The notes under the pieces are model-generated. The model saw only the letters and a program-made list of their open reading frames with translations, ran no database searches and had not been told where the DNA came from. This document shows positions 1-64,000 of a stretch of 64,000 bases of DNA, piece by piece (position 1 is the first letter of the stretch; each line of letters starts with the position of its first letter). This DNA comes from Arboricoccus pini (lineage in GTDB: Bacteria; Pseudomonadota; Alphaproteobacteria; Geminicoccales; Geminicoccaceae), in contig NZ_FYEH01000003.1 in assembly GCF_900187945.1 (NCBI RefSeq), positions 124,001-188,000 on the forward strand. Direction: 5' to 3'. The translations under genes were made by a program, and so were the position numbers.

Positions 1-136
1 CGCCTGGCTGCCGATAGCACTCTATCTCATGATACTCACTGCCGGCACGATCTGGGCCACGTTTCTTCTCCCAGAGACGCGTGATCGGGATCTCGATGCT
101 ATCGAGGATGCCACGGCCGCGGACCGGGCAGGCTAA
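1..136 (+). CDS. MFS transporter, C-terminal fragment (partial)
   Basis: The reading frame is open from base 2 to a TAA at 134-136 and its 5' end lies outside the window. The 44 visible residues form a hydrophobic segment followed by LPETRDRDLDAIED, the usual end of the last transmembrane helix and cytoplasmic tail in major facilitator superfamily permeases, especially the metabolite:H+ symporter type. The substrate cannot be read from this fragment. Its stop codon overlaps the stop codon of rsmA on the other strand by two bases. Confidence 0.65.
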   Translation, partial: AWLPIALYLMILTAGTIWATFLLPETRDRDLDAIEDATAADRAG

Positions 137-1011
137 GGCCGGCCATCGAGCCGCTGCATGTAGAGACGCGTTAAATTGTGAAACTCGGCGAGCGAGAGTT
201 CCTCGGCACGACGCGTCGACATAATGCCCGCTTCCTCCAGAAGCAGCTCCGGCTCCGGCAACAGGGTCCGCAGAGCTGATCGCAACATCTTGCGCCGCTG
301 GCCGAATGCCGCCTGCGTGACCCGGCCCAATTGGACGGTGAATGCCTGCGCAGGCCGGTCGGGGCGAGGATCAAAGCGCACTACGCTCGACTCCACCTTG
401 GGCGGCGGCACAAAGGCGCTGGCTGGCAGATCGAAGAGCCGTTCCACATCGCAGAGGGTCTGGGCCAGGACCGCAAGCCGCCCCCAGGCATCCTCGCCTG
501 GTCGCGACGTCAGTCGAAGGGCCACCTCCTTTTGAAACATGAGAACGAGCCGCTCGAAGACATCCAGTTCGCCAAGCCATCCGAGCAGAAGCTCGGTCCC
601 GACATTGTAAGGCAGGTTCGAGATCAAGATCAGTTTGTCACCGCCTGCCAGCGTGCCCGTATCCTGGCGCCGCGCATCACCCTCGATGATCTTTATCACG
701 CCAGGAAAAAATCCATCCAGATCGTGGAGGGCCGCAAGGCAACGCCTGTCCTGCTCGATCACGGTCAGTCGCCTCGGTGCGGCCCGAAGGATGAACCGCG
801 TCAGACCGCCGGGCCCCGGGCCGACCTCCACGACCACCTTGCCGGCAAGATCTCCGGCACTGGCGACAATGCGCCCCAGGATGTTGGGATCAGTGAGGAA
901 ATGCTGGCCAAGCTTCTTGTCGGCGCGAAGGCCATAATGGCGGATGACTTCGCGCAAAGGCGGAAGGTCCGGTTCCGCTGAACGGGTGGATGGCGTGAGA
1001 GGCAGGGTCAT
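133..1011 (-). CDS. rsmA: 16S rRNA (adenine(1518)-N6/adenine(1519)-N6)-dimethyltransferase RsmA (KsgA)
   Basis: RsmA dimethylates two adjacent adenines in helix 45 of 16S rRNA late in 30S assembly. The 292-residue protein shows KKLGQHFL near the N-terminus, the SAM-binding VVEVGPGPGG loop, and the catalytic NLPYN motif, followed by the small C-terminal helical domain. The start at 1011 has GGAG seven bases upstream; an in-frame extension to 1077 lacks a ribosome site and adds a non-family N-terminus. It follows the SDR gene by about 70 bp on the same strand, a pairing common in Alphaproteobacteria. Length and motifs are complete. Confidence 0.95.
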   Translation of the reverse strand: MTLPLTPSTRSAEPDLPPLREVIRHYGLRADKKLGQHFLTDPNILGRIVASAGDLAGKVVVEVGPGPGGLTRFILRAAPRRLTVIEQDRRCLAALHDLDGFFPGVIKIIEGDARRQDTGTLAGGDKLILISNLPYNVGTELLLGWLGELDVFERLVLMFQKEVALRLTSRPGEDAWGRLAVLAQTLCDVERLFDLPASAFVPPPKVESSVVRFDPRPDRPAQAFTVQLGRVTQAAFGQRRKMLRSALRTLLPEPELLLEEAGIMSTRRAEELSLAEFHNLTRLYMQRLDGRP

Positions 1012-1078
1012 CGCTCCGGCGTCGGTGGCTCTAGGCGCGTCATGCTTGCCGCAACAATCAGGCGCCGTCGAGAGCATG

Positions 1079-1909
1079 TCAGGGACCTGGTTCCTTGCTG
1101 ACCGTGCGACTCATCAGGCGATCGACGAGACGATCGGGCAATCCTGCAGCCAATTTGGCGAGCAGGAACGTCGTCCAGGGGAAAACAATCTTCGGGCGGC
1201 GCTGGTCCAAGCCTGTCTTGATCAACCGGGCGGCACGCTCCACAGACATCATGAAGGGCATGGGAAAAGGGTTGTCCCGCGTCAGGGGCGTGTCGACAAA
1301 ACCCGGGTAGATCGTCGAGACGGCGATGCCTAAAGGTCGGAGGCGGGCTCGTAACCCCTGTCCGTAGATATGGATCGCCGCCTTGCTGGCGGCGTAAGCA
1401 GGCGCCGCCGCATAGCCGCGATAGGCTGCAAGCGACGCCATTAGCGCCAGCTGTCCCGAGCGCCTCGTCTGAAAACGCGGCAGCAAGGCCTCAACCGTAT
1501 CGATCAAACCGAGAAGATTGATCTCCACGATCGTCCGAGCGACGATACCCCCCGCATCGATTGGCGGCGCCTCGTTCGGGCTGGCTTCGACCGCACCCGC
1601 GATGCCCGCGTTGGCGATCAGCAGATCGATTGGCTGACTATCGTCCCGCGCCAACAGCCACGCTCTCAGAGCATCCCGCTCGCGGACGTCGATCGCCTGG
1701 AGACTGGTGGCACCACCTTCCTCGACGCAGTGCGCAGCCACGCGACGCAGTCGCTCGAGATTTCGCCCCTGCAATGAGACGAGCGCACCCTCCTTGGCAT
1801 AAGCCAGCGCCAATGCAGCTCCAATACCGCTGGACCCACCGGTGATGAGGACGTGCTTACGGGGTTGGTTCGGAGCGTGGCTCGGATTAGTACTCATCCG
1901 CATCGTCAT
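1079..1909 (-). CDS. SDR family NAD(P)-dependent oxidoreductase
   Basis: Short-chain dehydrogenase of about 276 residues. It has the Rossmann glycine motif TGGSSGIG near the N-terminus, NAGIAG in the fourth strand, and the catalytic Tyr-x3-Lys as YAASK, followed by YPGFVDTPLT. It resembles the classical acyl or sterol-type SDRs, but the substrate cannot be assigned from sequence. Starts at 1909, 1903 and 1897 are all possible and none has a strong ribosome site. The gene is divergent from gmk with under 30 bp between them, so promoters must overlap the start regions. It sits directly upstream of rsmA. Confidence 0.85.
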   Translation of the reverse strand: MTMRMSTNPSHAPNQPRKHVLITGGSSGIGAALALAYAKEGALVSLQGRNLERLRRVAAHCVEEGGATSLQAIDVRERDALRAWLLARDDSQPIDLLIANAGIAGAVEASPNEAPPIDAGGIVARTIVEINLLGLIDTVEALLPRFQTRRSGQLALMASLAAYRGYAAAPAYAASKAAIHIYGQGLRARLRPLGIAVSTIYPGFVDTPLTRDNPFPMPFMMSVERAARLIKTGLDQRRPKIVFPWTTFLLAKLAAGLPDRLVDRLMSRTVSKEPGP

Positions 1910-1932
1910 ATGTGGTGGGATTTCGCGCAAGA

Positions 1933-2586
1933 ATGCTGGCCTCCGTACTCGTACCTCAGTCACGTCGGCGCGGCTTGATGCTAGTCATGTCGTCACCCTC
2001 GGGCGCTGGCAAGACCTCGTTATCCCGCCGCTTGCTCGAGACGGAAGACGAGCTTTCGATGTCGGTGTCGGTCACGACCCGACCCGCTAGACCGGGCGAG
2101 ATCGACGGAACCCATTATTTCTTCATCAAGGAAGAAGAATTCGATCGGATGGCCCTGGCGGGCGAGCTTCTCGAGCATGCTCATGTCTACGGCCATCGAT
2201 ATGGCACTCCACGCAAGGCTGTGGAGCAGGCGCTGAGCCAGGGGCGCGACGTCCTCTTCGATATCGATTGGCAAGGTGCCCAACAGCTTCGCGAAGCAGC
2301 CGCCGATGACATGGTTGGAGTCTTCATCCTGCCGCCCGACCGGGACGAGCTGGCGCGTCGCCTGCGCACGCGGGCGCAGGACAGCGATGCCGTGGTTGCC
2401 TATCGCATGACCCAGGTCTCAGCCGATGTTACCCATTGGGCTGAATATGACTATGTGCTCGTCAATGCGGAATTCGAAGCCAGCCTTTGGGCGCTCCGCT
2501 CGGTTCTTATGGCCGAGCGCCTGAAACGACGCCGTCAGCCCGGCCTTACCGAGTTCGTGCGGCGTTTTCGTGAGCCGCAGGCCTGA
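1933..2586 (+). CDS. gmk: guanylate kinase
   Basis: Gmk converts GMP plus ATP to GDP, an essential step in guanine nucleotide and (p)ppGpp supply. The 217-residue protein has the P-loop SSPSGAGKT at residues 20-28, SVTTRPARPGEIDG for GMP binding, YGTPR and the DIDWQGAQQLR segment. The ATG at 1933 is preceded by GGTGGGA at 1914-1920; an upstream in-frame GTG at 1912 would add seven residues. The gene converges on mltG and diverges from the SDR gene. In many relatives gmk lies in the same direction as mltG behind yicC, so this orientation is unusual. Confidence 0.95.
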   Translation: MLASVLVPQSRRRGLMLVMSSPSGAGKTSLSRRLLETEDELSMSVSVTTRPARPGEIDGTHYFFIKEEEFDRMALAGELLEHAHVYGHRYGTPRKAVEQALSQGRDVLFDIDWQGAQQLREAAADDMVGVFILPPDRDELARRLRTRAQDSDAVVAYRMTQVSADVTHWAEYDYVLVNAEFEASLWALRSVLMAERLKRRRQPGLTEFVRRFREPQA

Positions 2587-2604
2587 CGCCAAGACGCTTT
2601 GACA

Positions 2605-3741
2605 TCATTCGGACGGCTGGCTCTGCTGCATTTCGGCCGGCGGCGGCCCGGCTGGCGGCGGCTGCGCGTCGGTCGGCGGCGGCCCGGCTGGCGGCGGCTG
2701 CGCGTCGGTCGGCGCGGCAGGTACCTGCCCCCCCTGTTGCAACGCGTCCTTGGCGGACTCGATCTTACGCCAGTTGGCAACGTTGCGGTTATGTTCTTGC
2801 AGCGTGCTTGCAAAGACATGCCCGCCCGAACCGTCTGCCACGAAATAAACATAATCTACAGCAGCCGGCCTCACGGCTGCCATGAGCGCCTTCTTGCCAG
2901 GGTTGGCGATCGGTCCTGGCGGCAGACCATCTATCTTGTATGTATTGAACGGCGTGTCGCTGGCGAGGTCGGCACGTGTCAGCGGCCGCCCGATCGACCC
3001 CATGCCATCAGCCAAGCCATAAATCACCGTCGGATCCGTCTGGAGGCGCATTCCGCGCTGTAGGCGATTGAGGAACACGGCGGCCACCAGCGGATATTCA
3101 TCCGCCTTCGCCGTCTCGCGCTCGATGATGGACGCCAGCGTCAGCAGTTGCAGCGGTGCGGCCAATGGATAGCCCGCCGGCCGGGAGTTCCAGACCGAAT
3201 CGAGCAAACGCTGCATATCGCTCGCCATCCGCTTCACGAGTTGGGCCCGCGTCGTGCCCCTGGCGACCAGATAGGTCTCCGGCAACAAGGTACCCTCGGG
3301 CGGCAGAGGCGGCAGGTCGCCGGAGAGAAAATCATAGCCGGCAAGGATCGCATACGCCTCCTTGACCGTCCTTCCCTCCGGGACGGTGACGGGATGGAGC
3401 AGTACGGCTCCAGTCCGCATCGCCTCGATGACTTCAGCTGGCGTCTGCCCGGGCTTGAACTGATACTCGCCGGCGCGCAGGGCGCGCTGCTCACGGCCGA
3501 GCTTGACCGCCGCGAAGAAAAGCCAGGGCTGATCGATAACACCGGCTGCCTGCAATGCCTGGCCGATGTCCATGGTGCCAAGGCCAAGTGGTAAATCCAC
3601 CGTCACCGCCGCGTCGAGTTGACGAGGTGTGTTCAGCCAATGATCAAGATAGAGCCAGGCACCGATCCCAGAGACACAGAAGAGGAACGCCAGCACCATA
3701 ATGATGCGCAACGTACCTCTCAAAAGCCGGCTGGCTAGCAT
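2605..3741 (-). CDS. mltG: endolytic murein transglycosylase MltG (YceG)
   Basis: MltG cleaves nascent peptidoglycan strands at the inner membrane and sets glycan length. The 378-residue protein has one N-terminal transmembrane segment (about residues 11-32), a LysM-like region, and the YceG catalytic core with the IIERET motif near residues 205-210 that holds the catalytic glutamate, followed by LQTDPTVIYG and NTYKIDGLPPGPIANPG. The C-terminus carries a proline-rich tail with a duplicated 12-residue unit. The start at 3741 lies 20 bp after fabF; longer in-frame starts would run into fabF. It is the last gene of the fab cluster. Confidence 0.93.
   Translation of the reverse strand: MLASRLLRGTLRIIMVLAFLFCVSGIGAWLYLDHWLNTPRQLDAAVTVDLPLGLGTMDIGQALQAAGVIDQPWLFFAAVKLGREQRALRAGEYQFKPGQTPAEVIEAMRTGAVLLHPVTVPEGRTVKEAYAILAGYDFLSGDLPPLPPEGTLLPETYLVARGTTRAQLVKRMASDMQRLLDSVWNSRPAGYPLAAPLQLLTLASIIERETAKADEYPLVAAVFLNRLQRGMRLQTDPTVIYGLADGMGSIGRPLTRADLASDTPFNTYKIDGLPPGPIANPGKKALMAAVRPAAVDYVYFVADGSGGHVFASTLQEHNRNVANWRKIESAKDALQQGGQVPAAPTDAQPPPAGPPPTDAQPPPAGPPPAEMQQSQPSE
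2639..2710. repeat. 36-bp tandem repeat, two copies, in the mltG 3' end
   Basis: Two perfect 36-bp copies, 2639-2674 and 2675-2710, lie inside mltG. They encode a duplicated TDAQPPPAGPPP unit in the proline-rich periplasmic tail. The length is a multiple of three, so copy-number change keeps the frame. Confidence 0.9.
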
Positions 3742-3761
3742 GGGTGATTCGTCTGTGAGAC

Positions 3762-5030
3762 CTACTGATCGTCGGGAGCGGTCAAGATCAAGGTTGCGTT
3801 CGTACCGCCAAAACCAAATGAGTTGGAGAGGGCCGCACGAACTGGACGACGACGCGCCTCCAGCGGCACGAGATCGATACCCTGACAACTATCCTCGATA
3901 TTCTCGAGATTTAGCGTCGGCGGCACGATTTGATGCTTGATCGCGAGAATGGAGAAGATCGCCTCGACGCCGCCGGCCGCACCCAGCAGATGGCCGATGG
4001 CTGACTTGGTCGACGACATCGACAATTTATCACCGCTGTCGCCGAACAGGCGTTTGATCGCCCCGAACTCGATCTCATCGCCCAGCGGCGTCGAGGTTCC
4101 GTGGGCGTTGATATAGTCGATATCCGACGGTTGCAGACCTGCACTCTTGAGCGCGGATATCATCGAACGATAGCCGCCGTCGCCATCCGGAAGTGGCGCG
4201 GTCACATGATAGGCATCGCCTGACATGCCATATCCCTGGACGATCGCATAGATCTCCGCGCCGCGCGCCTTGGCCCGTTCGTACTCCTCGAGCACAACGA
4301 CACCGGCACCCTCGGCGATAACGAAGCCATCACGCGCTTTATCCCATGGGCGCGACGCACGCCAGGGTTCATCGTTGAAGTGCGTCGAGAGGGCCTTCGC
4401 GGCGGCGAAGCCAGCGATACCCAACCGACCCACTGCGGACTCAGTCCCGCCGGCCACCATGACGTCTGCGTCGCCGCGGGCGATCAGACGGGCAGCATCG
4501 CCGATCGCATGCGCGCCGGTTGAGCAGGCCGTGACGACCGCATGGTTCGGGCCTTGGAGGCCGAACTTGATCGATACCTGCCCGCTTGCAAGATTGATCA
4601 ACGCGGATGGGATGAAGAACGGGCTGACACGCCGAGGGCCCTCCTTCTCCAGAATGACGGCTGTCTTGGCGATGCTGTTGAGCCCGCCAATCCCCGAGCC
4701 GATCATCACACCGGCCCGCTGACGCAATTCCGGCGTATCGAGGGGAACCTTGGCATCGGCAATGGCCTCTGAGGCCGCTGCGACAGCATAGATGATGAAA
4801 TCGTCGTTGCGCCGGAGTTCCTTCGCCTCGACGAATTCGAGCGGCTGAAAGTCTCCGGGACCATCACCTAGCGGCACCTGACCCGCCACCTTCGAGGGCA
4901 GATCTGAAACCTCGAAGCTCTCGATGCGGCGGATGCCGGACTGGCCGGCGATCAACCGCTCCCACACCGTCGTTACACCACAGCCAAGTGGTGTAACGAG
5001 GCCCAATCCGGTAACTGCTACGCGTCGCAC
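3762..5030 (-). CDS. fabF: beta-ketoacyl-ACP synthase II
   Basis: FabF condenses malonyl-ACP with acyl-ACP in chain elongation. The 422-residue protein shows the thiolase-fold catalytic triad: Cys169 in VVTACSTG, His310 in NAHGTSTPLGD and His347 in SAIGHLLGAAGG, with Lys342 just before it. It ends with SNSFGFGGTNATL. The start is a GTG at 5030 with GGAGG eight bases upstream. It lies 54 bp after acpP and 20 bp before mltG, the classical fab order. Confidence 0.97.
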   Translation of the reverse strand: MRRVAVTGLGLVTPLGCGVTTVWERLIAGQSGIRRIESFEVSDLPSKVAGQVPLGDGPGDFQPLEFVEAKELRRNDDFIIYAVAAASEAIADAKVPLDTPELRQRAGVMIGSGIGGLNSIAKTAVILEKEGPRRVSPFFIPSALINLASGQVSIKFGLQGPNHAVVTACSTGAHAIGDAARLIARGDADVMVAGGTESAVGRLGIAGFAAAKALSTHFNDEPWRASRPWDKARDGFVIAEGAGVVVLEEYERAKARGAEIYAIVQGYGMSGDAYHVTAPLPDGDGGYRSMISALKSAGLQPSDIDYINAHGTSTPLGDEIEFGAIKRLFGDSGDKLSMSSTKSAIGHLLGAAGGVEAIFSILAIKHQIVPPTLNLENIEDSCQGIDLVPLEARRRPVRAALSNSFGFGGTNATLILTAPDDQ

Positions 5031-5084
5031 GTCAGCGACCTCCGTGCGTCTTTGAGGCGGCAGCGCGGCGCGCGGCGCCGCAGC

Positions 5085-5318
5085 TCAAGCGTGCTCTTTA
5101 ATGTAGTTGATCGCATCCTGCACGGTGATGATTTTCTCGGCAGCGTCGTCGGGGATTTCGACACCGAATTCCTCTTCGAACGCCATAACGAGTTCGACCG
5201 TATCGAGGCTGTCGGCTCCCAGGTCGTCGACGAAGCTAGCCGTCTCCGTGACCTTCGACTCATCGACACCCAAATGTTCGATGACGATCTTCTTAACCCG
5301 TTCGGCGATATCGCTCAT
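5085..5318 (-). CDS. acpP: acyl carrier protein
   Basis: The 77-residue acidic protein carries growing acyl chains on 4'-phosphopantetheine. The attachment serine is Ser37 in the invariant [12 protein letters not shown] motif. The length, acidity and helical pattern are typical. GGAG precedes the ATG by seven bases. It sits between fabG and fabF; the 187 bp between fabG and acpP are long enough for its own promoter, in line with the high level of ACP needed, but I see no clear consensus there. Confidence 0.97.
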
Positions 5319-5505
5319 TCATCTTCTCCGGTTGCGCAAAGAGGCACAAGCGTCCCCGCTGGGCTCGCAGTGCCGCGCTGTTTACACGATGACCAAGGGC
5401 GTTACCAGCCGCTCGCCCCTCTAAAACTGGATCAAAAAGTAATAGGATCGCGGCTGATCCGTCGAGATGAGAGTCCCGATCGGCGCGATACCTGGTCAAA
5501 CACGT

Positions 5506-6249
5506 TCAGACCATGGCCATCCCGCCATTCACGTGGATGGTCTGCCCGGTGACATAAGCTCCACCTGGCCCCGCCAAGTAGCAGACGGCGGCGGCCACGT
5601 CCCCCCCCGTGCCGAGTCGGCCGGCCGGGACCCGCGCCAGGATCGCAGCCTTCTGCTGATCGCTAAGAGCATCCGTCATGGGCGTGGCGATGAAGCCTGG
5701 CGCCACGACGTTGACCGTGACGCCACGTCCCGCCACCTCAGCGGCCAGCGCTTTCGACATCCCAATCAGGCCAGCCTTGGCGGCCGCATAGTTCGCCTGG
5801 CCGGGATTGCCGGTCGTCCCCACGATGGAACCAATATTGATGATGCGTCCCTGACGACGTTTGACCATCAATTTCAGTGCGGCGCGGGAGAGCTGGAAGC
5901 AGGCCCTTAGATTGGTATCGAGGACGGCATCCCAATCCTCGTCCTTCATCCTGAGGGCTAGCGTATCCCGGGTGATGCCCGCATTGTTAACAAGGATATC
6001 CAGGCCACCGGCCGCGGCGGCCGCGCCAATCAGAGCGTCCGCCGCGCCGGCGCCGACGACATCACCCTCGACGATCGAGCAGCCTCCCCCCAACTCGGCC
6101 GCCAAGCTCTGCAGCGCATCGCGACGGCGTCCGCCGAGAACTACATGTGCGCCTTGCGCATGCAAGGATCGGGCGATTGCGGCCCCGATCCCCCCGGAAG
6201 CGCCTGTGACCAGGGCGAACTGGCCTGTAAGATCAAATATTGCCGTCAT
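5506..6249 (-). CDS. fabG: 3-oxoacyl-ACP reductase FabG
   Basis: FabG reduces 3-oxoacyl-ACP with NADPH in fatty acid elongation. The 247-residue SDR protein has TGASGGIG (residues 15-22), NNAGITRD (88-95), Ser141 in NIGSIVG, and the Tyr154-x3-Lys158 pair in NYAAAKAG, then APGFIATPMTD. It ends in the family-typical INGGMAM-like tail (VNGGMAMV). The start at 6249 has AAGAGA upstream; longer frames would cross into fabD. It follows fabD by 16 bp. Confidence 0.96.
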   Translation of the reverse strand: MTAIFDLTGQFALVTGASGGIGAAIARSLHAQGAHVVLGGRRRDALQSLAAELGGGCSIVEGDVVGAGAADALIGAAAAAGGLDILVNNAGITRDTLALRMKDEDWDAVLDTNLRACFQLSRAALKLMVKRRQGRIINIGSIVGTTGNPGQANYAAAKAGLIGMSKALAAEVAGRGVTVNVVAPGFIATPMTDALSDQQKAAILARVPAGRLGTGGDVAAAVCYLAGPGGAYVTGQTIHVNGGMAMV

Positions 6250-6265
6250 CGTCTCTTTCGTTTCG

Positions 6266-7222
6266 TCAGGCTGCCAACTGGGCCAGCGCCTCGGCCGCGA
6301 CGGCAACGTCGTCTGGCGTCTGTACCGAGAGAATCCTCGCATCCGGCAGCGCGCGCTTGGCCATGCCACCCAGCACCTTTCCCGCGCCGAACTCGATCAG
6401 GAGAGACACTTGTTCCTCCCGCATGCGCACCATGCTCTCTCGCCACCTGACCCGGCCGGTAACCTGGCGAACGAGAAGGTCGGGCAGGACGGCCGGATCG
6501 CGCGCCGGGGCCGCCGTGACGTTGGCGATGAGTGGTACGGCTGGCGTCGAAAATTGCGCCGCTCTTAAAGCTGGCGCCAATTCATCCGCTGCTCCGGCCA
6601 TCAAGCTGCAATGGAATGGAGCGCTTACATCGAGAAGGACCGCGCGGCGGGCACCTTTGCTTTTTGCCAGGTCGACCGCGTATTCGACGGCGGCCCGATC
6701 GCCGCTCAGAACCGCCTGCCCGTCACTATTATCGTTCGCAAGCTCGCAGACGCCTCGCGCGGCGGCCGATCGTGCCAAAGCCTCAACCTCGTCCGTCGGC
6801 AGGCCTAGGACAGCGGCCATCGCGCCCTGGCCGGCAGGCACGGCACGCTGCATGGCCTGGCCGCGCAATCTCAGGAGCCGCGCCGCAGCCCCCAGATCGA
6901 GAGCGCCCGCCGCCACGAGCGCCGAGTACTCACCAAGCGAATGGCCGGCGACGAAGTCGATCCGTGTGCCGAGTGGCGCTCCCAGAATCTGTTCGAGTGC
7001 TCGAAAGGCGGCAAGCGAGGTAGCCATCAATGCGGGCTGTGCATTCTCGGTAAGAGTCAGAGTGTCAGCCGGCCCGTCGAAGGCAATTTTCGATAGAGAA
7101 AAGCCCAGCGCATCGTCGACGGCCTGGAAAACCTCACGCGCCACCGGCAGGGCCTCGTAGAGCGCGCGCCCCATGCCGACGGTCTGGGCCCCCTGACCGG
7201 GGAATACGGCAATCGTCGTCAT
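6266..7222 (-). CDS. fabD: malonyl-CoA:ACP transacylase
   Basis: FabD loads malonyl groups on ACP. The 318-residue protein begins with FPGQGAQTVGMG, has the nucleophile Ser95 in GHSLGEYS, and a later VSAPFHCSLM segment with the catalytic histidine. It is the first gene of the minus-strand fab cluster and diverges from rpsF, an arrangement widely kept in Alphaproteobacteria. The start at 7222 is chosen because the conserved protein begins MTTIAVFPGQG; no strong ribosome site is visible. A 22-residue extension is possible but not family-like. Confidence 0.95.
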   Translation of the reverse strand: MTTIAVFPGQGAQTVGMGRALYEALPVAREVFQAVDDALGFSLSKIAFDGPADTLTLTENAQPALMATSLAAFRALEQILGAPLGTRIDFVAGHSLGEYSALVAAGALDLGAAARLLRLRGQAMQRAVPAGQGAMAAVLGLPTDEVEALARSAAARGVCELANDNSDGQAVLSGDRAAVEYAVDLAKSKGARRAVLLDVSAPFHCSLMAGAADELAPALRAAQFSTPAVPLIANVTAAPARDPAVLPDLLVRQVTGRVRWRESMVRMREEQVSLLIEFGAGKVLGGMAKRALPDARILSVQTPDDVAVAAEALAQLAA

Positions 7223-7365
7223 GGCGGAGTCAACTATTGGTAATCGTTCAACTGAAAGACCATCTATATTAAGCTGATGGTCAGGCACCGTGCCGTAGGA
7301 TTAACGACAGTTGGCGAACTCAGGACCGCTCGTCTGGACGTTTCCCCAGAGCCTGTCAAGCACTC

Positions 7366-7393
7366 TTGCGGATCGGCATCGATCCTGTATAAG
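7366..7393 (+). promoter_or_regulatory. putative promoter of the rpsF operon
   Basis: TTGCGG at 7366-7371 and TATAAG at 7388-7393 are separated by 16 bp. The match is reasonable for a housekeeping promoter and leaves a leader of about 240 nt before rpsF. Called by eye only. Confidence 0.45.
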
Positions 7394-7594
7394 GGCCGTC
7401 CGGTTCACGCACCTGCCGCAGCAGACCGATTCGAATTGAGATCGGCGATGGCGGCTGATGTGGCACTACCGCGGACATAAGGGGCGAGCGGCAACCTTGG
7501 GCAAGGCTCCGGGGTGGCTGGGCGCACCTGTTTTCGTGCTTTCACGATAGACGGGCCTCGAGGCGCTGTCGTGAGACTTTTGTCGTTAAGGCAA

Positions 7595-7614
7595 CGCGCC
7601 CGGTTCGGGGCGCG
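7595..7614 (+). promoter_or_regulatory. leader hairpin next to the rpsF ribosome-binding site
   Basis: CGCGCCC (7595-7601) and GGGCGCG (7608-7614) form a perfect 7-bp stem with a 6-nt loop. It ends five bases before the GGAG of rpsF. rpsF leaders in other bacteria bind the S6:S18 pair for feedback control; that this hairpin does so is inference from position. Confidence 0.5.
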
Positions 7615-7635
7615 CTATTGGAGATGACGGACGCG

Positions 7636-8079
7636 ATGCCATTTTACGAGCATACGCTGATCGCCCGCCCCGATCTTTCGGGCCAGCAGGCACAGACGCT
7701 CGCTGAGACCTTCGGGCAGCTTATCGCCGAGCAGGGCGGTTCGGTGACCAAGACCGAGTATTGGGGTCTCCGCAATCTAACCTACCGGGTAAGAAAGAAC
7801 CGCAAGGGTCATTACCTGCATTTGAACATCGAGGCGCCTGCTGCCGCGGTCACCGAGCTTGAGCGTAATGAGCGCATCCATGAGGACGTGATTCGTTACC
7901 TCACCGTCAAGGTCGACGAGTTGGAAGAAGGCCCGTCCGTCGTCATGCAGGCGAAGGCCAGCCGGGATGATCGTGGCCCCCGTCGCGATGACGATCGCGG
8001 GCCCCGCCGTGACGACGATCGCGGGCCCCGCCGCGAGCGAAGTGACCGCAATGACCGTTTCCGCGAGGACGACCGATGA
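7636..8079 (+). CDS. rpsF: 30S ribosomal protein S6
   Basis: S6 binds S18 on the 30S platform. The 147-residue protein begins [15 protein letters not shown], contains the [16 protein letters not shown] core, and has a long charged C-terminal extension with three copies of an eight-residue Arg/Asp/Gly/Pro unit, a feature common in alphaproteobacterial S6. The ATG at 7636 fits the family start; an earlier ATG at 7624 directly abuts the GGAG and is less likely. The stop overlaps the rpsR start by 4 bp, which suggests translational coupling. Confidence 0.95.
7966..8037. repeat. 24-bp imperfect tandem repeat, three copies, in rpsF
   Basis: Units at 7966-7989, 7990-8013 and 8014-8037 each encode a DDRGPRRD-like octapeptide in the disordered tail of S6. 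The unit length keeps the reading frame. Copies two and three are nearly identical and copy one is more diverged. Confidence 0.85.
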
Positions 8080-8405
8080 GCGAGCAGGGCAATTATGACG
8101 GGCGCGGTCCGAATCGTGACCGTGGGGATCGGGGCGACCGCGGCGACCGCCATGGTGGTGGCGACGCGCCGAACATCACCATTCGACGCCCTTTTTTCCG
8201 GCGTCGCAAGTCGAGCCCCTTCGCCCATGCCGATGCGCCGAAGATCGACTATAAAGACATCAAACTTCTTCAGCGTTTCATCTCCGAGCGTGGCAAGGTC
8301 GTCCCTCGACGGATCACCGCAGTGACCGCCAAGGAGCAGCGGGCACTGGCCCAGGCCATCAAGCGCGCACGCGAGTTGGCCCTTTTGCCTTACGTCGCCC
8401 ACTAA
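8076..8405 (+). CDS. rpsR: 30S ribosomal protein S18
   Basis: The 109-residue protein has the S18 core from about residue 38: [13 protein letters not shown], then the [30 protein letters not shown] region in pieces and a closing LALLPYVAH. The first 37 residues are a Gly/Asp/Arg-rich extension ([16 protein letters not shown]) not found in short S18 proteins. It overlaps rpsF by 4 bp (ATGA). About 130 bp follow before rplI; relatives sometimes have an additional membrane-protein gene there, which is absent. Confidence 0.95.
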
Positions 8406-8537
8406 TAGCACGCGCCTTTGCGATTGAGTGGGAGGCGCCTAGCGAAAAGGGCGATCCCACGCTGCTGGATATCAACAAGGATCTTCCACGTGCCATGCGA
8501 TCGCGCAGGCGCGTTGAAGTGAGCCAAGAGGCTGAAA

Positions 8538-9098
8538 ATGCAAGTTATTCTACTCGAGCGCGTAGCCAAGCTCGGCCAGATGGGCGAGATCGTGAATGTT
8601 CGCGACGGCTACGCCCGTAACTTCCTCATTCCCAAGGGCAAGGCGCTGCGTGCTACTGAGCGCACCAAGGCGAGCTTCGAGGAACGACGTCAGCAGCTTG
8701 AGGCTCGCAATATCGAGGCCAGGAATGAAGCGACGAAACTAGCCGGCTCCGTTGAAGGCCGCAGTGTCGTCATCCTGCGTCAAGCTTCGGAGAGCGCGCA
8801 GCTTTACGGTTCGGTCAGCAGCCGCGACATCGCGGAAGCATTCACGGAGACCGGCATCGCCCTGGATCGCGCTCAGATCCGGCTCGAGCATCCGATCAAG
8901 AATCTCGGCCTTCACGACGTGATCGTGGCACTCCATCCCGAGGTCGAGGTCAAGGTTATCGTCAACGTCGCCCGCAGCGCCGAGGAGGCCGACATCCAGG
9001 CCGGCAAGGCCGCACCGCGTACCGATGAGGACGAGCAAGACGACGAAGATGAGATAAGTCGCGCCATAGTGGATGCCGTGGAGCAGGCAGACGCCTAG
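8538..9098 (+). CDS. rplI: 50S ribosomal protein L9
   Basis: L9 has two RNA-binding domains joined by a long helix at the base of the L1 stalk. The 186-residue protein opens with [21 protein letters not shown]-like sequence (residues 1-20) and [13 protein letters not shown], then the charged linker helix, and a C-terminal domain with [11 protein letters not shown]. It ends with an acidic extension rich in Asp and Glu (about residues 150-186), longer than the E. coli protein of about 149 residues. AAGAGG lies seven bases before the ATG. Confidence 0.96.
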
Positions 9099-9212
9099 AC
9101 AAGGCGACCAACGCGCCTCTGGTCGGCACCGCTCGACGCTTGTATTGTCTTAACCTCAACGTCGTCCATGTTTCGCGTCAAGTCGGCATGGCCAGTCGGT
9201 AAAGGAATCAGG

Positions 9213-9869
9213 ATGAGCAGCGTCAAGGGTGGGCCGACCAACAGGTCCCAGGACGAAGAGAAGGCGGCCGGCTCGGAGAAAGTTGCCGTTGTCAAGAAGT
9301 ACGCCAACCGGCGACTCTACAACACGGCAAGCAGCAGCTACGTTACGCTCGACGAGTTGGCATCCATGGTCCGCAATGGCGACGAATTCGTTGTCTACGA
9401 CGCGAAATCCAACGACGACATCACCCGGTCAGTCCTTACGCAGATCATCCTCGAAGAGGACAGCAAGGGGCGCAATTTGCTCCCCATCAAGTTTCTCCGT
9501 CAACTGATAGGCTTCTACGACGACAGCCTACATGCGTTCTTGCCGCGCTATCTAGAAATGTCGATGGAGAATTTCGCCCGGCATCAGACACAGATGCGGG
9601 GTTATATGCAAGATACCTTCGGTCGTTTCTTTCCCCTCGCCCAGTTCGAGGAGATGACACGCCAGAACCTAGCGCTTTTCCGCCAGGCGACGAGCATGTT
9701 TCAGCCCATGGCGCCCGGCTCCCCGTCAGACGAGCAAGCGCGGCCTGCCTCTAAAACCGACGGGACCAGGGCTAGCGAGGGTGAGATGAACGATCTGAGG
9801 GCAAAGCTCGAATTGCTGCAACGACAGCTCGAGGAGCTCAACGCCATGCCAACTTCTAAGAAAAACTAG
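9213..9869 (+). CDS. phaR: polyhydroxyalkanoate synthesis repressor PhaR
   Basis: PhaR binds PHA granules and DNA and represses phasin and granule genes. The 218-residue protein has the N-terminal PHB/PHA accumulation regulator DNA-binding region: VVKKYANRRLYNTASSSYVTL in outline (about residues 26-46), followed by LTQIILEEDSKGRNLLP and LRQLIGFYDDSL. The C-terminal part is a helical, probably coiled-coil segment. The ATG at 9213 has AAAGGAA upstream; an in-frame ATG at 9168 has no ribosome site. No PHA synthase or phasin gene is in the window. Confidence 0.9.
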   Translation: MSSVKGGPTNRSQDEEKAAGSEKVAVVKKYANRRLYNTASSSYVTLDELASMVRNGDEFVVYDAKSNDDITRSVLTQIILEEDSKGRNLLPIKFLRQLIGFYDDSLHAFLPRYLEMSMENFARHQTQMRGYMQDTFGRFFPLAQFEEMTRQNLALFRQATSMFQPMAPGSPSDEQARPASKTDGTRASEGEMNDLRAKLELLQRQLEELNAMPTSKKN

Positions 9870-9907
9870 CTGTCTTTCTTAGCCGAGGCACAATTCACGC
9901 AGGCAAG

Positions 9908-10390
9908 TCAGGGCGTATAGCTGACCAAATTGCTCCAGTAGCGCTCAAGTCCTTGCAGGACTTTGTTGACGCTTTCTAGGTTCTCGGCCGAGAATCGCCC
10001 CTCCAACTCCTGCGCATTACGCGCATACAGTTGATCGATGCGCAAAGTCAGATCGAGACCTTTTTGCGCGAGCTTGACGCGGGTCATGCGCCGATCATGC
10101 GAGGACCGCTCCTGGAGGAGATAGCCATTCTCCACGAGCTTCTTGACGTTATACGACACGTTCGAGCCGAGATAATAACCGCGCGCCGTCAGTTCGCCGA
10201 CCGTTAATTGATCCTCATTGATATTGAACAGGATCAAGGTCTGAACATTGTTGATGTCCTCCACTCCGAGTCGATCGAGCTCGGTCTTGATGACATCGAG
10301 AAAGCGACGATGAAGTCGTTCGATCAATCGGGTAGTCTGAAGGTACTTTTCTTTCACTTCTTCCTCGAAACGGCCAGCCACGCCCACCAT
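9908..10390 (-). CDS. MarR-type winged-helix regulator, LdtR-like
   Basis: The 160-residue protein has a winged-helix domain: NVQTLILFNI, then LTVGELTARGYYLGSNVSYN as recognition helix region, then KKLVENGYLLQERSSHDRRMTRVKL as the wing, flanked by dimerisation helices. The SNVSYNVKKLVENGYL segment matches the alphaproteobacterial LdtR group, known in Liberibacter and rhizobia for control of an L,D-transpeptidase and stress genes. No transpeptidase gene is nearby. It converges on phaR. Assignment to LdtR is by recognition, not search. Confidence 0.75.
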   Translation of the reverse strand: MVGVAGRFEEEVKEKYLQTTRLIERLHRRFLDVIKTELDRLGVEDINNVQTLILFNINEDQLTVGELTARGYYLGSNVSYNVKKLVENGYLLQERSSHDRRMTRVKLAQKGLDLTLRIDQLYARNAQELEGRFSAENLESVNKVLQGLERYWSNLVSYTP

Positions 10391-10414
10391 GCAGTCGCCA
10401 ACACCATATCAACC

Positions 10415-10435
10415 TTAAGAGCAGAAAGTTAAGAG
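10415..10435 (-). promoter_or_regulatory. direct repeat upstream of the LdtR-like gene
   Basis: TTAAGAG occurs at 10415-10421 and 10429-10435 on the plus strand, with a 14-bp period, 25-45 bp before the regulator start. It could be an autoregulatory site. Inference from position only. Confidence 0.25.
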
Positions 10436-10600
10436 GCCGCAAGCGTTAACTTCTTCGGCGGGCCAGAAAATTTCACGTTTATATTGCGCATGTGGCACGG
10501 CGCACCCTCGACGGGACAACAAGTCCATCGTCTAAGAAATCATATCCAGCCGTGAGAAGGCTCATGCATGGGGGATGCAATCTGCTTATTCTTGTCAAAG

Positions 10601-11677
10601 CTACATCAAAACCAATTCGTCCTCTGTGTTCTTGAACGGCTGAAAGAACGCCTCGACTTCGGCATCATTCACCCGCTCTATCGACGGGTGCTGCCAGTGA
10701 GGTTGTTTATCCTTATCGATCAGCAGCGCTCGCACGCCCTCCGCAAAATCGCCTACCTCAAGGCTGCGGCAGGCCATACGGTATTCGAGACAAAGATCGC
10801 TCTCGAGATCAAGCTCGGCCCCCCGCTGCAGCAGCGACCAGGCTAGACGGCAGGAAAGCGGAGATCGCTCGCGAATTAAAGCTAGAGCTTCTGCCAACCA
10901 CGGTACTTCCCCGGCTCGTTCCAGCTTATCGAGCAGATTTTGCAAGGAGGGCTGCCCGAATAGGTCAGCGATTGTCGAGGCGCGTTCGCCAAGTGAATTT
11001 TCAGACGATGAGCAGGGCCGCACGCGCGAACCGATGAGGTCGCGAAGTCTGATTTTCAGGCGTTGACCTTCGGCGGGCAAGTCGGCGATGGCTGTCTCGA
11101 GCTCGAGAAGTGAAGCCGCCGCCAGTCGATGTGTCGCAAGGCCCGCAAAGACGGCCTCCTCGGCATTCAACCGTGCGCCTGTAAGGGCCATGTAGGCGCC
11201 CACACCCGGAGGAGAGCGGGAGAGGAAATAGCCCGCCCCGACATCGGGGAAAAAGCCGATCATCGCTTCCGGCATGGCCAACACCGTGTTCTCGGTAGCG
11301 ATTCTATAGCTCCCATGCACTGCAAGACCACAGCCGCCGCCCATGGTGATGCCGTCCATGAAGGAAACCACCGGCTTGGGAAAACGAGCGATCTGCGCAT
11401 TCAGTCGGTACTCGTCGTGGAAGAAGGACGCAGCTGCGGCCGGTCCCTGGGCATTGCACTTCATGATGACGGCCCGAACATCGCCGCCCGCGCAAAAGGC
11501 ACGGCCGGGCGTGCCTTTAAGGATGATGCAGGCGACCAGGGGGTCGTCCCGCCACCCCTCCAACTGATCCGAGATGGCCCGTACCATTTCGTGATCCAGA
11601 GCATTTAGCGCGCTAGGCCGATCCAGTTGGATGATGCCCGCAGAGCCGTTTCGTTTGACACGCACATAGTCGCTCAT
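10601..11677 (-). CDS. 3-hydroxyisobutyryl-CoA hydrolase (enoyl-CoA hydratase/isomerase family)
   Basis: The 358-residue crotonase-fold protein belongs to the long branch that hydrolyses 3-hydroxyisobutyryl-CoA in valine breakdown. It shows RPSALNALDHEMV, the oxyanion segment GRAFCAGGDVRA, MDGITMGGGCGLAVHG, and MPEAMIGFFPDVGAGYFLSR with the family's catalytic Glu and Asp. Length is about 100 residues more than a simple enoyl-CoA hydratase, which supports this subfamily. GGGAG precedes the ATG. Other valine-pathway genes are not adjacent. Exact substrate is inferred. Confidence 0.85.
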   Translation of the reverse strand: MSDYVRVKRNGSAGIIQLDRPSALNALDHEMVRAISDQLEGWRDDPLVACIILKGTPGRAFCAGGDVRAVIMKCNAQGPAAAASFFHDEYRLNAQIARFPKPVVSFMDGITMGGGCGLAVHGSYRIATENTVLAMPEAMIGFFPDVGAGYFLSRSPPGVGAYMALTGARLNAEEAVFAGLATHRLAAASLLELETAIADLPAEGQRLKIRLRDLIGSRVRPCSSSENSLGERASTIADLFGQPSLQNLLDKLERAGEVPWLAEALALIRERSPLSCRLAWSLLQRGAELDLESDLCLEYRMACRSLEVGDFAEGVRALLIDKDKQPHWQHPSIERVNDAEVEAFFQPFKNTEDELVLM

Positions 11678-11819
11678 GGGTTCTCCCTGGCCCCAATGCG
11701 GCCGAAGCGGGCTTCGACGAATGCGAGACCCTGCCCTTCAAGGTTAGACGATTGTCGCTCTAACCTGGAAGGTATAGGTCAACGCGATCGTCTCCTCAGC
11801 AACCGGGGCAACAGTCCTT

Positions 11820-12836
11820 ATGACGATCCCGAGCTTTCTCGCCACCCAGCCGCCTTTTCCTCATACGCGCCTCCGTCGCCTTCGCCAGCATCGCTGGTCG
11901 CGCGACATGGTGCGCGAGACGAGCCTTGTGCCATCCGATCTCATCCAGGGCATGTTCGTCACCGACGGCGAGAACAGGCGAGAGCCGATTCCCTCCCTCC
12001 CCGGTATGGCACGGCTTTCGGTCGACCTTCTCGTCGAGGAGTGCAAGCGCATCCGGGAACTCGGCATTCCAGCCATAGCGCTCTTCCCCATGACTCCTCA
12101 GGAGCGCAAGACGCCCGATGGCAGCGAAGCCTGGAACCAGGACAACCTCGTCTGCCGGGCCTGTCGCGCACTCAAGCGTACTGTCCCGGATCTGGGTATC
12201 GTTGGCGACGTCGCGCTGGACCCCTACACAAGTCATGGCCAGGACGGCGTTCTGATCGATGGTCAGATCGTCAACGATTTGACGCTCGAATCGCTCAAGT
12301 TACAGGCCGTGGCACAGGCCGCAGCTGGCTGTGATGTCATCGCACCTTCCGACATGATGGACGGGCGGATTGGCATCATTCGCGCCGCATTGGACGCGGA
12401 AGGTCTCAGCCAGACAATGATCCTTTCCTATGCAGCCAAGTACGCCTCGGGCTTCTATGGGCCGTTTAGGGACGCCATCGGCTCCAGCAGCGCACTCGGC
12501 AAGGCCGACAAGAAAACCTATCAGATGGACCCCGCCAATATCGTCGAAGCCTTGCGCGAGACGGCGCTCGACATTGCCGAAGGGGCGGACATGGTCATGG
12601 TCAAACCAGCCCTTCCCTATCTCGACATCATTCAGACAGTCAAAACCAGCTTCGGCTTGCCGACGATTGCCTATCACGTGAGTGGCGAGTACGCGATGGT
12701 CAAGGCAGCGGCCGAGCGCGGCTGGATAGACGGCGATGCCGCCATGCTCGAGAGCATAACCGCCATTAAACGCGCCGGCGCCGATGCCATCATTACTTAT
12801 GCCGCTTCGGACATTGCTCGATGGCTGCGCGGCTAG
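11820..12836 (+). CDS. hemB: delta-aminolevulinic acid dehydratase (porphobilinogen synthase)
   Basis: HemB condenses two 5-aminolevulinate molecules to porphobilinogen for heme and corrinoids. The 338-residue protein has the two active-site lysines, Lys207 in LSYAAKYAS and Lys262 in MVMVKPALPYLD. At residues 130-143 it reads DVALDPYTSHGQDG, where zinc enzymes have a cysteine triad, so it is of the Mg-dependent type usual in Alphaproteobacteria. It also has APSDMMDGR and YHVSGEYAMV. The ATG at 11820 is the first in frame; the exact start is uncertain by a few residues. Confidence 0.96.
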   Translation: MTIPSFLATQPPFPHTRLRRLRQHRWSRDMVRETSLVPSDLIQGMFVTDGENRREPIPSLPGMARLSVDLLVEECKRIRELGIPAIALFPMTPQERKTPDGSEAWNQDNLVCRACRALKRTVPDLGIVGDVALDPYTSHGQDGVLIDGQIVNDLTLESLKLQAVAQAAAGCDVIAPSDMMDGRIGIIRAALDAEGLSQTMILSYAAKYASGFYGPFRDAIGSSSALGKADKKTYQMDPANIVEALRETALDIAEGADMVMVKPALPYLDIIQTVKTSFGLPTIAYHVSGEYAMVKAAAERGWIDGDAAMLESITAIKRAGADAIITYAASDIARWLRG

Positions 12837-12848
12837 CCATTGTCGGTG

Positions 12849-13157
12849 TCAGCAAAGATTGACGCTTTCGAAGGTTTCGAGCTGCGGATGGCCAAGATAG
12901 AGTGGCTTGCGGTCACCGGCACTTCGGTGGGCCATCCGAAAAGCTTCCGATTTTGTCCAATCTTCGAAAGCTTGGCGCGATGCCCATACCGAGTGCGAAG
13001 CATAGAGCGTGTATTCATCTGTCTTCGCGCCCCGAAGCAGATGAAAGGTCTTAAAGCCCGGCACCGATTCAAGGTGCGATTCACGGGTGCGCCAGACCTC
13101 CTCGAACGCCCCTTCCTCGCCGGGCATGATCTTGAAACGGTTCATTGCGATGAACAT
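12849..13157 (-). CDS. antibiotic biosynthesis monooxygenase (ABM) domain protein, HmoA/IsdG-like
   Basis: The 102-residue protein is a single ABM ferredoxin-like domain: MFIAMNRFKIMPGEEGAFEEVW at the start, VPGFKTFHLLRG in the middle strand, then YTLYASHSVWASRQAFEDWTKS and FRMAHR. This pattern matches small proteins annotated as heme-degrading monooxygenases, where a histidine near the end of the helix may bind heme; AHR is present. Function beyond the fold is inference. It converges on hemB with 12 bp between stops. The neighbouring heme gene may be coincidence. Confidence 0.8.
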   Translation of the reverse strand: MFIAMNRFKIMPGEEGAFEEVWRTRESHLESVPGFKTFHLLRGAKTDEYTLYASHSVWASRQAFEDWTKSEAFRMAHRSAGDRKPLYLGHPQLETFESVNLC

Positions 13158-13253
13158 GGGTTACGAGCCTCTCTCTAAGTATTAATGCTGCTTAAACGCT
13201 CGTGCCAAGTGGCGACCTGATCGGGGTGCATGAGGGCTGGTGAATGACAGCCA

Positions 13254-13954
13254 TCACTGAATGCTGCTCCGTCGGTCAAAGGGTCTTTCTGGCAAGTGGC
13301 GAAAGTGCCAGGGAGCAACAAGGTCCTTTTAAGCGCCGCGAAGCAGAAAGCGAGGCAACTTAGGTCCCGCCAGAGCGATCAAAGGTCGATAACCCCTTCG
13401 ATCGACTTGAACTCTTGCCCGATCGCCGGATCATCGTACAGCCGGAGCTGTGCGTTCTGGTCGTGACGAATGCTATGACGTGCCAGATGTTGCCATTTCC
13501 ATTCACTGAGCGCACCGAAGCCCACATAGACCCGACAGAGGTGAGTTTCGACGGCGCGAACATCGGTAAAGACCGGATCCTCGCCGACAAAGGGCAATCT
13601 GTGTAAGAGGCGCCGCCAGAAGAATAAACCGATATCGTTGAGGACCGGCGAACGGACAGCTTCAGGCCGGACTACGGCCAATGCCATCCCCATCAGCCTG
13701 CCCATCGACGTGCCGATCCAACCGATGCGCTGACGGCCCGGTAACGCCAGGCATCCCTGAACGTTGATCAGAAAAGTCTCGATCGCATACTCGTGCGGGG
13801 AGCTATGCCAACCGCTGCGACCTCGGCCGGCCATGCCCTGCACAAAGACTGTTCCGCCGCGACCGGCCAATACTGTAGCGAGACTATCGAAATCTCGGCT
13901 GTTGCGAGTCAGGCCGTGGACACAGACGATGGGACAGGCGTCGTCATACTTACC
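13254..13954 (-). pseudogene. decayed alpha/beta hydrolase gene
   Basis: The frame from 13954 to 13379 reads as an alpha/beta hydrolase: PIVCVHGLTRNSRDFDSLA for the oxyanion region, GRGRSGWHSSPHEY, and the nucleophile elbow IGWIGTSMGRLMGM, then a lid region ending in DPAIGQEF. There is no acceptable start: a TAG at 13957-13955 precedes it in frame. The frame ends at a TGA where the family usually has Trp (IDL-stop-SLWRDL). Shortly after, homology appears to continue in another frame (LPRFLLRGA, stop, KDLVAPWHFRHLPER) to 13254. So it shows a nonsense change, a frameshift, a second stop and a lost 5' end. Confidence 0.7.
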
Positions 13955-14038
13955 CTAGCGTGCAAAGGCTTGCAAAAACTCCGCTGGCGGGCAGCTCTAG
14001 CTGCTCTAGAAGCGGCTACGCCCCGGTCAATCGATGGT

Positions 14039-14491
14039 TCAGATCGCAAAATCGGGCGCCGCTTCTCGCTGAAATCGCACGCCCTTGTCAGCGGCGGTAC
14101 GGCATAGCTCTTCCACAGTCGTATCATCCAAGCGCCGAACGAAGTCTTCTTCCAGCTGCATCCAAAACGGAGCCATGACGCGACTGCCTAGCTCGCTCTC
14201 CGAGCCGAGCGAAGTCTCTTCCTCGATCTCGTTTTTCCGGATCACGCGAAAGACGTCACCTATCGATATACGCCGTTGTTCCCTCGCAAGGCGATACCCG
14301 CCTCTAGGCCCGCGCACGCCTTTAAGGATTCCCGCGCGGACCAATTGCTGCATCACCTGTTCCAGATAGCGTTTGGGCAACCCCAGACGCATCGCGATGT
14401 CCTGACTTTGCACAGGCTCATTGCCACCATGACAACCGATATCAACCACGGCCTCGACGGCCAGCGCCAATTTCTTGGTGAGCCGCAACAT
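14039..14491 (-). CDS. Rrf2 family transcriptional regulator
   Basis: The 150-residue protein starts MLRLTKKLALAVEAVVDI and has the Rrf2 winged helix: AMRLGLPKRYLEQVMQQLVRAGILKGVRGPRGGYRLAR. Rrf2 iron-sulfur sensors such as IscR and RirA have three clustered cysteines after this region; here only isolated Cys20 and Cys131 are present, so cluster binding is not supported. It follows dut by 27 bp and may be cotranscribed with coaBC-dut. No isc or suf gene is in the window. Regulated genes are unknown. Confidence 0.9.
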   Translation of the reverse strand: MLRLTKKLALAVEAVVDIGCHGGNEPVQSQDIAMRLGLPKRYLEQVMQQLVRAGILKGVRGPRGGYRLAREQRRISIGDVFRVIRKNEIEEETSLGSESELGSRVMAPFWMQLEEDFVRRLDDTTVEELCRTAADKGVRFQREAAPDFAI

Positions 14492-14518
14492 CCCCTACCC
14501 TTTCGTTGCGCCAGCAGT

Positions 14519-14995
14519 TCACCCCTGACGTCCCGTCGAGCCAAAACCGCCGACGCCGCGCGCGGTGCCCTGCACATCGATTTGTTCTTCGCTCCACGCC
14601 AATCGTGCCACCGGTGCGACGACCATTTGCGCTATCCGCTCGCCGCGTACGAGAGAGACGGGCTCCTCACCCAAATTGATCAACAACACCTTGATCTCGC
14701 CACGATAATCAGCATCGATAGTGCCGGGCGCATTCAAAACGGTGATGCCATGGCGCATCGCCAGCCCCGAGCGTGGACGGACCTGCGCCTCATAACCGGA
14801 GGGAAGCGCTATACGCAGCCCGGTCGGCACCGCCTGCCATTGACGCGGCGCCAGGTGCAAAGGCTCGTCTTCCGGAATAGCCGCCATGAGATCGAGGCCA
14901 GCGGCATCCATGGTAGCATAGGCCGGCAAGGGCAAATCCGACGCATGCGGCAGCCGCTCGACGGTAACGCGAAGCAAGGACGCTGGCTCGACCAT
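14519..14995 (-). CDS. dut: dUTP diphosphatase
   Basis: Dut hydrolyses dUTP to dUMP and keeps uracil out of DNA. The 158-residue trimeric-type protein has all five motifs in order: [28 protein letters not shown] in two parts, [23 protein letters not shown], and the C-terminal arm [10 protein letters not shown]. The ATG at 14995 shares its first base with the last base of the coaBC stop (TGATG), which points to translational coupling and decides the start. The coaBC-dut pair is conserved across many proteobacteria. Confidence 0.97.
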
Positions 14996-16212
14996 CAGAA
15001 ATCCTCCCCGACAAGGTCGAGCGCGATCTCGGCCACCAGCCGCTTTGCCACACTCGTCTTCTCGGCGGTAGGCCAAGCCTCAGGCGGTCGATCACGGCGC
15101 AACAGGGTAACGGTGTTATTCAAGCCGCCGAACACGCCTTGGTTCGGCGACACATCGTTGGCCACGATCCAATCGCATCCCTTGCGCTCGAGCTTCGCCA
15201 TAGCTTCACGCAGCGGATCACCGGTTTCGGCGGCGAACCCGACCACCAGACGCGGCCTGGACTGCGGGTGCCGGCTCAGCGACGCCAATATGTCGGGATT
15301 TTCCGCAAGCTCGATCGACATCGTTTTGCCTGCCACCTTTTTGATCTTCATCGCGTCCACATGCAGCGGCCGCCAATCGCCCACAGCAGCAGCGCAGATG
15401 GCAATGTCGACCGGCAACGCGGCCTCGCAGGCTGCCAGCATTTCGACAGCCGTCGTGACACCGATGCGCTCAACGCCAGCGGGCGGCGAGAGCGCAACCG
15501 GACCACTGACCAGCGTCACCGCTGCGCCGGCCTCGGCCAGCGCAGCGGCGATTGCATAACTCTGCCGTCCTGAGGAACGATTGGCTAAAAAGCGAACCGG
15601 ATCGATCGGCTCGTGGGTCGGCCCACCGGTGACGAGCGCGCGCATGCCGACTAAAGGCTGCGATCGATTTGCTCCGTCTAGAATCTTCTCTATGGCATCT
15701 AAAATGGTCGCAGCCTCTGCCATACGACCCGAGCCGACCTCACCACATGCCATATCCCCGCTATCGGGTCCGACGAACTGGCATCCATCTTGCGCCAGTT
15801 GCGAGGCATTCCTGCGCGTCGCGGCCTTTGCCCACATCTGGGGATTCATCGCCGGTGCAAGCAGCACCGGCTTGTCAGCTGCCAGAAGGAGGGTCGATGC
15901 CAGATCGTCGCCATGACCGCCGGCGAGCTTGGCCATTAAATCGGCCGTCGCCGGAGCGACGACAACGAGGTCGGCTTCCCGCGATAATCGAATATGCCCC
16001 ATTTCCGCTTCGTCTGTCAGCGAGAAAAGGTCATCATAGATCCGATCGCCGGCCAGCGCGGCCACACTGAGCGGAGTAACGAAATGCTTTGCAGCGGCCG
16101 TCATGACGCAATGGAACGCCAGCCCGCGCTCCCGACCACGCCGGATCAGCTCCAGGCATTTATAAGCAGCAATACCGCCGCCGATGACAAGAAGGATGCG
16201 TCGCCCCTGCAT
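14995..16212 (-). CDS. coaBC: bifunctional phosphopantothenoylcysteine decarboxylase/phosphopantothenate-cysteine ligase
   Basis: CoaBC performs two consecutive steps of coenzyme A synthesis. The 405-residue fusion has the FMN-binding CoaC half with [14 protein letters not shown], the decarboxylase segment PAMNPQMW and [12 protein letters not shown], then the CoaB half with [21 protein letters not shown] and [19 protein letters not shown]. The ligase lysine region is intact. It lies between ubiB and dut, 52 bp after ubiB. Confidence 0.97.
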
Positions 16213-16264
16213 GGCCAGCCAACCTCGAAGCTCGCTCCGCGATTTACGGAGCCTTTATTGTCGT

Positions 16265-17770
16265 TCAACGCCAACCGATGGCAAGACCGATCGTGAACGC
16301 GACGAGCACGATCACGAACCAATAGAAATGGTGTCGCGGATTCAGATCGCGAACGAGCACGCGAGTCTGCTGCACGTCCGCCTCAAGCCGGGCCACAAGG
16401 CGAGGGATGCGCTCAAAGAGTGTCGCCCATTCAGCGACGTTGCGCTTGACCGTCGCCGCAGGACCAAGATGGCGCCGCATCCATTCCTCGACCAGAGGCT
16501 GGGCCACTTGCCACATATTGATCCGGGGATTGAGAGCACGGCCGACGCCCTCGGCGACCACCATCGTCTTCTGCAGTAGAAGCAGCTGGGGTTCGGTCGT
16601 CATCTCGAAAGTTGCTGCGGTCGCAAGCAGCTGTCCCAGGAGCCGGGCAAAGGAGATCTTCTCGAGCGGGAGGCCCAAAATGGGCTCGCCGACCGCACGT
16701 AGTGCTTGAGTAAAGGCCGATTTGTCCTGATCCACAGGCACATAGCCCGCGCGAAAGAAAACATCGGCGACCTTGGCATAGTCCCGCGTGAGGAAACCGA
16801 GCAGAACGAGGGCCAGATCGCGCCGCATCTCCATATCGATCCTGCCCATGATGCCGAAATCGAGGGCGATGATTCGACCCGTCGAGGGGTCGATTCGCAT
16901 GTTTCCAGGATGCATATCGGCATGGAAGAAACCGTCGCGAAATACCTGGTTGAAGAAAACCCGGCTGGCGTTCTCAAGAATGGCGGTACGATCGAGACCG
17001 GCGGCGTCTAGAGCCATCGTCTCGTCAGGCCGCACGCCATCGACCCATTCAAAGGTGACAACGCGCTTAGCCGTTCGCTCCCAGTCGACCGCAGGCACAC
17101 CGAAGGCCTCGTCATCGGCATTGTTCAGCGCAAATTCCGAAGCGGCAGACGCTTCCAACCGGAGATCCATCTCGGCACGTGTCGCCCGTGCAAAAAGTCC
17201 GACTGTCTCGATCAGGCGAAGACGGCGCAAGGGCGCATGCAGACGCTCGGCCCAGTTAGCCAGCCAGACAAAGAAATCGAGATCGTGCTCGATCCGACGC
17301 TCTATGCCGGGTCGAAGGATCTTTACGGCGACCAGGTCACCCTCCATCGTGACCGCTCGATGCACCTGTGCAATCGAGGCGGCCGCGACAGGCTCATCCT
17401 CGAAGACCGCAAACAGCGCCTCGATCGGCTTGCCCAGTTGTCGCTCGACCGTGGCTCTGGCCTCGGCGGCAGGAAAGGACGGGAGCCGGTCCTGCAAGAG
17501 GGCCAAATCCCGGGCCATCGTCTCACCGACAAGATCGGCACGCGTTGCCAGGCTTTGGCCGAGCTTGATAAAGGCGGGGCCCAGTTCCTGGAGCGCCTTG
17601 GCAAGCCGCTCGCCCGGCCGCCCCGCGGCGGCCTTGTTGGTGATTGGTCGGGCTAATCGCACGAATGGTTCGAGTTGCGGAACCAATTCGAACACGAAAA
17701 GCGCATCGTAGCGGGCCAAAATGAAACCGATTTTCAAAAACCGGCTGACATGACGCAAGGGATGCTTCAT
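16265..17770 (-). CDS. ubiB: ubiquinone biosynthesis atypical kinase-like protein UbiB
   Basis: UbiB is a membrane-anchored ADCK-type ATPase needed for ubiquinone hydroxylation steps. The 501-residue protein has the family KxGQ motif (FIKLGQSLATR), the alanine-rich loop AAASIAQVHRA, VAVKILRPG with the ATP-binding lysine, HADMHPGNMRID and IALDFGIMG, and a C-terminal hydrophobic anchor. The ATG at 17770 gives the usual start; a GTG at 17788 would add six residues. It follows ubiE by 47 bp, a conserved ubiquinone pair. Confidence 0.95.
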   Translation of the reverse strand: MKHPLRHVSRFLKIGFILARYDALFVFELVPQLEPFVRLARPITNKAAAGRPGERLAKALQELGPAFIKLGQSLATRADLVGETMARDLALLQDRLPSFPAAEARATVERQLGKPIEALFAVFEDEPVAAASIAQVHRAVTMEGDLVAVKILRPGIERRIEHDLDFFVWLANWAERLHAPLRRLRLIETVGLFARATRAEMDLRLEASAASEFALNNADDEAFGVPAVDWERTAKRVVTFEWVDGVRPDETMALDAAGLDRTAILENASRVFFNQVFRDGFFHADMHPGNMRIDPSTGRIIALDFGIMGRIDMEMRRDLALVLLGFLTRDYAKVADVFFRAGYVPVDQDKSAFTQALRAVGEPILGLPLEKISFARLLGQLLATAATFEMTTEPQLLLLQKTMVVAEGVGRALNPRINMWQVAQPLVEEWMRRHLGPAATVKRNVAEWATLFERIPRLVARLEADVQQTRVLVRDLNPRHHFYWFVIVLVAFTIGLAIGWR

Positions 17771-17817
17771 GCGGCGGACTTGCGCCACGAGATCACGCGC
17801 CGCCTGATCGCCATGAT

Positions 17818-18636
17818 CTAGATCTTCCAGCCCGAATGAATTGCCGCGATCCCACCCGAGACGTTTCGATAGGTCACGTTGCGAAACCCTGCGGCGCGAA
17901 CCAACCCCAGATAAGTGGCCTGATCGGGAAATCTGCGAATGCTTTCCGCGAGGTAGCGGTAACTCTCGGCATCCTGCGCGACGATTCGACCAAGGAGCGG
18001 CAGCACGTTGAATGAATAACGGTCATAAAGCTTGTCGAGTACCGGCAGGAAGACCCGGCTGAACTCCAGACAGAGAAACCTGCCGCCGGGGCGAAGGACA
18101 CGATGTGCTTCAGCCAATGCCCGCTCGATGTGGGTTACGTTGCGCATACCGAAAGCGATCGTGTAGGCGTCGACGGCGTTGCCTGGGAGCGGCAGGGCCA
18201 TCGCGTCCCCGGTCACCCAGTCAAGATTGGCAAGCCTGCCTTTATTGATGGCCTTCCCACGACCTACCCGCAGCATCTGATAGTTGATGTCGATCAGCGT
18301 GACCCGACCAACGAGCGGCTGCCGATCCAAAATGCGCATGGCGATGTCGCCGGTCCCCCCCGCCACATCGAGATAGTGGCGGCCGGGCCGCGGCGCCAAC
18401 CAGTCGATGAGCGCTGCCTTCCAAAGGCGGTGAATGCCACCGCTCATCAGATCGTTCATGAGATCATAGCGCTCGGCGACACTGTCGAAAACAGCGCGCA
18501 CCATGGTCGCTTTGGCCTGAGGATCGACTTTGCGGTAACCGAACGAAGCGGCTAAATCCTCCGCTGCAGACGCTGGCGCGCCGCTGCCCGCCGCAGGTTG
18601 CCGCCCCTCACCTCGCTCCTGTCCTGGCTCACTCAA
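17818..18636 (-). CDS. ubiE: bifunctional demethylmenaquinone/2-methoxy-6-polyprenyl-1,4-benzoquinol methyltransferase UbiE
   Basis: UbiE is the C-methyltransferase of ubiquinone synthesis. The protein of about 272 residues has FDSVAERYDLMNDLMSGGIHRLWK, the SAM motif YLDVAGGTGDIA, GDAMALPLPGNAVDAYTIAFGMRNV and a closing HSGWKI. The start is taken as TTG at 18636, because AGGAAAGGGG lies just upstream and the protein then begins LSEPGQERGEG; an ATG at 18714 is possible but gives a long Arg-rich leader. It is divergent from mutM across 202 bp. Confidence 0.94.
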   Translation of the reverse strand: MSEPGQERGEGRQPAAGSGAPASAAEDLAASFGYRKVDPQAKATMVRAVFDSVAERYDLMNDLMSGGIHRLWKAALIDWLAPRPGRHYLDVAGGTGDIAMRILDRQPLVGRVTLIDINYQMLRVGRGKAINKGRLANLDWVTGDAMALPLPGNAVDAYTIAFGMRNVTHIERALAEAHRVLRPGGRFLCLEFSRVFLPVLDKLYDRYSFNVLPLLGRIVAQDAESYRYLAESIRRFPDQATYLGLVRAAGFRNVTYRNVSGGIAAIHSGWKI

Positions 18637-18838
18637 GATCGCCCCTTTCCTCTTGCCCGGCCTGCCCGGCTCATGCAGATAGCCCGGCAGCGCGGATCTT
18701 CGAGCGTCCGGCATGGCGCGGACGGCATCCACCTGTGTGCTCGATAACGGTGGTGGCCGAGGGGTGGCAAGCCTTGGCCCTCCCCGATATCGACTTGCCC
18801 GCGACGTGAACCAGGATTCTCTAACCGCAGGGGAAAAA

Positions 18839-19654
18839 GTGCCCGAACTTCCCGAGGTTGAAACGGTCATGCGGGCGATGCGACTGCGTCTCATCGGCCG
18901 CCGGCTCTTGCGCCTGCGGTTGCACAGGCCGGACCTCCGCTTTCCCATTCCCCCAGGCCTAGCCGATCAAGTCGCGGGGCTGACCGTCACTTCCCTCGAC
19001 CGACGCGCCAAATACATTCTCGTTCACATGGGCGAGGAGCACGTCCTTCTGCTTCATCTGGGCATGTCCGGTCGCCTGGTCTTCGATGGACCGGCCGGCG
19101 CCTTGCACGAGCATGTGACATTCGAGTTCGACGACGACACCATGCTTCGCTTTATTGACCCACGGCGATTTGGCATGCTTGACATCAGCCGGCCCTCCGA
19201 ACTGTCTGAACATCGGTGGCTCCGGCATCTCGGAGAAGAGCCCTTGGGCGCTCATTTCACGGGGCGGTGTCTCAAAGGCCTGCTGGGCCGATCGCGCAGC
19301 GCGATCAAGACGGCCATCATGGACCAGAGAAGGGTGGTTGGCGTGGGCAACATCTATGCTAGCGAGGCCCTCTTCGAGGCCAGGATAGCTCCCACTCGCC
19401 CGGCTGGTGAACTTTCCATGCGCCACGCCACACGTCTGGCCGAAGCCATCCAGTCAGTGCTGAGGCGTGCCATCGACGCCGGCGGCTCATCGCTGCGTGA
19501 TTATGTCCAGGCCAATGGCGAGCTCGGCAACTTTCAGCGCTTCTTTCAAGTATATGATCGTGAAGGCAATCCCTGCGTCGTGTGCGGCGATCCGATCTCC
19601 CGCACCGTCCAGGGTGGCCGCGCCACCTATTTCTGCGCTGCCTGCCAGCGTTGA
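18839..19654 (+). CDS. mutM: bifunctional DNA-formamidopyrimidine glycosylase/AP lyase MutM (Fpg)
   Basis: MutM excises 8-oxoguanine and nicks the resulting site. The 271-residue protein must begin (M)PELPEVETV because Pro2 is the catalytic nucleophile and Glu3 the acid; this fixes the start at GTG 18839, preceded by AGGGGAAAAA. The conserved Lys in LHLGMSGRL, GNIYASEALFEA, and the C-terminal zinc finger CVVCGDPISRTVQGGRATYFC AACQ (four cysteines) are present. The mutM-ech-rpsT-dnaA order is common in Alphaproteobacteria. Confidence 0.97.
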   Translation: MPELPEVETVMRAMRLRLIGRRLLRLRLHRPDLRFPIPPGLADQVAGLTVTSLDRRAKYILVHMGEEHVLLLHLGMSGRLVFDGPAGALHEHVTFEFDDDTMLRFIDPRRFGMLDISRPSELSEHRWLRHLGEEPLGAHFTGRCLKGLLGRSRSAIKTAIMDQRRVVGVGNIYASEALFEARIAPTRPAGELSMRHATRLAEAIQSVLRRAIDAGGSSLRDYVQANGELGNFQRFFQVYDREGNPCVVCGDPISRTVQGGRATYFCAACQR

Positions 19655-19705
19655 CAGAAAATCGGGCAGCTCTTCTAAATTGCGGCCCAACGAGGGGATT
19701 GGCCG

Positions 19706-20482
19706 ATGACCTACGAGACGATCCTGGTCGAGACAACCCACGAGGTGGGGCTGGTCACGCTCAATCGGCCAGCAACGTTGAATGCCCTCAATGCGCAACT
19801 CATCAGCGAACTTGAGGACGCCCTCACCCGCTTCGATGCCGATCCCAACGTCGCGGCCACGATCATCACCGGCTCTGAGCGGGCATTCGCCGCCGGCGCT
19901 GACGTCAAAGAGATGGTCGACCATGATTTTGCCTCGGCCTATGAAAGCGATTTCATCGGTCGCTGGGCCGCAATAGCTTCGCATAGAAAACCATTGATTG
20001 CCGCCGTCGCAGGCTTTGCGCTCGGGGGCGGCTGCGAACTTGCCCTCATGTGCGACATCCTGATCGCCGCAGAGAATGCCAAATTTGGCCAGCCGGAGGT
20101 TAATCTGGGGATCCTGCCTGGAGCCGGTGGGTCGCAGCGCCTGCCACGCGCCGTCGGCAAGGCCAAGGCAATGGATATGATCCTTACCGGCCGCTTCATG
20201 GGTGCCCAGGAAGCGGAGCGATGTGGCCTCGTCGCTCGCGTCGTACCCTTTGCGGATCTCCTGGCCACGGCGATGCAGATCGGCCAGGCCATTGCGGCCA
20301 AGCCAAGAGCCGCCGTGCAGATGGCCAAGGAGGCCACGAACGTGGCTTTCGAGACGAGCTTAGCGGAAGGGCTTCGGTTCGAGCGACGCGCCTTCTACGC
20401 CACCTTTGCCAGCCCCGAACAACGTGAGGGGATGACAGCCTTTTTGGAAAAGCGTAAACCGTCCTTCAATCATGGACGATGA
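19706..20482 (+). CDS. enoyl-CoA hydratase
   Basis: The 258-residue crotonase protein hydrates 2-enoyl-CoA in beta-oxidation. It has [11 protein letters not shown], oxyanion-hole segment [26 protein letters not shown] with one catalytic Glu, and [25 protein letters not shown] with the second, so both acid-base glutamates are kept. GAGGGG precedes the ATG. It lies between mutM and rpsT as in many relatives, although it has no functional link to either. Confidence 0.93.
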
Positions 20483-20552
20483 AGAACTTCGCGTCACCGG
20501 TTGCTCCATCAGCTAGGCGACGGCTGATTCTCGGAGGACGCGCAGTTACGGA

Positions 20553-20581
20553 TTGACGGTCACCCGCGCAACACTTATAGG
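20553..20581 (+). promoter_or_regulatory. putative rpsT promoter
   Basis: TTGACG (20553-20558) and TATAGG (20576-20581) are spaced by 17 bp and lie 29 bp before the rpsT start codon. This is the best sigma70-like match in the window. Predicted by eye. Confidence 0.6.
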
Positions 20582-20609
20582 GGCGCGCTCGACCTCTGGA
20601 GAACATATT

Positions 20610-20885
20610 TTGGCAAACACACCTTCTGCAAGGAAGCGTGCTCGGCAGAGCGTGAAGCGCGCGGCCATCAATCGGATGCATGTCAGCCGTATCCGCTCTT
20701 CCGTCCGCAAGGTGGAGGAAGCTGTTGCCGGCGGTAATTACGACAGCGCCCGCGAGGCGTTCGCCGCAGCGGAACCTTTGCTGCGTCGGGGCGTTGGCCA
20801 AGGCGTGCTGCATCTAAATACTGTGTCACGCAAGATCTCGCGCCTGTCGCGCAGCGTGAAGGCCCTCGCCCAGCCCGCAGTCTGA
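20610..20885 (+). CDS. rpsT: 30S ribosomal protein S20
   Basis: S20 binds 16S rRNA early in assembly. The 91-residue basic protein starts (M)[17 protein letters not shown] and continues with [11 protein letters not shown] and [24 protein letters not shown]. The start codon is TTG at 20610, with TGGAGAA eight bases before it. E. coli rpsT also uses UUG, where the weak codon takes part in autogenous control; the same is plausible here. It is transcribed with its own promoter and ends before a strong terminator. Confidence 0.95.
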
Positions 20886-20950
20886 TTTCAGCGCCCGTCC
20901 GGTTTATCCGGATGGGTCTGTAGCATGCCGCTGCTGCGGTATTAAAAAAG

Positions 20951-20986
20951 TGCCTTGCGGCCTGTAAGCTGCAAGGCATTTTTATT
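20951..20986 (+). terminator. rho-independent terminator after rpsT
   Basis: TGCCTTGC (20951-20958) pairs perfectly with GCAAGGCA (20971-20978), followed by a T-rich run interrupted by one A. A run of six A before the left arm means it could also act from the other strand. Confidence 0.85.
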
Positions 20987-21327
20987 TGTATTTGACATAT
21001 TTTCAAGAATCGCGCGTTCTCCTTTCGATCCTCTTGCAAGCTCCGACCGCAGTTCGTAACATTCGACATCGTCGCATCAAGGCCCTCCGAGCCGTTTCCA
21101 GCGGTGGCGATTACTTGATGAGAATTTGTGCAAGCTGCTTCCATCCGATCGGATACTTTGCTTGCCGCTTGGCTGATGGTCATTTGCCACATGACGGGGA
21201 AGCAGAGCACGTTCCACGCTTCTTTCAATCATGAGTGCGTCAAACGCACTTTCTTATGTTGGCGTGATGGTTTTTCGATGGAAAGCCCGCGCCTCTTTAT
21301 GCAAACCTTGGCCGCCTGAGGGGGACC
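20987..21327. other. dnaA upstream region
   Basis: These 341 bp between the rpsT terminator and dnaA contain no gene I can support. The first 40 bp are AT-rich with a lone TTGACA at 20992-20997 but no good -10 element at the expected distance. TTTGCCACA at about 21182-21190 matches the DnaA box TTATCCACA at seven of nine positions; no cluster of boxes is seen. AGTGCGT (21234-21240) and ACGCACT (21244-21250) form a 7-bp dyad with a 3-nt gap, followed by TTCTT, which may be an operator or a leader hairpin. Confidence 0.5.
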
Positions 21328-22890
21328 ATGGCCGGAAGGCCAAAGATCGAGATGGCTTATGCCACCGCCCGCGCCGTCGTAAGGGAGCCGATGTCCGACC
21401 GGTCCAGCGATCTTGTTGATCAGTGGCGCGACGTGCTGGCCGTCCTGCGGAGCGAATTTGGCGATGTGTCGTCGGGTATGCTGAAGCGGCTCGACGTTAT
21501 CGGCCAGGAAGGCGAACGCGTTCTCGTCGGCGTTCCGACGCACTTCATACGTGATTTCGTCGGCCGTCATTACGGCGACCGCATACGCTCGGCCTGGGCC
21601 GCCATAAATCCTGCGGTGCGATCGGTAACACTCCACGTTCGCCCGGATGTCGGCGCAGCAAGAAACGAAGCTCCGTCGCCGCCGCTTGGCGAAAGAGGCG
21701 CGCGACCCTCATTAGATGAACGCCGATCTACGGCGTTTGCTGCGAGCCCTACAGAACCGCCGGTCGATGAGGACTCATTCAGTCAAGGCTATGGCGTTCG
21801 GCCCGACGCCGGAATGCGGGAAGCGCCCACGACGCAGAGCGAGGTGGCCGAACTGCCGCTGGGCGACCTTTCGGGCCGCCTCGACCCTCGTTTTACATTT
21901 GAGCGCTTCATCGTCGGCAAGCCCAATGAGTTCGCGGTCGCCGCGGCCGAACGAGTCGCTTCCTCGCCCAAGCCGTCATTCAACCCGCTTTTCCTTCATG
22001 GCGGCGTTGGCCTCGGCAAGACTCATCTCATGCATGCGATCGCCTGGCGCGTACGCCAGCGCGACCCGCAGCGTAAGATCGTCTATCTGTCGGCAGAGAA
22101 GTTTATGTATCAGTTCGTTCGCGCGCTGCGCGAGCAGAACACCATCGGCTTCAAGGAGTTGTTCCGCTCCGTCGACATGCTAATGGTCGATGATGTGCAA
22201 TTCATCTCGGGCAAGGAAAGCACGCAAGAGGAATTTTTCCATACCTTCAATGCCCTCGTTGATCGCGGCAAGCAGATCGTGATTTCAGCTGATCGCAGCC
22301 CTTCCGATCTTTCGGGATTGGAAGAACGGATCCGTTCGCGGCTGTCCTGGGGCCTTGTTGCAGATATTCATCCCACCACCTACGAACTGCGCCTTGGGAT
22401 CCTGCAGTCCAAGGCCGAACAGATGCGGCTCGACGTACCGCTTCGGGTTATCGAGTTCCTGGCGCACCGGATCACCTCGAACGTCCGCGAGCTCGAAGGC
22501 GCGCTCAACCGGATCGTCCATCAGGCCAGCCTGACCGAGCGCGTGGTTTCGATCGAGATGGCCTCGGAGATCCTCAAGGATGTTCTGCGCGCTGCCGACC
22601 GCCGAGTAACAATCGACGAGATACAAAAATCGGTCGTCGACCATTATGGCCTGAAGCTGACCGACATGACCTCCAGCCGGCGAAGCCGCGCTGTGGCTCG
22701 GCCGCGTCAGGTGGCGATGTATCTCTCAAAATTGTTGACCCCGAGGTCGCTGCCAGAAATCGGCAAGAGATTCGGCGGCCGGGATCATACGACGGTCATG
22801 CACGCTGTTCGCCAGATCGAACGTCTGGTCGTCGAGGACAAGGCGCTAGCCGAGGACGTGGAACTGCTCAAGCGCCGGCTTCAGGCCTGA
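21328..22890 (+). CDS. dnaA: chromosomal replication initiator protein DnaA
   Basis: DnaA opens the replication origin. The 520-residue protein has domain I (about residues 25-105), a low-conservation linker (105-185), the AAA+ domain with Walker A GGVGLGKT at 225-232 and Walker B MLMVDD near 284-289, sensor and arginine-finger segments, and domain IV with the DnaA-box recognition signature GGRDHTTVMHAV. GAGGGGG lies five bases before the ATG. An internal ATG at residue 22 would give a start closer to some relatives. It begins the dnaA-dnaN-recF-gyrB run. Confidence 0.97.
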   Translation: MAGRPKIEMAYATARAVVREPMSDRSSDLVDQWRDVLAVLRSEFGDVSSGMLKRLDVIGQEGERVLVGVPTHFIRDFVGRHYGDRIRSAWAAINPAVRSVTLHVRPDVGAARNEAPSPPLGERGARPSLDERRSTAFAASPTEPPVDEDSFSQGYGVRPDAGMREAPTTQSEVAELPLGDLSGRLDPRFTFERFIVGKPNEFAVAAAERVASSPKPSFNPLFLHGGVGLGKTHLMHAIAWRVRQRDPQRKIVYLSAEKFMYQFVRALREQNTIGFKELFRSVDMLMVDDVQFISGKESTQEEFFHTFNALVDRGKQIVISADRSPSDLSGLEERIRSRLSWGLVADIHPTTYELRLGILQSKAEQMRLDVPLRVIEFLAHRITSNVRELEGALNRIVHQASLTERVVSIEMASEILKDVLRAADRRVTIDEIQKSVVDHYGLKLTDMTSSRRSRAVARPRQVAMYLSKLLTPRSLPEIGKRFGGRDHTTVMHAVRQIERLVVEDKALAEDVELLKRRLQA

Positions 22891-23021
22891 GCTACTCGAG
22901 GCGGGCCGAGCTAAAAGGGTACGCTCAAAGGGGTGCGTCAGCACATAAAAAGCTGCTAGGATGCTGGCCCGACGGTTCTGGCCGCCGGGTCTTTTTCTGT
23001 CGCCGGAGCCTTTGACCTACG

Positions 23022-24142
23022 ATGAAGATCACGATCGAGCGTGCGGCGCTGTTGCGGTCGCTCTCCCATATCCAGAATGTCGTTGAGCGGCGGACCACCA
23101 TCCCGATCTTGAGCAATGTCAAGCTGGAGGCGCGCGACGAAAACCTGGCGCTGACGGCCACCGATCTCGATCTTACGCTGATGGCCAATGAAAAGGCGGA
23201 CGTGATCGATCCTGGCGTAACAACTGTCTCGGCTCACACATTCTTCGACATCGTACGAAAATTTCCTGGCGAAGCAGCAATCACCCTGGAGCAGGCCGCG
23301 GGCAGTACGGAGATGACGGTCGAAGCCGGCCGGTCGGTGTTCCATCTTCCCTGCCTTGCCGCCGACGAGTTCCCGGCAATGTCCCTGGAAGAGCTCGACG
23401 TTCGCTTCGAGATCCTGCCCGCCGATTTGGCGCGCCTGATCGACAAGACTCGTTTCGCGATCTCGACGGAGGAGACACGCTATTACTTGAACGGCATCCA
23501 TATGCATGCTGCAGGCAGCGGACCCACTGGGACGTTGCGGGGCGTGGCGACCGACGGCCATCGCCTCAGCCGAGTCGAGGTTCCGCTGCCGCCGGGCGCA
23601 GAGAACATGCCGCCCATCATCGTACCGCGAAAGACCGTGGGCGAGATTCGCAAGCTGATCGAAACTGCGGGGGATGTCCCCGTCCAGGTTGCCGTGTCAA
23701 GCGCCCGGATCCAGTTCGGCTGCGGCCCGGATATGCTCGTCTCGCGCCTCATTGATGGTACGTTCCCAGATTACGAGCGTGTCATTCCCATGAGCAATGA
23801 GCGCGTGGCCTCACTCCCAGCCAAGGTCTTCGCCGAAGCGGTGGATCGGGTTGCCACAATCTCGACCGAAAAGGCTCGGGCCGTCAAACTTGCGTTCGAT
23901 ACTGGCAAGATCACGATCTCGGCTGTTAGCGCCGACGCCGGTCGGGCCGTCGAAGAACTGGACGCCGAGTATCCTGACGGCGCCCTCGAGATCGGCTTTA
24001 ATGCCCGCTATATTCTCGACATGATGTCGCAGATTGACGGCGGCGAGGTCCGCATCGAGATGGCTAACGCCGCCGCGCCGACGGTCGTCAGAGACCCTGC
24101 CGACAGCGGCGCGCTCTACGTTCTCATGCCCATGCGGGTTTG

Positions 24143-24143
<1 letters not shown>
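23022..24143 (+). CDS. dnaN: DNA polymerase III subunit beta (sliding clamp)
   Basis: The 373-residue ring subunit holds polymerase III on DNA. It starts MKITIERAALLRSLSHIQNVVERR, a family hallmark, has NGIHMHA, RGVATDGHRLSR and closes with VLMPMRV. Three clamp folds of similar length are evident. It lies 131 bp after dnaA, room for a separate promoter. Its stop overlaps recF by one base (TGATG). Confidence 0.98.
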
Positions 24144-27762
<3,619 letters not shown>

Positions 27763-27820
27763 GGCCCAGAGCGCCAAATTCACCGCGGGACGCCCAACTC
27801 GTCAAAAAGGATGGTGGCTG

Positions 27821-28351
27821 ATGTCGTTGTCGCGGTGGATGCCATCGATCGTGGCCGTGTCGTTCCTGGCTGCATGCACGCATCCGACTCCTTATCAGGC
27901 GGCCACGCAGGGCGAGGGGTACGCCGAGCGCGAGCTTGAGACGGGACGCTACAGGATCAGCTTCGCCGGCAACGCTCAGACGCCTAAGGAACGCGTGGAG
28001 AACTATCTTCTCTATCGAGCGGCAGAATTGACGCTACAGAGCGGGAATGACTGGTTCGAGATGGGCGAACGCGAGACCACGCCCTCAACCATCTATCAGA
28101 CCCTCAATGATGGTTTTCCCGGTGGCTACTATGGCGCTTATCCCTACAGAGGCCCATTCGTCGGCCCGGAGTTCACAACGTCGACAACCCGTCCAATCAC
28201 GAGCTATACGGCGTATGCGACCATCCTAGTCCGCAAAGGCGCGAAACCGGCGGACGATATCAACGCCTACGACGCCCGCGACGTCGAGCGTCGACTTGGG
28301 ACATCAATCATGCGCGATGGCGCTGATCAAGACCGACCACCCGCATCGTGA
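27821..28351 (+). CDS. CC0125/CC1285-type lipoprotein of unknown function
   Basis: The 176-residue protein has a signal peptide and lipobox FLAAC, so Cys19 should be lipidated and the protein membrane-anchored. The mature part reads TPYQAATQGEGYAERELETG and YRISFAGNAQTPKERVENYLLYRAAEL, which I recognise as the Caulobacter CC0125/CC1285 lipoprotein family. The middle is Gly/Tyr/Pro-rich (GYYGAYPYRGP). Function unknown. An in-frame extension into gyrB exists but the start at 27821 fits the signal peptide. The gene ends inside a long inverted repeat. Confidence 0.8.
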   Translation: MSLSRWMPSIVAVSFLAACTHPTPYQAATQGEGYAERELETGRYRISFAGNAQTPKERVENYLLYRAAELTLQSGNDWFEMGERETTPSTIYQTLNDGFPGGYYGAYPYRGPFVGPEFTTSTTRPITSYTAYATILVRKGAKPADDINAYDARDVERRLGTSIMRDGADQDRPPAS

Positions 28352-28378
28352 CGAGCAGCTATCGGCCCGCTCGTCACG
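28347..28378 (+). terminator. 10-bp inverted repeat at the end of the lipoprotein gene
   Basis: CGTGACGAGC (28347-28356) and GCTCGTCACG (28369-28378) pair perfectly around a 12-nt loop. The left arm includes the stop codon TGA. There is no T run after it, so it may be a rho-dependent end, a processing site or a stabilising hairpin. Confidence 0.5.
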
Positions 28379-28484
28379 GACGTGATCGGAAAAAGCCGTT
28401 CTTCGCCACTAGCGCATAAACAGCGTTCGCCCTAGACGGGATTTGAACGCGACCTTCTCCACTATCTGGCCGGACGGGATGAAC

Positions 28485-30698
28485 ATGGTTGTTCAAGACG
28501 TCAACGAGGAGTTAGGCAGCAACACGCCGGCCTTCTTTATCGCCGCGACGTCGTCGTTGCAGGAACGCAGGCCTCGAACGCTGAAGCACGGTGACTGTTT
28601 CGCACTCTTCGATGCCAACGGCGACGTTTTCGCCGGCCCCACGACGCCGGAAGGCCTGTTCTTTGGCGACACTCGCCATTTGTCGCGCTGGCAGCTCACG
28701 GTCGGAGGGTTTCGCCCGCTCCTCCTGAGTTCCACAGCGCGTGACGATAACGCCTCGCTCGCGGTCGACCTCACGAGTGCCGACCTCTTCGACGGCGACG
28801 TCCTCGTCTTGCCGAAGGACACGCTGCATATCTCGCGTACTATCTTCCTATATGATGGCGCCTATCACGAGCGGTTGGCGATTCGCAATTTCGGTGATCG
28901 CGACGCGCAATTCGAGTTGTCGGTCCGTTACGGCTCGGATTTCGCCGATCTCTTCGAGATCCGTGGTGCGGTGCGACCCAGGCGCGGAGAGATCACGAGC
29001 GCCGTCGACGGCGATCGAGCCGCCCTCTTTGGCTATTTGGGCGTCGATGGCGTGAGGCGTACCACGCGCATCGAGTTCGACCAGATACCGGCCCATTTAT
29101 CGGCCGATCACGCTACATTTCAGATGGCGGTGAAATCGCATGGGCAGATCAGCCTATTCACTCGCATCAAGCTTGATGGCGGTCAGCGGATAGCGCGTGA
29201 AGAAATTGCCCGGCAGACGTCTTGGAGCAATCGGACATTCTTCGACGTCATCCGCGACGCGCGCCGGGAGTTGCGTACCGCGACGGCCCGGATTGCCACA
29301 ATCCGGACCTCGAACGACCTTTTCAATGAATTGCTATGTCGGTCGACGGCCGACATTTACATGCTGCTGACCCAAACGAGCGTCGGCCCTTACCCCTACG
29401 CCGGCGTTCCCTGGTTCTCGACCGTATTTGGGCGCGACGGGCTAATAGCCGCCATGGAGACGTTGAGCATCGATCCACAGATCGCCTGCGGTGTACTGCG
29501 TTTTCTCGCCCGGGAACAGGCGACCAGCTTCGATCTCGAGGCTGATGCCGAGCCAGGCAAGATCCTGCACGAGCTTCGTGATGGTGAGATGGCGCGATTA
29601 GGAGAGGTACCCTTCCGCCGCTATTATGGGTCGATCGACAGCACGCCACTCTTCGTCGTCCTCGCCGGCATGTATTACCAGCGAACGGGCGATCTCCTCA
29701 CCATTCGCCAGATCTGGCCGAACATTGAGGCCGCCCTCACGTGGATGGATGAGCAGGGCGATCGGGATGGTGATGGCTTCGTCGAATACGGCCGACGCAA
29801 CGACAAAGGCCTTGTCAACCAGGGGTGGAAAGATTCCTATGACTCGGTCTTTGACCGCGACGGCAACCTCGCGGAAGGGCCGATCGCGCTGATCGAGGTG
29901 CAAGCCTACGTGTTTGCTGCCAAGCATGCGGCTTCCGCCCTTGCTCAAGCACTCGGCTTCGACGCGCAGTCAGCCCGCCTCAAGCACGAAGCCAGCCATC
30001 TGGCCGAGCGAGTAAACGCGGCCTTCTGGCTTGAGGAAACAGGCTGCTATGCGATGGCCCTCGACGGCGAGAAGCGGCCACTGCCCGCTATCTCTTCCAA
30101 CGCAGGGCACGCACTTTTTGCCGGACTGGCAACGCCGGAGCGGGCCCGCAGAGTGGCCGAGCGACTCCTTAGTCCGTCAATGTTCTCCGGATGGGGCGTC
30201 CGCACGATCGCGCAGGGCGAACCCCGCTTCAACCCGATGAGCTACCACAACGGCTCGATCTGGCCGCACGACAATGCGCTCATCGCCCTGGGCTTTTCTC
30301 GATATGGGCTGAGGCGCGAAGCGATGAGCGTTCTCACGGCGATCTTCGAAGCGTCTATCTACGTGGATCAACGCCGGCTGCCGGAACTGTTCTGCGGCTT
30401 CCATCGGCAGGCACGGCGCGGGCCCGTAGCCTATCCGGTTGCCTGTGCCCCGCAGGCCTGGGCTGCGGCAGCGCCCTTTGCCTTGCTCGAGGCATGTCTC
30501 GGCTTGCAATTCGATCCAGAGCGGCGTGTCATTCGCCTGATCCGCCCCCAACTCCCAAGTTTCCTGAACGAAGTTAAGATCAGCAACCTGACGCTAGGCG
30601 ATGCCAGCGTCGATCTTCTGCTGCGCCGGCACGACGAGGAGGTAACCGTCTCCCTCCTCAAGCGGCAGGGCGAAATCGACGTCCGCGTAACGCTCTAG
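28485..30698 (+). CDS. amylo-alpha-1,6-glucosidase / glycogen-debranching-type glycosidase
   Basis: The protein of about 737 residues has an N-terminal glycogen-debranching domain (LKHGDCFALFDANGDV, then PEGLFFGDTRHLSRWQL, about residues 32-75) and a C-terminal (alpha/alpha)6-barrel: YPYAGVPWFSTVFGRDGLIAAMETL, DRDGDGFVEYGRRNDKGLVNQGWKDSYDS in parts, and MSYHNGSIWPHDNALIALG, which carry the acidic catalytic candidates. It lacks the alpha-amylase half of eukaryotic debranching enzymes. It likely trims alpha-glucans or related oligosaccharides in the cytoplasm. GGACGGG lies six bases before the ATG at 28485; ATG 28479 is an alternative. No other glycogen gene is present. Confidence 0.85.
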   Translation: MVVQDVNEELGSNTPAFFIAATSSLQERRPRTLKHGDCFALFDANGDVFAGPTTPEGLFFGDTRHLSRWQLTVGGFRPLLLSSTARDDNASLAVDLTSADLFDGDVLVLPKDTLHISRTIFLYDGAYHERLAIRNFGDRDAQFELSVRYGSDFADLFEIRGAVRPRRGEITSAVDGDRAALFGYLGVDGVRRTTRIEFDQIPAHLSADHATFQMAVKSHGQISLFTRIKLDGGQRIAREEIARQTSWSNRTFFDVIRDARRELRTATARIATIRTSNDLFNELLCRSTADIYMLLTQTSVGPYPYAGVPWFSTVFGRDGLIAAMETLSIDPQIACGVLRFLAREQATSFDLEADAEPGKILHELRDGEMARLGEVPFRRYYGSIDSTPLFVVLAGMYYQRTGDLLTIRQIWPNIEAALTWMDEQGDRDGDGFVEYGRRNDKGLVNQGWKDSYDSVFDRDGNLAEGPIALIEVQAYVFAAKHAASALAQALGFDAQSARLKHEASHLAERVNAAFWLEETGCYAMALDGEKRPLPAISSNAGHALFAGLATPERARRVAERLLSPSMFSGWGVRTIAQGEPRFNPMSYHNGSIWPHDNALIALGFSRYGLRREAMSVLTAIFEASIYVDQRRLPELFCGFHRQARRGPVAYPVACAPQAWAAAAPFALLEACLGLQFDPERRVIRLIRPQLPSFLNEVKISNLTLGDASVDLLLRRHDEEVTVSLLKRQGEIDVRVTL

Positions 30699-30710
30699 CA
30701 CCGGCACCGC

Positions 30711-32021
30711 TCATGCGAAGGAAAAATCGAACAGGAGCTTGATGTTGATCGCGATGACGATCGCGGCCGAAGCCCAGCCCAAAGTCAACATCCACGCCGG
30801 CGCTCGAAAATTGCGCATGACGTGGCGTGAGCCGACGAAAAGGAGGAGCGGGACCACGGCAAAGGGCAATTGCAGCGACAAGACGACCTGCGAGAAAACC
30901 AGCAGGTCCGCAGTACCCCGCTCCCCCCAAAGCCACGTGACTATTACGGCCGGAACGATAGCGATCAATCTTGTCACCAAGCGTCGAAGCCACGGTGCCA
31001 CCTTGAAATTCAAGAAGCCTTCCATGACGATCTGGCCTGCTAGCGTGGCCGTCACCGTCGAGCTGATGCCGGAGGCCAAAAGAGCAACTCCAAAGAGAAT
31101 CGAGGCAATGCCGACGCCCAGGACGGGCGCTAGAAGCAGATAGGCGTCCTGGATCTCAGCGATGTCGGTTCGGTCAATCGCATGGAAAGCTGCGGCGGCC
31201 AGAACGAGAATGGCCGAATTGATCAACAATGCCAGGATCAACGCAGCCGTTGAATCGATCGTCGCGAAACGGATCGTCTCCCGCACAGCCGCATCCCCAT
31301 CCCCTAGCCTGCGCCAGCGCACGATCGCGGCATGCAGATAGAGATTATGCGGCATTACCGTAGCACCGACGATGCCTATCGCCAGATAGAGCATTTCAGG
31401 CTGCCGCACGATTGCCGCTGTCGGGAGATAACCTGCAAGGAGGCTGCCCCAGTCCGGATCGGATAGGGCTATTTCGATCGCGAAGCAGGCGGTGATCAAC
31501 GAGATGAGGGCAATGACGAAGGCTTCGAGCACTCTGACGCCTTTGTTTTGCAGCCAGAGTATCAGGAGCGCATCCAGCGCTGTGAGTAGAACGCCCATAA
31601 GCAGCGGGATTCGAAACAGCAACTGGAGTGCAACCGCCGTACCAATCAACTCGGCCAGATCCGTTGCGATGATGGCAATTTCGGCAAGCGCCCAAAGCGC
31701 CAAGTTGATCGGACGCGGGCAATGACGGCGGCAGAGCTGCGCAAGATCGGCGTCGGCAACGATGCCAAGCCTTGCGGCCAGTGCCTGTAGCAGCATGGCC
31801 ATGAGGCTAGACACGAGCGCCGCAGAGAGAAGTTGATAACCAAATGCAGAGCCGCCGGCCAATGCCGTCGCCCAGTTTCCGGGATCCATATACCCTACGG
31901 CGACGAGAAAACCCGGACCGATAAAGCCCAGCAACCGATGAAAGAATGAGGCGTTCTGCCGGAGCCTGACGCTAGGCTGTGCGCCCCCTTCTCTGTTCGC
32001 CATCCGCTCCAATATGTCCAT
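30711..32021 (-). CDS. mntH: Nramp family divalent metal (Mn2+/Fe2+) transporter MntH
   Basis: The protein of about 436 residues is a multi-pass membrane transporter with the two metal-binding motifs of the Nramp family: DPGN in [12 protein letters not shown] (helix 1) and [10 protein letters not shown] (helix 6). The hydrophobic pattern suggests eleven helices. It imports Mn2+ with protons. The ATG at 32021 has GAGG five bases before it; an in-frame ATG at 32054 would place the start on a palindrome and lacks a ribosome site. It converges on the glycosidase gene. Palindromes at 32050-32077 are candidate operators. Confidence 0.93.
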
Positions 32022-32049
32022 AAACGCCTCAGCAAGGTTTGCTTCGACT

Positions 32050-32077
32050 AACATTTAATGTTTGGGCAAATTTGTCC
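32050..32077 (-). promoter_or_regulatory. two adjacent palindromes upstream of mntH
   Basis: AACATTTAATGTT (32050-32062) is a perfect dyad about a central base. GGGCAAATTTGTCC (32064-32077) is a dyad with one mismatched pair. Both lie 29-56 bp before the chosen mntH start. Such sites fit a metal-responsive repressor (MntR or the Fur-type Mur of Alphaproteobacteria), but the specific regulator is inference. Confidence 0.5.
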
Positions 32078-32416
32078 AGGGCGGATCTGGAAGGATTCTA
32101 TTATTTGGTCCCTTTGTGCCACTCAAATCACGCAGCATAGACGATTGGTCGTCCGTTGCAGCGCGTTATTGAACATGCCGGCTACGGACAGGACTTCGCC
32201 CGTCCTCAACGAAATATCTTCGAGCGTCAGGATCGAGACGAGGACGTTTCAAACGAACATGGAAAGAGCGGCGAGAAGAGGCATATGGGATGACGATGGC
32301 AAGCGGGAAACGTTAGATGCATCCAGCCCTGGATGAGGGTCGGAGAACTGGTGACCGTAAACAACCAATAGATCTGCGGCCACTGCTGGTCCGCTAACTA
32401 ACAGGTCGGCGTCGAC
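32078..32416. other. intergenic region between mntH and yhhQ with no recognised gene
   Basis: These 339 bp lie upstream of mntH and downstream of yhhQ. An open frame at 32058-32336 (plus) has no ribosome site, no family likeness and begins within the mntH palindrome, so I do not call it a gene. Base composition is slightly AT-richer than its neighbours. Nothing else stands out. Confidence 0.5.
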
Positions 32417-32950
32417 TCAATTAACAGCCGCCGCACGTCCCTGCATCGCAAGACCCAATACGACACGAAACGGCGCCAGGAAAATGATAGCGAGAAGGAG
32501 CTTGACGGAGAGATCGCCCAAGGCAAGGGAAAGCAAGGGAATCCCCGTACCGGCGAAGGCGATGCTCCAGAAAAGAATGGTATCCATGATGGAGCCGCTG
32601 ATTGAACTCATAAGCGGCGCACGCCACCATGAGCCTCTGCGCAGACGCTGAAACACGAAAATGTCGAAAAGCTGGCCTACCAAGAACGCAGTGCCGGAAG
32701 CCAGCGCTATACGGGGCGTCGCCAGCCACCACGACAATGCTACCGCCAGTGAGAAGCCCACATAGACGCAATATCTGGCACGTTCCGGCCCCAGCAAACG
32801 AGTCGTCAAATCTGTGACGAGAAAACTCACCGGATAGGTCAAAGCCCCCCACGTCAACCAGTCATTAATGGGGTGCTGGACCAACCAATTCGACGACGTG
32901 ACGATGACGATCATCGCCAGGATGGCGAGAGCGAAGGCGTGTCTGTTCAT
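32417..32950 (-). CDS. yhhQ: queuosine precursor transporter (YhhQ/VUT family)
   Basis: The 177-residue integral membrane protein has about six hydrophobic segments and the family segments WLTWGALTYPVSFLVTDLT, SGTAFLVGQLFDIFVFQRLRR and SSISGSIMDTILFWSIAF. Members import queuosine precursors such as preQ0 or preQ1 for tRNA modification. Relatives have the same short length. No queuosine synthesis gene or preQ1-type leader is visible nearby. It is divergent from the ABC operon. Confidence 0.88.
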   Translation of the reverse strand: MNRHAFALAILAMIVIVTSSNWLVQHPINDWLTWGALTYPVSFLVTDLTTRLLGPERARYCVYVGFSLAVALSWWLATPRIALASGTAFLVGQLFDIFVFQRLRRGSWWRAPLMSSISGSIMDTILFWSIAFAGTGIPLLSLALGDLSVKLLLAIIFLAPFRVVLGLAMQGRAAAVN

Positions 32951-33000
32951 CCGCCGCTGCTAGTAAGGCCTGGACATTAGGTCAACCGGAAATTCGAAGA

Positions 33001-33122
33001 TGCCTAACTCAACCGCGCGAATGCCGGCTACTGATTAAGTGTTAGGCAGCACGATTGAGCGATTGGCGTGATTATCAGCCAATTTCCATAGCACGCCTGC
33101 GCAAATTTCTGTGGCACGCCTG
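33001..33122 (+). promoter_or_regulatory. inverted and direct repeats upstream of the ABC importer operon
   Basis: TGCCTAAC (33001-33008) and GTTAGGCA (33041-33048) are perfect 8-bp inverted repeats with centres 40 bp apart, close to four helical turns. ATTGGC (33062-33067) and GCCAAT (33078-33083) form a second dyad. GCACGCCTG occurs at 33091-33099 and 33114-33122. The cluster lies between divergent yhhQ and the ABC operon and could hold regulator sites; this is inference. Confidence 0.4.
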
Positions 33123-33164
33123 TTGCTCAAGAGCCGACAGATTGTCAGTAGCGGGGAGAAGCGG

Positions 33165-34157
33165 GTGGCGCGCGTGGAACTTGTCGGTCTCACTAAGCGC
33201 TATGGCCAAACGACAGCTGTCGATACTGTCAGCCTCGCCATTCCGGACGGCACCTATTGCTGCCTGCTCGGTCCCTCCGGTTGCGGCAAAACTTCCACGC
33301 TTCGCATGATCGCCGGTCACGAACGCATAAGCGCCGGAGATATTTTCATCGGCGACACCGTGGTCAATGACATGACGCCCGTGCAGCGCGGGACGGCCAT
33401 GATGTTCCAGTCCTATGCACTGTTTCCTCATTTGAGCGTCACCGACAACGTCGCATTCAGCCTGCACATGAAGGGTGTGGACAAGTCGACGCGCCGGCGA
33501 CGCGCGGCCGAGATGCTCGAGCGCGTCCACATGGAGCGCTATGCCGAGCGGCTTCCGGGCCAACTCTCCGGTGGTCAGCAGCAGCGCGTGGCCCTGGCAC
33601 GCGCCCTCATCACCAATCCGAAGGTCCTCCTCCTCGACGAGCCTCTCTCCGCGCTGGATCCCTTTCTGCGGATCAAGGTTCGCGAGGAAATGAAGCGACT
33701 GCAAATGGAGCTTGGCATCGTCTTCATCCACGTCACTCACAGCCAGGACGAGGCACTTGCGCTGGCCGATCTGGCCGTAGTCATGAACGATGGCGTGGTG
33801 GCCCAGTCAGGAAGCGTCAGGCAGATCTTCAACGAACCCACCAACGCGTTTGTTGCAAGCTTCATTGGCGGGCACAACGTCATACCTGGCGATCTCATAG
33901 GCCGAGGCCGCGTCGATGTCGCCATTCGCGCCGACCATATCGACATAGGGCAGGCCGCTCCTGGCGAGACCTCCCTGCAGGGGACGGTGCGCATGGTCGA
34001 GTACCAGGGAACGAACGTTCACCTGCGCGTTCGGGGGCCCGCTGCCACCGACATCTTGGTGATCAAGAGCGAGGATGCGTTCGACAGGGATCCGGTCAAT
34101 GTGGGCCAAGCCGTAACACTTCGATGGGTGGCTACCGCCGCGCGCGAGCTCCACTGA
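33165..34157 (+). CDS. ABC transporter ATP-binding protein, spermidine/putrescine (PotA) type
   Basis: The 330-residue ATPase has Walker A GPSGCGKTSTLRMIAG, the Q-loop MMFQSYALFPHLSV, signature LSGGQQQRVALARAL, Walker B VLLLDEPLSALDP and the switch His in HVTHSQDEA, then a C-terminal TOBE-like regulatory domain from about residue 240. The start is GTG 33165 with GGGGAG seven bases upstream; an in-frame extension lacks this. It is the first gene of a four-gene importer. Its match to PotA is at the family level and the substrate is not proved. Confidence 0.92.
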   Translation: MARVELVGLTKRYGQTTAVDTVSLAIPDGTYCCLLGPSGCGKTSTLRMIAGHERISAGDIFIGDTVVNDMTPVQRGTAMMFQSYALFPHLSVTDNVAFSLHMKGVDKSTRRRRAAEMLERVHMERYAERLPGQLSGGQQQRVALARALITNPKVLLLDEPLSALDPFLRIKVREEMKRLQMELGIVFIHVTHSQDEALALADLAVVMNDGVVAQSGSVRQIFNEPTNAFVASFIGGHNVIPGDLIGRGRVDVAIRADHIDIGQAAPGETSLQGTVRMVEYQGTNVHLRVRGPAATDILVIKSEDAFDRDPVNVGQAVTLRWVATAARELH

Positions 34158-34209
34158 CGCCGCATTTACGCAGTCAAGCAGATCGGCGACCAAAACAGGA
34201 ACATTCGAC

Positions 34210-35508
34210 ATGAGCAACAGCATCGTGCGCACCCTTGTCCGTTCGGGCGGCTTGACGCGCCGCGACCTCATGCGCGGCAGCGCGCTGGTCGGCGCCGGCA
34301 TTGCGGCCAGCAACTTTCCGGCACCCGCCGTTCATGCCCAGGAAGCAATCGTGCTCCGTTATGCGGGCACGGGCGTCAACGCCTTCAAGGAAATTTCCGA
34401 CCAAGTAAAAAAAGACCTTGGCTTCGACGTCCAATACACGACGCTAAGCTCGGATGATGTCGTCAAGCGCGCCGTGACCCAGGCCAGCAGTTTCGACCTG
34501 CTCGACTCCGAGTACTGGATGCTGGCCAAGATCGTCCCTTCCGGGAATCTGCTCGGCATCGACGTCAAGAAGATCAAGTACTACGACCAGATTGTTCCAA
34601 TCTTCACTAAGGGCACGCTACCGGACGGCAGCAAGGTCTCCCGTGAGGGGACGGCACCGATCAAGGTCGCTTACATGACCGGCGAGAAGAGCAAAGCGTT
34701 TGCTCCTGATCCCAGTCAGTTCATGACGCTCATTCCCACGGTCTACAATGCAGACACGCTGGGAATCAGGCCGGACCTGATCAAGCATCCCGTCGACAGC
34801 TGGGCTGAACTACTCAACCCGGAATTTAAAGGACGCGCTTCCATCCTGAACATTCCCTCGATCGGCATCATGGATGCGGCCATGGCATGCGAAGCCAGGG
34901 GCTCCATCAAGTATGCCGACAAGGGCAACATGACCAAGGCGGAAATCGACCAGACGATCGCAGCTCTCATCGAGGCAAAGAAAAGCGGACAATTCCGCGC
35001 GCTATGGAAGGATTTCAACGAGTCTGTCAATCTCATGGCTTCTGGCGAGGTCGTCATCCAGTCCATGTGGTCGCCGGCCGTTACAAAGGTCCGCCAGATG
35101 GGGATCGCTTGCCGGTTCCAGCCACTTAAAGAAGGCTATCGTGCCTGGGCATCGGGCCTTGGCATTCCCAGTCATCTGACGGGTCGCAAGCTCGATGCGG
35201 CCTATGAATTCATCAACTGGTACCTGTCGGGCTGGGCCGGCGCCTTTCTCAATCGACAGGGCTATTACACGGCCGTCCTCAATACCGCCAAGACGCAGAT
35301 GACACCCGATGAGTGGGGCTACTGGATGGAGGGTAAGCCCGCCACCCAGCCGATCAAGAGCCCGACAGGTGAAGTCATTGCCAACCCGGGAGAGACCCGC
35401 GATGGGGGCTCGTTCCTGGACCGAATGGGCAAGATTGCCTGCTGGAACGCCGTGATGGACGAGGATCGCTACATGGTCCGCAAATGGAACGAGTTCGTCG
35501 CCGCGTGA
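34210..35508 (+). CDS. Tat-exported extracellular solute-binding protein, PotD type
   Basis: The 432-residue protein has a twin-arginine signal (TRRDLMRGSALVGAGIA, cleavage likely near AHAQ, residue 44), so it is folded before export to the periplasm. The mature part has a type 1/8 solute-binding fold with segments YNADTLGIRPD, SWAELLNPEFKGRAS and FINWYLSGWAG. It is the binding component for the importer with the flanking ATPase and permeases. Polyamine is the likely ligand class, but related proteins bind other small cations or amino-acid derivatives. Confidence 0.88.
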   Translation: MSNSIVRTLVRSGGLTRRDLMRGSALVGAGIAASNFPAPAVHAQEAIVLRYAGTGVNAFKEISDQVKKDLGFDVQYTTLSSDDVVKRAVTQASSFDLLDSEYWMLAKIVPSGNLLGIDVKKIKYYDQIVPIFTKGTLPDGSKVSREGTAPIKVAYMTGEKSKAFAPDPSQFMTLIPTVYNADTLGIRPDLIKHPVDSWAELLNPEFKGRASILNIPSIGIMDAAMACEARGSIKYADKGNMTKAEIDQTIAALIEAKKSGQFRALWKDFNESVNLMASGEVVIQSMWSPAVTKVRQMGIACRFQPLKEGYRAWASGLGIPSHLTGRKLDAAYEFINWYLSGWAGAFLNRQGYYTAVLNTAKTQMTPDEWGYWMEGKPATQPIKSPTGEVIANPGETRDGGSFLDRMGKIACWNAVMDEDRYMVRKWNEFVAA

Positions 35509-35525
35509 CCGGGTTACAATACACA

Positions 35526-35544
35526 GGGCCCCTCAAAGGGGCCC
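35526..35544 (+). terminator. intercistronic hairpin after the binding-protein gene
   Basis: GGGCCCC (35526-35532) and GGGGCCC (35538-35544) form a 7-bp stem with loop TCAAA, followed by ACTTTT. Placed between the binding protein and the permease, it probably limits read-through or protects the upstream mRNA so that more binding protein is made, as in other ABC operons. Confidence 0.65.
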
Positions 35545-35572
35545 ACTTTTCCAGCTCGAGGAGGCCACGCCC

Positions 35573-36505
35573 GTGATCACACCTGCTAGTGCCGTGGTCT
35601 CCGCCGAACAAAAGTTGGCATCGACCAAAGAAGACGATAGCGGCCGCGACCCGAACGCGCCCAGTTGGCGGACCCTTCTTCTTGTCACGCCACTGACACT
35701 CGTCTTTCTAGCATTCTTCGTTGTTCCTATCCTGCTCGTGATCGCCGTCAGCTTTTTTAATTACGAAAGCTATCAGATCCTGATTCCGGCGTTCACGTTA
35801 CAAAACTATATCGATGTATTTACCGAGTCGACCACCTGGGACACCTATCTCGCAACGTTCCAATTCTGCCTCATCGTGTGGGTGATCACTTTCGTTCTCG
35901 GCTTCGCGCTTGCCTATTTCATGGCCTTTTATATTCGGTCGGTGACGTGGCAGATGGTCATGTTCCTTATCTGCACCATCCCCTTTTGGACCTCCAACGT
36001 CATTCGTATGATCTCCTGGATCCCGCTTCTTGGCAGGAATGGGATCGTCAATTCACTGCTCTTGAATCTGGGCGTGGTGCGGCAGCCGCAAGAGTGGCTG
36101 CTCTATTCCAGCTTCTCGGTGATATTAGGCTTCATCCATCTCTATACGATGTTCATGATCGTGCCGATTTTCAACTCGATGGTGCGCATCGACAAAGCAT
36201 TGATTGAAGCCGCCACCGACGCGGGTGCCAGCCAATGGCAAACGATCCGCCATGTCATCCTGCCACTTTGCAAGCCCGGGATCGCGATCGGATCGATCTT
36301 CGTCATCACTATCGTCATGGGCGATTTCGTCACGGTGACGGTTCTGGGCGGCGGCCAAGTGGCGAGTGTCGGTAAGTCGATCTGGACGGACCTCTCCTAC
36401 CTGCAGTTTCCGCCAGCCGCGGCCAATGCCATGGTTCTCCTGGCCATCGTGATCTTGATGATCGTCGGATTGACGCGAATCATCGATATTCGCAAGGAAC
36501 TCTAG
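35573..36505 (+). CDS. ABC transporter permease, PotB type
   Basis: The 310-residue inner-membrane protein has a cytoplasmic N-terminus of about 30 residues, six hydrophobic helices, and the EAA loop as EAATDAGASQWQTIRHVILPL that docks to the ATPase. GTG at 35573 is the start, with GAGGAGG nine bases upstream. It is followed 4 bp later by the second permease. Both form the membrane channel of the importer. Confidence 0.92.
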   Translation: MITPASAVVSAEQKLASTKEDDSGRDPNAPSWRTLLLVTPLTLVFLAFFVVPILLVIAVSFFNYESYQILIPAFTLQNYIDVFTESTTWDTYLATFQFCLIVWVITFVLGFALAYFMAFYIRSVTWQMVMFLICTIPFWTSNVIRMISWIPLLGRNGIVNSLLLNLGVVRQPQEWLLYSSFSVILGFIHLYTMFMIVPIFNSMVRIDKALIEAATDAGASQWQTIRHVILPLCKPGIAIGSIFVITIVMGDFVTVTVLGGGQVASVGKSIWTDLSYLQFPPAAANAMVLLAIVILMIVGLTRIIDIRKEL

Positions 36506-36509
36506 GTCC

Positions 36510-37337
36510 ATGCTGCGAGAGAATCACCCACGCAGTTTCTGGGCGCTCCTGCTGCTCTTCGTGGTCTTCGTGCTGTTTCTTTATGGCCCGACCATCACCA
36601 TCACGATTCTTTCATTTCAAGGCCCGGAGGGCGGGCTAACGTTCCCAATGCGCGGATTTGGAACTTCCTGGTTCACGCAGGTTTTCCAAGCGCAATCTGT
36701 CGGTGATATCGGCGGGAGCTTTGAACGCTCGCTAATCCTGGGGGCGATCGTCTGCCTTACAACCGTTATCATTGCCTTTATGGCAGGCTTGGCCTTCAGG
36801 CTCCGGTTCAAAGGGAGCAGCATTCTTTTCTACATCGTCATTGCCAGCCTGATCATGCCGTCGATCGTGATCTCACTGGGAATCGGTTCACTCTTCGAAC
36901 TCCTGGGGATCGAACGCAACTGGTTTAGCTCCGGCATCGGCGCCCATCTCACCTGGACCCTGCCCTTCGGCCTTCTGGTTATGCTGGCGGTATTCAATCG
37001 CTTCGACCGTCGGCTCGAGGAGGCCGGCCGAGACCTCGGTGCGAGCAGATTTCAAGTCGTCATGCATGTGATTCTGCCCGTCGTCGCCCCGGCCCTAGTC
37101 GGCGTAGGCCTGTTTGGCTTCACACTTTCCTATGATGAACTGGCGCGAAGTTCACAGGCCATGGGTGCGCTCAACACCTTGCCGCTCGAACTCCAAGCCA
37201 TGCAGACCAATGCCACGACGCCGGTCATCTATGCGCTTGGCACACTGACGACAGCGGTGTCCCTCGTCGTCATCGCCGTTTCGCTCTCCCTCGTCCTGCT
37301 CCTTCGGGCCCGTCGCGCTCGTCGCTCGTCCATCTAG
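36510..37337 (+). CDS. ABC transporter permease, PotC type
   Basis: The 275-residue partner permease has six helices and the EAA loop EEAGRDLGASRFQVVMHVILP. It shows the PotC/PotI-like ALIVPDIVI-like region here as ASLIMPSIVISLGIGSLF. It is the last gene of the operon and converges on the acyltransferase gene with 20 bp between stops. No terminator hairpin is evident in that gap. Confidence 0.92.
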   Translation: MLRENHPRSFWALLLLFVVFVLFLYGPTITITILSFQGPEGGLTFPMRGFGTSWFTQVFQAQSVGDIGGSFERSLILGAIVCLTTVIIAFMAGLAFRLRFKGSSILFYIVIASLIMPSIVISLGIGSLFELLGIERNWFSSGIGAHLTWTLPFGLLVMLAVFNRFDRRLEEAGRDLGASRFQVVMHVILPVVAPALVGVGLFGFTLSYDELARSSQAMGALNTLPLELQAMQTNATTPVIYALGTLTTAVSLVVIAVSLSLVLLLRARRARRSSI

Positions 37338-37357
37338 GGGGCAGCTCGGAGCCGCGC

Positions 37358-38488
37358 TTAAATGGCCCGAGCTCGATCTCGAAACCAGTCTCGCGCCGGC
37401 ACCTCGATCCAAAGGAAGGTCAGCCTCGAAAGGGCGATAACGATCGCCAGCATCAATGGATAGAAGAGGTCCCCCATCCAACGCTCCGTCCCGAACAGGA
37501 TGTCGCCCGACGGATAGCTCATCAGCGGTACGGGCGAGAGTGGGTCGATGACATAGACCGCAACCCAAATCATCGATTTTTGGACGACGAAGTGCATCAT
37601 GTAGATGGAATAGGACCAAGCCCCCAAGGCGATGATCGGCGAGCTTTTGAGCAGCCAGGAGACGATGCCGGCCTCGGCTGAGAAGACGAGCACGGCAGCG
37701 GCGAAGAGGAACGGGGCTCCGAATGAAGCAAAGCTCGTTCCGTCGCGAGCGACGAAGACCATGATGATCGTCAGCAAAAGGATCTCGATGGCGCTTGAGA
37801 GGACGACATGCGCCCGCATCTCGACCAATGTGTCCCCGAGAAGTTGCTTAAGGTCGAAAATGAACAGCCCAATGACGAAGCCCACCATACATCGTATTGC
37901 GCCATAGTCTCCCGTAGCGTTCATGTAATTCGGCGAGCGAGCCATAAGGAAAACGAGGGCGGCCACCGCTAACGCCGCGAGAGCCGGCTTGGCGAAACGG
38001 CCGGAAAATGCTGCCAGAGCCGCAAAAGCACTACTTACCCAAAACTCCGCGCTGATACTCCAACTGGGTTCGTTCCAGGTCAGGTGGTCGAAGATGCCAA
38101 AGCTCTGCATCATCGCGATATTCACCATCGCTTCCCAGAACGTGCGCCCTTCGCCGAGTAAGGAGGAGCCGATCCCGCCCACATTTCCAATGCCCCATAA
38201 GGCGCAATCGGCGAACACGATCATTGCCAAGGTGGCAAAGTGGAGCGGAGCGATCCTACCGAAGCGTTTGAGCATAAACCTGGCAAAATCGCGTCCATCA
38301 GAAAGTTTGCGGCCATAGGCCGCTGCTATCACGAAGCCGCTAAGCACGAAAAAATAATCGACGAACAAAAAGCTGTTGCGAATGATCGGCCAGCCAAAGA
38401 TGTGGCTGACTGCCGGGAAATGATGGGCTGCAACCAGAATGGCGCAAATGCCCCGCCAGCCATCCAAAGCTACATAGTGCCCGCTCAC
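37358..38488 (-). CDS. acyltransferase 3 family membrane protein (OafA/YrhL-like)
   Basis: The 376-residue protein begins YVALDGWRGICAILVAAHHF, the acyltransferase-3 signature with the catalytic-type histidine pair, and has FFVLSGFVIAAAYGRKL and RFGRIAPLHF. About ten hydrophobic helices follow. Members acylate sugars of surface polysaccharides or lipids, or export acyl acceptors; the target here is unknown. The start is a GTG at 38488 with AGGCG just upstream. No polysaccharide genes surround it. It lies downstream of smr on the same strand. Confidence 0.88.
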   Translation of the reverse strand: MSGHYVALDGWRGICAILVAAHHFPAVSHIFGWPIIRNSFLFVDYFFVLSGFVIAAAYGRKLSDGRDFARFMLKRFGRIAPLHFATLAMIVFADCALWGIGNVGGIGSSLLGEGRTFWEAMVNIAMMQSFGIFDHLTWNEPSWSISAEFWVSSAFAALAAFSGRFAKPALAALAVAALVFLMARSPNYMNATGDYGAIRCMVGFVIGLFIFDLKQLLGDTLVEMRAHVVLSSAIEILLLTIIMVFVARDGTSFASFGAPFLFAAAVLVFSAEAGIVSWLLKSSPIIALGAWSYSIYMMHFVVQKSMIWVAVYVIDPLSPVPLMSYPSGDILFGTERWMGDLFYPLMLAIVIALSRLTFLWIEVPARDWFRDRARAI

Positions 38489-38624
38489 CGCCTGAGTTTC
38501 AGCTCGTGAGACAGACTGTTCGAAACCGATCGCTCTGCTCAGAATACCGATGATGACCTTCCTGCCGTCCTGGCCCTAGTTCTGCGTCACGCCCGTTGGA
38601 TAGGCAGAAGAAAAACTGACGATC

Positions 38625-39233
38625 CTAGGTTGCGTTCCCTTCGCCATCCCGTCGGCGACGTAACATCACGTAGATCGCACCGTCGCCACCATGCCTCAGA
38701 CTGGCAGGGCTCGTCGCCAGGACAAGAGGCGCTATCGGCGGTTCATCGAGCCATCGGGGCGTCAGCGATCGAAGGACGCCCCCCGTCCGCAGGCCGACAC
38801 CGGTAATCACGAGCACGCAGCGCGCACCGAGCGAGCTCTGGCGCTGGATGAACTCAGTCAGAGCGGCATGTGCCCGCGCCTGGGTCATGCCATGCAAATC
38901 CAAACGGGCAGCGATCGGAAACTGGCCACGCTGCAATTTTTGTCGCGTACGTCGATCAAGAGTGATTGGAACGGCCCGCATCCGGGACTTCATCTTTGCC
39001 GGCGGGACTATAACGTGACCATTCGAATCGCTTGACTTGCTCCCTTCCACGCCGGGGGCAGTATTGTCATCCCCGCTGGGGAATGAACGTGAACCCGCGG
39101 TCTTCGATTTCATCTCGATAGGCTCGACATCCGCCATGACCCGATGCCAAAGCTCGATTTCGCTCACACTCACGGCTCGGCTCGAGACGCGGGGCACGGA
39201 TATATCTAACGAAGATGAGCGGCGACGGCTCAA
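38625..39233 (-). CDS. Smr/MutS2 C-terminal domain protein
   Basis: The 202-residue protein ends with an Smr domain: RLDLHGMTQARAHAALTEFI (DxH-type LDLHG motif), CVLVITGVGLRTGGVLRSLTPRWL and the closing GGDGAIYVMLRR. Smr domains are nicking or RNA-cleaving endonucleases. The N-terminal 100 residues are basic and of low complexity apart from ELWHRVMADVEPI, typical of the alphaproteobacterial group. Start TTG at 39233 overlaps the mltA stop (TTGA) and gives the family-like SRRR opening. smr-mltA-timA is a conserved alphaproteobacterial block. Confidence 0.88.
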   Translation of the reverse strand: MSRRRSSSLDISVPRVSSRAVSVSEIELWHRVMADVEPIEMKSKTAGSRSFPSGDDNTAPGVEGSKSSDSNGHVIVPPAKMKSRMRAVPITLDRRTRQKLQRGQFPIAARLDLHGMTQARAHAALTEFIQRQSSLGARCVLVITGVGLRTGGVLRSLTPRWLDEPPIAPLVLATSPASLRHGGDGAIYVMLRRRRDGEGNAT

Positions 39234-40447
39234 GAGGCCGACGACGCGGTAAGGTCGCCTCCCGATATTGGCGCGGGCAATCCTTTCGGCAGCAACAAAT
39301 ACCATTGCCCGGCCTCCTTCATCTGGCCAGCAATGTAGGCAGCGGCGGCACCGGAGCCCCAAAAGACGTCGCCGCGTACAGCGCCATGAATGGCGCCTCC
39401 GGTGTCCTGCGCAATCATCAATCGCTGCAACGGCCGTCGTCCTTCCGGGAAGGGGGCCATTGTGTCGATCCAGACCGGCATGCCATACGGTACCTCTTCG
39501 CGATCGACCGCCAACGAACGACCCGGCGTCAGGGGAACGCCCTGTGCGCCGAGTGGGCCCAGAGTGTCGTCAACCCGACCGAGTTCGCGGAAAAACACAT
39601 ACGACGGGTTCTTCGCCATCAAGGCATCCGCTTGATCCGGATGCTGATGCAACCAGTCGCGAATGCTCTGCATGGAGACCTGCTCACTTGTCAGCGCCCC
39701 CATCGCCACGAGATCTCTGCCGATGGCGCGATAAGGTCTGCCGTTTTGCGCCGCATAGCCCACACGGATCCTCGTTTCATCGGGCAGTCTGATCTGGCCA
39801 GATCCTTGAATCGCCATGAAGAAGGCATCTGTCGGATCATCAACCCAGACCAATTCCCGTGCCCGGCCCTGAAGCGATCCTTTAATGATCGCGGCGCGGT
39901 CGTCGTAAGGCACGAGCCGGCTGTCCTGGACCCGTCCCCAAAGCTGTCGTCCTCGCAGATCGTCGCTGAAATCGCCAAGCGAAACACTAATCAGGTCACT
40001 CGGCTTCTCATAAAGGGGAGTAGCGTAGCGCTGATCGGGCTGGCGGGCACCATTGAGAAGAGGTTCATAATAACCGGTAAACAGGCCCTCGGCCTGGGCA
40101 GGCTTCACTTTATACGCATCGAAACCAGTCTCGAAAAATCGCTTGGGATTCTCACTAGCGGCGGTTGTCAGCGACGCGGCGCAAACCTTGTTCCAAGCGC
40201 CTGACAGGGAACCGGATTCATGGGGCGCCGCCGTCCCCTGCCCGCCCAAGCGCTTCATCATGACGCCGCACGAACGCTGGAACGCGCCCAACGCATCGCC
40301 TTGACGATCGGCATCCCAGCCGGGCAGCGACGTTACATTTACGGACTCATAGCTCACTACCGGCGGTGAGCTTTCGTCGCGGCCGCAACTGGCGGCGAGT
40401 AACAACAGTAGGATCAGGGACGCTCGAAGGGTTCGCCAACTCGTCAT
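39230..40447 (-). CDS. mltA: membrane-bound lytic murein transglycosylase A
   Basis: MltA cleaves glycan strands with 1,6-anhydro end formation at the outer membrane. The 405-residue protein has a lipoprotein signal with LAASC (Cys21), the MltA domain with GLFTGYYEPLLNG and LVWVDDPTDAFFMAIQGSG, and the C-terminal 3D domain with AQDTGGAIHGAVRGDVFWG where the catalytic Asp lies. It follows the Tim44-like gene by 12 bp and overlaps smr. Confidence 0.95.
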   Translation of the reverse strand: MTSWRTLRASLILLLLLAASCGRDESSPPVVSYESVNVTSLPGWDADRQGDALGAFQRSCGVMMKRLGGQGTAAPHESGSLSGAWNKVCAASLTTAASENPKRFFETGFDAYKVKPAQAEGLFTGYYEPLLNGARQPDQRYATPLYEKPSDLISVSLGDFSDDLRGRQLWGRVQDSRLVPYDDRAAIIKGSLQGRARELVWVDDPTDAFFMAIQGSGQIRLPDETRIRVGYAAQNGRPYRAIGRDLVAMGALTSEQVSMQSIRDWLHQHPDQADALMAKNPSYVFFRELGRVDDTLGPLGAQGVPLTPGRSLAVDREEVPYGMPVWIDTMAPFPEGRRPLQRLMIAQDTGGAIHGAVRGDVFWGSGAAAAYIAGQMKEAGQWYLLLPKGLPAPISGGDLTASSAS

Positions 40448-40459
40448 TGATGCGAATCT

Positions 40460-41092
40460 TCAAACGTGGGGCGAGCGAGTCTCGGCTAGCCGCCAATTTG
40501 GATCCGTCGAACGCGTGTCGCGCACGAAGGTCCAAACATCGATGACTGGCTCGTCAGCCGGCGGATGGACCTGATCGGTAGCGCCGGGGTCCGTCTGACG
40601 GCTGGTGAACTGCACGGTGACCCGTGCGAGCGACCCATCCAGCCGCATACCGACAATCTTGGCATCGTCGATCGACAACAAGGTCGCGCCGTGCGTTTCA
40701 CCGACAGCCTCGCGGGCATCGATCGCCTGAGCAAAACTCTCAAGGACGTCACGCTCCACGAGGCCCTCAAGCGAAGCGCGATCTCCTCTGCCAAACGCAT
40801 CCAGGATCAATCCGAAGGCCGCCCGTGCGCCATCCAGAAAGGCCGCGGGGTCGAATTGGGGGTCTGCCGCACGGAGCTCTTGAAGCCCCGGCAATCCGGA
40901 TGCCCCAGTCTCATCGACTGGGTCAACCGTTGGCGCCACAGGCGATGTGCTCTTGCTCGAACCCAAGGCAGGGGGCATACGACGACGCTCATTGCCGGTC
41001 TTGCGACCAAGGACGCTCCGCAGCTTGAAGGCAATGAACGCCGCAAGCATGGCGAAGAGAATGATATCGATATATGCAAAGCTATTAGACAT
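40460..41092 (-). CDS. Tim44/TimA family putative membrane-translocation adaptor
   Basis: The protein of about 210 residues has an N-terminal transmembrane segment (about residues 5-25, IDIILFAMLAAFIAF), a variable linker, and a C-terminal Tim44-like domain with DPAAFLDGARAAFGLILDAFGRGDRASLEGLV and VYVQFTS-like VTVQFTSRQ. Alphaproteobacterial TimA proteins resemble the mitochondrial Tim44 import component; their bacterial role is not settled. GGAG lies five bases before the ATG at 41092. It heads the timA-mltA-smr run and is divergent from a phosphatase gene. Confidence 0.88.
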   Translation of the reverse strand: MSNSFAYIDIILFAMLAAFIAFKLRSVLGRKTGNERRRMPPALGSSKSTSPVAPTVDPVDETGASGLPGLQELRAADPQFDPAAFLDGARAAFGLILDAFGRGDRASLEGLVERDVLESFAQAIDAREAVGETHGATLLSIDDAKIVGMRLDGSLARVTVQFTSRQTDPGATDQVHPPADEPVIDVWTFVRDTRSTDPNWRLAETRSPHV

Positions 41093-41285
41093 CATTCTCC
41101 ACCACTGGATCGAGCGTCAAAGCCGCCATACAGCCCGTCCCGGCGGGAAGGCCTCGCTTAAAGTCCGGTGCCAACGTGGACATTGCGCATCCCAGCCGGC
41201 CCGGCGGCCATGCCTTGCGGCTCGCATATAAGCAACCGCAGAGGATAATAAAAGCCGCGCGCCACCGTTCCCTCGGAGCCAATTC

Positions 41286-41831
41286 ATGCTTCTCATCCGT
41301 CATGCACAGTCGACTTGGAATCTGGTATTCGGTGCCAGCCGGATCGACGCAGCCCTGACCGACCCAGACCTGACGGAATCGGGTGGCATGGCTTGCACCG
41401 CCGCGGCAATGGACTTGAAGGACAAGGGATTGCGCAGGATCGTCTCCAGCCCCTACCAGCGCACCCTCAAGACGGCCTCGCATCTCGCCCAGATTCTCCA
41501 CCTGCCCATCGAGGTCGACGTCTCGGTACGGGAGAGATGTGCCTTTTCCTGCGACCAAGGGACACCGAGATCGGTTCTTCAATCCTTGTGGCCGCAACTT
41601 GAGTTCGGCGAATTGGAAGAGCGGTGGTGGGGACGAACCATCGAAAGCAATCCGAGCCTCAAACGTCGCGCCCAAGCGTTTCTCGATAGAGCCGCGCGAT
41701 GGGACGACCACGATCATGTTCTGGTCGTTACCCATTGGGGCTTCATCCGTTGCGTCACAGGGCTCGAAGTGGGAAACCTCGCCACAGCAAGCGTCGATCC
41801 GACCGTCTCAACCGTCGCCGCTCCCAACTGA
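41286..41831 (+). CDS. histidine phosphatase family protein
   Basis: The 181-residue protein has the phosphoglycerate-mutase fold: nucleophile motif LLIRHAQSTWN, SSPYQRTLKTA with the second arginine, the acid E in VSVRERC and the second histidine in VVTHWGF. It is shorter than typical mutases and the substrate is unknown. In many relatives fxsA occupies the place between timA and secB; here this gene does, 21 bp before secB. Confidence 0.88.
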   Translation: MLLIRHAQSTWNLVFGASRIDAALTDPDLTESGGMACTAAAMDLKDKGLRRIVSSPYQRTLKTASHLAQILHLPIEVDVSVRERCAFSCDQGTPRSVLQSLWPQLEFGELEERWWGRTIESNPSLKRRAQAFLDRAARWDDHDHVLVVTHWGFIRCVTGLEVGNLATASVDPTVSTVAAPN

Positions 41832-41852
41832 CGCTATCTTAAAGGTATCCCG

Positions 41853-42353
41853 ATGAGCGAAATGCCGCAGCAAGGCGCCGCCGCCGATCAGCAGAACGCC
41901 CCACGTCTTGCCGTCCTCACGCAATATATCAAGGATTTGTCGTTCGAGAACCCGCGCGCGCCACAGACGCTGGTTCAGGGCCAATCGCGTCCCGAAATCC
42001 AGATCGCCGTCGACGTGAACGTGAAGCAGATCGGCCAGGAACAATACGAGGTCGTGCTCGATCTCAAGCTCAACGCAAAGTCCGGTGACACAACCGTCTT
42101 CGTCATGGAATTGAGCTATGGCTCGCTCTTCAACATCGCCAACATTCCCGACGAAACGATGCAGGCTATTTTGTTAATCGAGTGCCCGCGGCTCATTTTC
42201 CCCTTTGCGCGACGCATCGTAGCCGACGTCACCCGCGATGGCGGCTTGCCGCCCTTGATGCTCGAGCCGATCGATTTCGTGGCTTTGTACCGCAACAGGC
42301 TGGAGCAGATGCAGGGCCAGACCGCCGGCGAACCGCCGGTTGGCCACGCCTGA
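41853..42353 (+). CDS. secB: protein-export chaperone SecB
   Basis: SecB keeps preproteins unfolded and hands them to SecA. The 166-residue protein has LAVLTQYIKDLSFENPRAP, VDVNVKQIGQEQYEVVLDLKL and the acidic SecA-binding patch, then LLIECPRLIFPFARRIVADVTRDGGLPPLMLEPIDF. Length and motifs are normal. It converges on the LOG-family gene with only two bases between stop codons. Confidence 0.97.
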   Translation: MSEMPQQGAAADQQNAPRLAVLTQYIKDLSFENPRAPQTLVQGQSRPEIQIAVDVNVKQIGQEQYEVVLDLKLNAKSGDTTVFVMELSYGSLFNIANIPDETMQAILLIECPRLIFPFARRIVADVTRDGGLPPLMLEPIDFVALYRNRLEQMQGQTAGEPPVGHA

Positions 42354-42360
42354 ATTCAGG
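42349..42360. repeat. 12-bp palindrome containing both convergent stop codons
   Basis: CCTGAATTCAGG is a perfect palindrome. It holds the secB TGA (42351-42353) and, on the other strand, the TGA of the LOG gene (42358-42356). It is too short and lacks a T run to be a normal terminator. Confidence 0.8.
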
Positions 42361-42973
42361 GCGCAGGCGCGGCCGGTTGGCCGGACGCGCCTTGTCGCAA
42401 GAGTGCGACGCAGGATTCGACATCGGAGGCGACCTGCCACAGTGATACGGCGTCCGGCGCAGCGAAATTCCGCCCGATCAGATCGTCAAAAGTTTGCAGC
42501 AGGCTCTGCCATATTCCGAGCGTATCCAAGATCATGATCGCACCTTCATGATAGCCCAACTGTTTGAGGGTGATGACCTCAAGCAGTTCATCCAATGTAC
42601 CAAAGCCGCCAGCGATCGTTACAAAGGCATCCGCAGCCGCAATCATCTTCTGCTTGCGCTCGAACATCGTGTCGGTGACGATCAGGCTGTCGATCTCAGG
42701 TTTGCCGACTTCACGCTCGAGGAGGCGGCGAGGAATAATGCCGGTAACATGGCCACCCGCCCGGAGCGCGGCCTCAGCCACAACGCCCATCAAGCCAACG
42801 TTTCCGCCGCCGTAGACGAGCCCCCAGCCATGAGTGGCGATGGCGCGCCCTAGCTCGCGCGCCACATTTTCATAGGCAGGATCATTGCCGAACCGGGAGC
42901 CACAAAAGACGCCAACGCTGAACCGGTGCTCAGATGCAGCCCGATTGGCCAGGGCTCCAGCCTCCAGCGTCAC
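42356..42973 (-). CDS. LOG family protein (TIGR00730-type Rossmann fold)
   Basis: The 205-residue protein has VGVFCGSRFGNDPAY, GLVYGGGNVGLMGVVAEAAL, FERKQKMIAAADAFVTIAGGFGTLDE. LOG enzymes act as cytokinin-activating phosphoribohydrolases or nucleotide 5'-monophosphate nucleosidases. The usual PGGxGTxxE motif reads AGGFGTLDE here, a Pro to Ala change, with the catalytic Arg and Glu kept. It overlaps ilvE by 4 bp (ATGA) and so is probably translated with it. The physiological substrate is unknown. Confidence 0.88.
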   Translation of the reverse strand: MTLEAGALANRAASEHRFSVGVFCGSRFGNDPAYENVARELGRAIATHGWGLVYGGGNVGLMGVVAEAALRAGGHVTGIIPRRLLEREVGKPEIDSLIVTDTMFERKQKMIAAADAFVTIAGGFGTLDELLEVITLKQLGYHEGAIMILDTLGIWQSLLQTFDDLIGRNFAAPDAVSLWQVASDVESCVALLRQGASGQPAAPAP

Positions 42974-43854
42974 TCTGCGGCCTGAACATCGGCATGAGTC
43001 CGCCGAGTTTCGGCCTGGTAGGCGTCCATCAAAAGACGCGTAATCGGACCGATGGGAAATGAAAGCTCATCGATCGCCCGAACCGGCGTCACTTCGGCCG
43101 CCGTGCCAGTGACGAAAATTTCCTGAGCGTCGCGCAATTCGTCCGGCTTGATGTGGCGCTCGACCACGTCAATGCCGTTACCCCGCGCCAGCTCGATGAC
43201 GGTCTGACGCGTGATGCCATTCAAAAAACAGTCCGGGATCGGCGTATGCAGCTTGCCGTTCATTCCGAGAAACAGGTTGGCCCCGGTTGTTTCCGCTACA
43301 TAGCCGCGATAGTCGAGCATCAAGGCGTCGCCAAAGCCCTTGGCTTCGGCGGCATGCTTGCTGATCGTGCAGATCATATAGAGACCCGCGGCTTTGGCAT
43401 GCACGGGCGCTGTCGTCGGCGCTGGCCGATCGAAGGCTGCACGAGTGAGTTTCAGGTCGCTGTAATAGGCCCCCCACTCCCAACTGGCGATGGCGAGATT
43501 GATGCGTGCCTTGTCGGCCGACACGCCCATCTGCTCCGAACCCCGCCAAGCAATCGGCCGCACGTAGCAGTCAGGCACGCCATTCCGGGCCACCACGTCG
43601 CGCGTCGCAGTGTTGATCTCATCGAGCGTATAGGGAATTTCGAAGCCGAGAATCCTGCCGCTGTTGATCAGACGTTGGCTGTGTTCTGTAAGCTTGAAGA
43701 TTTGCCCGCCATAGCAGCGCTCGCCCTCGAACACCGCCGAAGCATAATGCAGACCGTGCGAGAGCACGTGAAGCTTTGCGTCACGCCAGGGAATCAAGTC
43801 GCCGTTAAGCCAAATCCAACCGTCGCGATCATCATAGGGAACAAGCTGCGCCAT
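42970..43854 (-). CDS. ilvE: branched-chain amino acid aminotransferase
   Basis: IlvE transfers amino groups in the last step of Val, Leu and Ile synthesis. The protein of about 294 residues is of fold-type IV: HVLSHGLHYASAVFEGER, RPIAWRGSEQMGV, the PLP lysine near residue 154 in HAKAAGLY, YVAETTGANLF and GITRQTVIELA. The ATG at 43854 is preceded by AAGAGG at some distance; a TTG two codons earlier is also possible. It is divergent from a MarR gene, with a dyad over the putative promoter. Confidence 0.93.
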   Translation of the reverse strand: MAQLVPYDDRDGWIWLNGDLIPWRDAKLHVLSHGLHYASAVFEGERCYGGQIFKLTEHSQRLINSGRILGFEIPYTLDEINTATRDVVARNGVPDCYVRPIAWRGSEQMGVSADKARINLAIASWEWGAYYSDLKLTRAAFDRPAPTTAPVHAKAAGLYMICTISKHAAEAKGFGDALMLDYRGYVAETTGANLFLGMNGKLHTPIPDCFLNGITRQTVIELARGNGIDVVERHIKPDELRDAQEIFVTGTAAEVTPVRAIDELSFPIGPITRLLMDAYQAETRRTHADVQAAE

Positions 43855-43903
43855 GGCCAACCGGCCTCTTAAGACATTAAGTTGGTGTGAAAAAGACCAT
43901 TGC

Positions 43904-43934
43904 GAGGGGTATCATTGCCCCTCATAAGTGTCAA
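43904..43934 (-). promoter_or_regulatory. putative ilvE promoter with overlapping operator-like dyad
   Basis: On the minus strand TTGACA (43934-43929) is a perfect -35 match, but the -10 region at 17-bp spacing (TACCCC, 43911-43906) is poor. GAGGGG (43904-43909) and CCCCTC (43918-43923) form an inverted repeat with an 8-bp gap that covers the -10 and spacer. A repressor here, such as the divergent MarR protein, is plausible but unproved. Confidence 0.45.
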
Positions 43935-43981
43935 CGTAACTAGGAAAAGCGACGCACGATAGGTGGCGCCATCATGGGCCG

Positions 43982-44470
43982 ATGACGATCGCGATGCATG
44001 CTCTTAACCCCTTGTTTTTGCGCGACGAAGAGATCGAGCGGCATCTCGAGTTGCTGTTGCTGGTCGAGCGCGAAATCTTGGAGCTTGGACGTGAAGCATG
44101 TGCCAAGCTCGGACTCTCTGAGTCCAGTTTTCGTGCCCTTTATTTGATCCAGCGCCATCCCCAGACGACGATGGCCGAACTCGGGACCGTGCTCTGCATC
44201 AAGAAGCAATCGCTCTCTCGACATCTCCAAGAATTGTGCGAAGCGGGTTATCTCGTGCAGGAAGCAGGCAGTGTCGATCGTCGAAAACGCTATCTTCAGG
44301 TAACAAAAGAGGGAGCCGACGCGCTGTCGCAGGTGGCCGATATTCATAAGCGAGCCTTAAAGCGGGCGTTCATGGCAGCAGGCCCCGATGCCGTGGCCGG
44401 CTTCGATCGCGTATTGAACGCCTTGATTAGCCAGCAGACCCGACGTTTCGTCGGCAACAGGGCCGCCTGA
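43982..44470 (+). CDS. MarR family transcriptional regulator (PetP-like)
   Basis: The 162-residue protein starts near NPLFLRDEEIERHLELL and has a winged-helix core: SSFRALYLIQRHPQTTMAEL, then LCIKKQSLSRHLQELCEAGYLVQE and the wing SVDRRKRYLQVTKEG. Its place 13 bp before an OmpR-type regulator gene recalls petP-petR of Rhodobacter, where both are needed for growth; this link is by gene order and recognition only. The start could also be ATG 43994. It is divergent from ilvE. Confidence 0.85.
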   Translation: MTIAMHALNPLFLRDEEIERHLELLLLVEREILELGREACAKLGLSESSFRALYLIQRHPQTTMAELGTVLCIKKQSLSRHLQELCEAGYLVQEAGSVDRRKRYLQVTKEGADALSQVADIHKRALKRAFMAAGPDAVAGFDRVLNALISQQTRRFVGNRAA

Positions 44471-44483
44471 GGAAACATCGATC

Positions 44484-45170
44484 ATGGTTGCGACGCCGCA
44501 TATTCTCGTCGTCGACGACGATCCTCGTCTACTTGATCTGCTCCACCGTTATCTGCGCCAGAACAATTATCTGGTGACGACCGCGATAGACGCACGTCAG
44601 GCCCGGCTTCACATGCAGCACATGGCCTTCGACCTTATGGTGCTGGATGTCATGTTACCCGACCAGAACGGCATGCAGCTGACGAAGGAGCTACGCCGAA
44701 CAGACGACATCCCCATATTGCTGCTCACGGCCCGCGGCGAGGCCGAGGACCGGATTGCCGGCCTCGAAGTGGGCGCCGACGACTATCTGGTCAAACCCTT
44801 CGAGCCGCGCGAGCTTCTTTTGCGCATTGCCATGATCTTGCGGCGGCGCCAACCGACCCCCGAGACGAGTTACGTCACGTTCGGTCCATTTTCTTTTAAC
44901 CTCGCGACGCAGGAACTCACGAGCAATGGCGAGGCCATCTATCTTACCAGCGGCGAGGCGTCGCTGCTCAAACTGCTGGCAACCGAACCCGGCAAGTCGA
45001 TCAGCCGCGCTGAACTCAGTGCCCGGAGCAATTTCGCTGGCTCCGACCGTGCCATCGATGTTCAGATCGTTAGACTGCGCCGCAAACTTGAGGAAGATCC
45101 GCGTCAACCGCGCTACCTTCTGACAATGCGAGGTGAAGGTTATGTGTTGCGTGCAGCCAATGCGCCCTGA
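44484..45170 (+). CDS. OmpR-family response regulator (PetR-like)
   Basis: The 228-residue protein has a receiver domain with the acidic pair DDD at 11-13, phospho-acceptor Asp55 in LMVLDVMLPDQNG, Thr in LLLTARGE and Lys near 105 in YLVKPFEP, then a winged-helix output domain (about 130-225) with AIDVQIVRLRRKLEEDP and YLLTMRGEGYVL. It lies between the MarR gene and the histidine kinase gene and should be the kinase partner. The regulon cannot be inferred. Confidence 0.93.
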   Translation: MVATPHILVVDDDPRLLDLLHRYLRQNNYLVTTAIDARQARLHMQHMAFDLMVLDVMLPDQNGMQLTKELRRTDDIPILLLTARGEAEDRIAGLEVGADDYLVKPFEPRELLLRIAMILRRRQPTPETSYVTFGPFSFNLATQELTSNGEAIYLTSGEASLLKLLATEPGKSISRAELSARSNFAGSDRAIDVQIVRLRRKLEEDPRQPRYLLTMRGEGYVLRAANAP

Positions 45171-45257
45171 ACGACGCGTCCACGATGGACGACATACCCG
45201 GCCGCGCCTCTAATTCCGCTACGGGCGCGCAACGCTCGCTCACTCCGGGAACGCCGC

Positions 45258-46610
45258 ATGGACCCCGTTCGTCACTTTATCAACCGCACCGTCGTGCCGC
45301 GCTCGCTGTTCTGGCGGACTTTTCTGATCGTCGTTCTACCGCTCCTCATCCTGCAGGTAGTTCTGACCTACATATTCTACAATCGGGTTTGGGACACCGT
45401 GACCTTCTGGCTTGCCTCAGGTGTGGCCGGCGAAGTGGCGATGGTCGTCGACCTCCTGGAAGAGACTCACGATCCAAACGCTCGCGCACACATTCTCGAC
45501 CTGGTCCGAGAGCATGCGGATTTGAGGATGTCCTTCGAACTCGGCGCCAAACTCGACGAAGCCGGCGCCGCAGCTGGCATGGATCGCTCCTTCTTCACGC
45601 ATATCGATAATAAAATTCTTGAGGCATTCGACGAGACCCTCAAAAAGCCATTCCTACTCGACCTGCGATTCGATCAACCAAGTTCGGTTGCGGTCTACGT
45701 GCAAATCGACGACGGCGTACTTAGGGTCATAGCGCCGCGAAAACGCCTGACGAGCACGACGACAGGGATATTTCTCACCTGGATGACCGGCGCTTCAGTA
45801 GTGCTCATGGTCGTCGCCATCTACTTCATGCGTTTGCAGATCCGCCCGATACGACTTTTAGCCAAGGCCATGGAAAGCCTTGGCAAAGGTCGCGATATTG
45901 GCGAGTTCAAGCCACGGGGAGCCGTGGAGATCCGCCAAGCGGCGCGCGCCTTCAACCTCATGCGTTTTCGCATCCTTCGTCACATCACCCAGCGCATGGA
46001 CATGCTGGCGGCTGTCAGTCACGATCTACGAACTCCCTTAACCCGGATGCGTCTTGAACTTGAGATGATGGGTAAGGACGACGAGCCTATTTTGGCCGGG
46101 CTTCGCGCCGACGTCGACGAGATGAGCACGCTTGTTGAGACCTATCTCTCCTTTGCTCGCGGCGAGGGACGTGAGGCCATGGAACCCACGCCCATAGGAC
46201 CGATCCTCGAAGGCATGCGCGAGCGAGCAGAACGAGCCGGCGTTGCCGTCGAGCTGTCGCCCTCACCGCCTATGACAGTGCCTCTCAGGCCCATTGCTTT
46301 TCGGCGATGCCTGGCCAATCTGGTCGATAATGCCTGCCGTCATGGGCGGCACATTGGCATAAGCGCAGCGCGCGTCGGCAATTATGTCGAAATTCAGATC
46401 GAGGATGATGGCCCAGGCATCCCGCCAAGTCAGAGGGAAGCCGTCTTCCAGCCCTTTGTTCGCGTCGAAGCTTCACGCTCTCGCTTTACGGGCGGCGTTG
46501 GATTGGGACTGGCGATAGCGCGCGACGTCATTCTCAGCCATGGTGGCGAAATTCTCCTTGGAGACTCCGCACGCGGAGGGCTCCGCGCCCTCGTGCGCGT
46601 GCCCGTCTGA
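45258..46610 (+). CDS. sensor histidine kinase, EnvZ type
   Basis: The 450-residue membrane kinase has transmembrane segments at about 20-40 and 168-190 enclosing a periplasmic domain of some 125 residues, a HAMP region (LQIRPIRLLAKAME), the H box with His255 in AVSHDLRTPLTRMRLELEMM, and an ATPase domain with NLVDNACRHG, DDGPGIPP and GVGLGLAIARDV. This is the EnvZ/PhoR-like architecture. It follows the response regulator by 87 bp and precedes maf by 26 bp. The sensed signal is unknown. Confidence 0.92.
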   Translation: MDPVRHFINRTVVPRSLFWRTFLIVVLPLLILQVVLTYIFYNRVWDTVTFWLASGVAGEVAMVVDLLEETHDPNARAHILDLVREHADLRMSFELGAKLDEAGAAAGMDRSFFTHIDNKILEAFDETLKKPFLLDLRFDQPSSVAVYVQIDDGVLRVIAPRKRLTSTTTGIFLTWMTGASVVLMVVAIYFMRLQIRPIRLLAKAMESLGKGRDIGEFKPRGAVEIRQAARAFNLMRFRILRHITQRMDMLAAVSHDLRTPLTRMRLELEMMGKDDEPILAGLRADVDEMSTLVETYLSFARGEGREAMEPTPIGPILEGMRERAERAGVAVELSPSPPMTVPLRPIAFRRCLANLVDNACRHGRHIGISAARVGNYVEIQIEDDGPGIPPSQREAVFQPFVRVEASRSRFTGGVGLGLAIARDVILSHGGEILLGDSARGGLRALVRVPV

Positions 46611-46636
46611 TTCCGATAGATCCTCCGATAGATTCA

Positions 46637-47251
46637 ATGTCAGCCGCCAATTCACCCCCTGTCATCCTCGCCTCGGGCAGCATCACGCGGGCAGCGCTTT
46701 TGCGCGCCGCTGGGATCGAACTCGCCGTTCAGCCGCCACTGGTCGACGAGGTGGCAGCGCGTGAGGCCCTGGCAGAGGAAGGCGCCAATGCCCGCGATGC
46801 CGCGACGGCGCTAGCCGAACTGAAGGCAGCCCAGGTCAGTCGGACAGCTCTCGGCGGATCGTTGGTCCTGGCCGCAGATCAGATCCTGGATGTCGGCGGC
46901 TCTTGGATAGGCAAGGCTAGTGATCGTTTTGAGGCGCGCCAGCATCTTCAATTGCTTCGAGGACGTGCGCATCAACTTTGGTCGGCCGCGGTGCTCTATC
47001 GCGATGGCACCCGCATATGGCACGCGGCCGAGGTCGCGACCCTGCACATGCGGGCATTCAGCAACGAATGGCTGGAAACCTATCTTGAGGCGGCGGGCGA
47101 TGCCATTTTGCAAAGTGTGGGCTGTTATCAGATCGAAGGGCTGGGAAGCCAGATGATGACTCGCATGGAGGGCTCCTACTTCGCCATCCTTGGACTACCA
47201 CTCCTGCCACTCCTCCAGGCTCTGCGTGACCATGATATCCTTGGCCGCTAG
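46637..47251 (+). CDS. maf: Maf family nucleotide pyrophosphatase
   Basis: Maf proteins hydrolyse non-canonical or pyrimidine nucleoside triphosphates. The 204-residue protein has ILASGSITRAALL (usual ASxSPRRxxLL, here with Ile-Thr for Pro-Arg), VDEVAAR, AADQILDVGG with the catalytic Asp and YQIEGLGSQM. Deviation in the first motif suggests the less typical Maf group found next to coaE in Alphaproteobacteria. Its stop abuts the coaE start; the aroE gene often located between them is missing. Confidence 0.87.
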   Translation: MSAANSPPVILASGSITRAALLRAAGIELAVQPPLVDEVAAREALAEEGANARDAATALAELKAAQVSRTALGGSLVLAADQILDVGGSWIGKASDRFEARQHLQLLRGRAHQLWSAAVLYRDGTRIWHAAEVATLHMRAFSNEWLETYLEAAGDAILQSVGCYQIEGLGSQMMTRMEGSYFAILGLPLLPLLQALRDHDILGR

Positions 47252-47254
47252 GTG

Positions 47255-47875
47255 ATGCTCGTCCTCGGGCTAACCGGCTCTCTGGCGATGGGAAAAAGTC
47301 GCACAGCTGCCATGTTCATGGCCCACGGCATCCCGGTCTTCGATAGCGATGCAACCGTGCATGGCCTTTACGCACCGGGGGGTGCCGCCGTCCTTCCGAT
47401 CCTCCGTTTGTTCGAGGATTGCGGCTCGGTCAGCGATGGGATCGACCGCGCAGCACTCGGCCGACGGATCCTGAGCGATGATACGGCAATGAGGGCGCTC
47501 GAACGCGTCGTCCATGCTCTTGTTCGTTCCAGCCAGCGCGCATTTCTTGAAACGCAGGCCAGGTTGGGACACTGGCTGACTGTCTTGGATATCCCGCTTC
47601 TCTATGAAAGCGGGGGCGATCGACGATGCGATCGAATCGTGGTGGTCAGCGCCTCTCCGTTCATTCAGAGCCAGCGCGCGCTCGCGAGGACCGGCATGAC
47701 CGCTCTCAGGCTTAAGTCGTTGCTCGAGCGGCAGACGCCCGATCTGCGCAAGCAATGTCTGGCCGACTTCGTGATCCACACTGGCGGCGATCGCGGGCGA
47801 CTCTCCAGGAACGTCGCGGAGATCTTAAGGAAGATGCGCCAGGTCCAGCCACATGCGTGGCCCAAACGCTGGTGA
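47255..47875 (+). CDS. coaE: dephospho-CoA kinase
   Basis: CoaE phosphorylates dephospho-CoA in the last step of coenzyme A synthesis. The 206-residue protein has the P-loop GLTGSLAMGKS at about residues 5-15, PVFDSDATVHGLY, the LDIPLLYESGGD segment and RMTALRLKSLLERQTPD-like TGMTALRLKSLLERQ. ATG at 47255 follows the maf stop by 3 bp; a GTG just before it would add one residue. With coaBC elsewhere in the window, two CoA genes are present. Confidence 0.94.
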   Translation: MLVLGLTGSLAMGKSRTAAMFMAHGIPVFDSDATVHGLYAPGGAAVLPILRLFEDCGSVSDGIDRAALGRRILSDDTAMRALERVVHALVRSSQRAFLETQARLGHWLTVLDIPLLYESGGDRRCDRIVVVSASPFIQSQRALARTGMTALRLKSLLERQTPDLRKQCLADFVIHTGGDRGRLSRNVAEILRKMRQVQPHAWPKRW

Positions 47876-47930
47876 AACGCCAGGCCGGACTATATGAAAA
47901 CGGCGTGTTCTTGAGGTCGAAAGGCGCAGA

Positions 47931-48611
47931 ATGATCCGCGAGATCGTCATGGATACCGAGACCACGGGTCTCGATCCCAACCAAGGGCATCGTCTGGTCG
48001 AATTGGGGGCTGTCGAACTGATCAATCACGTACCGACTGGCCGGACATTCCATCGCTACATCAATCCCGAGCGAGACATGCCCGAAGAGGCTCAGCGCAT
48101 TCACGGCCTCTCCGCGGAGTTCCTATCAGCCCATCCGGTCTTCGCGGCCAGCGAAGTAGTCGACGAATTCATCGCCTTCATCGCTGACAGCGCGCTGGTG
48201 ATTCACAATGCCGCCTTCGATATGCGCTTCATAAACGCCGAATTCGCTCGCTGCGGACGTCCGCTACTTCACCAAAGCCGCGCCATCGATACGCTGACGA
48301 TCGCCCAAAGGCGTTTCCCCGGTGCACCCAATAGCCTTGATGCGCTATGTCGACGCTTTGGCGTCGACAATAGCGCACGCACCAAGCATGGCGCCCTGCT
48401 CGACAGCGAGATCCTGGCCGAGGTTTATCTGCACCTGCTCGGCGGCCGCCAGGTGACCCTCGGCCTCATGACGCCCGACGTGCGGGCAAACGGGGGACGA
48501 ACCGTTGTCCGCAACAGGCACGAGCCCAGAATCTTCACGCCTTCAGTCGCCGAGCTAGAGGCCCACGAAGCCTTCATCGGCAAGCTCAAACACGCGATCT
48601 GGCTACAGTAG
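47931..48611 (+). CDS. dnaQ: DNA polymerase III subunit epsilon (proofreading exonuclease)
   Basis: The 226-residue protein is a DEDDh 3'-5' exonuclease: MDTETTGLDPNQGHRLVELGAV (first acidic pair at Asp8 and Glu10), HNAAFDMRFINAEF (third Asp), and KHGALLDSEILAEVYLHL (His and fourth Asp). The C-terminus binds the polymerase. It follows coaE by 55 bp, a conserved alphaproteobacterial order that usually continues to secB, which here lies about 6 kb away. Confidence 0.96.
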   Translation: MIREIVMDTETTGLDPNQGHRLVELGAVELINHVPTGRTFHRYINPERDMPEEAQRIHGLSAEFLSAHPVFAASEVVDEFIAFIADSALVIHNAAFDMRFINAEFARCGRPLLHQSRAIDTLTIAQRRFPGAPNSLDALCRRFGVDNSARTKHGALLDSEILAEVYLHLLGGRQVTLGLMTPDVRANGGRTVVRNRHEPRIFTPSVAELEAHEAFIGKLKHAIWLQ

Positions 48612-48720
48612 CACAGGCGCGTCGAGCGCTTGTGGCTTCACAACGTCGCATGCGCGCGGCTAAAACCCGGCCATCAGCGCTGCTTTGTCGCAGCTCTCTC
48701 TTTGCCCGCAGGAGCATCCC

Positions 48721-49938
48721 ATGGAGAAGATCACGGTCGCGAAGCCGATTGTCGAGATCGACGGCGACGAGATGACCCGGATCATCTGGCAGATGATCAA
48801 GGACAAGCTCATCCTCCCCTTCCTCGATGTTGATCTTCTTTATTTCGACCTCAGCATTGAGCATCGCGATGCCACCGACGACAAGGTAACGATCGAGGCG
48901 GCCGAGGCCATCAAGCTCCATAATGTCGGCGTGAAATGCGCGACGATCACGCCGGATGAAGCCCGGGTGAAGGAATTCGGGCTGAAAAAGATGTGGAGAT
49001 CCCCCAACGGGACGATCCGCAACATCCTGGGCGGCACCGTATTTCGCGAGCCGATCATCTGTAAGAATGTGCCACGCTTGGTGCCAGGTTGGACAAAGCC
49101 CATAGTCATCGGGCGCCATGCCTTCGGCGATCAATACCGGGCCACGGATTTCGTCGTGCCGGGAAAAGGCAAATTAACGATGCGCTTCGAGCCGGAAGAC
49201 GGCGGACCGGCCAAAGAATATGAAATCTTCAAATTCCCCAGCGCCGGCATCGCCATGGGCATGTACAACCTGGACGATAGCATCCGTGAGTTTGCCCGCG
49301 CATCATTCAACTACGGCCTTCTTCGGAGGTGGCCGGTCTACCTCTCGACCAAGAACACTATTCTCAAGGCTTATGACGGTCGATTCAAGGACCTGTTCCA
49401 GGAGGTCTTCGAGAGCGAGTTCAAGACCGAGTATGCAAAGCATAAGCTGACTTACGAACACCGTCTGATCGATGACATGGTGGCCTCGGCGCTTAAATGG
49501 TCAGGCGAATTTGTGTGGGCCTGCAAGAACTATGACGGCGACGTTCAATCGGACACGGTCGCCCAGGGCTTCGGCTCGCTCGGTTTGATGACATCAGTCC
49601 TGATGACACCCGATGGAAAGACCATCGAGGCCGAAGCGGCCCATGGCACCGTGACCAGGCATTATCGCGAACATCAAAAGGGCAAGGAGACATCGACCAA
49701 CCCGATCGCCTCCATCTATGCATGGACCCGCGGCCTGACGTACAGGGGCAAGATCGACGGCACACCAGAGGTGGAGAAATTTGCCCAGACGCTTGAGGAG
49801 GTGTGTGTCGCGACTGTCGAAGCAGGATACATGACCAAGGATCTTGCCATTCTCATCGGTCCGGACCAGCCATGGCTGACGACCACCCAGTTCCTCGACA
49901 AGCTGGAGCAGGGCCTCAAGGCTCGCTATAGCGCTTGA
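48721..49938 (+). CDS. icd: NADP-dependent isocitrate dehydrogenase
   Basis: Icd oxidatively decarboxylates isocitrate to 2-oxoglutarate in the TCA cycle. The 405-residue protein is of the eukaryotic-like homodimeric group: [68 protein letters not shown]-like [14 protein letters not shown] and the coenzyme region [23 protein letters not shown] lies before the ATG at 48721, so a longer in-frame start is rejected. Its stop overlaps a possible TTG start of the next gene. Confidence 0.97.
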
Positions 49939-50483
49939 GGTACGGCTACTGTTTGCATGGCCCGGCACAAGTGTCGGGCCTGCTGGCAATATTGTTGCTG
50001 ACCGCCTGCGCCAATATTGGTAATTCGGCAGGCCCGGCAGCACAGGTACAACTGACATCTGCCCTCGAATATCGCGCGATCGACGAAGAACTCCTCCGCG
50101 ACCCCTTTGTGTCGATGCGGGTTCAATTATGCGAGGCCACAGGTGGCAGCCATTGCCGCACACTAAGGATGCCAATTGACACCCTCTCGGCGCTAGACTC
50201 CCCTGGGCCTGTCATTGCATTTATTACGCTGCACGGACTTAGCGGCGGTCTAAATCTGCACGTGACTTGCGCAGTGACTGCCCCGAACCATGAAGTCACG
50301 TGGTCGGTGGACCTGCCTGCTCGGACCCCGGACGACTTTTCTCCCCATCTCCCGTTCTATCGCTCAACAACCATACCGTCGCGCGCTTTCGAACGTCCGG
50401 GCGTCTATATCGTAACGGTGTCGACTGACCATGGCGGTCTCACCCAAACAGATCTCACGATTTTGCCCGAGCACGAGCCCTAA
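49935..50483 (+). CDS. putative lipoprotein of unknown function
   Basis: The frame gives up to 182 residues with a hydrophobic signal and lipobox LLTAC (Cys25 counted from a TTG start at 49935 that overlaps the icd stop). TTG 49953 or GTG 49971 are alternative starts; all would keep the signal peptide. The mature part is mostly beta-like with two cysteines ([10 protein letters not shown]) and a repeated pattern of short strands. I do not recognise the family. Its overlap with icd suggests cotranscription. It ends 150 bp before a strong hairpin. Confidence 0.6.
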
Positions 50484-50634
50484 CATCAACGTCCGTCGGC
50501 CCGAGCTATAAGTACTCGGAGACCATCGGGTCCTTACTCTCGTTTACTTCCCGGACGATTCAGGGGTTCTGCTCGGTAGAAGAGGCGGGTTGCTGCTATT
50601 CCCGGCACCCACGCAAACGAGAGTTGACTCGGCA

Positions 50635-50662
50635 GTAGGCCCTGTCGGCGACAGGGGCCTAC
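50635..50662. terminator. strong hairpin between convergent lipoprotein and hslU genes
   Basis: GTAGGCCCTGTC (50635-50646) pairs with GACAGGGGCCTAC (50650-50662) with one bulged base and a tiny loop. No T run follows on either strand. Its place between convergent genes suggests a shared end or an mRNA-stabilising element. The rest of 50484-50706 shows nothing else. Confidence 0.6.
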
Positions 50663-50706
50663 AAGCCCTTTGTGGACCCCTGCCTGCTTACGTTACCCAA
50701 CTGCAG

Positions 50707-52062
50707 TTAGAGGATGAACTTGGACAGATCGCTATTGGCGATGAGTTCACCCACCTGACGTCGGACATAGTCACTATCGATCGTGATGGTCTCACCGCCT
50801 CGATCCGAAGCGGAGAAACTGATGTCTTCGACCAGTTTTTCCATGACAGTCTGGAGGCGCCGGGCACCGATATTCTCGACTTTCTCGTTGATATCGGCAG
50901 CCAGTGTGGCGACCTCGTCGATAGCTGTCTCTAGAATGTCGAGCGTAACCCCTTCCGTACCAAGAAGGGCAATATACTGCTTGATCAGGCTGGCCTCCGG
51001 CTCGACCAGGATCCGCCGCAAATCATCTCGGCGGAGCGGATCGAGTTCCACGCGGATGGGCAATCGGCCCTGCAGTTCCGGCAACAGGTCGGAAGGCTTG
51101 GCGACGTGAAACGCCCCCGATGCGATGAACAGGATATGCTCGGTCCTGACCATGCCGTATTTGGTGTTCACGCTGGTGCCTTCGACCAACGGAAGAAGGT
51201 CACGCTGAACACCTTCGCGGCTGACGTCAGCGCCGCGGCCCTCGCGGCTACTGATCTTGTCGATCTCGTCGATGAAAACGATACCGTTTTGCTCAGCCGC
51301 CTGGATGCCCTCTCGCGTGACCTGGTCAGGGTCCAGCAACTTATCGCTCTCTTCGGCCATCAAGATCGGATAGGAGTCGGCGATTCGAAGCTTCCGCTTC
51401 TTTGTTCGTCCGCCCATCGCCTTGCCGAAAATGTCCCCCAGATTGAGCATTCCCATTTGGGCGCCCGGCATGCCCGGAATGTCGATGGTCGGCATGGAGG
51501 CATTGCTCGTCTCCTGCACCTCGATTTCAATCTCTCGCTCCGAGAGTTGTCCGTCGCGCAGCATGCGCCGAAATTTCTCCCGCGTTTCCGCGGTGGCAGA
51601 GCTGCCGACAAGCGCATCCAGGACCCGCTCCTCCGCGTTCCTTTCCGCCTTCGCCTCCACTTCGCGACGCAACCGTTCGCGCGTCAGTTTAAGCGACACC
51701 TCCACGAGATCACGAATGATGCTCTCGACATCGCGGCCCACATAGCCCACCTCCGTGAACTTGGTGGCTTCAACCTTCAGGAACGGGGCCATCGCCAGCC
51801 TTGCCAGCCGACGAGCGATCTCTGTTTTACCGCAGCCTGTCGGCCCGATCATGAGGATGTTCTTGGGCAACACCTCTTCACGAAGTTGCTCGCCGAGCTG
51901 TTGACGTCGCCACCTGTTACGCAACGCAATCGCGACGGCCTTCTTTGCGGCCTTTTGACCGACGATGAAGCGATCAAGCTCGGATACGATCTCACGCGGC
52001 GTTAGTGACGTTGTCTGCAGGGAGGCACGGGCGGTCTCTACCGCGCTATTCGACAGGTTCAT
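50707..52062 (-). CDS. hslU: ATP-dependent protease ATPase subunit HslU (ClpY)
   Basis: HslU unfolds substrates for the HslV peptidase. The 451-residue AAA+ protein has Walker [31 protein letters not shown] pore loop region, the I domain with SEREIEIEV and [23 protein letters not shown], Walker [11 protein letters not shown] and the C-terminal docking tail DLSKFIL. The ATG at 52062 lies 14 bp after the hslV stop; a TTG at 52080 would overlap hslV. hslV-hslU order is normal. Confidence 0.97.
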
Positions 52063-52076
52063 CTCTACTGGGGCTT

Positions 52077-52631
52077 TCAAAGCTCGATCGTCTCGACGGT
52101 CACCTGCGCATTCGTATAGACGCAGATCTCTGCCGCTATGGCCATGGAGCGCCGTGCAACATCTTCAGCGCTCAAGCCGTCGATATCAAGAAGGGCTCTT
52201 GCCGCGGACAACGCATAAGTGCCGCCAGAACCAATACCTATCAGCCCCCGCTCGGGCTCGAGGACATCGCCAACACCGGTTAACACGAGCGATATGTTGG
52301 CGTCGGCCACCGCCATCATTGCCTCCAAGCGGCGCAGATAGCGATCGGTACGCCAATCCTTGGCGAGTTCGACGCAAGCACGCATCAACTGCCCTTGGTG
52401 ACGCTCAAGCTTCGACTCCAACCGCTCAAGCAGCGTGAAGGCGTCAGCAGTGCTGCCGGCGAAACCGGCGATGATCGAGCCGCCACCGACGCGCCTCACC
52501 TTGCGGGCGTTCGATTTCATGACCGTCTGGTTGAAACTTACCTGGCCGTCTCCGGCCATGACAACCTGATTGCCTTTTCTGACGGATAATATTGTCGTGC
52601 CGTGCCACGGCCCGCCTTCCGGCGCTTCCAT
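52077..52631 (-). CDS. hslV: ATP-dependent protease proteolytic subunit HslV (ClpQ)
   Basis: HslV is a threonine peptidase of the proteasome fold. The 184-residue precursor begins [11 protein letters not shown], after which the catalytic Thr12 starts [21 protein letters not shown]; the propeptide is about eleven residues. [20 protein letters not shown] and [13 protein letters not shown] follow. An in-frame extension to 52703 has no family likeness. It is upstream of hslU and 98 bp after a small unknown gene. Confidence 0.96.
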
Positions 52632-52729
52632 TAAGACCTCGTACGCTGCCCAGGGAGAACCCGCTCTAGGAGGTTCTCGCTCCAGCGGCGGATGTGGTCG
52701 CAATGAGGCAGCGGTTCAAGCAAGGCACT

Positions 52730-52978
52730 TCAATCGCACTCGCGTTGCGTCTCGAGAACGTCAACGGCGGTTGCCAATCGACGCAGCGCCACGACAAGGC
52801 CGCGCTCGTCCTTGAGTCTGAAGGCAGCAGTCACGAGTACGGCCGCGGTAACGACAGGCTGAAGTTCACTGATTTCTTCGCGCAGCCACGTCGCGATCTC
52901 CCCGGGCCGACGCCCATCATCGTTGGCTGCATCGAATTCATTTAAGATATCGTTCGAGCTCAACTTCTTCGTAATCAT
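52730..52978 (-). CDS. small hypothetical protein upstream of hslV
   Basis: The 82-residue frame has ATG at 52978 with GGAAG seven bases upstream, and encodes a soluble, mainly helical, slightly acidic protein (NDILNEFDAANDDGRRPGEIATWLREEISELQ, then a hydrophobic VVTAAVLVTAAFRL helix). I do not recognise a family. It may be cotranscribed with hslVU. It could be a chance frame, but the ribosome site and low-bias amino-acid use favour a gene. Confidence 0.45.
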   Translation of the reverse strand: MITKKLSSNDILNEFDAANDDGRRPGEIATWLREEISELQPVVTAAVLVTAAFRLKDERGLVVALRRLATAVDVLETQRECD

Positions 52979-53314
52979 TGAGGTCTTCCGCGATAAAACT
53001 TTGATCTGGATTTATCGTGCACTCGATTTCGACTGGCGAGACGATGCGCGCTTTATAGAGATGTCGGCAAAAAGAGTTACTTAATGACCAACATCAAAAT
53101 GAATAAACCCAAGGTTAATTTTAAGCAACGAAATATACATCCCCGGCGGGGATTATTGCTGGAGCATAGAGATATAAGTTTTGAAAATTCCGGCGGCTTT
53201 TGCCCAAAGAGTCAGCCAAAACCGGGCGGGGTGGCACGTCCCCGGCCCGCTCTGCTATAGGTGCCCCCGCACACAGACGTGCATGCCCTTCAGGACACAT
53301 ACCGGCGACGAACC
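52979..53314. other. AT-rich divergent region before yebC
   Basis: These 336 bp separate the minus-strand hslVU side from yebC. About 53050-53200 is markedly AT-richer than the surrounding DNA. ATCCCC (53139-53144) and GGGGAT (53148-53153) form a short dyad, and GGGCGGGG with CCCCGGCCC around 53224-53248 can pair imperfectly before yebC. An open frame at 53099-53260 has no ribosome site. Divergent promoters are likely here but no clear consensus is seen. Confidence 0.5.
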
Positions 53315-54061
53315 ATGGCTGGCCATTCCCAATTCAAGAACATCATGCACCGCAAGGGCCGCCAGGATAAGATGAAGGCGGCGAAGTTCACCCGTCTTTT
53401 GCGTGAGATCCAGGTAGCTTCTAAAAGCGGTCTCCCCGATGTTACGCATAATCCGCGGCTCCGCACTGCTGTTCAGGCGGCGCGCGCAGAAAATGTTCCC
53501 AAAGATAATATCGAGAGGGCCATCAAGAAGGGCCAGGGTGCGGATGGCGAGGACTATGAAGAAGTGCGCTATGAGGGTTATGGCCCCGGCGGCGTTGCGC
53601 TTATCGTCGAGGCGCTGACTGACAATCGCAATCGAACTGCCAGCGATATCCGCGCGGCATTCAATCGCTTTGGCGGCTCGCTCGGCGAAACGAACAGCGT
53701 CAGCTTCCAGTTCGACCGCGTTGGTCAGGTACGCTTTCCGGCCGCCGCCGCCTCGATGGACGAAATGTTGGAGGCAGCTATTGAAGCCGGGGCGGACGAC
53801 TGTGTCTCGGATGAAGAAAGCCATGAGATCACCTGCTCGCCAGACGATCTCGCAACCGTCCGCGATAGCCTCGAAGCCCGGTTTGGCCCACCCGAACAGG
53901 CCTTCTTGGGGTGGCGCGCCCAGGTACCCGTGATGATCGACGATGAGAAAGCCGAATCACTCTTCAAGTTGCTCGATGTCCTCGACGACAACGATGACGT
54001 TCAACGCGTGATCGGCAATTTCGAAGTATCGGAGACGGCACTCGCCCGGTTAACTACCTGA
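53315..54061 (+). CDS. yebC: YebC/PmpR family DNA-binding regulatory protein
   Basis: The 248-residue protein begins [18 protein letters not shown], a family hallmark, and has [31 protein letters not shown] and [23 protein letters not shown]. YebC proteins bind DNA in some species and recent work on the family links it to translation of proline stretches. It is directly upstream of ruvC, a conserved neighbourhood. Its stop shares a base with the ruvC start (TGATG). Confidence 0.96.
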
Positions 54062-54585
54062 TGCGGGCAACTCGCCTCCTCGGGCTGGACCCCGGTCTCA
54101 GGCACACAGGCTGGGGCATGATCGAAAGCAACGCCAATCATCTGCGATTTCTAGCCTGCGGCTCCGTCGACAGCGACGACAAGGGCGATCTAGCAAGCAG
54201 ACTGCTCTCGATTCATACGCAGCTTGCGAAGATTATCGAGGACTGGTCGCCCGACGAAGCTGCGGTCGAAGAGACCGTGGTCAACGTCAACGCGCTTTCC
54301 TCACTCAAACTGGGCCATGCACGCGGTGTGATCGTGCTAACTGCGGCGACTGCTGGCCTGCCGGTGAGCGAGTATGCCTCCAAGCGCGTCAAGCGAGCAC
54401 TTGTCGGCACGGGCGCCGCTACGAAGGAACAGGTAGCGATGATGGTCACCCGGCTGCTGCCTGGGGCACGCGCCGTTACACACGACGCCATGGACGCCTT
54501 GGCCATCGCCATCTGCCATGCCCATGAGCGATCGACAGTCCATATGCTGCGCGATGGACGGATAATGGCGGGCGGCCGACCATGA
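54061..54585 (+). CDS. ruvC: crossover junction endodeoxyribonuclease RuvC
   Basis: RuvC cuts Holliday junctions. The 174-residue protein has the catalytic acid Asp10 in LLGLDPGLRHTGWG, a Glu in AAVEETVVNVN, and the paired aspartates in THDAMDALAIAICHAH. Start is coupled to yebC and its end overlaps ruvA by 4 bp, so yebC-ruvC-ruvA is likely one transcript. Confidence 0.96.
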   Translation: MRATRLLGLDPGLRHTGWGMIESNANHLRFLACGSVDSDDKGDLASRLLSIHTQLAKIIEDWSPDEAAVEETVVNVNALSSLKLGHARGVIVLTAATAGLPVSEYASKRVKRALVGTGAATKEQVAMMVTRLLPGARAVTHDAMDALAIAICHAHERSTVHMLRDGRIMAGGRP

Positions 54586-55187
54586 TCGCACACCTTAGAG
54601 GGTATGTTGCGAGGCAGGGAGAGACTTGGGCAGTGATCGATGTGGCAGGCGTCGGTTATCTCATCCATGCTTCGGCCCGGACTCTCCGCCAGTTACCCAG
54701 CCACGGAGAAGCCGTCGAAATTCTCACCACCATGCAGGTGAGCGAGGAGCAGATCCGCCTCTATGGGTTCATCGACGAAGCGGAACAGCGCACATTCGCA
54801 TTGCTGCAAACAGTCCAGGGCGTCGGAACGCGCGTAGCGTTGGGCGTCTTGGGCGTGATCGGACCCGATGGCTTGGCGGCCGCGGTCATGGCAGGGGACA
54901 AGGCCGCACTAACCAGGGCCCCTGGCGTGGGTGCCAGGCTCGCTGCCCGCATCCTCGCAGAGTTGAAGGAGCGGCTGGTCGATGTCGCATCCATTTCAGC
55001 TCCGACGGGCACGGTGGCCGCACCACCCGGCGGTGAAAGCGGCGACGATGCCCTAGCCGCTCTTGTCAATCTAGGCTTCGGACGCTCGGAGGCATTCCTG
55101 GCGCTTGGCCGGGTACGATCGAAAGTCGGTGGCGATGCCGCCATCGACCTTTTGATCCGCGAGAGCCTTAAGGAATTGACGCATTGA
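54582..55187 (+). CDS. ruvA: Holliday junction branch migration protein RuvA
   Basis: RuvA tetramers bind the junction and position RuvB. The 201-residue protein has the N-terminal OB domain ([29 protein letters not shown] in part), two helix-hairpin-helix motifs ([17 protein letters not shown], then [20 protein letters not shown]) and a short C-terminal domain that contacts RuvB ([12 protein letters not shown]). It overlaps ruvC by 4 bp. Confidence 0.96.
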
Positions 55188-55200
55188 GGAAGGCGATCGC

Positions 55201-56250
55201 ATGGGCGAGCGACTAATCGCCGGCACGGCTTCTCAGGACGACCAGGATGTTGGGCTGCGGCCGCGACGCCTAGCGGACTTCATCGGCCAAGCGTCGCTGC
55301 GCTCGAATCTCGAGGTCTTCATCGGTGCCGCCACCCAACGTGGCGAAGCTCTGGATCATCTTCTCCTCGCAGGCCCTCCAGGGCTGGGCAAGACGACTTT
55401 AGCCCAAATTGTCGCGGCCGAACTCGGCGTCGGCTTTCGCATGACGAGCGGTCCTATCGTCGCCCGGGCCGGCGACCTCGCGGCGCTTTTGACGAATTTG
55501 CAGCCTCGCGACGTGCTCTTCATCGACGAGATACATCGCCTTTCGCCGGCGGTCGAAGAGATCCTCTATCCGGCAATGGAGGATTTCCAACTCGATCTCA
55601 TGATTGGAGAAGGGCCTGCCGCCCGATCGGTCCGCATCGACCTCGCACCCTTCACTCTGATCGGCGCCACCACTCGAACGGGCCTGCTCACGCAGCCGCT
55701 GCGCGATCGCTTCGGCATTCACGCTCGCCTGAATTTCTATGAGCATGGAGAGCTCGAAGCGATCCTTGAGCGTGGCGCCAGACTTCTCGATTTTCCGCTG
55801 GACCGCAGCGGCGCCTCGGAGATCGCTCGTCGATCACGAGGAACACCGCGAGTTGCAACCAGGCTCCTACGTCGAGTAAGGGACTTCGCGACTGTGCTTG
55901 ATCGCCTACCGGTCGACAACGACGTCGCTGACATGGCGTTGGGCAAGCTCGATGTCGACAGGCTGGGTCTCGACCAGCTCGATCGGCGTTATCTTCGCGC
56001 GATCGCCGTCAATTACGGTGGCGGACCGGTCGGGATCGAGACCATAGCGGCCGCGCTTGCCGAACAACGCGATACCCTGGAGGAAACGATCGAACCATTC
56101 CTCCTCCAACAAGGTTTGCTCAATCGCTCACCTCGAGGTCGGATGCTGACGGCCGCAGCCTGGCGTCACCTTGATCTCAGCCCACCGGCCGCCGCCGAAA
56201 TTCCGCCCGATCTGTTTGACCTGCCATCGCAGCTCGACGACGATGCCTGA
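55201..56250 (+). CDS. ruvB: Holliday junction branch migration DNA helicase RuvB
   Basis: RuvB is the AAA+ motor of branch migration. The 349-residue protein has [12 protein letters not shown], Walker [17 protein letters not shown], Walker [25 protein letters not shown], sensor [18 protein letters not shown] with the arginine finger, and a C-terminal winged helix with [17 protein letters not shown]. It starts 13 bp after ruvA and overlaps ybgC by 8 bp. Confidence 0.97.
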
Positions 56251-56647
56251 CCGCGTGATCCATCGCCTGGAAGTCAGGGTCTATTACGAAGACACCGATG
56301 CAGGCGGCATCGTCTATCATGCAAGCTATCTGCGCTTTGCCGAGCGTGCGCGAACCGAATTCCTCCGATCGCTCGGCATGGATCACGCCAAGCTCCTTGC
56401 CGACTATGGCGGCTTCTTCGTGGTGACGCGAATCGAGATCGATTTCCGCCGACCGGGCCTGCTCGACGACATTCTTGAGGTTGAGACGGGAATCGCGTCG
56501 ACGACAAAGGCCCGCCTGTCGATGCTACAGACCATAAGGCGTGATCACGACGTGCTAGCCGAGATGCAGGTCACGCTAGCCTTCCTTTCCCGAAAACATC
56601 GGCCACTCCGTCTACCCAACCTGGAGGCGCCGACAGCGCCACAATAA
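56243..56647 (+). CDS. ybgC: tol-pal system-associated acyl-CoA thioesterase YbgC
   Basis: The 134-residue hotdog-fold protein has [31 protein letters not shown], with the catalytic Asp in EDTDAGG, of the 4-hydroxybenzoyl-CoA thioesterase group. It acts on acyl-CoA or acyl-ACP and is nearly always beside tolQ. The ATG at 56243 lies within the ruvB end, which gives the normal family start. Confidence 0.93.
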
Positions 56648-56845
56648 ATTGCGGCCAGAGAAGCGCCCCTTTTAAAGGATGCGCTTGTAGACGGAGGGCA
56701 TTTTTCGATAAGAGGATGCGTCGAGGAGTCTGGAGAACGCAGCTCTGGCTCGCGATTTGGGCTATTGATGACAAGGCAGCAAGAATAACGATCGCGTCGC
56801 CGCTTGTCCCGGTGACGTCACGTTGGGCGAGAAAGCCGAAAAACG
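56648..56845. other. ybgC-tolQ intergenic region with inverted repeat
   Basis: In these 198 bp AAGCGC (56661-56666) and GCGCTT (56681-56686) flank CCTTTTAAAGG, giving an imperfect hairpin 14 bp after the ybgC stop without a T run. The gap is long enough for a tol promoter; none is clear. Confidence 0.4.
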
Positions 56846-57565
56846 ATGGAACAGAGCGCAGTCACCACGGCTGGCTTGGCGAGCGTTGCCACGCCCAGCA
56901 TACTTCATCTGATCCTGGAGGCAGATCTGATCGTCAAGGCGGTCATGATACTGCTTCTTTGTGCGTCCTTGTGGTGCTGGGCTGTGGTGTTTGAAAAGGG
57001 CTTCAGATTTGCCCGCCTGCAGCGCTTGGCCACGGCCTTCGAGCGCAATTTTTGGTCGGGCGCACCACTCGACGATCTGTATCGCCGGCTCGGCAAGCGT
57101 CCTGACCATCCGATGGCCTTGATGTTCGCTACGGCCATGGATGAATGGCGCGAGTCGCCTTCAAGCTCCGAGACCGCGGCGCAGGCTAGCCTCCTTGAGC
57201 GCGTGGGGCGCGTCATGTCGCTTACCATGGATCGGGAAGTGCAATCGCTGGAAAAGCATCTGCCTTCGCTAGCGACCATCGGTGCCGTCGCCCCGTTCGT
57301 GGGCCTTTTCGGCACGGTCTGGGGCATCATGAATAGCTTCCAGTCTATAGCGGCAACCAAGAACACGACTCTGGCCGTCGTGGCCCCAGGCATTGCCGAA
57401 GCCCTCTTCGCCACAGCGATGGGGTTGGTGGCAGCGATTCCCGCTGTCGTCGCCTATAACAAACTCTCCTACGCACTCGATCGCTATGCGGAACGACTGT
57501 CGAGCTTCACGGACGAGTTTTCAGTCGTCGTCAGCCGAGAGCTCGACGCTAAGCGGTTCGGCTAA
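56846..57565 (+). CDS. tolQ: Tol-Pal system proton channel subunit TolQ
   Basis: TolQ with TolR forms an inner-membrane proton-driven motor for outer-membrane constriction. The 239-residue protein has three transmembrane segments (about 25-48, 140-165 and 178-200) and the MotA/ExbB signature SLATIGAVAPFVGLFGTVWGIMNSF, followed by GIAEALFATAMGLVAAIPAVVAYN. It begins the tolQ-tolR-tolA-tolB-pal-cpoB run. Confidence 0.96.
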   Translation: MEQSAVTTAGLASVATPSILHLILEADLIVKAVMILLLCASLWCWAVVFEKGFRFARLQRLATAFERNFWSGAPLDDLYRRLGKRPDHPMALMFATAMDEWRESPSSSETAAQASLLERVGRVMSLTMDREVQSLEKHLPSLATIGAVAPFVGLFGTVWGIMNSFQSIAATKNTTLAVVAPGIAEALFATAMGLVAAIPAVVAYNKLSYALDRYAERLSSFTDEFSVVVSRELDAKRFG

Positions 57566-57570
57566 GAGCG

Positions 57571-58044
57571 ATGGCCGGCGGCATTCAAAAGCGAGTTACA
57601 GGCAGCAGGCGCGGCAAGCGCGGCCGACGGCAGATGTCGGACATCAACGTGACGCCATTCGTCGACGTCATGCTCGTCCTTCTGATCGTCTTCATGGTGG
57701 CTGCACCGATGCTGACCTCCGGCGTACAGGTCAATCTGCCGGACGCCACGAGTTCGCCTTTATCAGGGCAAGACGAGCCTTTGACCATTACCGTGGCTGC
57801 CGACGGCAAGATCTATATCCAAGATAGCGAGACCGGTTTCGACGACCTTGCCTCAAAGCTCCTGGCGATCACGAAGGAAAAGAAGGATACTCGTATCTTT
57901 CTTCGGGGAGATCGAACGCTCGACTACGGTAGGATGATGCAGATCTTCGGCAGCGTGAGCCAGTCGGGTTTCTCAAACATCGCGCTCCTAACCGAGCCGG
58001 GTGCGAGGCATGCGGCCACGCAAGCGCCAGGATCACAACGGTGA
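57571..58044 (+). CDS. tolR: Tol-Pal system subunit TolR (ExbD family)
   Basis: The 157-residue protein has one N-terminal transmembrane helix with the proton-relay aspartate in INVTPFVDVMLVLLIVFMV, and a periplasmic domain with VNLPDATSSPL and FLRGDRTLDYGRMMQIFG. It follows tolQ by 5 bp. The basic stretch RGKRGRRQMSD before the helix is typical of the cytoplasmic end. Confidence 0.95.
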   Translation: MAGGIQKRVTGSRRGKRGRRQMSDINVTPFVDVMLVLLIVFMVAAPMLTSGVQVNLPDATSSPLSGQDEPLTITVAADGKIYIQDSETGFDDLASKLLAITKEKKDTRIFLRGDRTLDYGRMMQIFGSVSQSGFSNIALLTEPGARHAATQAPGSQR

Positions 58045-58063
58045 ATTGCGGCCGGGCTACTCG

Positions 58064-59185
58064 ATGGAGCGGTTGAATCCGATGCGCCGCCCCCTGCTCT
58101 ACTCCCTCATGTTTCACCTCGCGGTGCTCCTGGTAGTCGGCCTCGGTCTTTATTGGCGACCGAACCGTCTGCCGGAGGATCAGCCCATTGCCGTCGAAAT
58201 TGTAACTGGTCCGCCATCGAGAGCGCCCGTCAAGGCGGCTCCGCCACCCTCAGAAGCCGCACCTGTTCCCAAGCGTGAGGCATCAGCACCCAACCCTTCG
58301 ACACGCACGGAAAGTGCCGAGCGTGTGGCCCCGCCCAAGCCCGCGGACGTTCCCGCGCCCGCGCAACGCCCTGTCGTAACGGAAGATAAGCCCGAGCCTC
58401 AGCCGCAAACACCGCCGGCCAAGGCAGTGCCCCCCAAGGCCGAGCCACAAGTTGCGGCGCCCACGCCAGCGCCTCGGCCGGCGGAAAAGCCTGTCGAGGT
58501 CGCCAAAGAGACGCCGGTTCCCAAGCCCTCCGAGCCAACGAAGGCGGCAGCGCCGGATGTTAAGCCCGCTCCTCGCAAACCAACGCCAGACAAACAGGCG
58601 GCAAGTGCCGAGGAGCCCCCTCCCGATAAGCCGACGCCCGCCAAGAAAGGCGACACGAAATCGGACGCCAAGCAGGTCGATCCGGCCAAGAAACCCGACG
58701 CCAAGCCCAGCGCATCGGCCAAATCGAACGCAAAAGACGACACATTTGATGCACTTTTAAAGAGCGTCTCCGAGACACCGAAGCGCTCCCAGGACCCAAA
58801 TCAACGCAAAGCCACCGGGACCAGCAAAGAGATCGCCACGAACAAGGCGGGCGATGCGCCGGCGACCGCGAGTGCAGATCAAATCGCGGGATTGGCGGCG
58901 TCGGCACAGCGACAGCTGAACGATTGCTGGAGCATTAGTCCTGGGACGCCCGGTGCTAATGAAGTCAATCCCTTCAAGGTCAACGTCGTCTTGAACAAGG
59001 ACGGCACGGCAACGGCGGCCGCCCTTGTCGACAATAGCTTGATGAGCAATCCGGCGTCGCGTGCCGTGGCCGAGAGTGCCATACGCGCTGCCAGAAGCTG
59101 CAAGCTGAATTTGCCCGCGGAGCTCTATAATCAATGGCGCCAAATGATCGTGACCTTCGACCCGAAGCAGGCCCTCTCGGGATGA
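58064..59185 (+). CDS. tolA: cell envelope integrity protein TolA
   Basis: The protein of about 373 residues spans the periplasm to link TolQR with TolB-Pal. It has one N-terminal helix (LLYSLMFHLAVLLVVGLGLYW), a long Pro/Ala/Lys-rich rod (about residues 45-240) and a C-terminal TonB-like domain with LAASAQRQLNDCWSI and ALVDNSLMSNPASRAVAESAIRAARSC, which holds two cysteines likely joined by a disulfide. The start at 58064 is chosen after the tolR stop; ATG 58082 is possible. Its stop overlaps tolB. Confidence 0.92.
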   Translation: MERLNPMRRPLLYSLMFHLAVLLVVGLGLYWRPNRLPEDQPIAVEIVTGPPSRAPVKAAPPPSEAAPVPKREASAPNPSTRTESAERVAPPKPADVPAPAQRPVVTEDKPEPQPQTPPAKAVPPKAEPQVAAPTPAPRPAEKPVEVAKETPVPKPSEPTKAAAPDVKPAPRKPTPDKQAASAEEPPPDKPTPAKKGDTKSDAKQVDPAKKPDAKPSASAKSNAKDDTFDALLKSVSETPKRSQDPNQRKATGTSKEIATNKAGDAPATASADQIAGLAASAQRQLNDCWSISPGTPGANEVNPFKVNVVLNKDGTATAAALVDNSLMSNPASRAVAESAIRAARSCKLNLPAELYNQWRQMIVTFDPKQALSG

Positions 59186-60492
59186 GCCCCTCGATGTTGA
59201 GACGTGGACTTTTAAGAGGTGCGGCGGCAATGGCCGCCGGTTCGGCACTTCCCTTCGGCAGCGCCCACGCGCAACTCCAAGTCGAGGTCAATCGCGGCAA
59301 GGTCGAGCCGATGCCGATTGCGATCAGCCCAATGGCCGGCAGCCCGATGGGGACCCAGATCGCCGGGGTGATCACAACCGATCTCGCTGGGTCCGGACTC
59401 TTTCGCCCTATCGACCAAGCTGCATTCATCCAGTCACCTCAAGAACTCGCCGATGCGGCACCGCGTTTTCCCGATTGGCGGCAGATTAATGCGCAGGCGC
59501 TCGTCACAGGTCGTGTGCAGGATAATGGCGGCACGATAGGGGTCGAGTTTCGACTTTGGGATGTCTATGCCGGTACGCAGCTTACGGGCATGAGATATGA
59601 TGCCACCTCGGCGCAGTGGCGACGTTTGGCGCACAAAATCGCCGACGAGATCTATCGTCGGCTCACCGGCGATGCGGGATATTTCGACACGCGCATTTGC
59701 TATATCAGCGAGACGGGACCGGCCAAGCAGAAGGTCAAGCGGCTGGCCATCATGGATCAAGATGGGGCCAACCACGCCTTCCTCACGGACGGGAACTCTC
59801 TGGTCCTGACACCTCGGTTCTCACCGGATACCCGTCAGATTGCCTACATGGCCTATAGAGGTGGCCGTCCGACCATCTATGTACGAACGATTGCAACTGG
59901 TCAGGAAATCTCCCTTGGAGATTTCGGCGGTACGGCGTTCGCGCCCAGATTTGCACCAAGTAGCGACAGCCTTCTGGTCACGGTCGCCCGAGAGGGCAAT
60001 TCCGATATCTACCGGGTGGACATAGGATCCCGCTCGCTTCGCCCCATCACGAGCGGCAGCGCCATCGATACCTCTCCCAGCTATTCGCCGGACGGCAGCC
60101 GTATAGTATTCGTTTCGGACCGTGGTGGCATCCCCCAACTCTACGTTATGGGTTCCAGCGGAGGCGGCGCGCAGCGCATCAGCTTCGGAAACGGTCGTTA
60201 CGGCGATCCGGCCTGGTCGCCAAGAGGTGATTTCATCGCCTTCACAAACATCCAGGGAGGCATGTTCCATGTCGGTTTGATGCGGCCCGACGGAAGTGAC
60301 GAGAGGTTGATAACCCGCAGCTATCGAGATCAAAGTCCGAACTGGGCCCCCAACGGCAGGGTAATCGTATTTTCTCGCCAGAGTGGTGATCGCTCACGTC
60401 TGTTCAGCATTGACTCGAACGGATACAACGAGCGCCAGCTGCCCACGCCGCTTGATGCTTCCGATCCCGATTGGTCGGCGGTCTTGCCATAA
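59182..60492 (+). CDS. tolB: Tol-Pal system periplasmic beta-propeller TolB
   Basis: TolB binds Pal in the periplasm. The 436-residue protein has a signal peptide (LLRGAAAMAAGSALPFGSAHA, cleavage near residue 30), an N-terminal alpha/beta domain and a six-bladed propeller with repeated WD40-like units, for example TPRFSPDTRQIAYMAYRGG, SYSPDGSRIVFVSDRGG and DPAWSPRGDFIAF. An arginine pair in the signal could allow Tat export. Start at 59182 overlaps tolA by 4 bp. Confidence 0.95.
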   Translation: MSPSMLRRGLLRGAAAMAAGSALPFGSAHAQLQVEVNRGKVEPMPIAISPMAGSPMGTQIAGVITTDLAGSGLFRPIDQAAFIQSPQELADAAPRFPDWRQINAQALVTGRVQDNGGTIGVEFRLWDVYAGTQLTGMRYDATSAQWRRLAHKIADEIYRRLTGDAGYFDTRICYISETGPAKQKVKRLAIMDQDGANHAFLTDGNSLVLTPRFSPDTRQIAYMAYRGGRPTIYVRTIATGQEISLGDFGGTAFAPRFAPSSDSLLVTVAREGNSDIYRVDIGSRSLRPITSGSAIDTSPSYSPDGSRIVFVSDRGGIPQLYVMGSSGGGAQRISFGNGRYGDPAWSPRGDFIAFTNIQGGMFHVGLMRPDGSDERLITRSYRDQSPNWAPNGRVIVFSRQSGDRSRLFSIDSNGYNERQLPTPLDASDPDWSAVLP

Positions 60493-60495
60493 ACC

Positions 60496-60524
60496 CAGGC
60501 GTGAGTGGAGCTCACCAGCGCCTG
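60496..60524 (+). terminator. intercistronic hairpin between tolB and pal
   Basis: CAGGC (60496-60500) and GTGAG (60501-60505) pair with CTCAC (60511-60515) and GCCTG (60520-60524) around loop TGGAG with a 4-nt bulge. No T run follows. It may attenuate or process the mRNA so that pal is expressed separately. Confidence 0.5.
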
Positions 60525-60591
60525 CCCGAAGAGCATCGCTCGTTCGGCGGTTTGATCTAATGATTGAATAAAGAGAACGGGGTACTCAAGT

Positions 60592-61137
60592 ATGAGAGTG
60601 AAGCTCATCACGCTGCTGGCGGCCAGTGCAATGCTTGCAGCGTGCACCGGCAACGACGATACGACCGCGGGTGGAACCGGCGGTGCCACCGGCAATCTCG
60701 GCGCCAATGCCGGCTACGGCAATGGCGGGATTGGCGGCAGTAATCTAGGAGCCACAAACGGTTCATCGGTTCCCGGCAGTCAGCAGGACCTGGAGGTGAA
60801 TGTCGGCGACAGAGTCTATTTTGGCTACGATAGCTCGTCGGTCGATCAAGCTGGCCAACAGACACTCGATCGCCAGAGCGCTTGGCTCAAGCAGTTCGGC
60901 AACGTCGCGGTTACCGTCGAAGGCCATACTGACGAGCGCGGCACGCGGGAGTACAATTTGGCCCTTGGCGAACGCCGTGCTGCAGCCGCTAAAGCCTATC
61001 TCGTTGCCTCAGGCGTCCCTGCCTCCCGTATCAACACCGTCTCATACGGTGAAGAACGGCCCGCTGATGCAGGCAAAGACGAAAACGCCTATGCCCTGAA
61101 CCGTCGCGCCGTGACAGTAGTCAACACCGGCTATTAA
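60592..61137 (+). CDS. pal: peptidoglycan-associated lipoprotein Pal
   Basis: Pal anchors the outer membrane to peptidoglycan. The 181-residue precursor has a lipobox MLAAC (Cys18), a Gly/Asn-rich spacer with repeats of GGTGGATGN type, and an OmpA-like domain with VYFGYDSSSVD and VTVEGHTDERGTREYNLALGERRA, where the Asp and Arg bind diaminopimelate. A separate promoter is possible in the 99 bp after tolB. Confidence 0.97.
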   Translation: MRVKLITLLAASAMLAACTGNDDTTAGGTGGATGNLGANAGYGNGGIGGSNLGATNGSSVPGSQQDLEVNVGDRVYFGYDSSSVDQAGQQTLDRQSAWLKQFGNVAVTVEGHTDERGTREYNLALGERRAAAAKAYLVASGVPASRINTVSYGEERPADAGKDENAYALNRRAVTVVNTGY

Positions 61138-61150
61138 AGAGACCCGCTCT

Positions 61151-62020
61151 TTGGCCAGCCAACGACCTGCGAGGGGCTGCCGCCTCATCTTCGGCAGCGT
61201 GATGCTTTCGGGTTGCTTCATTCTCGGAATGTCGGGGCAATCCTTCGGAGAGCCCCCTCCTCTGGTGGTGGCGCAGGCCGTGCAACAAGACGCGGTCGTG
61301 CGGCTTGGCCAGGTGGAAGAGCAGATGCGTCAGATGCAGGGTGAAATCGAGCGACTACAGTATCAAAATCGGCAGTTGCAACAGCAGCTTGATAAGCTCG
61401 GCAAAGAGTCATCACCCGAGGCTAAGGCGACGTCGCAAGGAGATCAGTCAGCCACAGCCAGCACGGCGAATAGCGCTGGTGAGGAAGGTACTTCCACCGG
61501 CAAAACAGACATGCAAGAGAGCAATCGCGGGCAGCAGAGCCTGGGAACACTGCCGAAATCCAGCTTCAACGAGCCGTCTTCTGATGAGCAGCAGCGGACG
61601 GCGGCCCGCGCTGCTTCGATCAATCCGACCGCACCGGCCAAGCAGCAATATGATGCCGCACTCCAGCTTATGCAGCAGGGACAATGGGATTCGGCCAGAT
61701 CCGTTTTCGAAAATATAACGACACGCTACCCGAACGATCCGCTGGCGCCGAATGCCGCCTATTGGCTCGGCGAGACCTACTATGTGTCCAAGGACTATCA
61801 AAATGCCGCGGCGACGTTCGCCAAGAACTATCGCGCTTATGGCCCCGAAGCCCCCAAGGCGCCGGATACGCTTTTAAAGTTGGGAATGTCTCTTGCCGCT
61901 AACGGCGACAAGGACAAGGCCTGCCAGATCTATGGCGAACTCGACAAGCGCTACCCTAATGCAGCCGCAGCTATCAAGCAGACAGCAGCTCGTGAGCGCG
62001 TCACGGCGAAATGCAGCTGA
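61151..62020 (+). CDS. cpoB: Tol-Pal system protein CpoB (YbgF)
   Basis: CpoB binds TolA and coordinates peptidoglycan synthesis with outer-membrane constriction. The 289-residue protein has a signal sequence, a coiled-coil segment (RLGQVEEQMRQMQGEIERLQYQ in part, about residues 50-85), a low-complexity linker rich in Ser and Thr, and three TPR units (YDAALQLMQQGQWDSARSVFE onward). TTG at 61151 gives the full signal peptide; ATG 61202 is an alternative. It follows pal by 13 bp. Confidence 0.92.
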   Translation: MASQRPARGCRLIFGSVMLSGCFILGMSGQSFGEPPPLVVAQAVQQDAVVRLGQVEEQMRQMQGEIERLQYQNRQLQQQLDKLGKESSPEAKATSQGDQSATASTANSAGEEGTSTGKTDMQESNRGQQSLGTLPKSSFNEPSSDEQQRTAARAASINPTAPAKQQYDAALQLMQQGQWDSARSVFENITTRYPNDPLAPNAAYWLGETYYVSKDYQNAAATFAKNYRAYGPEAPKAPDTLLKLGMSLAANGDKDKACQIYGELDKRYPNAAAAIKQTAARERVTAKCS

Positions 62021-63317
62021 CGCCGCGCCCATAGACGCCGACACCTTCGCGCGACTTATCGGCGGCCTTGAGCCTTTCGAGAAGTCTCCGCGTGTCGCCG
62101 CTGCGGTATCTGGGGGAGCCGACAGTCTTTGCCTTGCTGTCCTCCTCGCCGAATGGGTCAAATCTCAAGACGGCTCCTTGATGGCCTTCCACGTCGATCA
62201 CCGCCTAAGGCCTGAATCGACCGGGGAAGCCGCCCAGGTAGCGGATACGCTAAAGCGACTTGAGATAGATTGCGAAATCCTCACTTGGGATGAAGCGCGC
62301 CTAGGTGGCAATCTGCAGGAGCGGGCTCGCGAAGCACGCTACCGACTCCTCGAAGCTGCTTGCCTGCAGCATGGCTTCATGCATTTGGCCCTGGGCCATC
62401 AGGCGAACGATCAGTGCGAGACGGTACGGATGCGCGCCGCTCGCGGCAGGTATTTCGTCGGCCTTAGCGGCATGGCCGATCTTCGCGAAACTCGGGAGAT
62501 TCGAGTTATTCGCCCGCTGTTGTCATTGCCGAGAGCACGAATCGAAGCGACACTTCGACGACGCGATTTGGGTTGGCTTGAAGATCCGAGTAATCGATCC
62601 CCTCGCTTCGAGCGTAATCGCCTGCGGAATCTAAGCGATCAGGCTTTCACAGGCGAATGGCCTGCGGACTCCCAGGCCGCCCAGCAACGTCGAAGGCTGG
62701 AATCCGATTCGGCATATCTTTTGGCGCATCATACGCAGTTCCGCCCGGAAGGCTGGGCCATCCTCGACTGGCCAGCCTTTGAGGCAGCGGAAACGATCAT
62801 CGGCCGCTACGCCGTCGGCACGGTGCTGCGCGCGATTGGCGGTAAGATCTATCTTCCGCCCCATGCCGCCTTGGACCGGTTCATGAGCTCGATATCGCAA
62901 AGGGGCAGTGCCTCGCTGCACGGCACCTTGGCCCGAGTACGGGGCGACAAGATCATAATCTGGCGTGAATGGTCTCGCATACCGACGTCTCCGCTGCGGC
63001 TAGAGCCGGCGTCGCAGCAACTCTGGGACGGCCGTTTTCTCCTCTGTCTTGATGACGGTCACCTCCCCTGCTCCATTCTGCCTCTGGGAGCTATGCTCGC
63101 AACCAAAGGAGCGGAAGCCCTGCGAGCTGCCATGCGTCGCCGTGGTATCGCCGCATCCATCGCCAACAGCCTACCGGTCGTGATGCGAGAGAATGGTCTA
63201 TGGGGTACGCCAACTCTTGCGTGTGCTGTAGACGGCCGTCCCATGGGCGGGCTAGCCTGTTTATGGCGTCCTCGTGTGCCGCTAACTAGCGGGCCACATC
63301 ACTCGCCCTTGTTGTAG
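61992..63317 (+). CDS. tilS: tRNA(Ile)-lysidine synthetase TilS
   Basis: TilS modifies C34 of tRNA-Ile(CAU) to lysidine so that it reads AUA. The protein of about 441 residues has the PP-loop AAVSGGADSLCLAVLLAEW, HVDHRLRPES, and LALGHQANDQCETVRMRAARG. The start lies at or before GTG 61992, since no start codon occurs between there and the PP-loop; ATG 61959 is the next choice. It overlaps cpoB by 29 bp. tilS-ftsH adjacency is widely conserved. Confidence 0.92.
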   Translation: MSASRRNAADAAPIDADTFARLIGGLEPFEKSPRVAAAVSGGADSLCLAVLLAEWVKSQDGSLMAFHVDHRLRPESTGEAAQVADTLKRLEIDCEILTWDEARLGGNLQERAREARYRLLEAACLQHGFMHLALGHQANDQCETVRMRAARGRYFVGLSGMADLRETREIRVIRPLLSLPRARIEATLRRRDLGWLEDPSNRSPRFERNRLRNLSDQAFTGEWPADSQAAQQRRRLESDSAYLLAHHTQFRPEGWAILDWPAFEAAETIIGRYAVGTVLRAIGGKIYLPPHAALDRFMSSISQRGSASLHGTLARVRGDKIIIWREWSRIPTSPLRLEPASQQLWDGRFLLCLDDGHLPCSILPLGAMLATKGAEALRAAMRRRGIAASIANSLPVVMRENGLWGTPTLACAVDGRPMGGLACLWRPRVPLTSGPHHSPLL

Positions 63318-63415
63318 GATCGGCGATCAGTTCTTATTTAAGCTGACATGTGACGAATGGTTGGACAGTTTCGTGGGGCCATCTCTGGTGAGAAGCGATC
63401 ACGGCGGGCAGGACG

Positions 63416-64000
63416 GTGAATAACTTTAGTAAGAATTTGGCCCTATGGGTGATCATCGGCCTGCTGCTGATCGCTCTGTTCAATCTGTTCCAAAGCCCAT
63501 CCTCGCGCGGGCCGCAGAGCAATATCCCATTCTCCGATTTCCTCGCGCACATCGAGGCCAATCGAGTAAGCGATGTCCAGATCCAAGGCAACTCGATTAC
63601 CGGGAAGCTCCAGGACGGCAGGACGTTCTCGACCTATGCGCCGGACGATCCCGGCTTGGTGGATCGCCTGACGGCGAGCGGCGCCCGTATTACGGCGGTG
63701 CCTGTAGATGACAACATGCCCTCGTTGTTAGGTGTGCTGGTCTCCTGGTTCCCGATGCTGCTTCTGATCGGTGTCTGGATCTTCTTCATGCGCCAGATGC
63801 AGTCGGGCGGCGGGAAAGCCATGGGATTTGGCAAATCCCGCGCCAGACTGCTGACCGAGAAGCATGGTCGCGTGACCTTCTCCGATGTCGCCGGCATCGA
63901 CGAGGCAAAGGAAGAGCTTCAGGAAATCGTCGAATTCTTGAAGAACCCTCAGAAATTCCAGCAGGTGGGCGGTCGTATCCCGAAGGGCTGTCTGTTGGTT
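63416..64000 (+). CDS. ftsH: ATP-dependent zinc metalloprotease FtsH, N-terminal part (partial)
   Basis: The frame is open from GTG 63416 to the window end, giving 195 residues. It has a first transmembrane helix ([18 protein letters not shown]), the periplasmic FtsH extracellular domain ([27 protein letters not shown] in part), a second helix ([15 protein letters not shown]) and then [41 protein letters not shown], the start of the AAA+ domain. AGGA lies a few bases before the GTG. The Walker A motif and zinc site lie beyond the window. Confidence 0.95.

Follow-up and report, generated by a model that had tools for sequence, protein, structure and literature searches.

Two gene arrangements recurring in Alphaproteobacteria provide the closest comparison for the locus described here. 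The canonical block carries maf, aroE, coaE and dnaQ, with the secB-fxsA-timA-mltA-smr arm beyond them. At the outgroup loci fetched, outside the family of Arboricoccus pini (Geminicoccaceae), aroE stands between maf and coaE in 10 of 10, and secB lies beyond dnaQ in eight, the exceptions being G033, where the contig ends, and G035. These ten maf loci derive from 16 non-family genomes, of which G026, G028, G029, G031 and G034 gave weak hits and G036 none. The second arrangement is a module in which ilvE is accompanied by genes for a MarR-family regulator (marR), a response regulator (RR) and a sensor histidine kinase (HK). Of 20 outgroup ilvE loci representing 20 families (20 fetched from 40 matching genomes besides A. 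pini), 14 have the entire set, with wider intergenic gaps in L107, L111 and L119; the incomplete loci lack HK (L114, L125), lack a detectable marR (L116, L126) or carry marR only (L115, L123). None of the 20 has a maf match less than about 6 kb from ilvE. Among 80 loci of a named collection, the module also occurs in Rhodospirillales, Hyphomicrobiales, Caulobacterales, Rhodobacterales and Acetobacterales, not at every locus, and maf is matched beside it only in L167-L169, which probably correspond to the family genomes G023, G013 and G046. In one proteobacterial MAG (L240), about 5 kb separates a fxsA-timA-mltA-smr-hslUV arm from ilvE-marR-RR; both blocks can therefore be neighbours elsewhere too, perhaps in an intermediate arrangement. 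A literature search on aroE/coaE gene order, the ilvE module and PetP/PetR returned nothing of use.

The window, the whole 64,000-nucleotide stretch analysed (G000:C27:124001-188000), belongs to an A. pini genome of 4.07 Mb in 28 contigs with a completeness of 99.32%. Open reading frames together with Pfam and NCBIfam scans give the order smr-mltA-timA-histidine phosphatase-secB-LOG-ilvE-MarR-response regulator-kinase-maf-coaE-dnaQ-idh, and these hits support every gene named in the initial annotation, whose inventory lacked aroE and fxsA. The minus strand carries smr, encoding an Smr domain protein (38625..39362; PF01713, 1e-21), whose real start is probably inside the mltA overlap, followed by the lytic transglycosylase gene mltA (39230..40447; PF03562, 1.7e-62; PF06725, 2.9e-21) and the Tim44-like timA (40460..41095; PF04280, 4.7e-32). 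The plus strand then carries a branch 1 member of the histidine phosphatase superfamily (41286..41831; PF00300, 5e-24) and secB (41853..42353; PF02556, 1.7e-53), the sole secB match in the genome. A LOG-family gene (42356..42973, minus; TIGR00730, 4.2e-52, above cut-off) and the branched-chain amino acid aminotransferase gene ilvE (42970..43860, minus; NF005726, 1.1e-141, above cut-off) come next. From ilvE diverge, in this order and on the plus strand, the MarR-family regulator (43982..44470; PF12802, 1.7e-12), an OmpR-like response regulator (44484..45170; PF00072, PF00486; best NCBIfam model OmpR, under its cut-off) and an EnvZ-like sensor histidine kinase (45258..46610; PF00512, PF02518, PF00672; best NCBIfam model EnvZ, under its cut-off).

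Downstream, the maf-like nucleotide pyrophosphatase gene (46637..47251; NF002690, 1.9e-52, and TIGR00172, 7.9e-29, both under cut-off), the dephospho-CoA kinase gene coaE (47252..47875; TIGR00152, 3.2e-27, above cut-off) and dnaQ, for DNA polymerase III epsilon (47931..48611; TIGR01406, 5.4e-83, above cut-off), are collinear on the plus strand, and the NADP-dependent isocitrate dehydrogenase gene idh (48685..49938, plus; NF006156, 3.8e-227, above cut-off) follows. The gap between secB and maf (42353 to 46637) measures 4.3 kb, not the approximately 5.6 kb first given. The label origin-proximal holds in the sense of dnaA-proximal, with dnaA (21328-22890) and gyrB (25333-27762) both inside the window; it is otherwise unsupported, and the best-scoring mnmG-type match is found on a separate contig (C8). 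The genes of the block are expected to keep their usual functions, and we infer that no functional change accompanies the new order.

The initial annotation rightly judged this order unlike the usual alphaproteobacterial one; its picture of a broken-up block peculiar to this genome, with ilvE and a regulatory set inserted, is largely contradicted by the comparison within the family. That comparison covers 31 family genomes, A. pini being the only one of its genus; 28 have maf at E <= 1e-22, each contributing its maf locus, and G040, G041 and G042 have no maf match at this cut-off. The module lies directly upstream of maf in 18 of the 28 (G000, which is A. pini, and G002, G004, G005, G007, G009, G011, G012, G013, G016, G017, G018, G020, G023, G043, G044, G045 and G046). 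It is inverted within 7 kb of maf in G003, and is not at maf in nine (G001, G006, G008, G010, G014, G015, G019, G021, G022); the sequence analysed for G001 and G019 reaches just some 2.2 kb upstream of maf, and the kinase expected in that interval is absent. Twelve of the 28 loci additionally carry mltA, timA and secB on the far side of ilvE (G000, G002, G004, G005, G007, G011, G016, G017, G023, G043, G044, G045). Across all 31 genomes, 18 have secB no more than 2.5 kb from ilvE, including G001, G010, G019 and G022, in which maf is on another contig; in G012, G013 and G018 the module is at maf, and secB is located over 20 kb off or on a different contig. The order is thus common in the family, being that of most loci, and it is not universal. 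Two local features accompany these loci: about 950 bases without an aroE match separate maf and coaE in G046 (L129), and one in-frame TGA within the ilvE match of G016 (G016:C55:150270-151151) may mark a shorter protein end or an error.

The closest counterpart is G011, which shares the order mltA-timA-phosphatase-secB-LOG-ilvE-marR-RR-HK-maf-coaE-dnaQ with A. pini and differs in retaining fxsA between timA and the phosphatase gene and in an additional 1.5 kb or so between dnaQ and idh. At the other extreme, aroE stands at maf in three of the 28 family loci, those of G002, G003 and G004. In a five-protein tree, 11 rows of which are less than half filled, these three genomes form a clade (99/96) that branches off first within the family, and the remaining 25 are united with support of 97/92.

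The gene fxsA is absent from the block, as first reported, and is also undetected in the rest of the A. pini genome, where 18 candidates scored with PF04186 (FxsA) include none at E <= 0.001; the same search detects fxsA in 21 of the 31 family genomes. Only about 190 bases separate timA from the phosphatase gene, too few to hold fxsA. Wherever both genes are detected in the family (19 of 19 genomes), fxsA lies less than 1 kb from secB. The proposal that the phosphatase substitutes for fxsA is rejected, since relatives have both genes: the two occur together in G017, G011, G002 and G004, and in family relatives the phosphatase gene lies between fxsA and secB. Moreover, fxsA is undetected in all six genomes of genus g6 and in G007, and no match is found in the fragmented assemblies of G020 and G022. 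G011, the closest relative of A. pini on the tree, retains fxsA, and the loss in A. pini is therefore separate from those in genus g6 and G007. It is a later loss, in the A. pini lineage.

The second missing gene has left no remnant between maf and coaE, because the TAG of maf runs straight into GTGATG; coaE directly follows maf, occupying the place held by aroE in the basal family members, and the description of the two genes as abutting is accurate. The expectation that shikimate dehydrogenase is encoded elsewhere is also borne out. A PF08501 search of the genome identifies two places, on C12 and C5. The C12 gene (128424-129284, minus strand) is complete, encodes 286 aa, and exceeds the cut-offs of both AroE equivalogs (NF001312, 333.4 bits vs 295; TIGR00507, 223.4 vs 200.2); among solved structures, it is matched best by a shikimate 5-dehydrogenase. 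This intact aroE at another locus is the predicted canonical shikimate dehydrogenase gene of A. pini. Together with the shared order, which holds for most family loci and not for all, it supplies both observations that the initial annotation had named as refuting its reading. The C5 gene is AroE-like and exceeds the cut-off of PRK12550 (445 bits vs 306), which we take to be the group of HI0607; it lies at L067 7713-8564 (G000:C5:131712-132563) and adjoins ABC transporter genes, and one neighbour resembles lumazine synthase by eye.

Phylogenetic analysis places 17 displaced aroE copies, that of A. pini included, in a single clade (100/96 and 100/97) in the two trees built without paralogs and long-branched rows; the rows left out, a choice made once the first tree had been seen, comprise G031, G033 and G035 in addition to the paralogs, and the aroE of G042 is in no tree. 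In the first tree, built with six paralogs and the long rows, the displaced copies are not monophyletic: their distribution takes 3 changes, and 6% of 200 bootstrap trees recover them as one clade. Two long-branched paralogs fall among them there. The best 31 aroE matches outside A. pini among 160 genomes of the phylum all come from the same class, and maf lies within about 1 kb of aroE in nine of the 11 of these that were fetched. Around the displaced copies, a NUDIX gene near the aroE of L066 is matched in eight of the 16 loci compared, within 0.5 kb of aroE in six, at about 2 kb in L132 and at about 3.3 kb in L143; apart from this gene, the neighbourhoods show differences from that of L066. 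Because aroE is found at maf only in the basal clade of G002, G003 and G004, a single departure from the maf-coaE junction is the simplest account. The displaced copy is most simply read as the old gene, moved by descent.

A usual-strength AroE match, defined as 82 bits (the weakest displaced copy scores 82.8 and the next match 76.9), is present in 21 of the 31 family genomes, at maf in three and elsewhere in 18. The remaining ten (G001, G005, G007, G009, G010, G019, G022, G041, G044, G045) have none, and G007 and G022 have no AroE match at all; absent data may explain some of these cases in fragmented genomes. In G009, G010 and G019, which constitute the next family branch, no canonical aroE match occurs either at maf or at a displaced site, and the move can therefore be dated only loosely. 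G005 (L147), a single contig that is 99% complete, has as its only PF08501 match a protein of which a 250-residue piece passes PRK12549 (393 bits vs 235) and narrowly misses the cut-off of the AroE equivalog NF001319 (244.8 vs 252). The only PF08501 match of G044 (L149) passes both PRK12549 (434 vs 235) and NF001319 (275 vs 252), and the only PF08501 match of G045 (L151) is a more distant relative, the model scan having covered G005 and G044 of these three. The G005 and G044 proteins could well be functional shikimate dehydrogenases belonging to another branch. In addition, the AroE-like copies of G010 (L153), G009 (L156) and G001 (L161) pass no NCBIfam cut-off. Tentatively, and with less than even confidence, the shikimate dehydrogenase step might have turned over after aroE left the maf operon, with displaced AroE in some members, only the PRK12549-type protein in G005, G044 and probably G045, and only below-cut-off AroE-like proteins in G001, G009 and G010; this would be serial paralog replacement of an essential enzyme within one family.

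Taken as a whole, the A. pini block is very probably a lineage-specific but ordinary gene order that was built up stepwise. The starting arrangement would have been maf-aroE-coaE-dnaQ, followed on the opposite strand by secB and fxsA and then by timA-mltA-smr. In the family stem, the secB...smr arm would have moved to the other side of maf and flipped, the ready-made module, with ilvE diverging from marR-RR-HK, would have come to lie between this arm and maf, and the histidine phosphatase gene would have arrived between fxsA and secB. After G002, G003 and G004 had split off, aroE would have left the maf-coaE junction, its canonical copy coming to lie elsewhere (C12 in A. pini), and fxsA would have been lost later in A. 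pini. We infer a route of either two inversions or one transposition for the rearrangement.

A recent break-up confined to A. pini, in which a foreign ilvE and regulatory cassette was inserted, aroE was lost and the phosphatase replaced fxsA, would agree with the departure from the common alphaproteobacterial order and with the absence of an fxsA that the close relative G011 retains. It is nevertheless highly improbable, given that the same module occupies the same place at most family maf loci, is complete in 14 of the 20 other families, and that phosphatase and fxsA coexist in relatives; foreign insertion of the ilvE set is rejected, the module being old and shared. Assembly gaps are an equally improbable explanation of the two missing genes: the genome is indeed divided into contigs, but the sequence runs unbroken across the maf-coaE junction and between timA and the phosphatase gene and leaves no space there for aroE or fxsA, aroE is present on C12, and completeness is high. 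Acquisition of the displaced aroE from another alphaproteobacterium, which would have made the maf-linked copy dispensable, deserves more weight, although it is still the unlikely course. In no aroE tree, including those without paralogs, do the displaced copies group with the maf-linked ones of G002, G003 and G004, and the AroE-like paralogs of several family members make turnover plausible. Against it, placing all family copies in one group is not rejected (AU p 0.127 in the paralog tree, 0.353 and 0.339 in the trees without paralogs), and the deep forks of the latter lack resolution.

Under the stepwise history, then, the A. pini block reflects ordinary genome reshuffling, and its order is real and was correctly described. 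An order compared with those of distant orders can seem broken though it is usual in its own family. Additionally, aroE appears to have departed from a conserved operon a single time, an event that may have made AroE replaceable by paralogs in some members.

Compared with the canonical alphaproteobacterial block, the A. pini locus retains the same genes, the order and strand of maf-coaE-dnaQ, and the grouping of mltA, timA and secB. It differs in the position of the secB-smr arm, which stands across maf and is separated from it by the ilvE module, in the absence of aroE and fxsA from the block, and in the added phosphatase gene; whereas canonical secB lies beyond dnaQ on the opposite strand, that of A. 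pini lies on the maf side and on the same strand as maf. Compared with the ilvE/marR-RR-HK module of Alphaproteobacteria, A. pini has the same four genes with ilvE diverging, and its particularity resides in the flanks, the HK end abutting maf and LOG and secB lying beyond ilvE.
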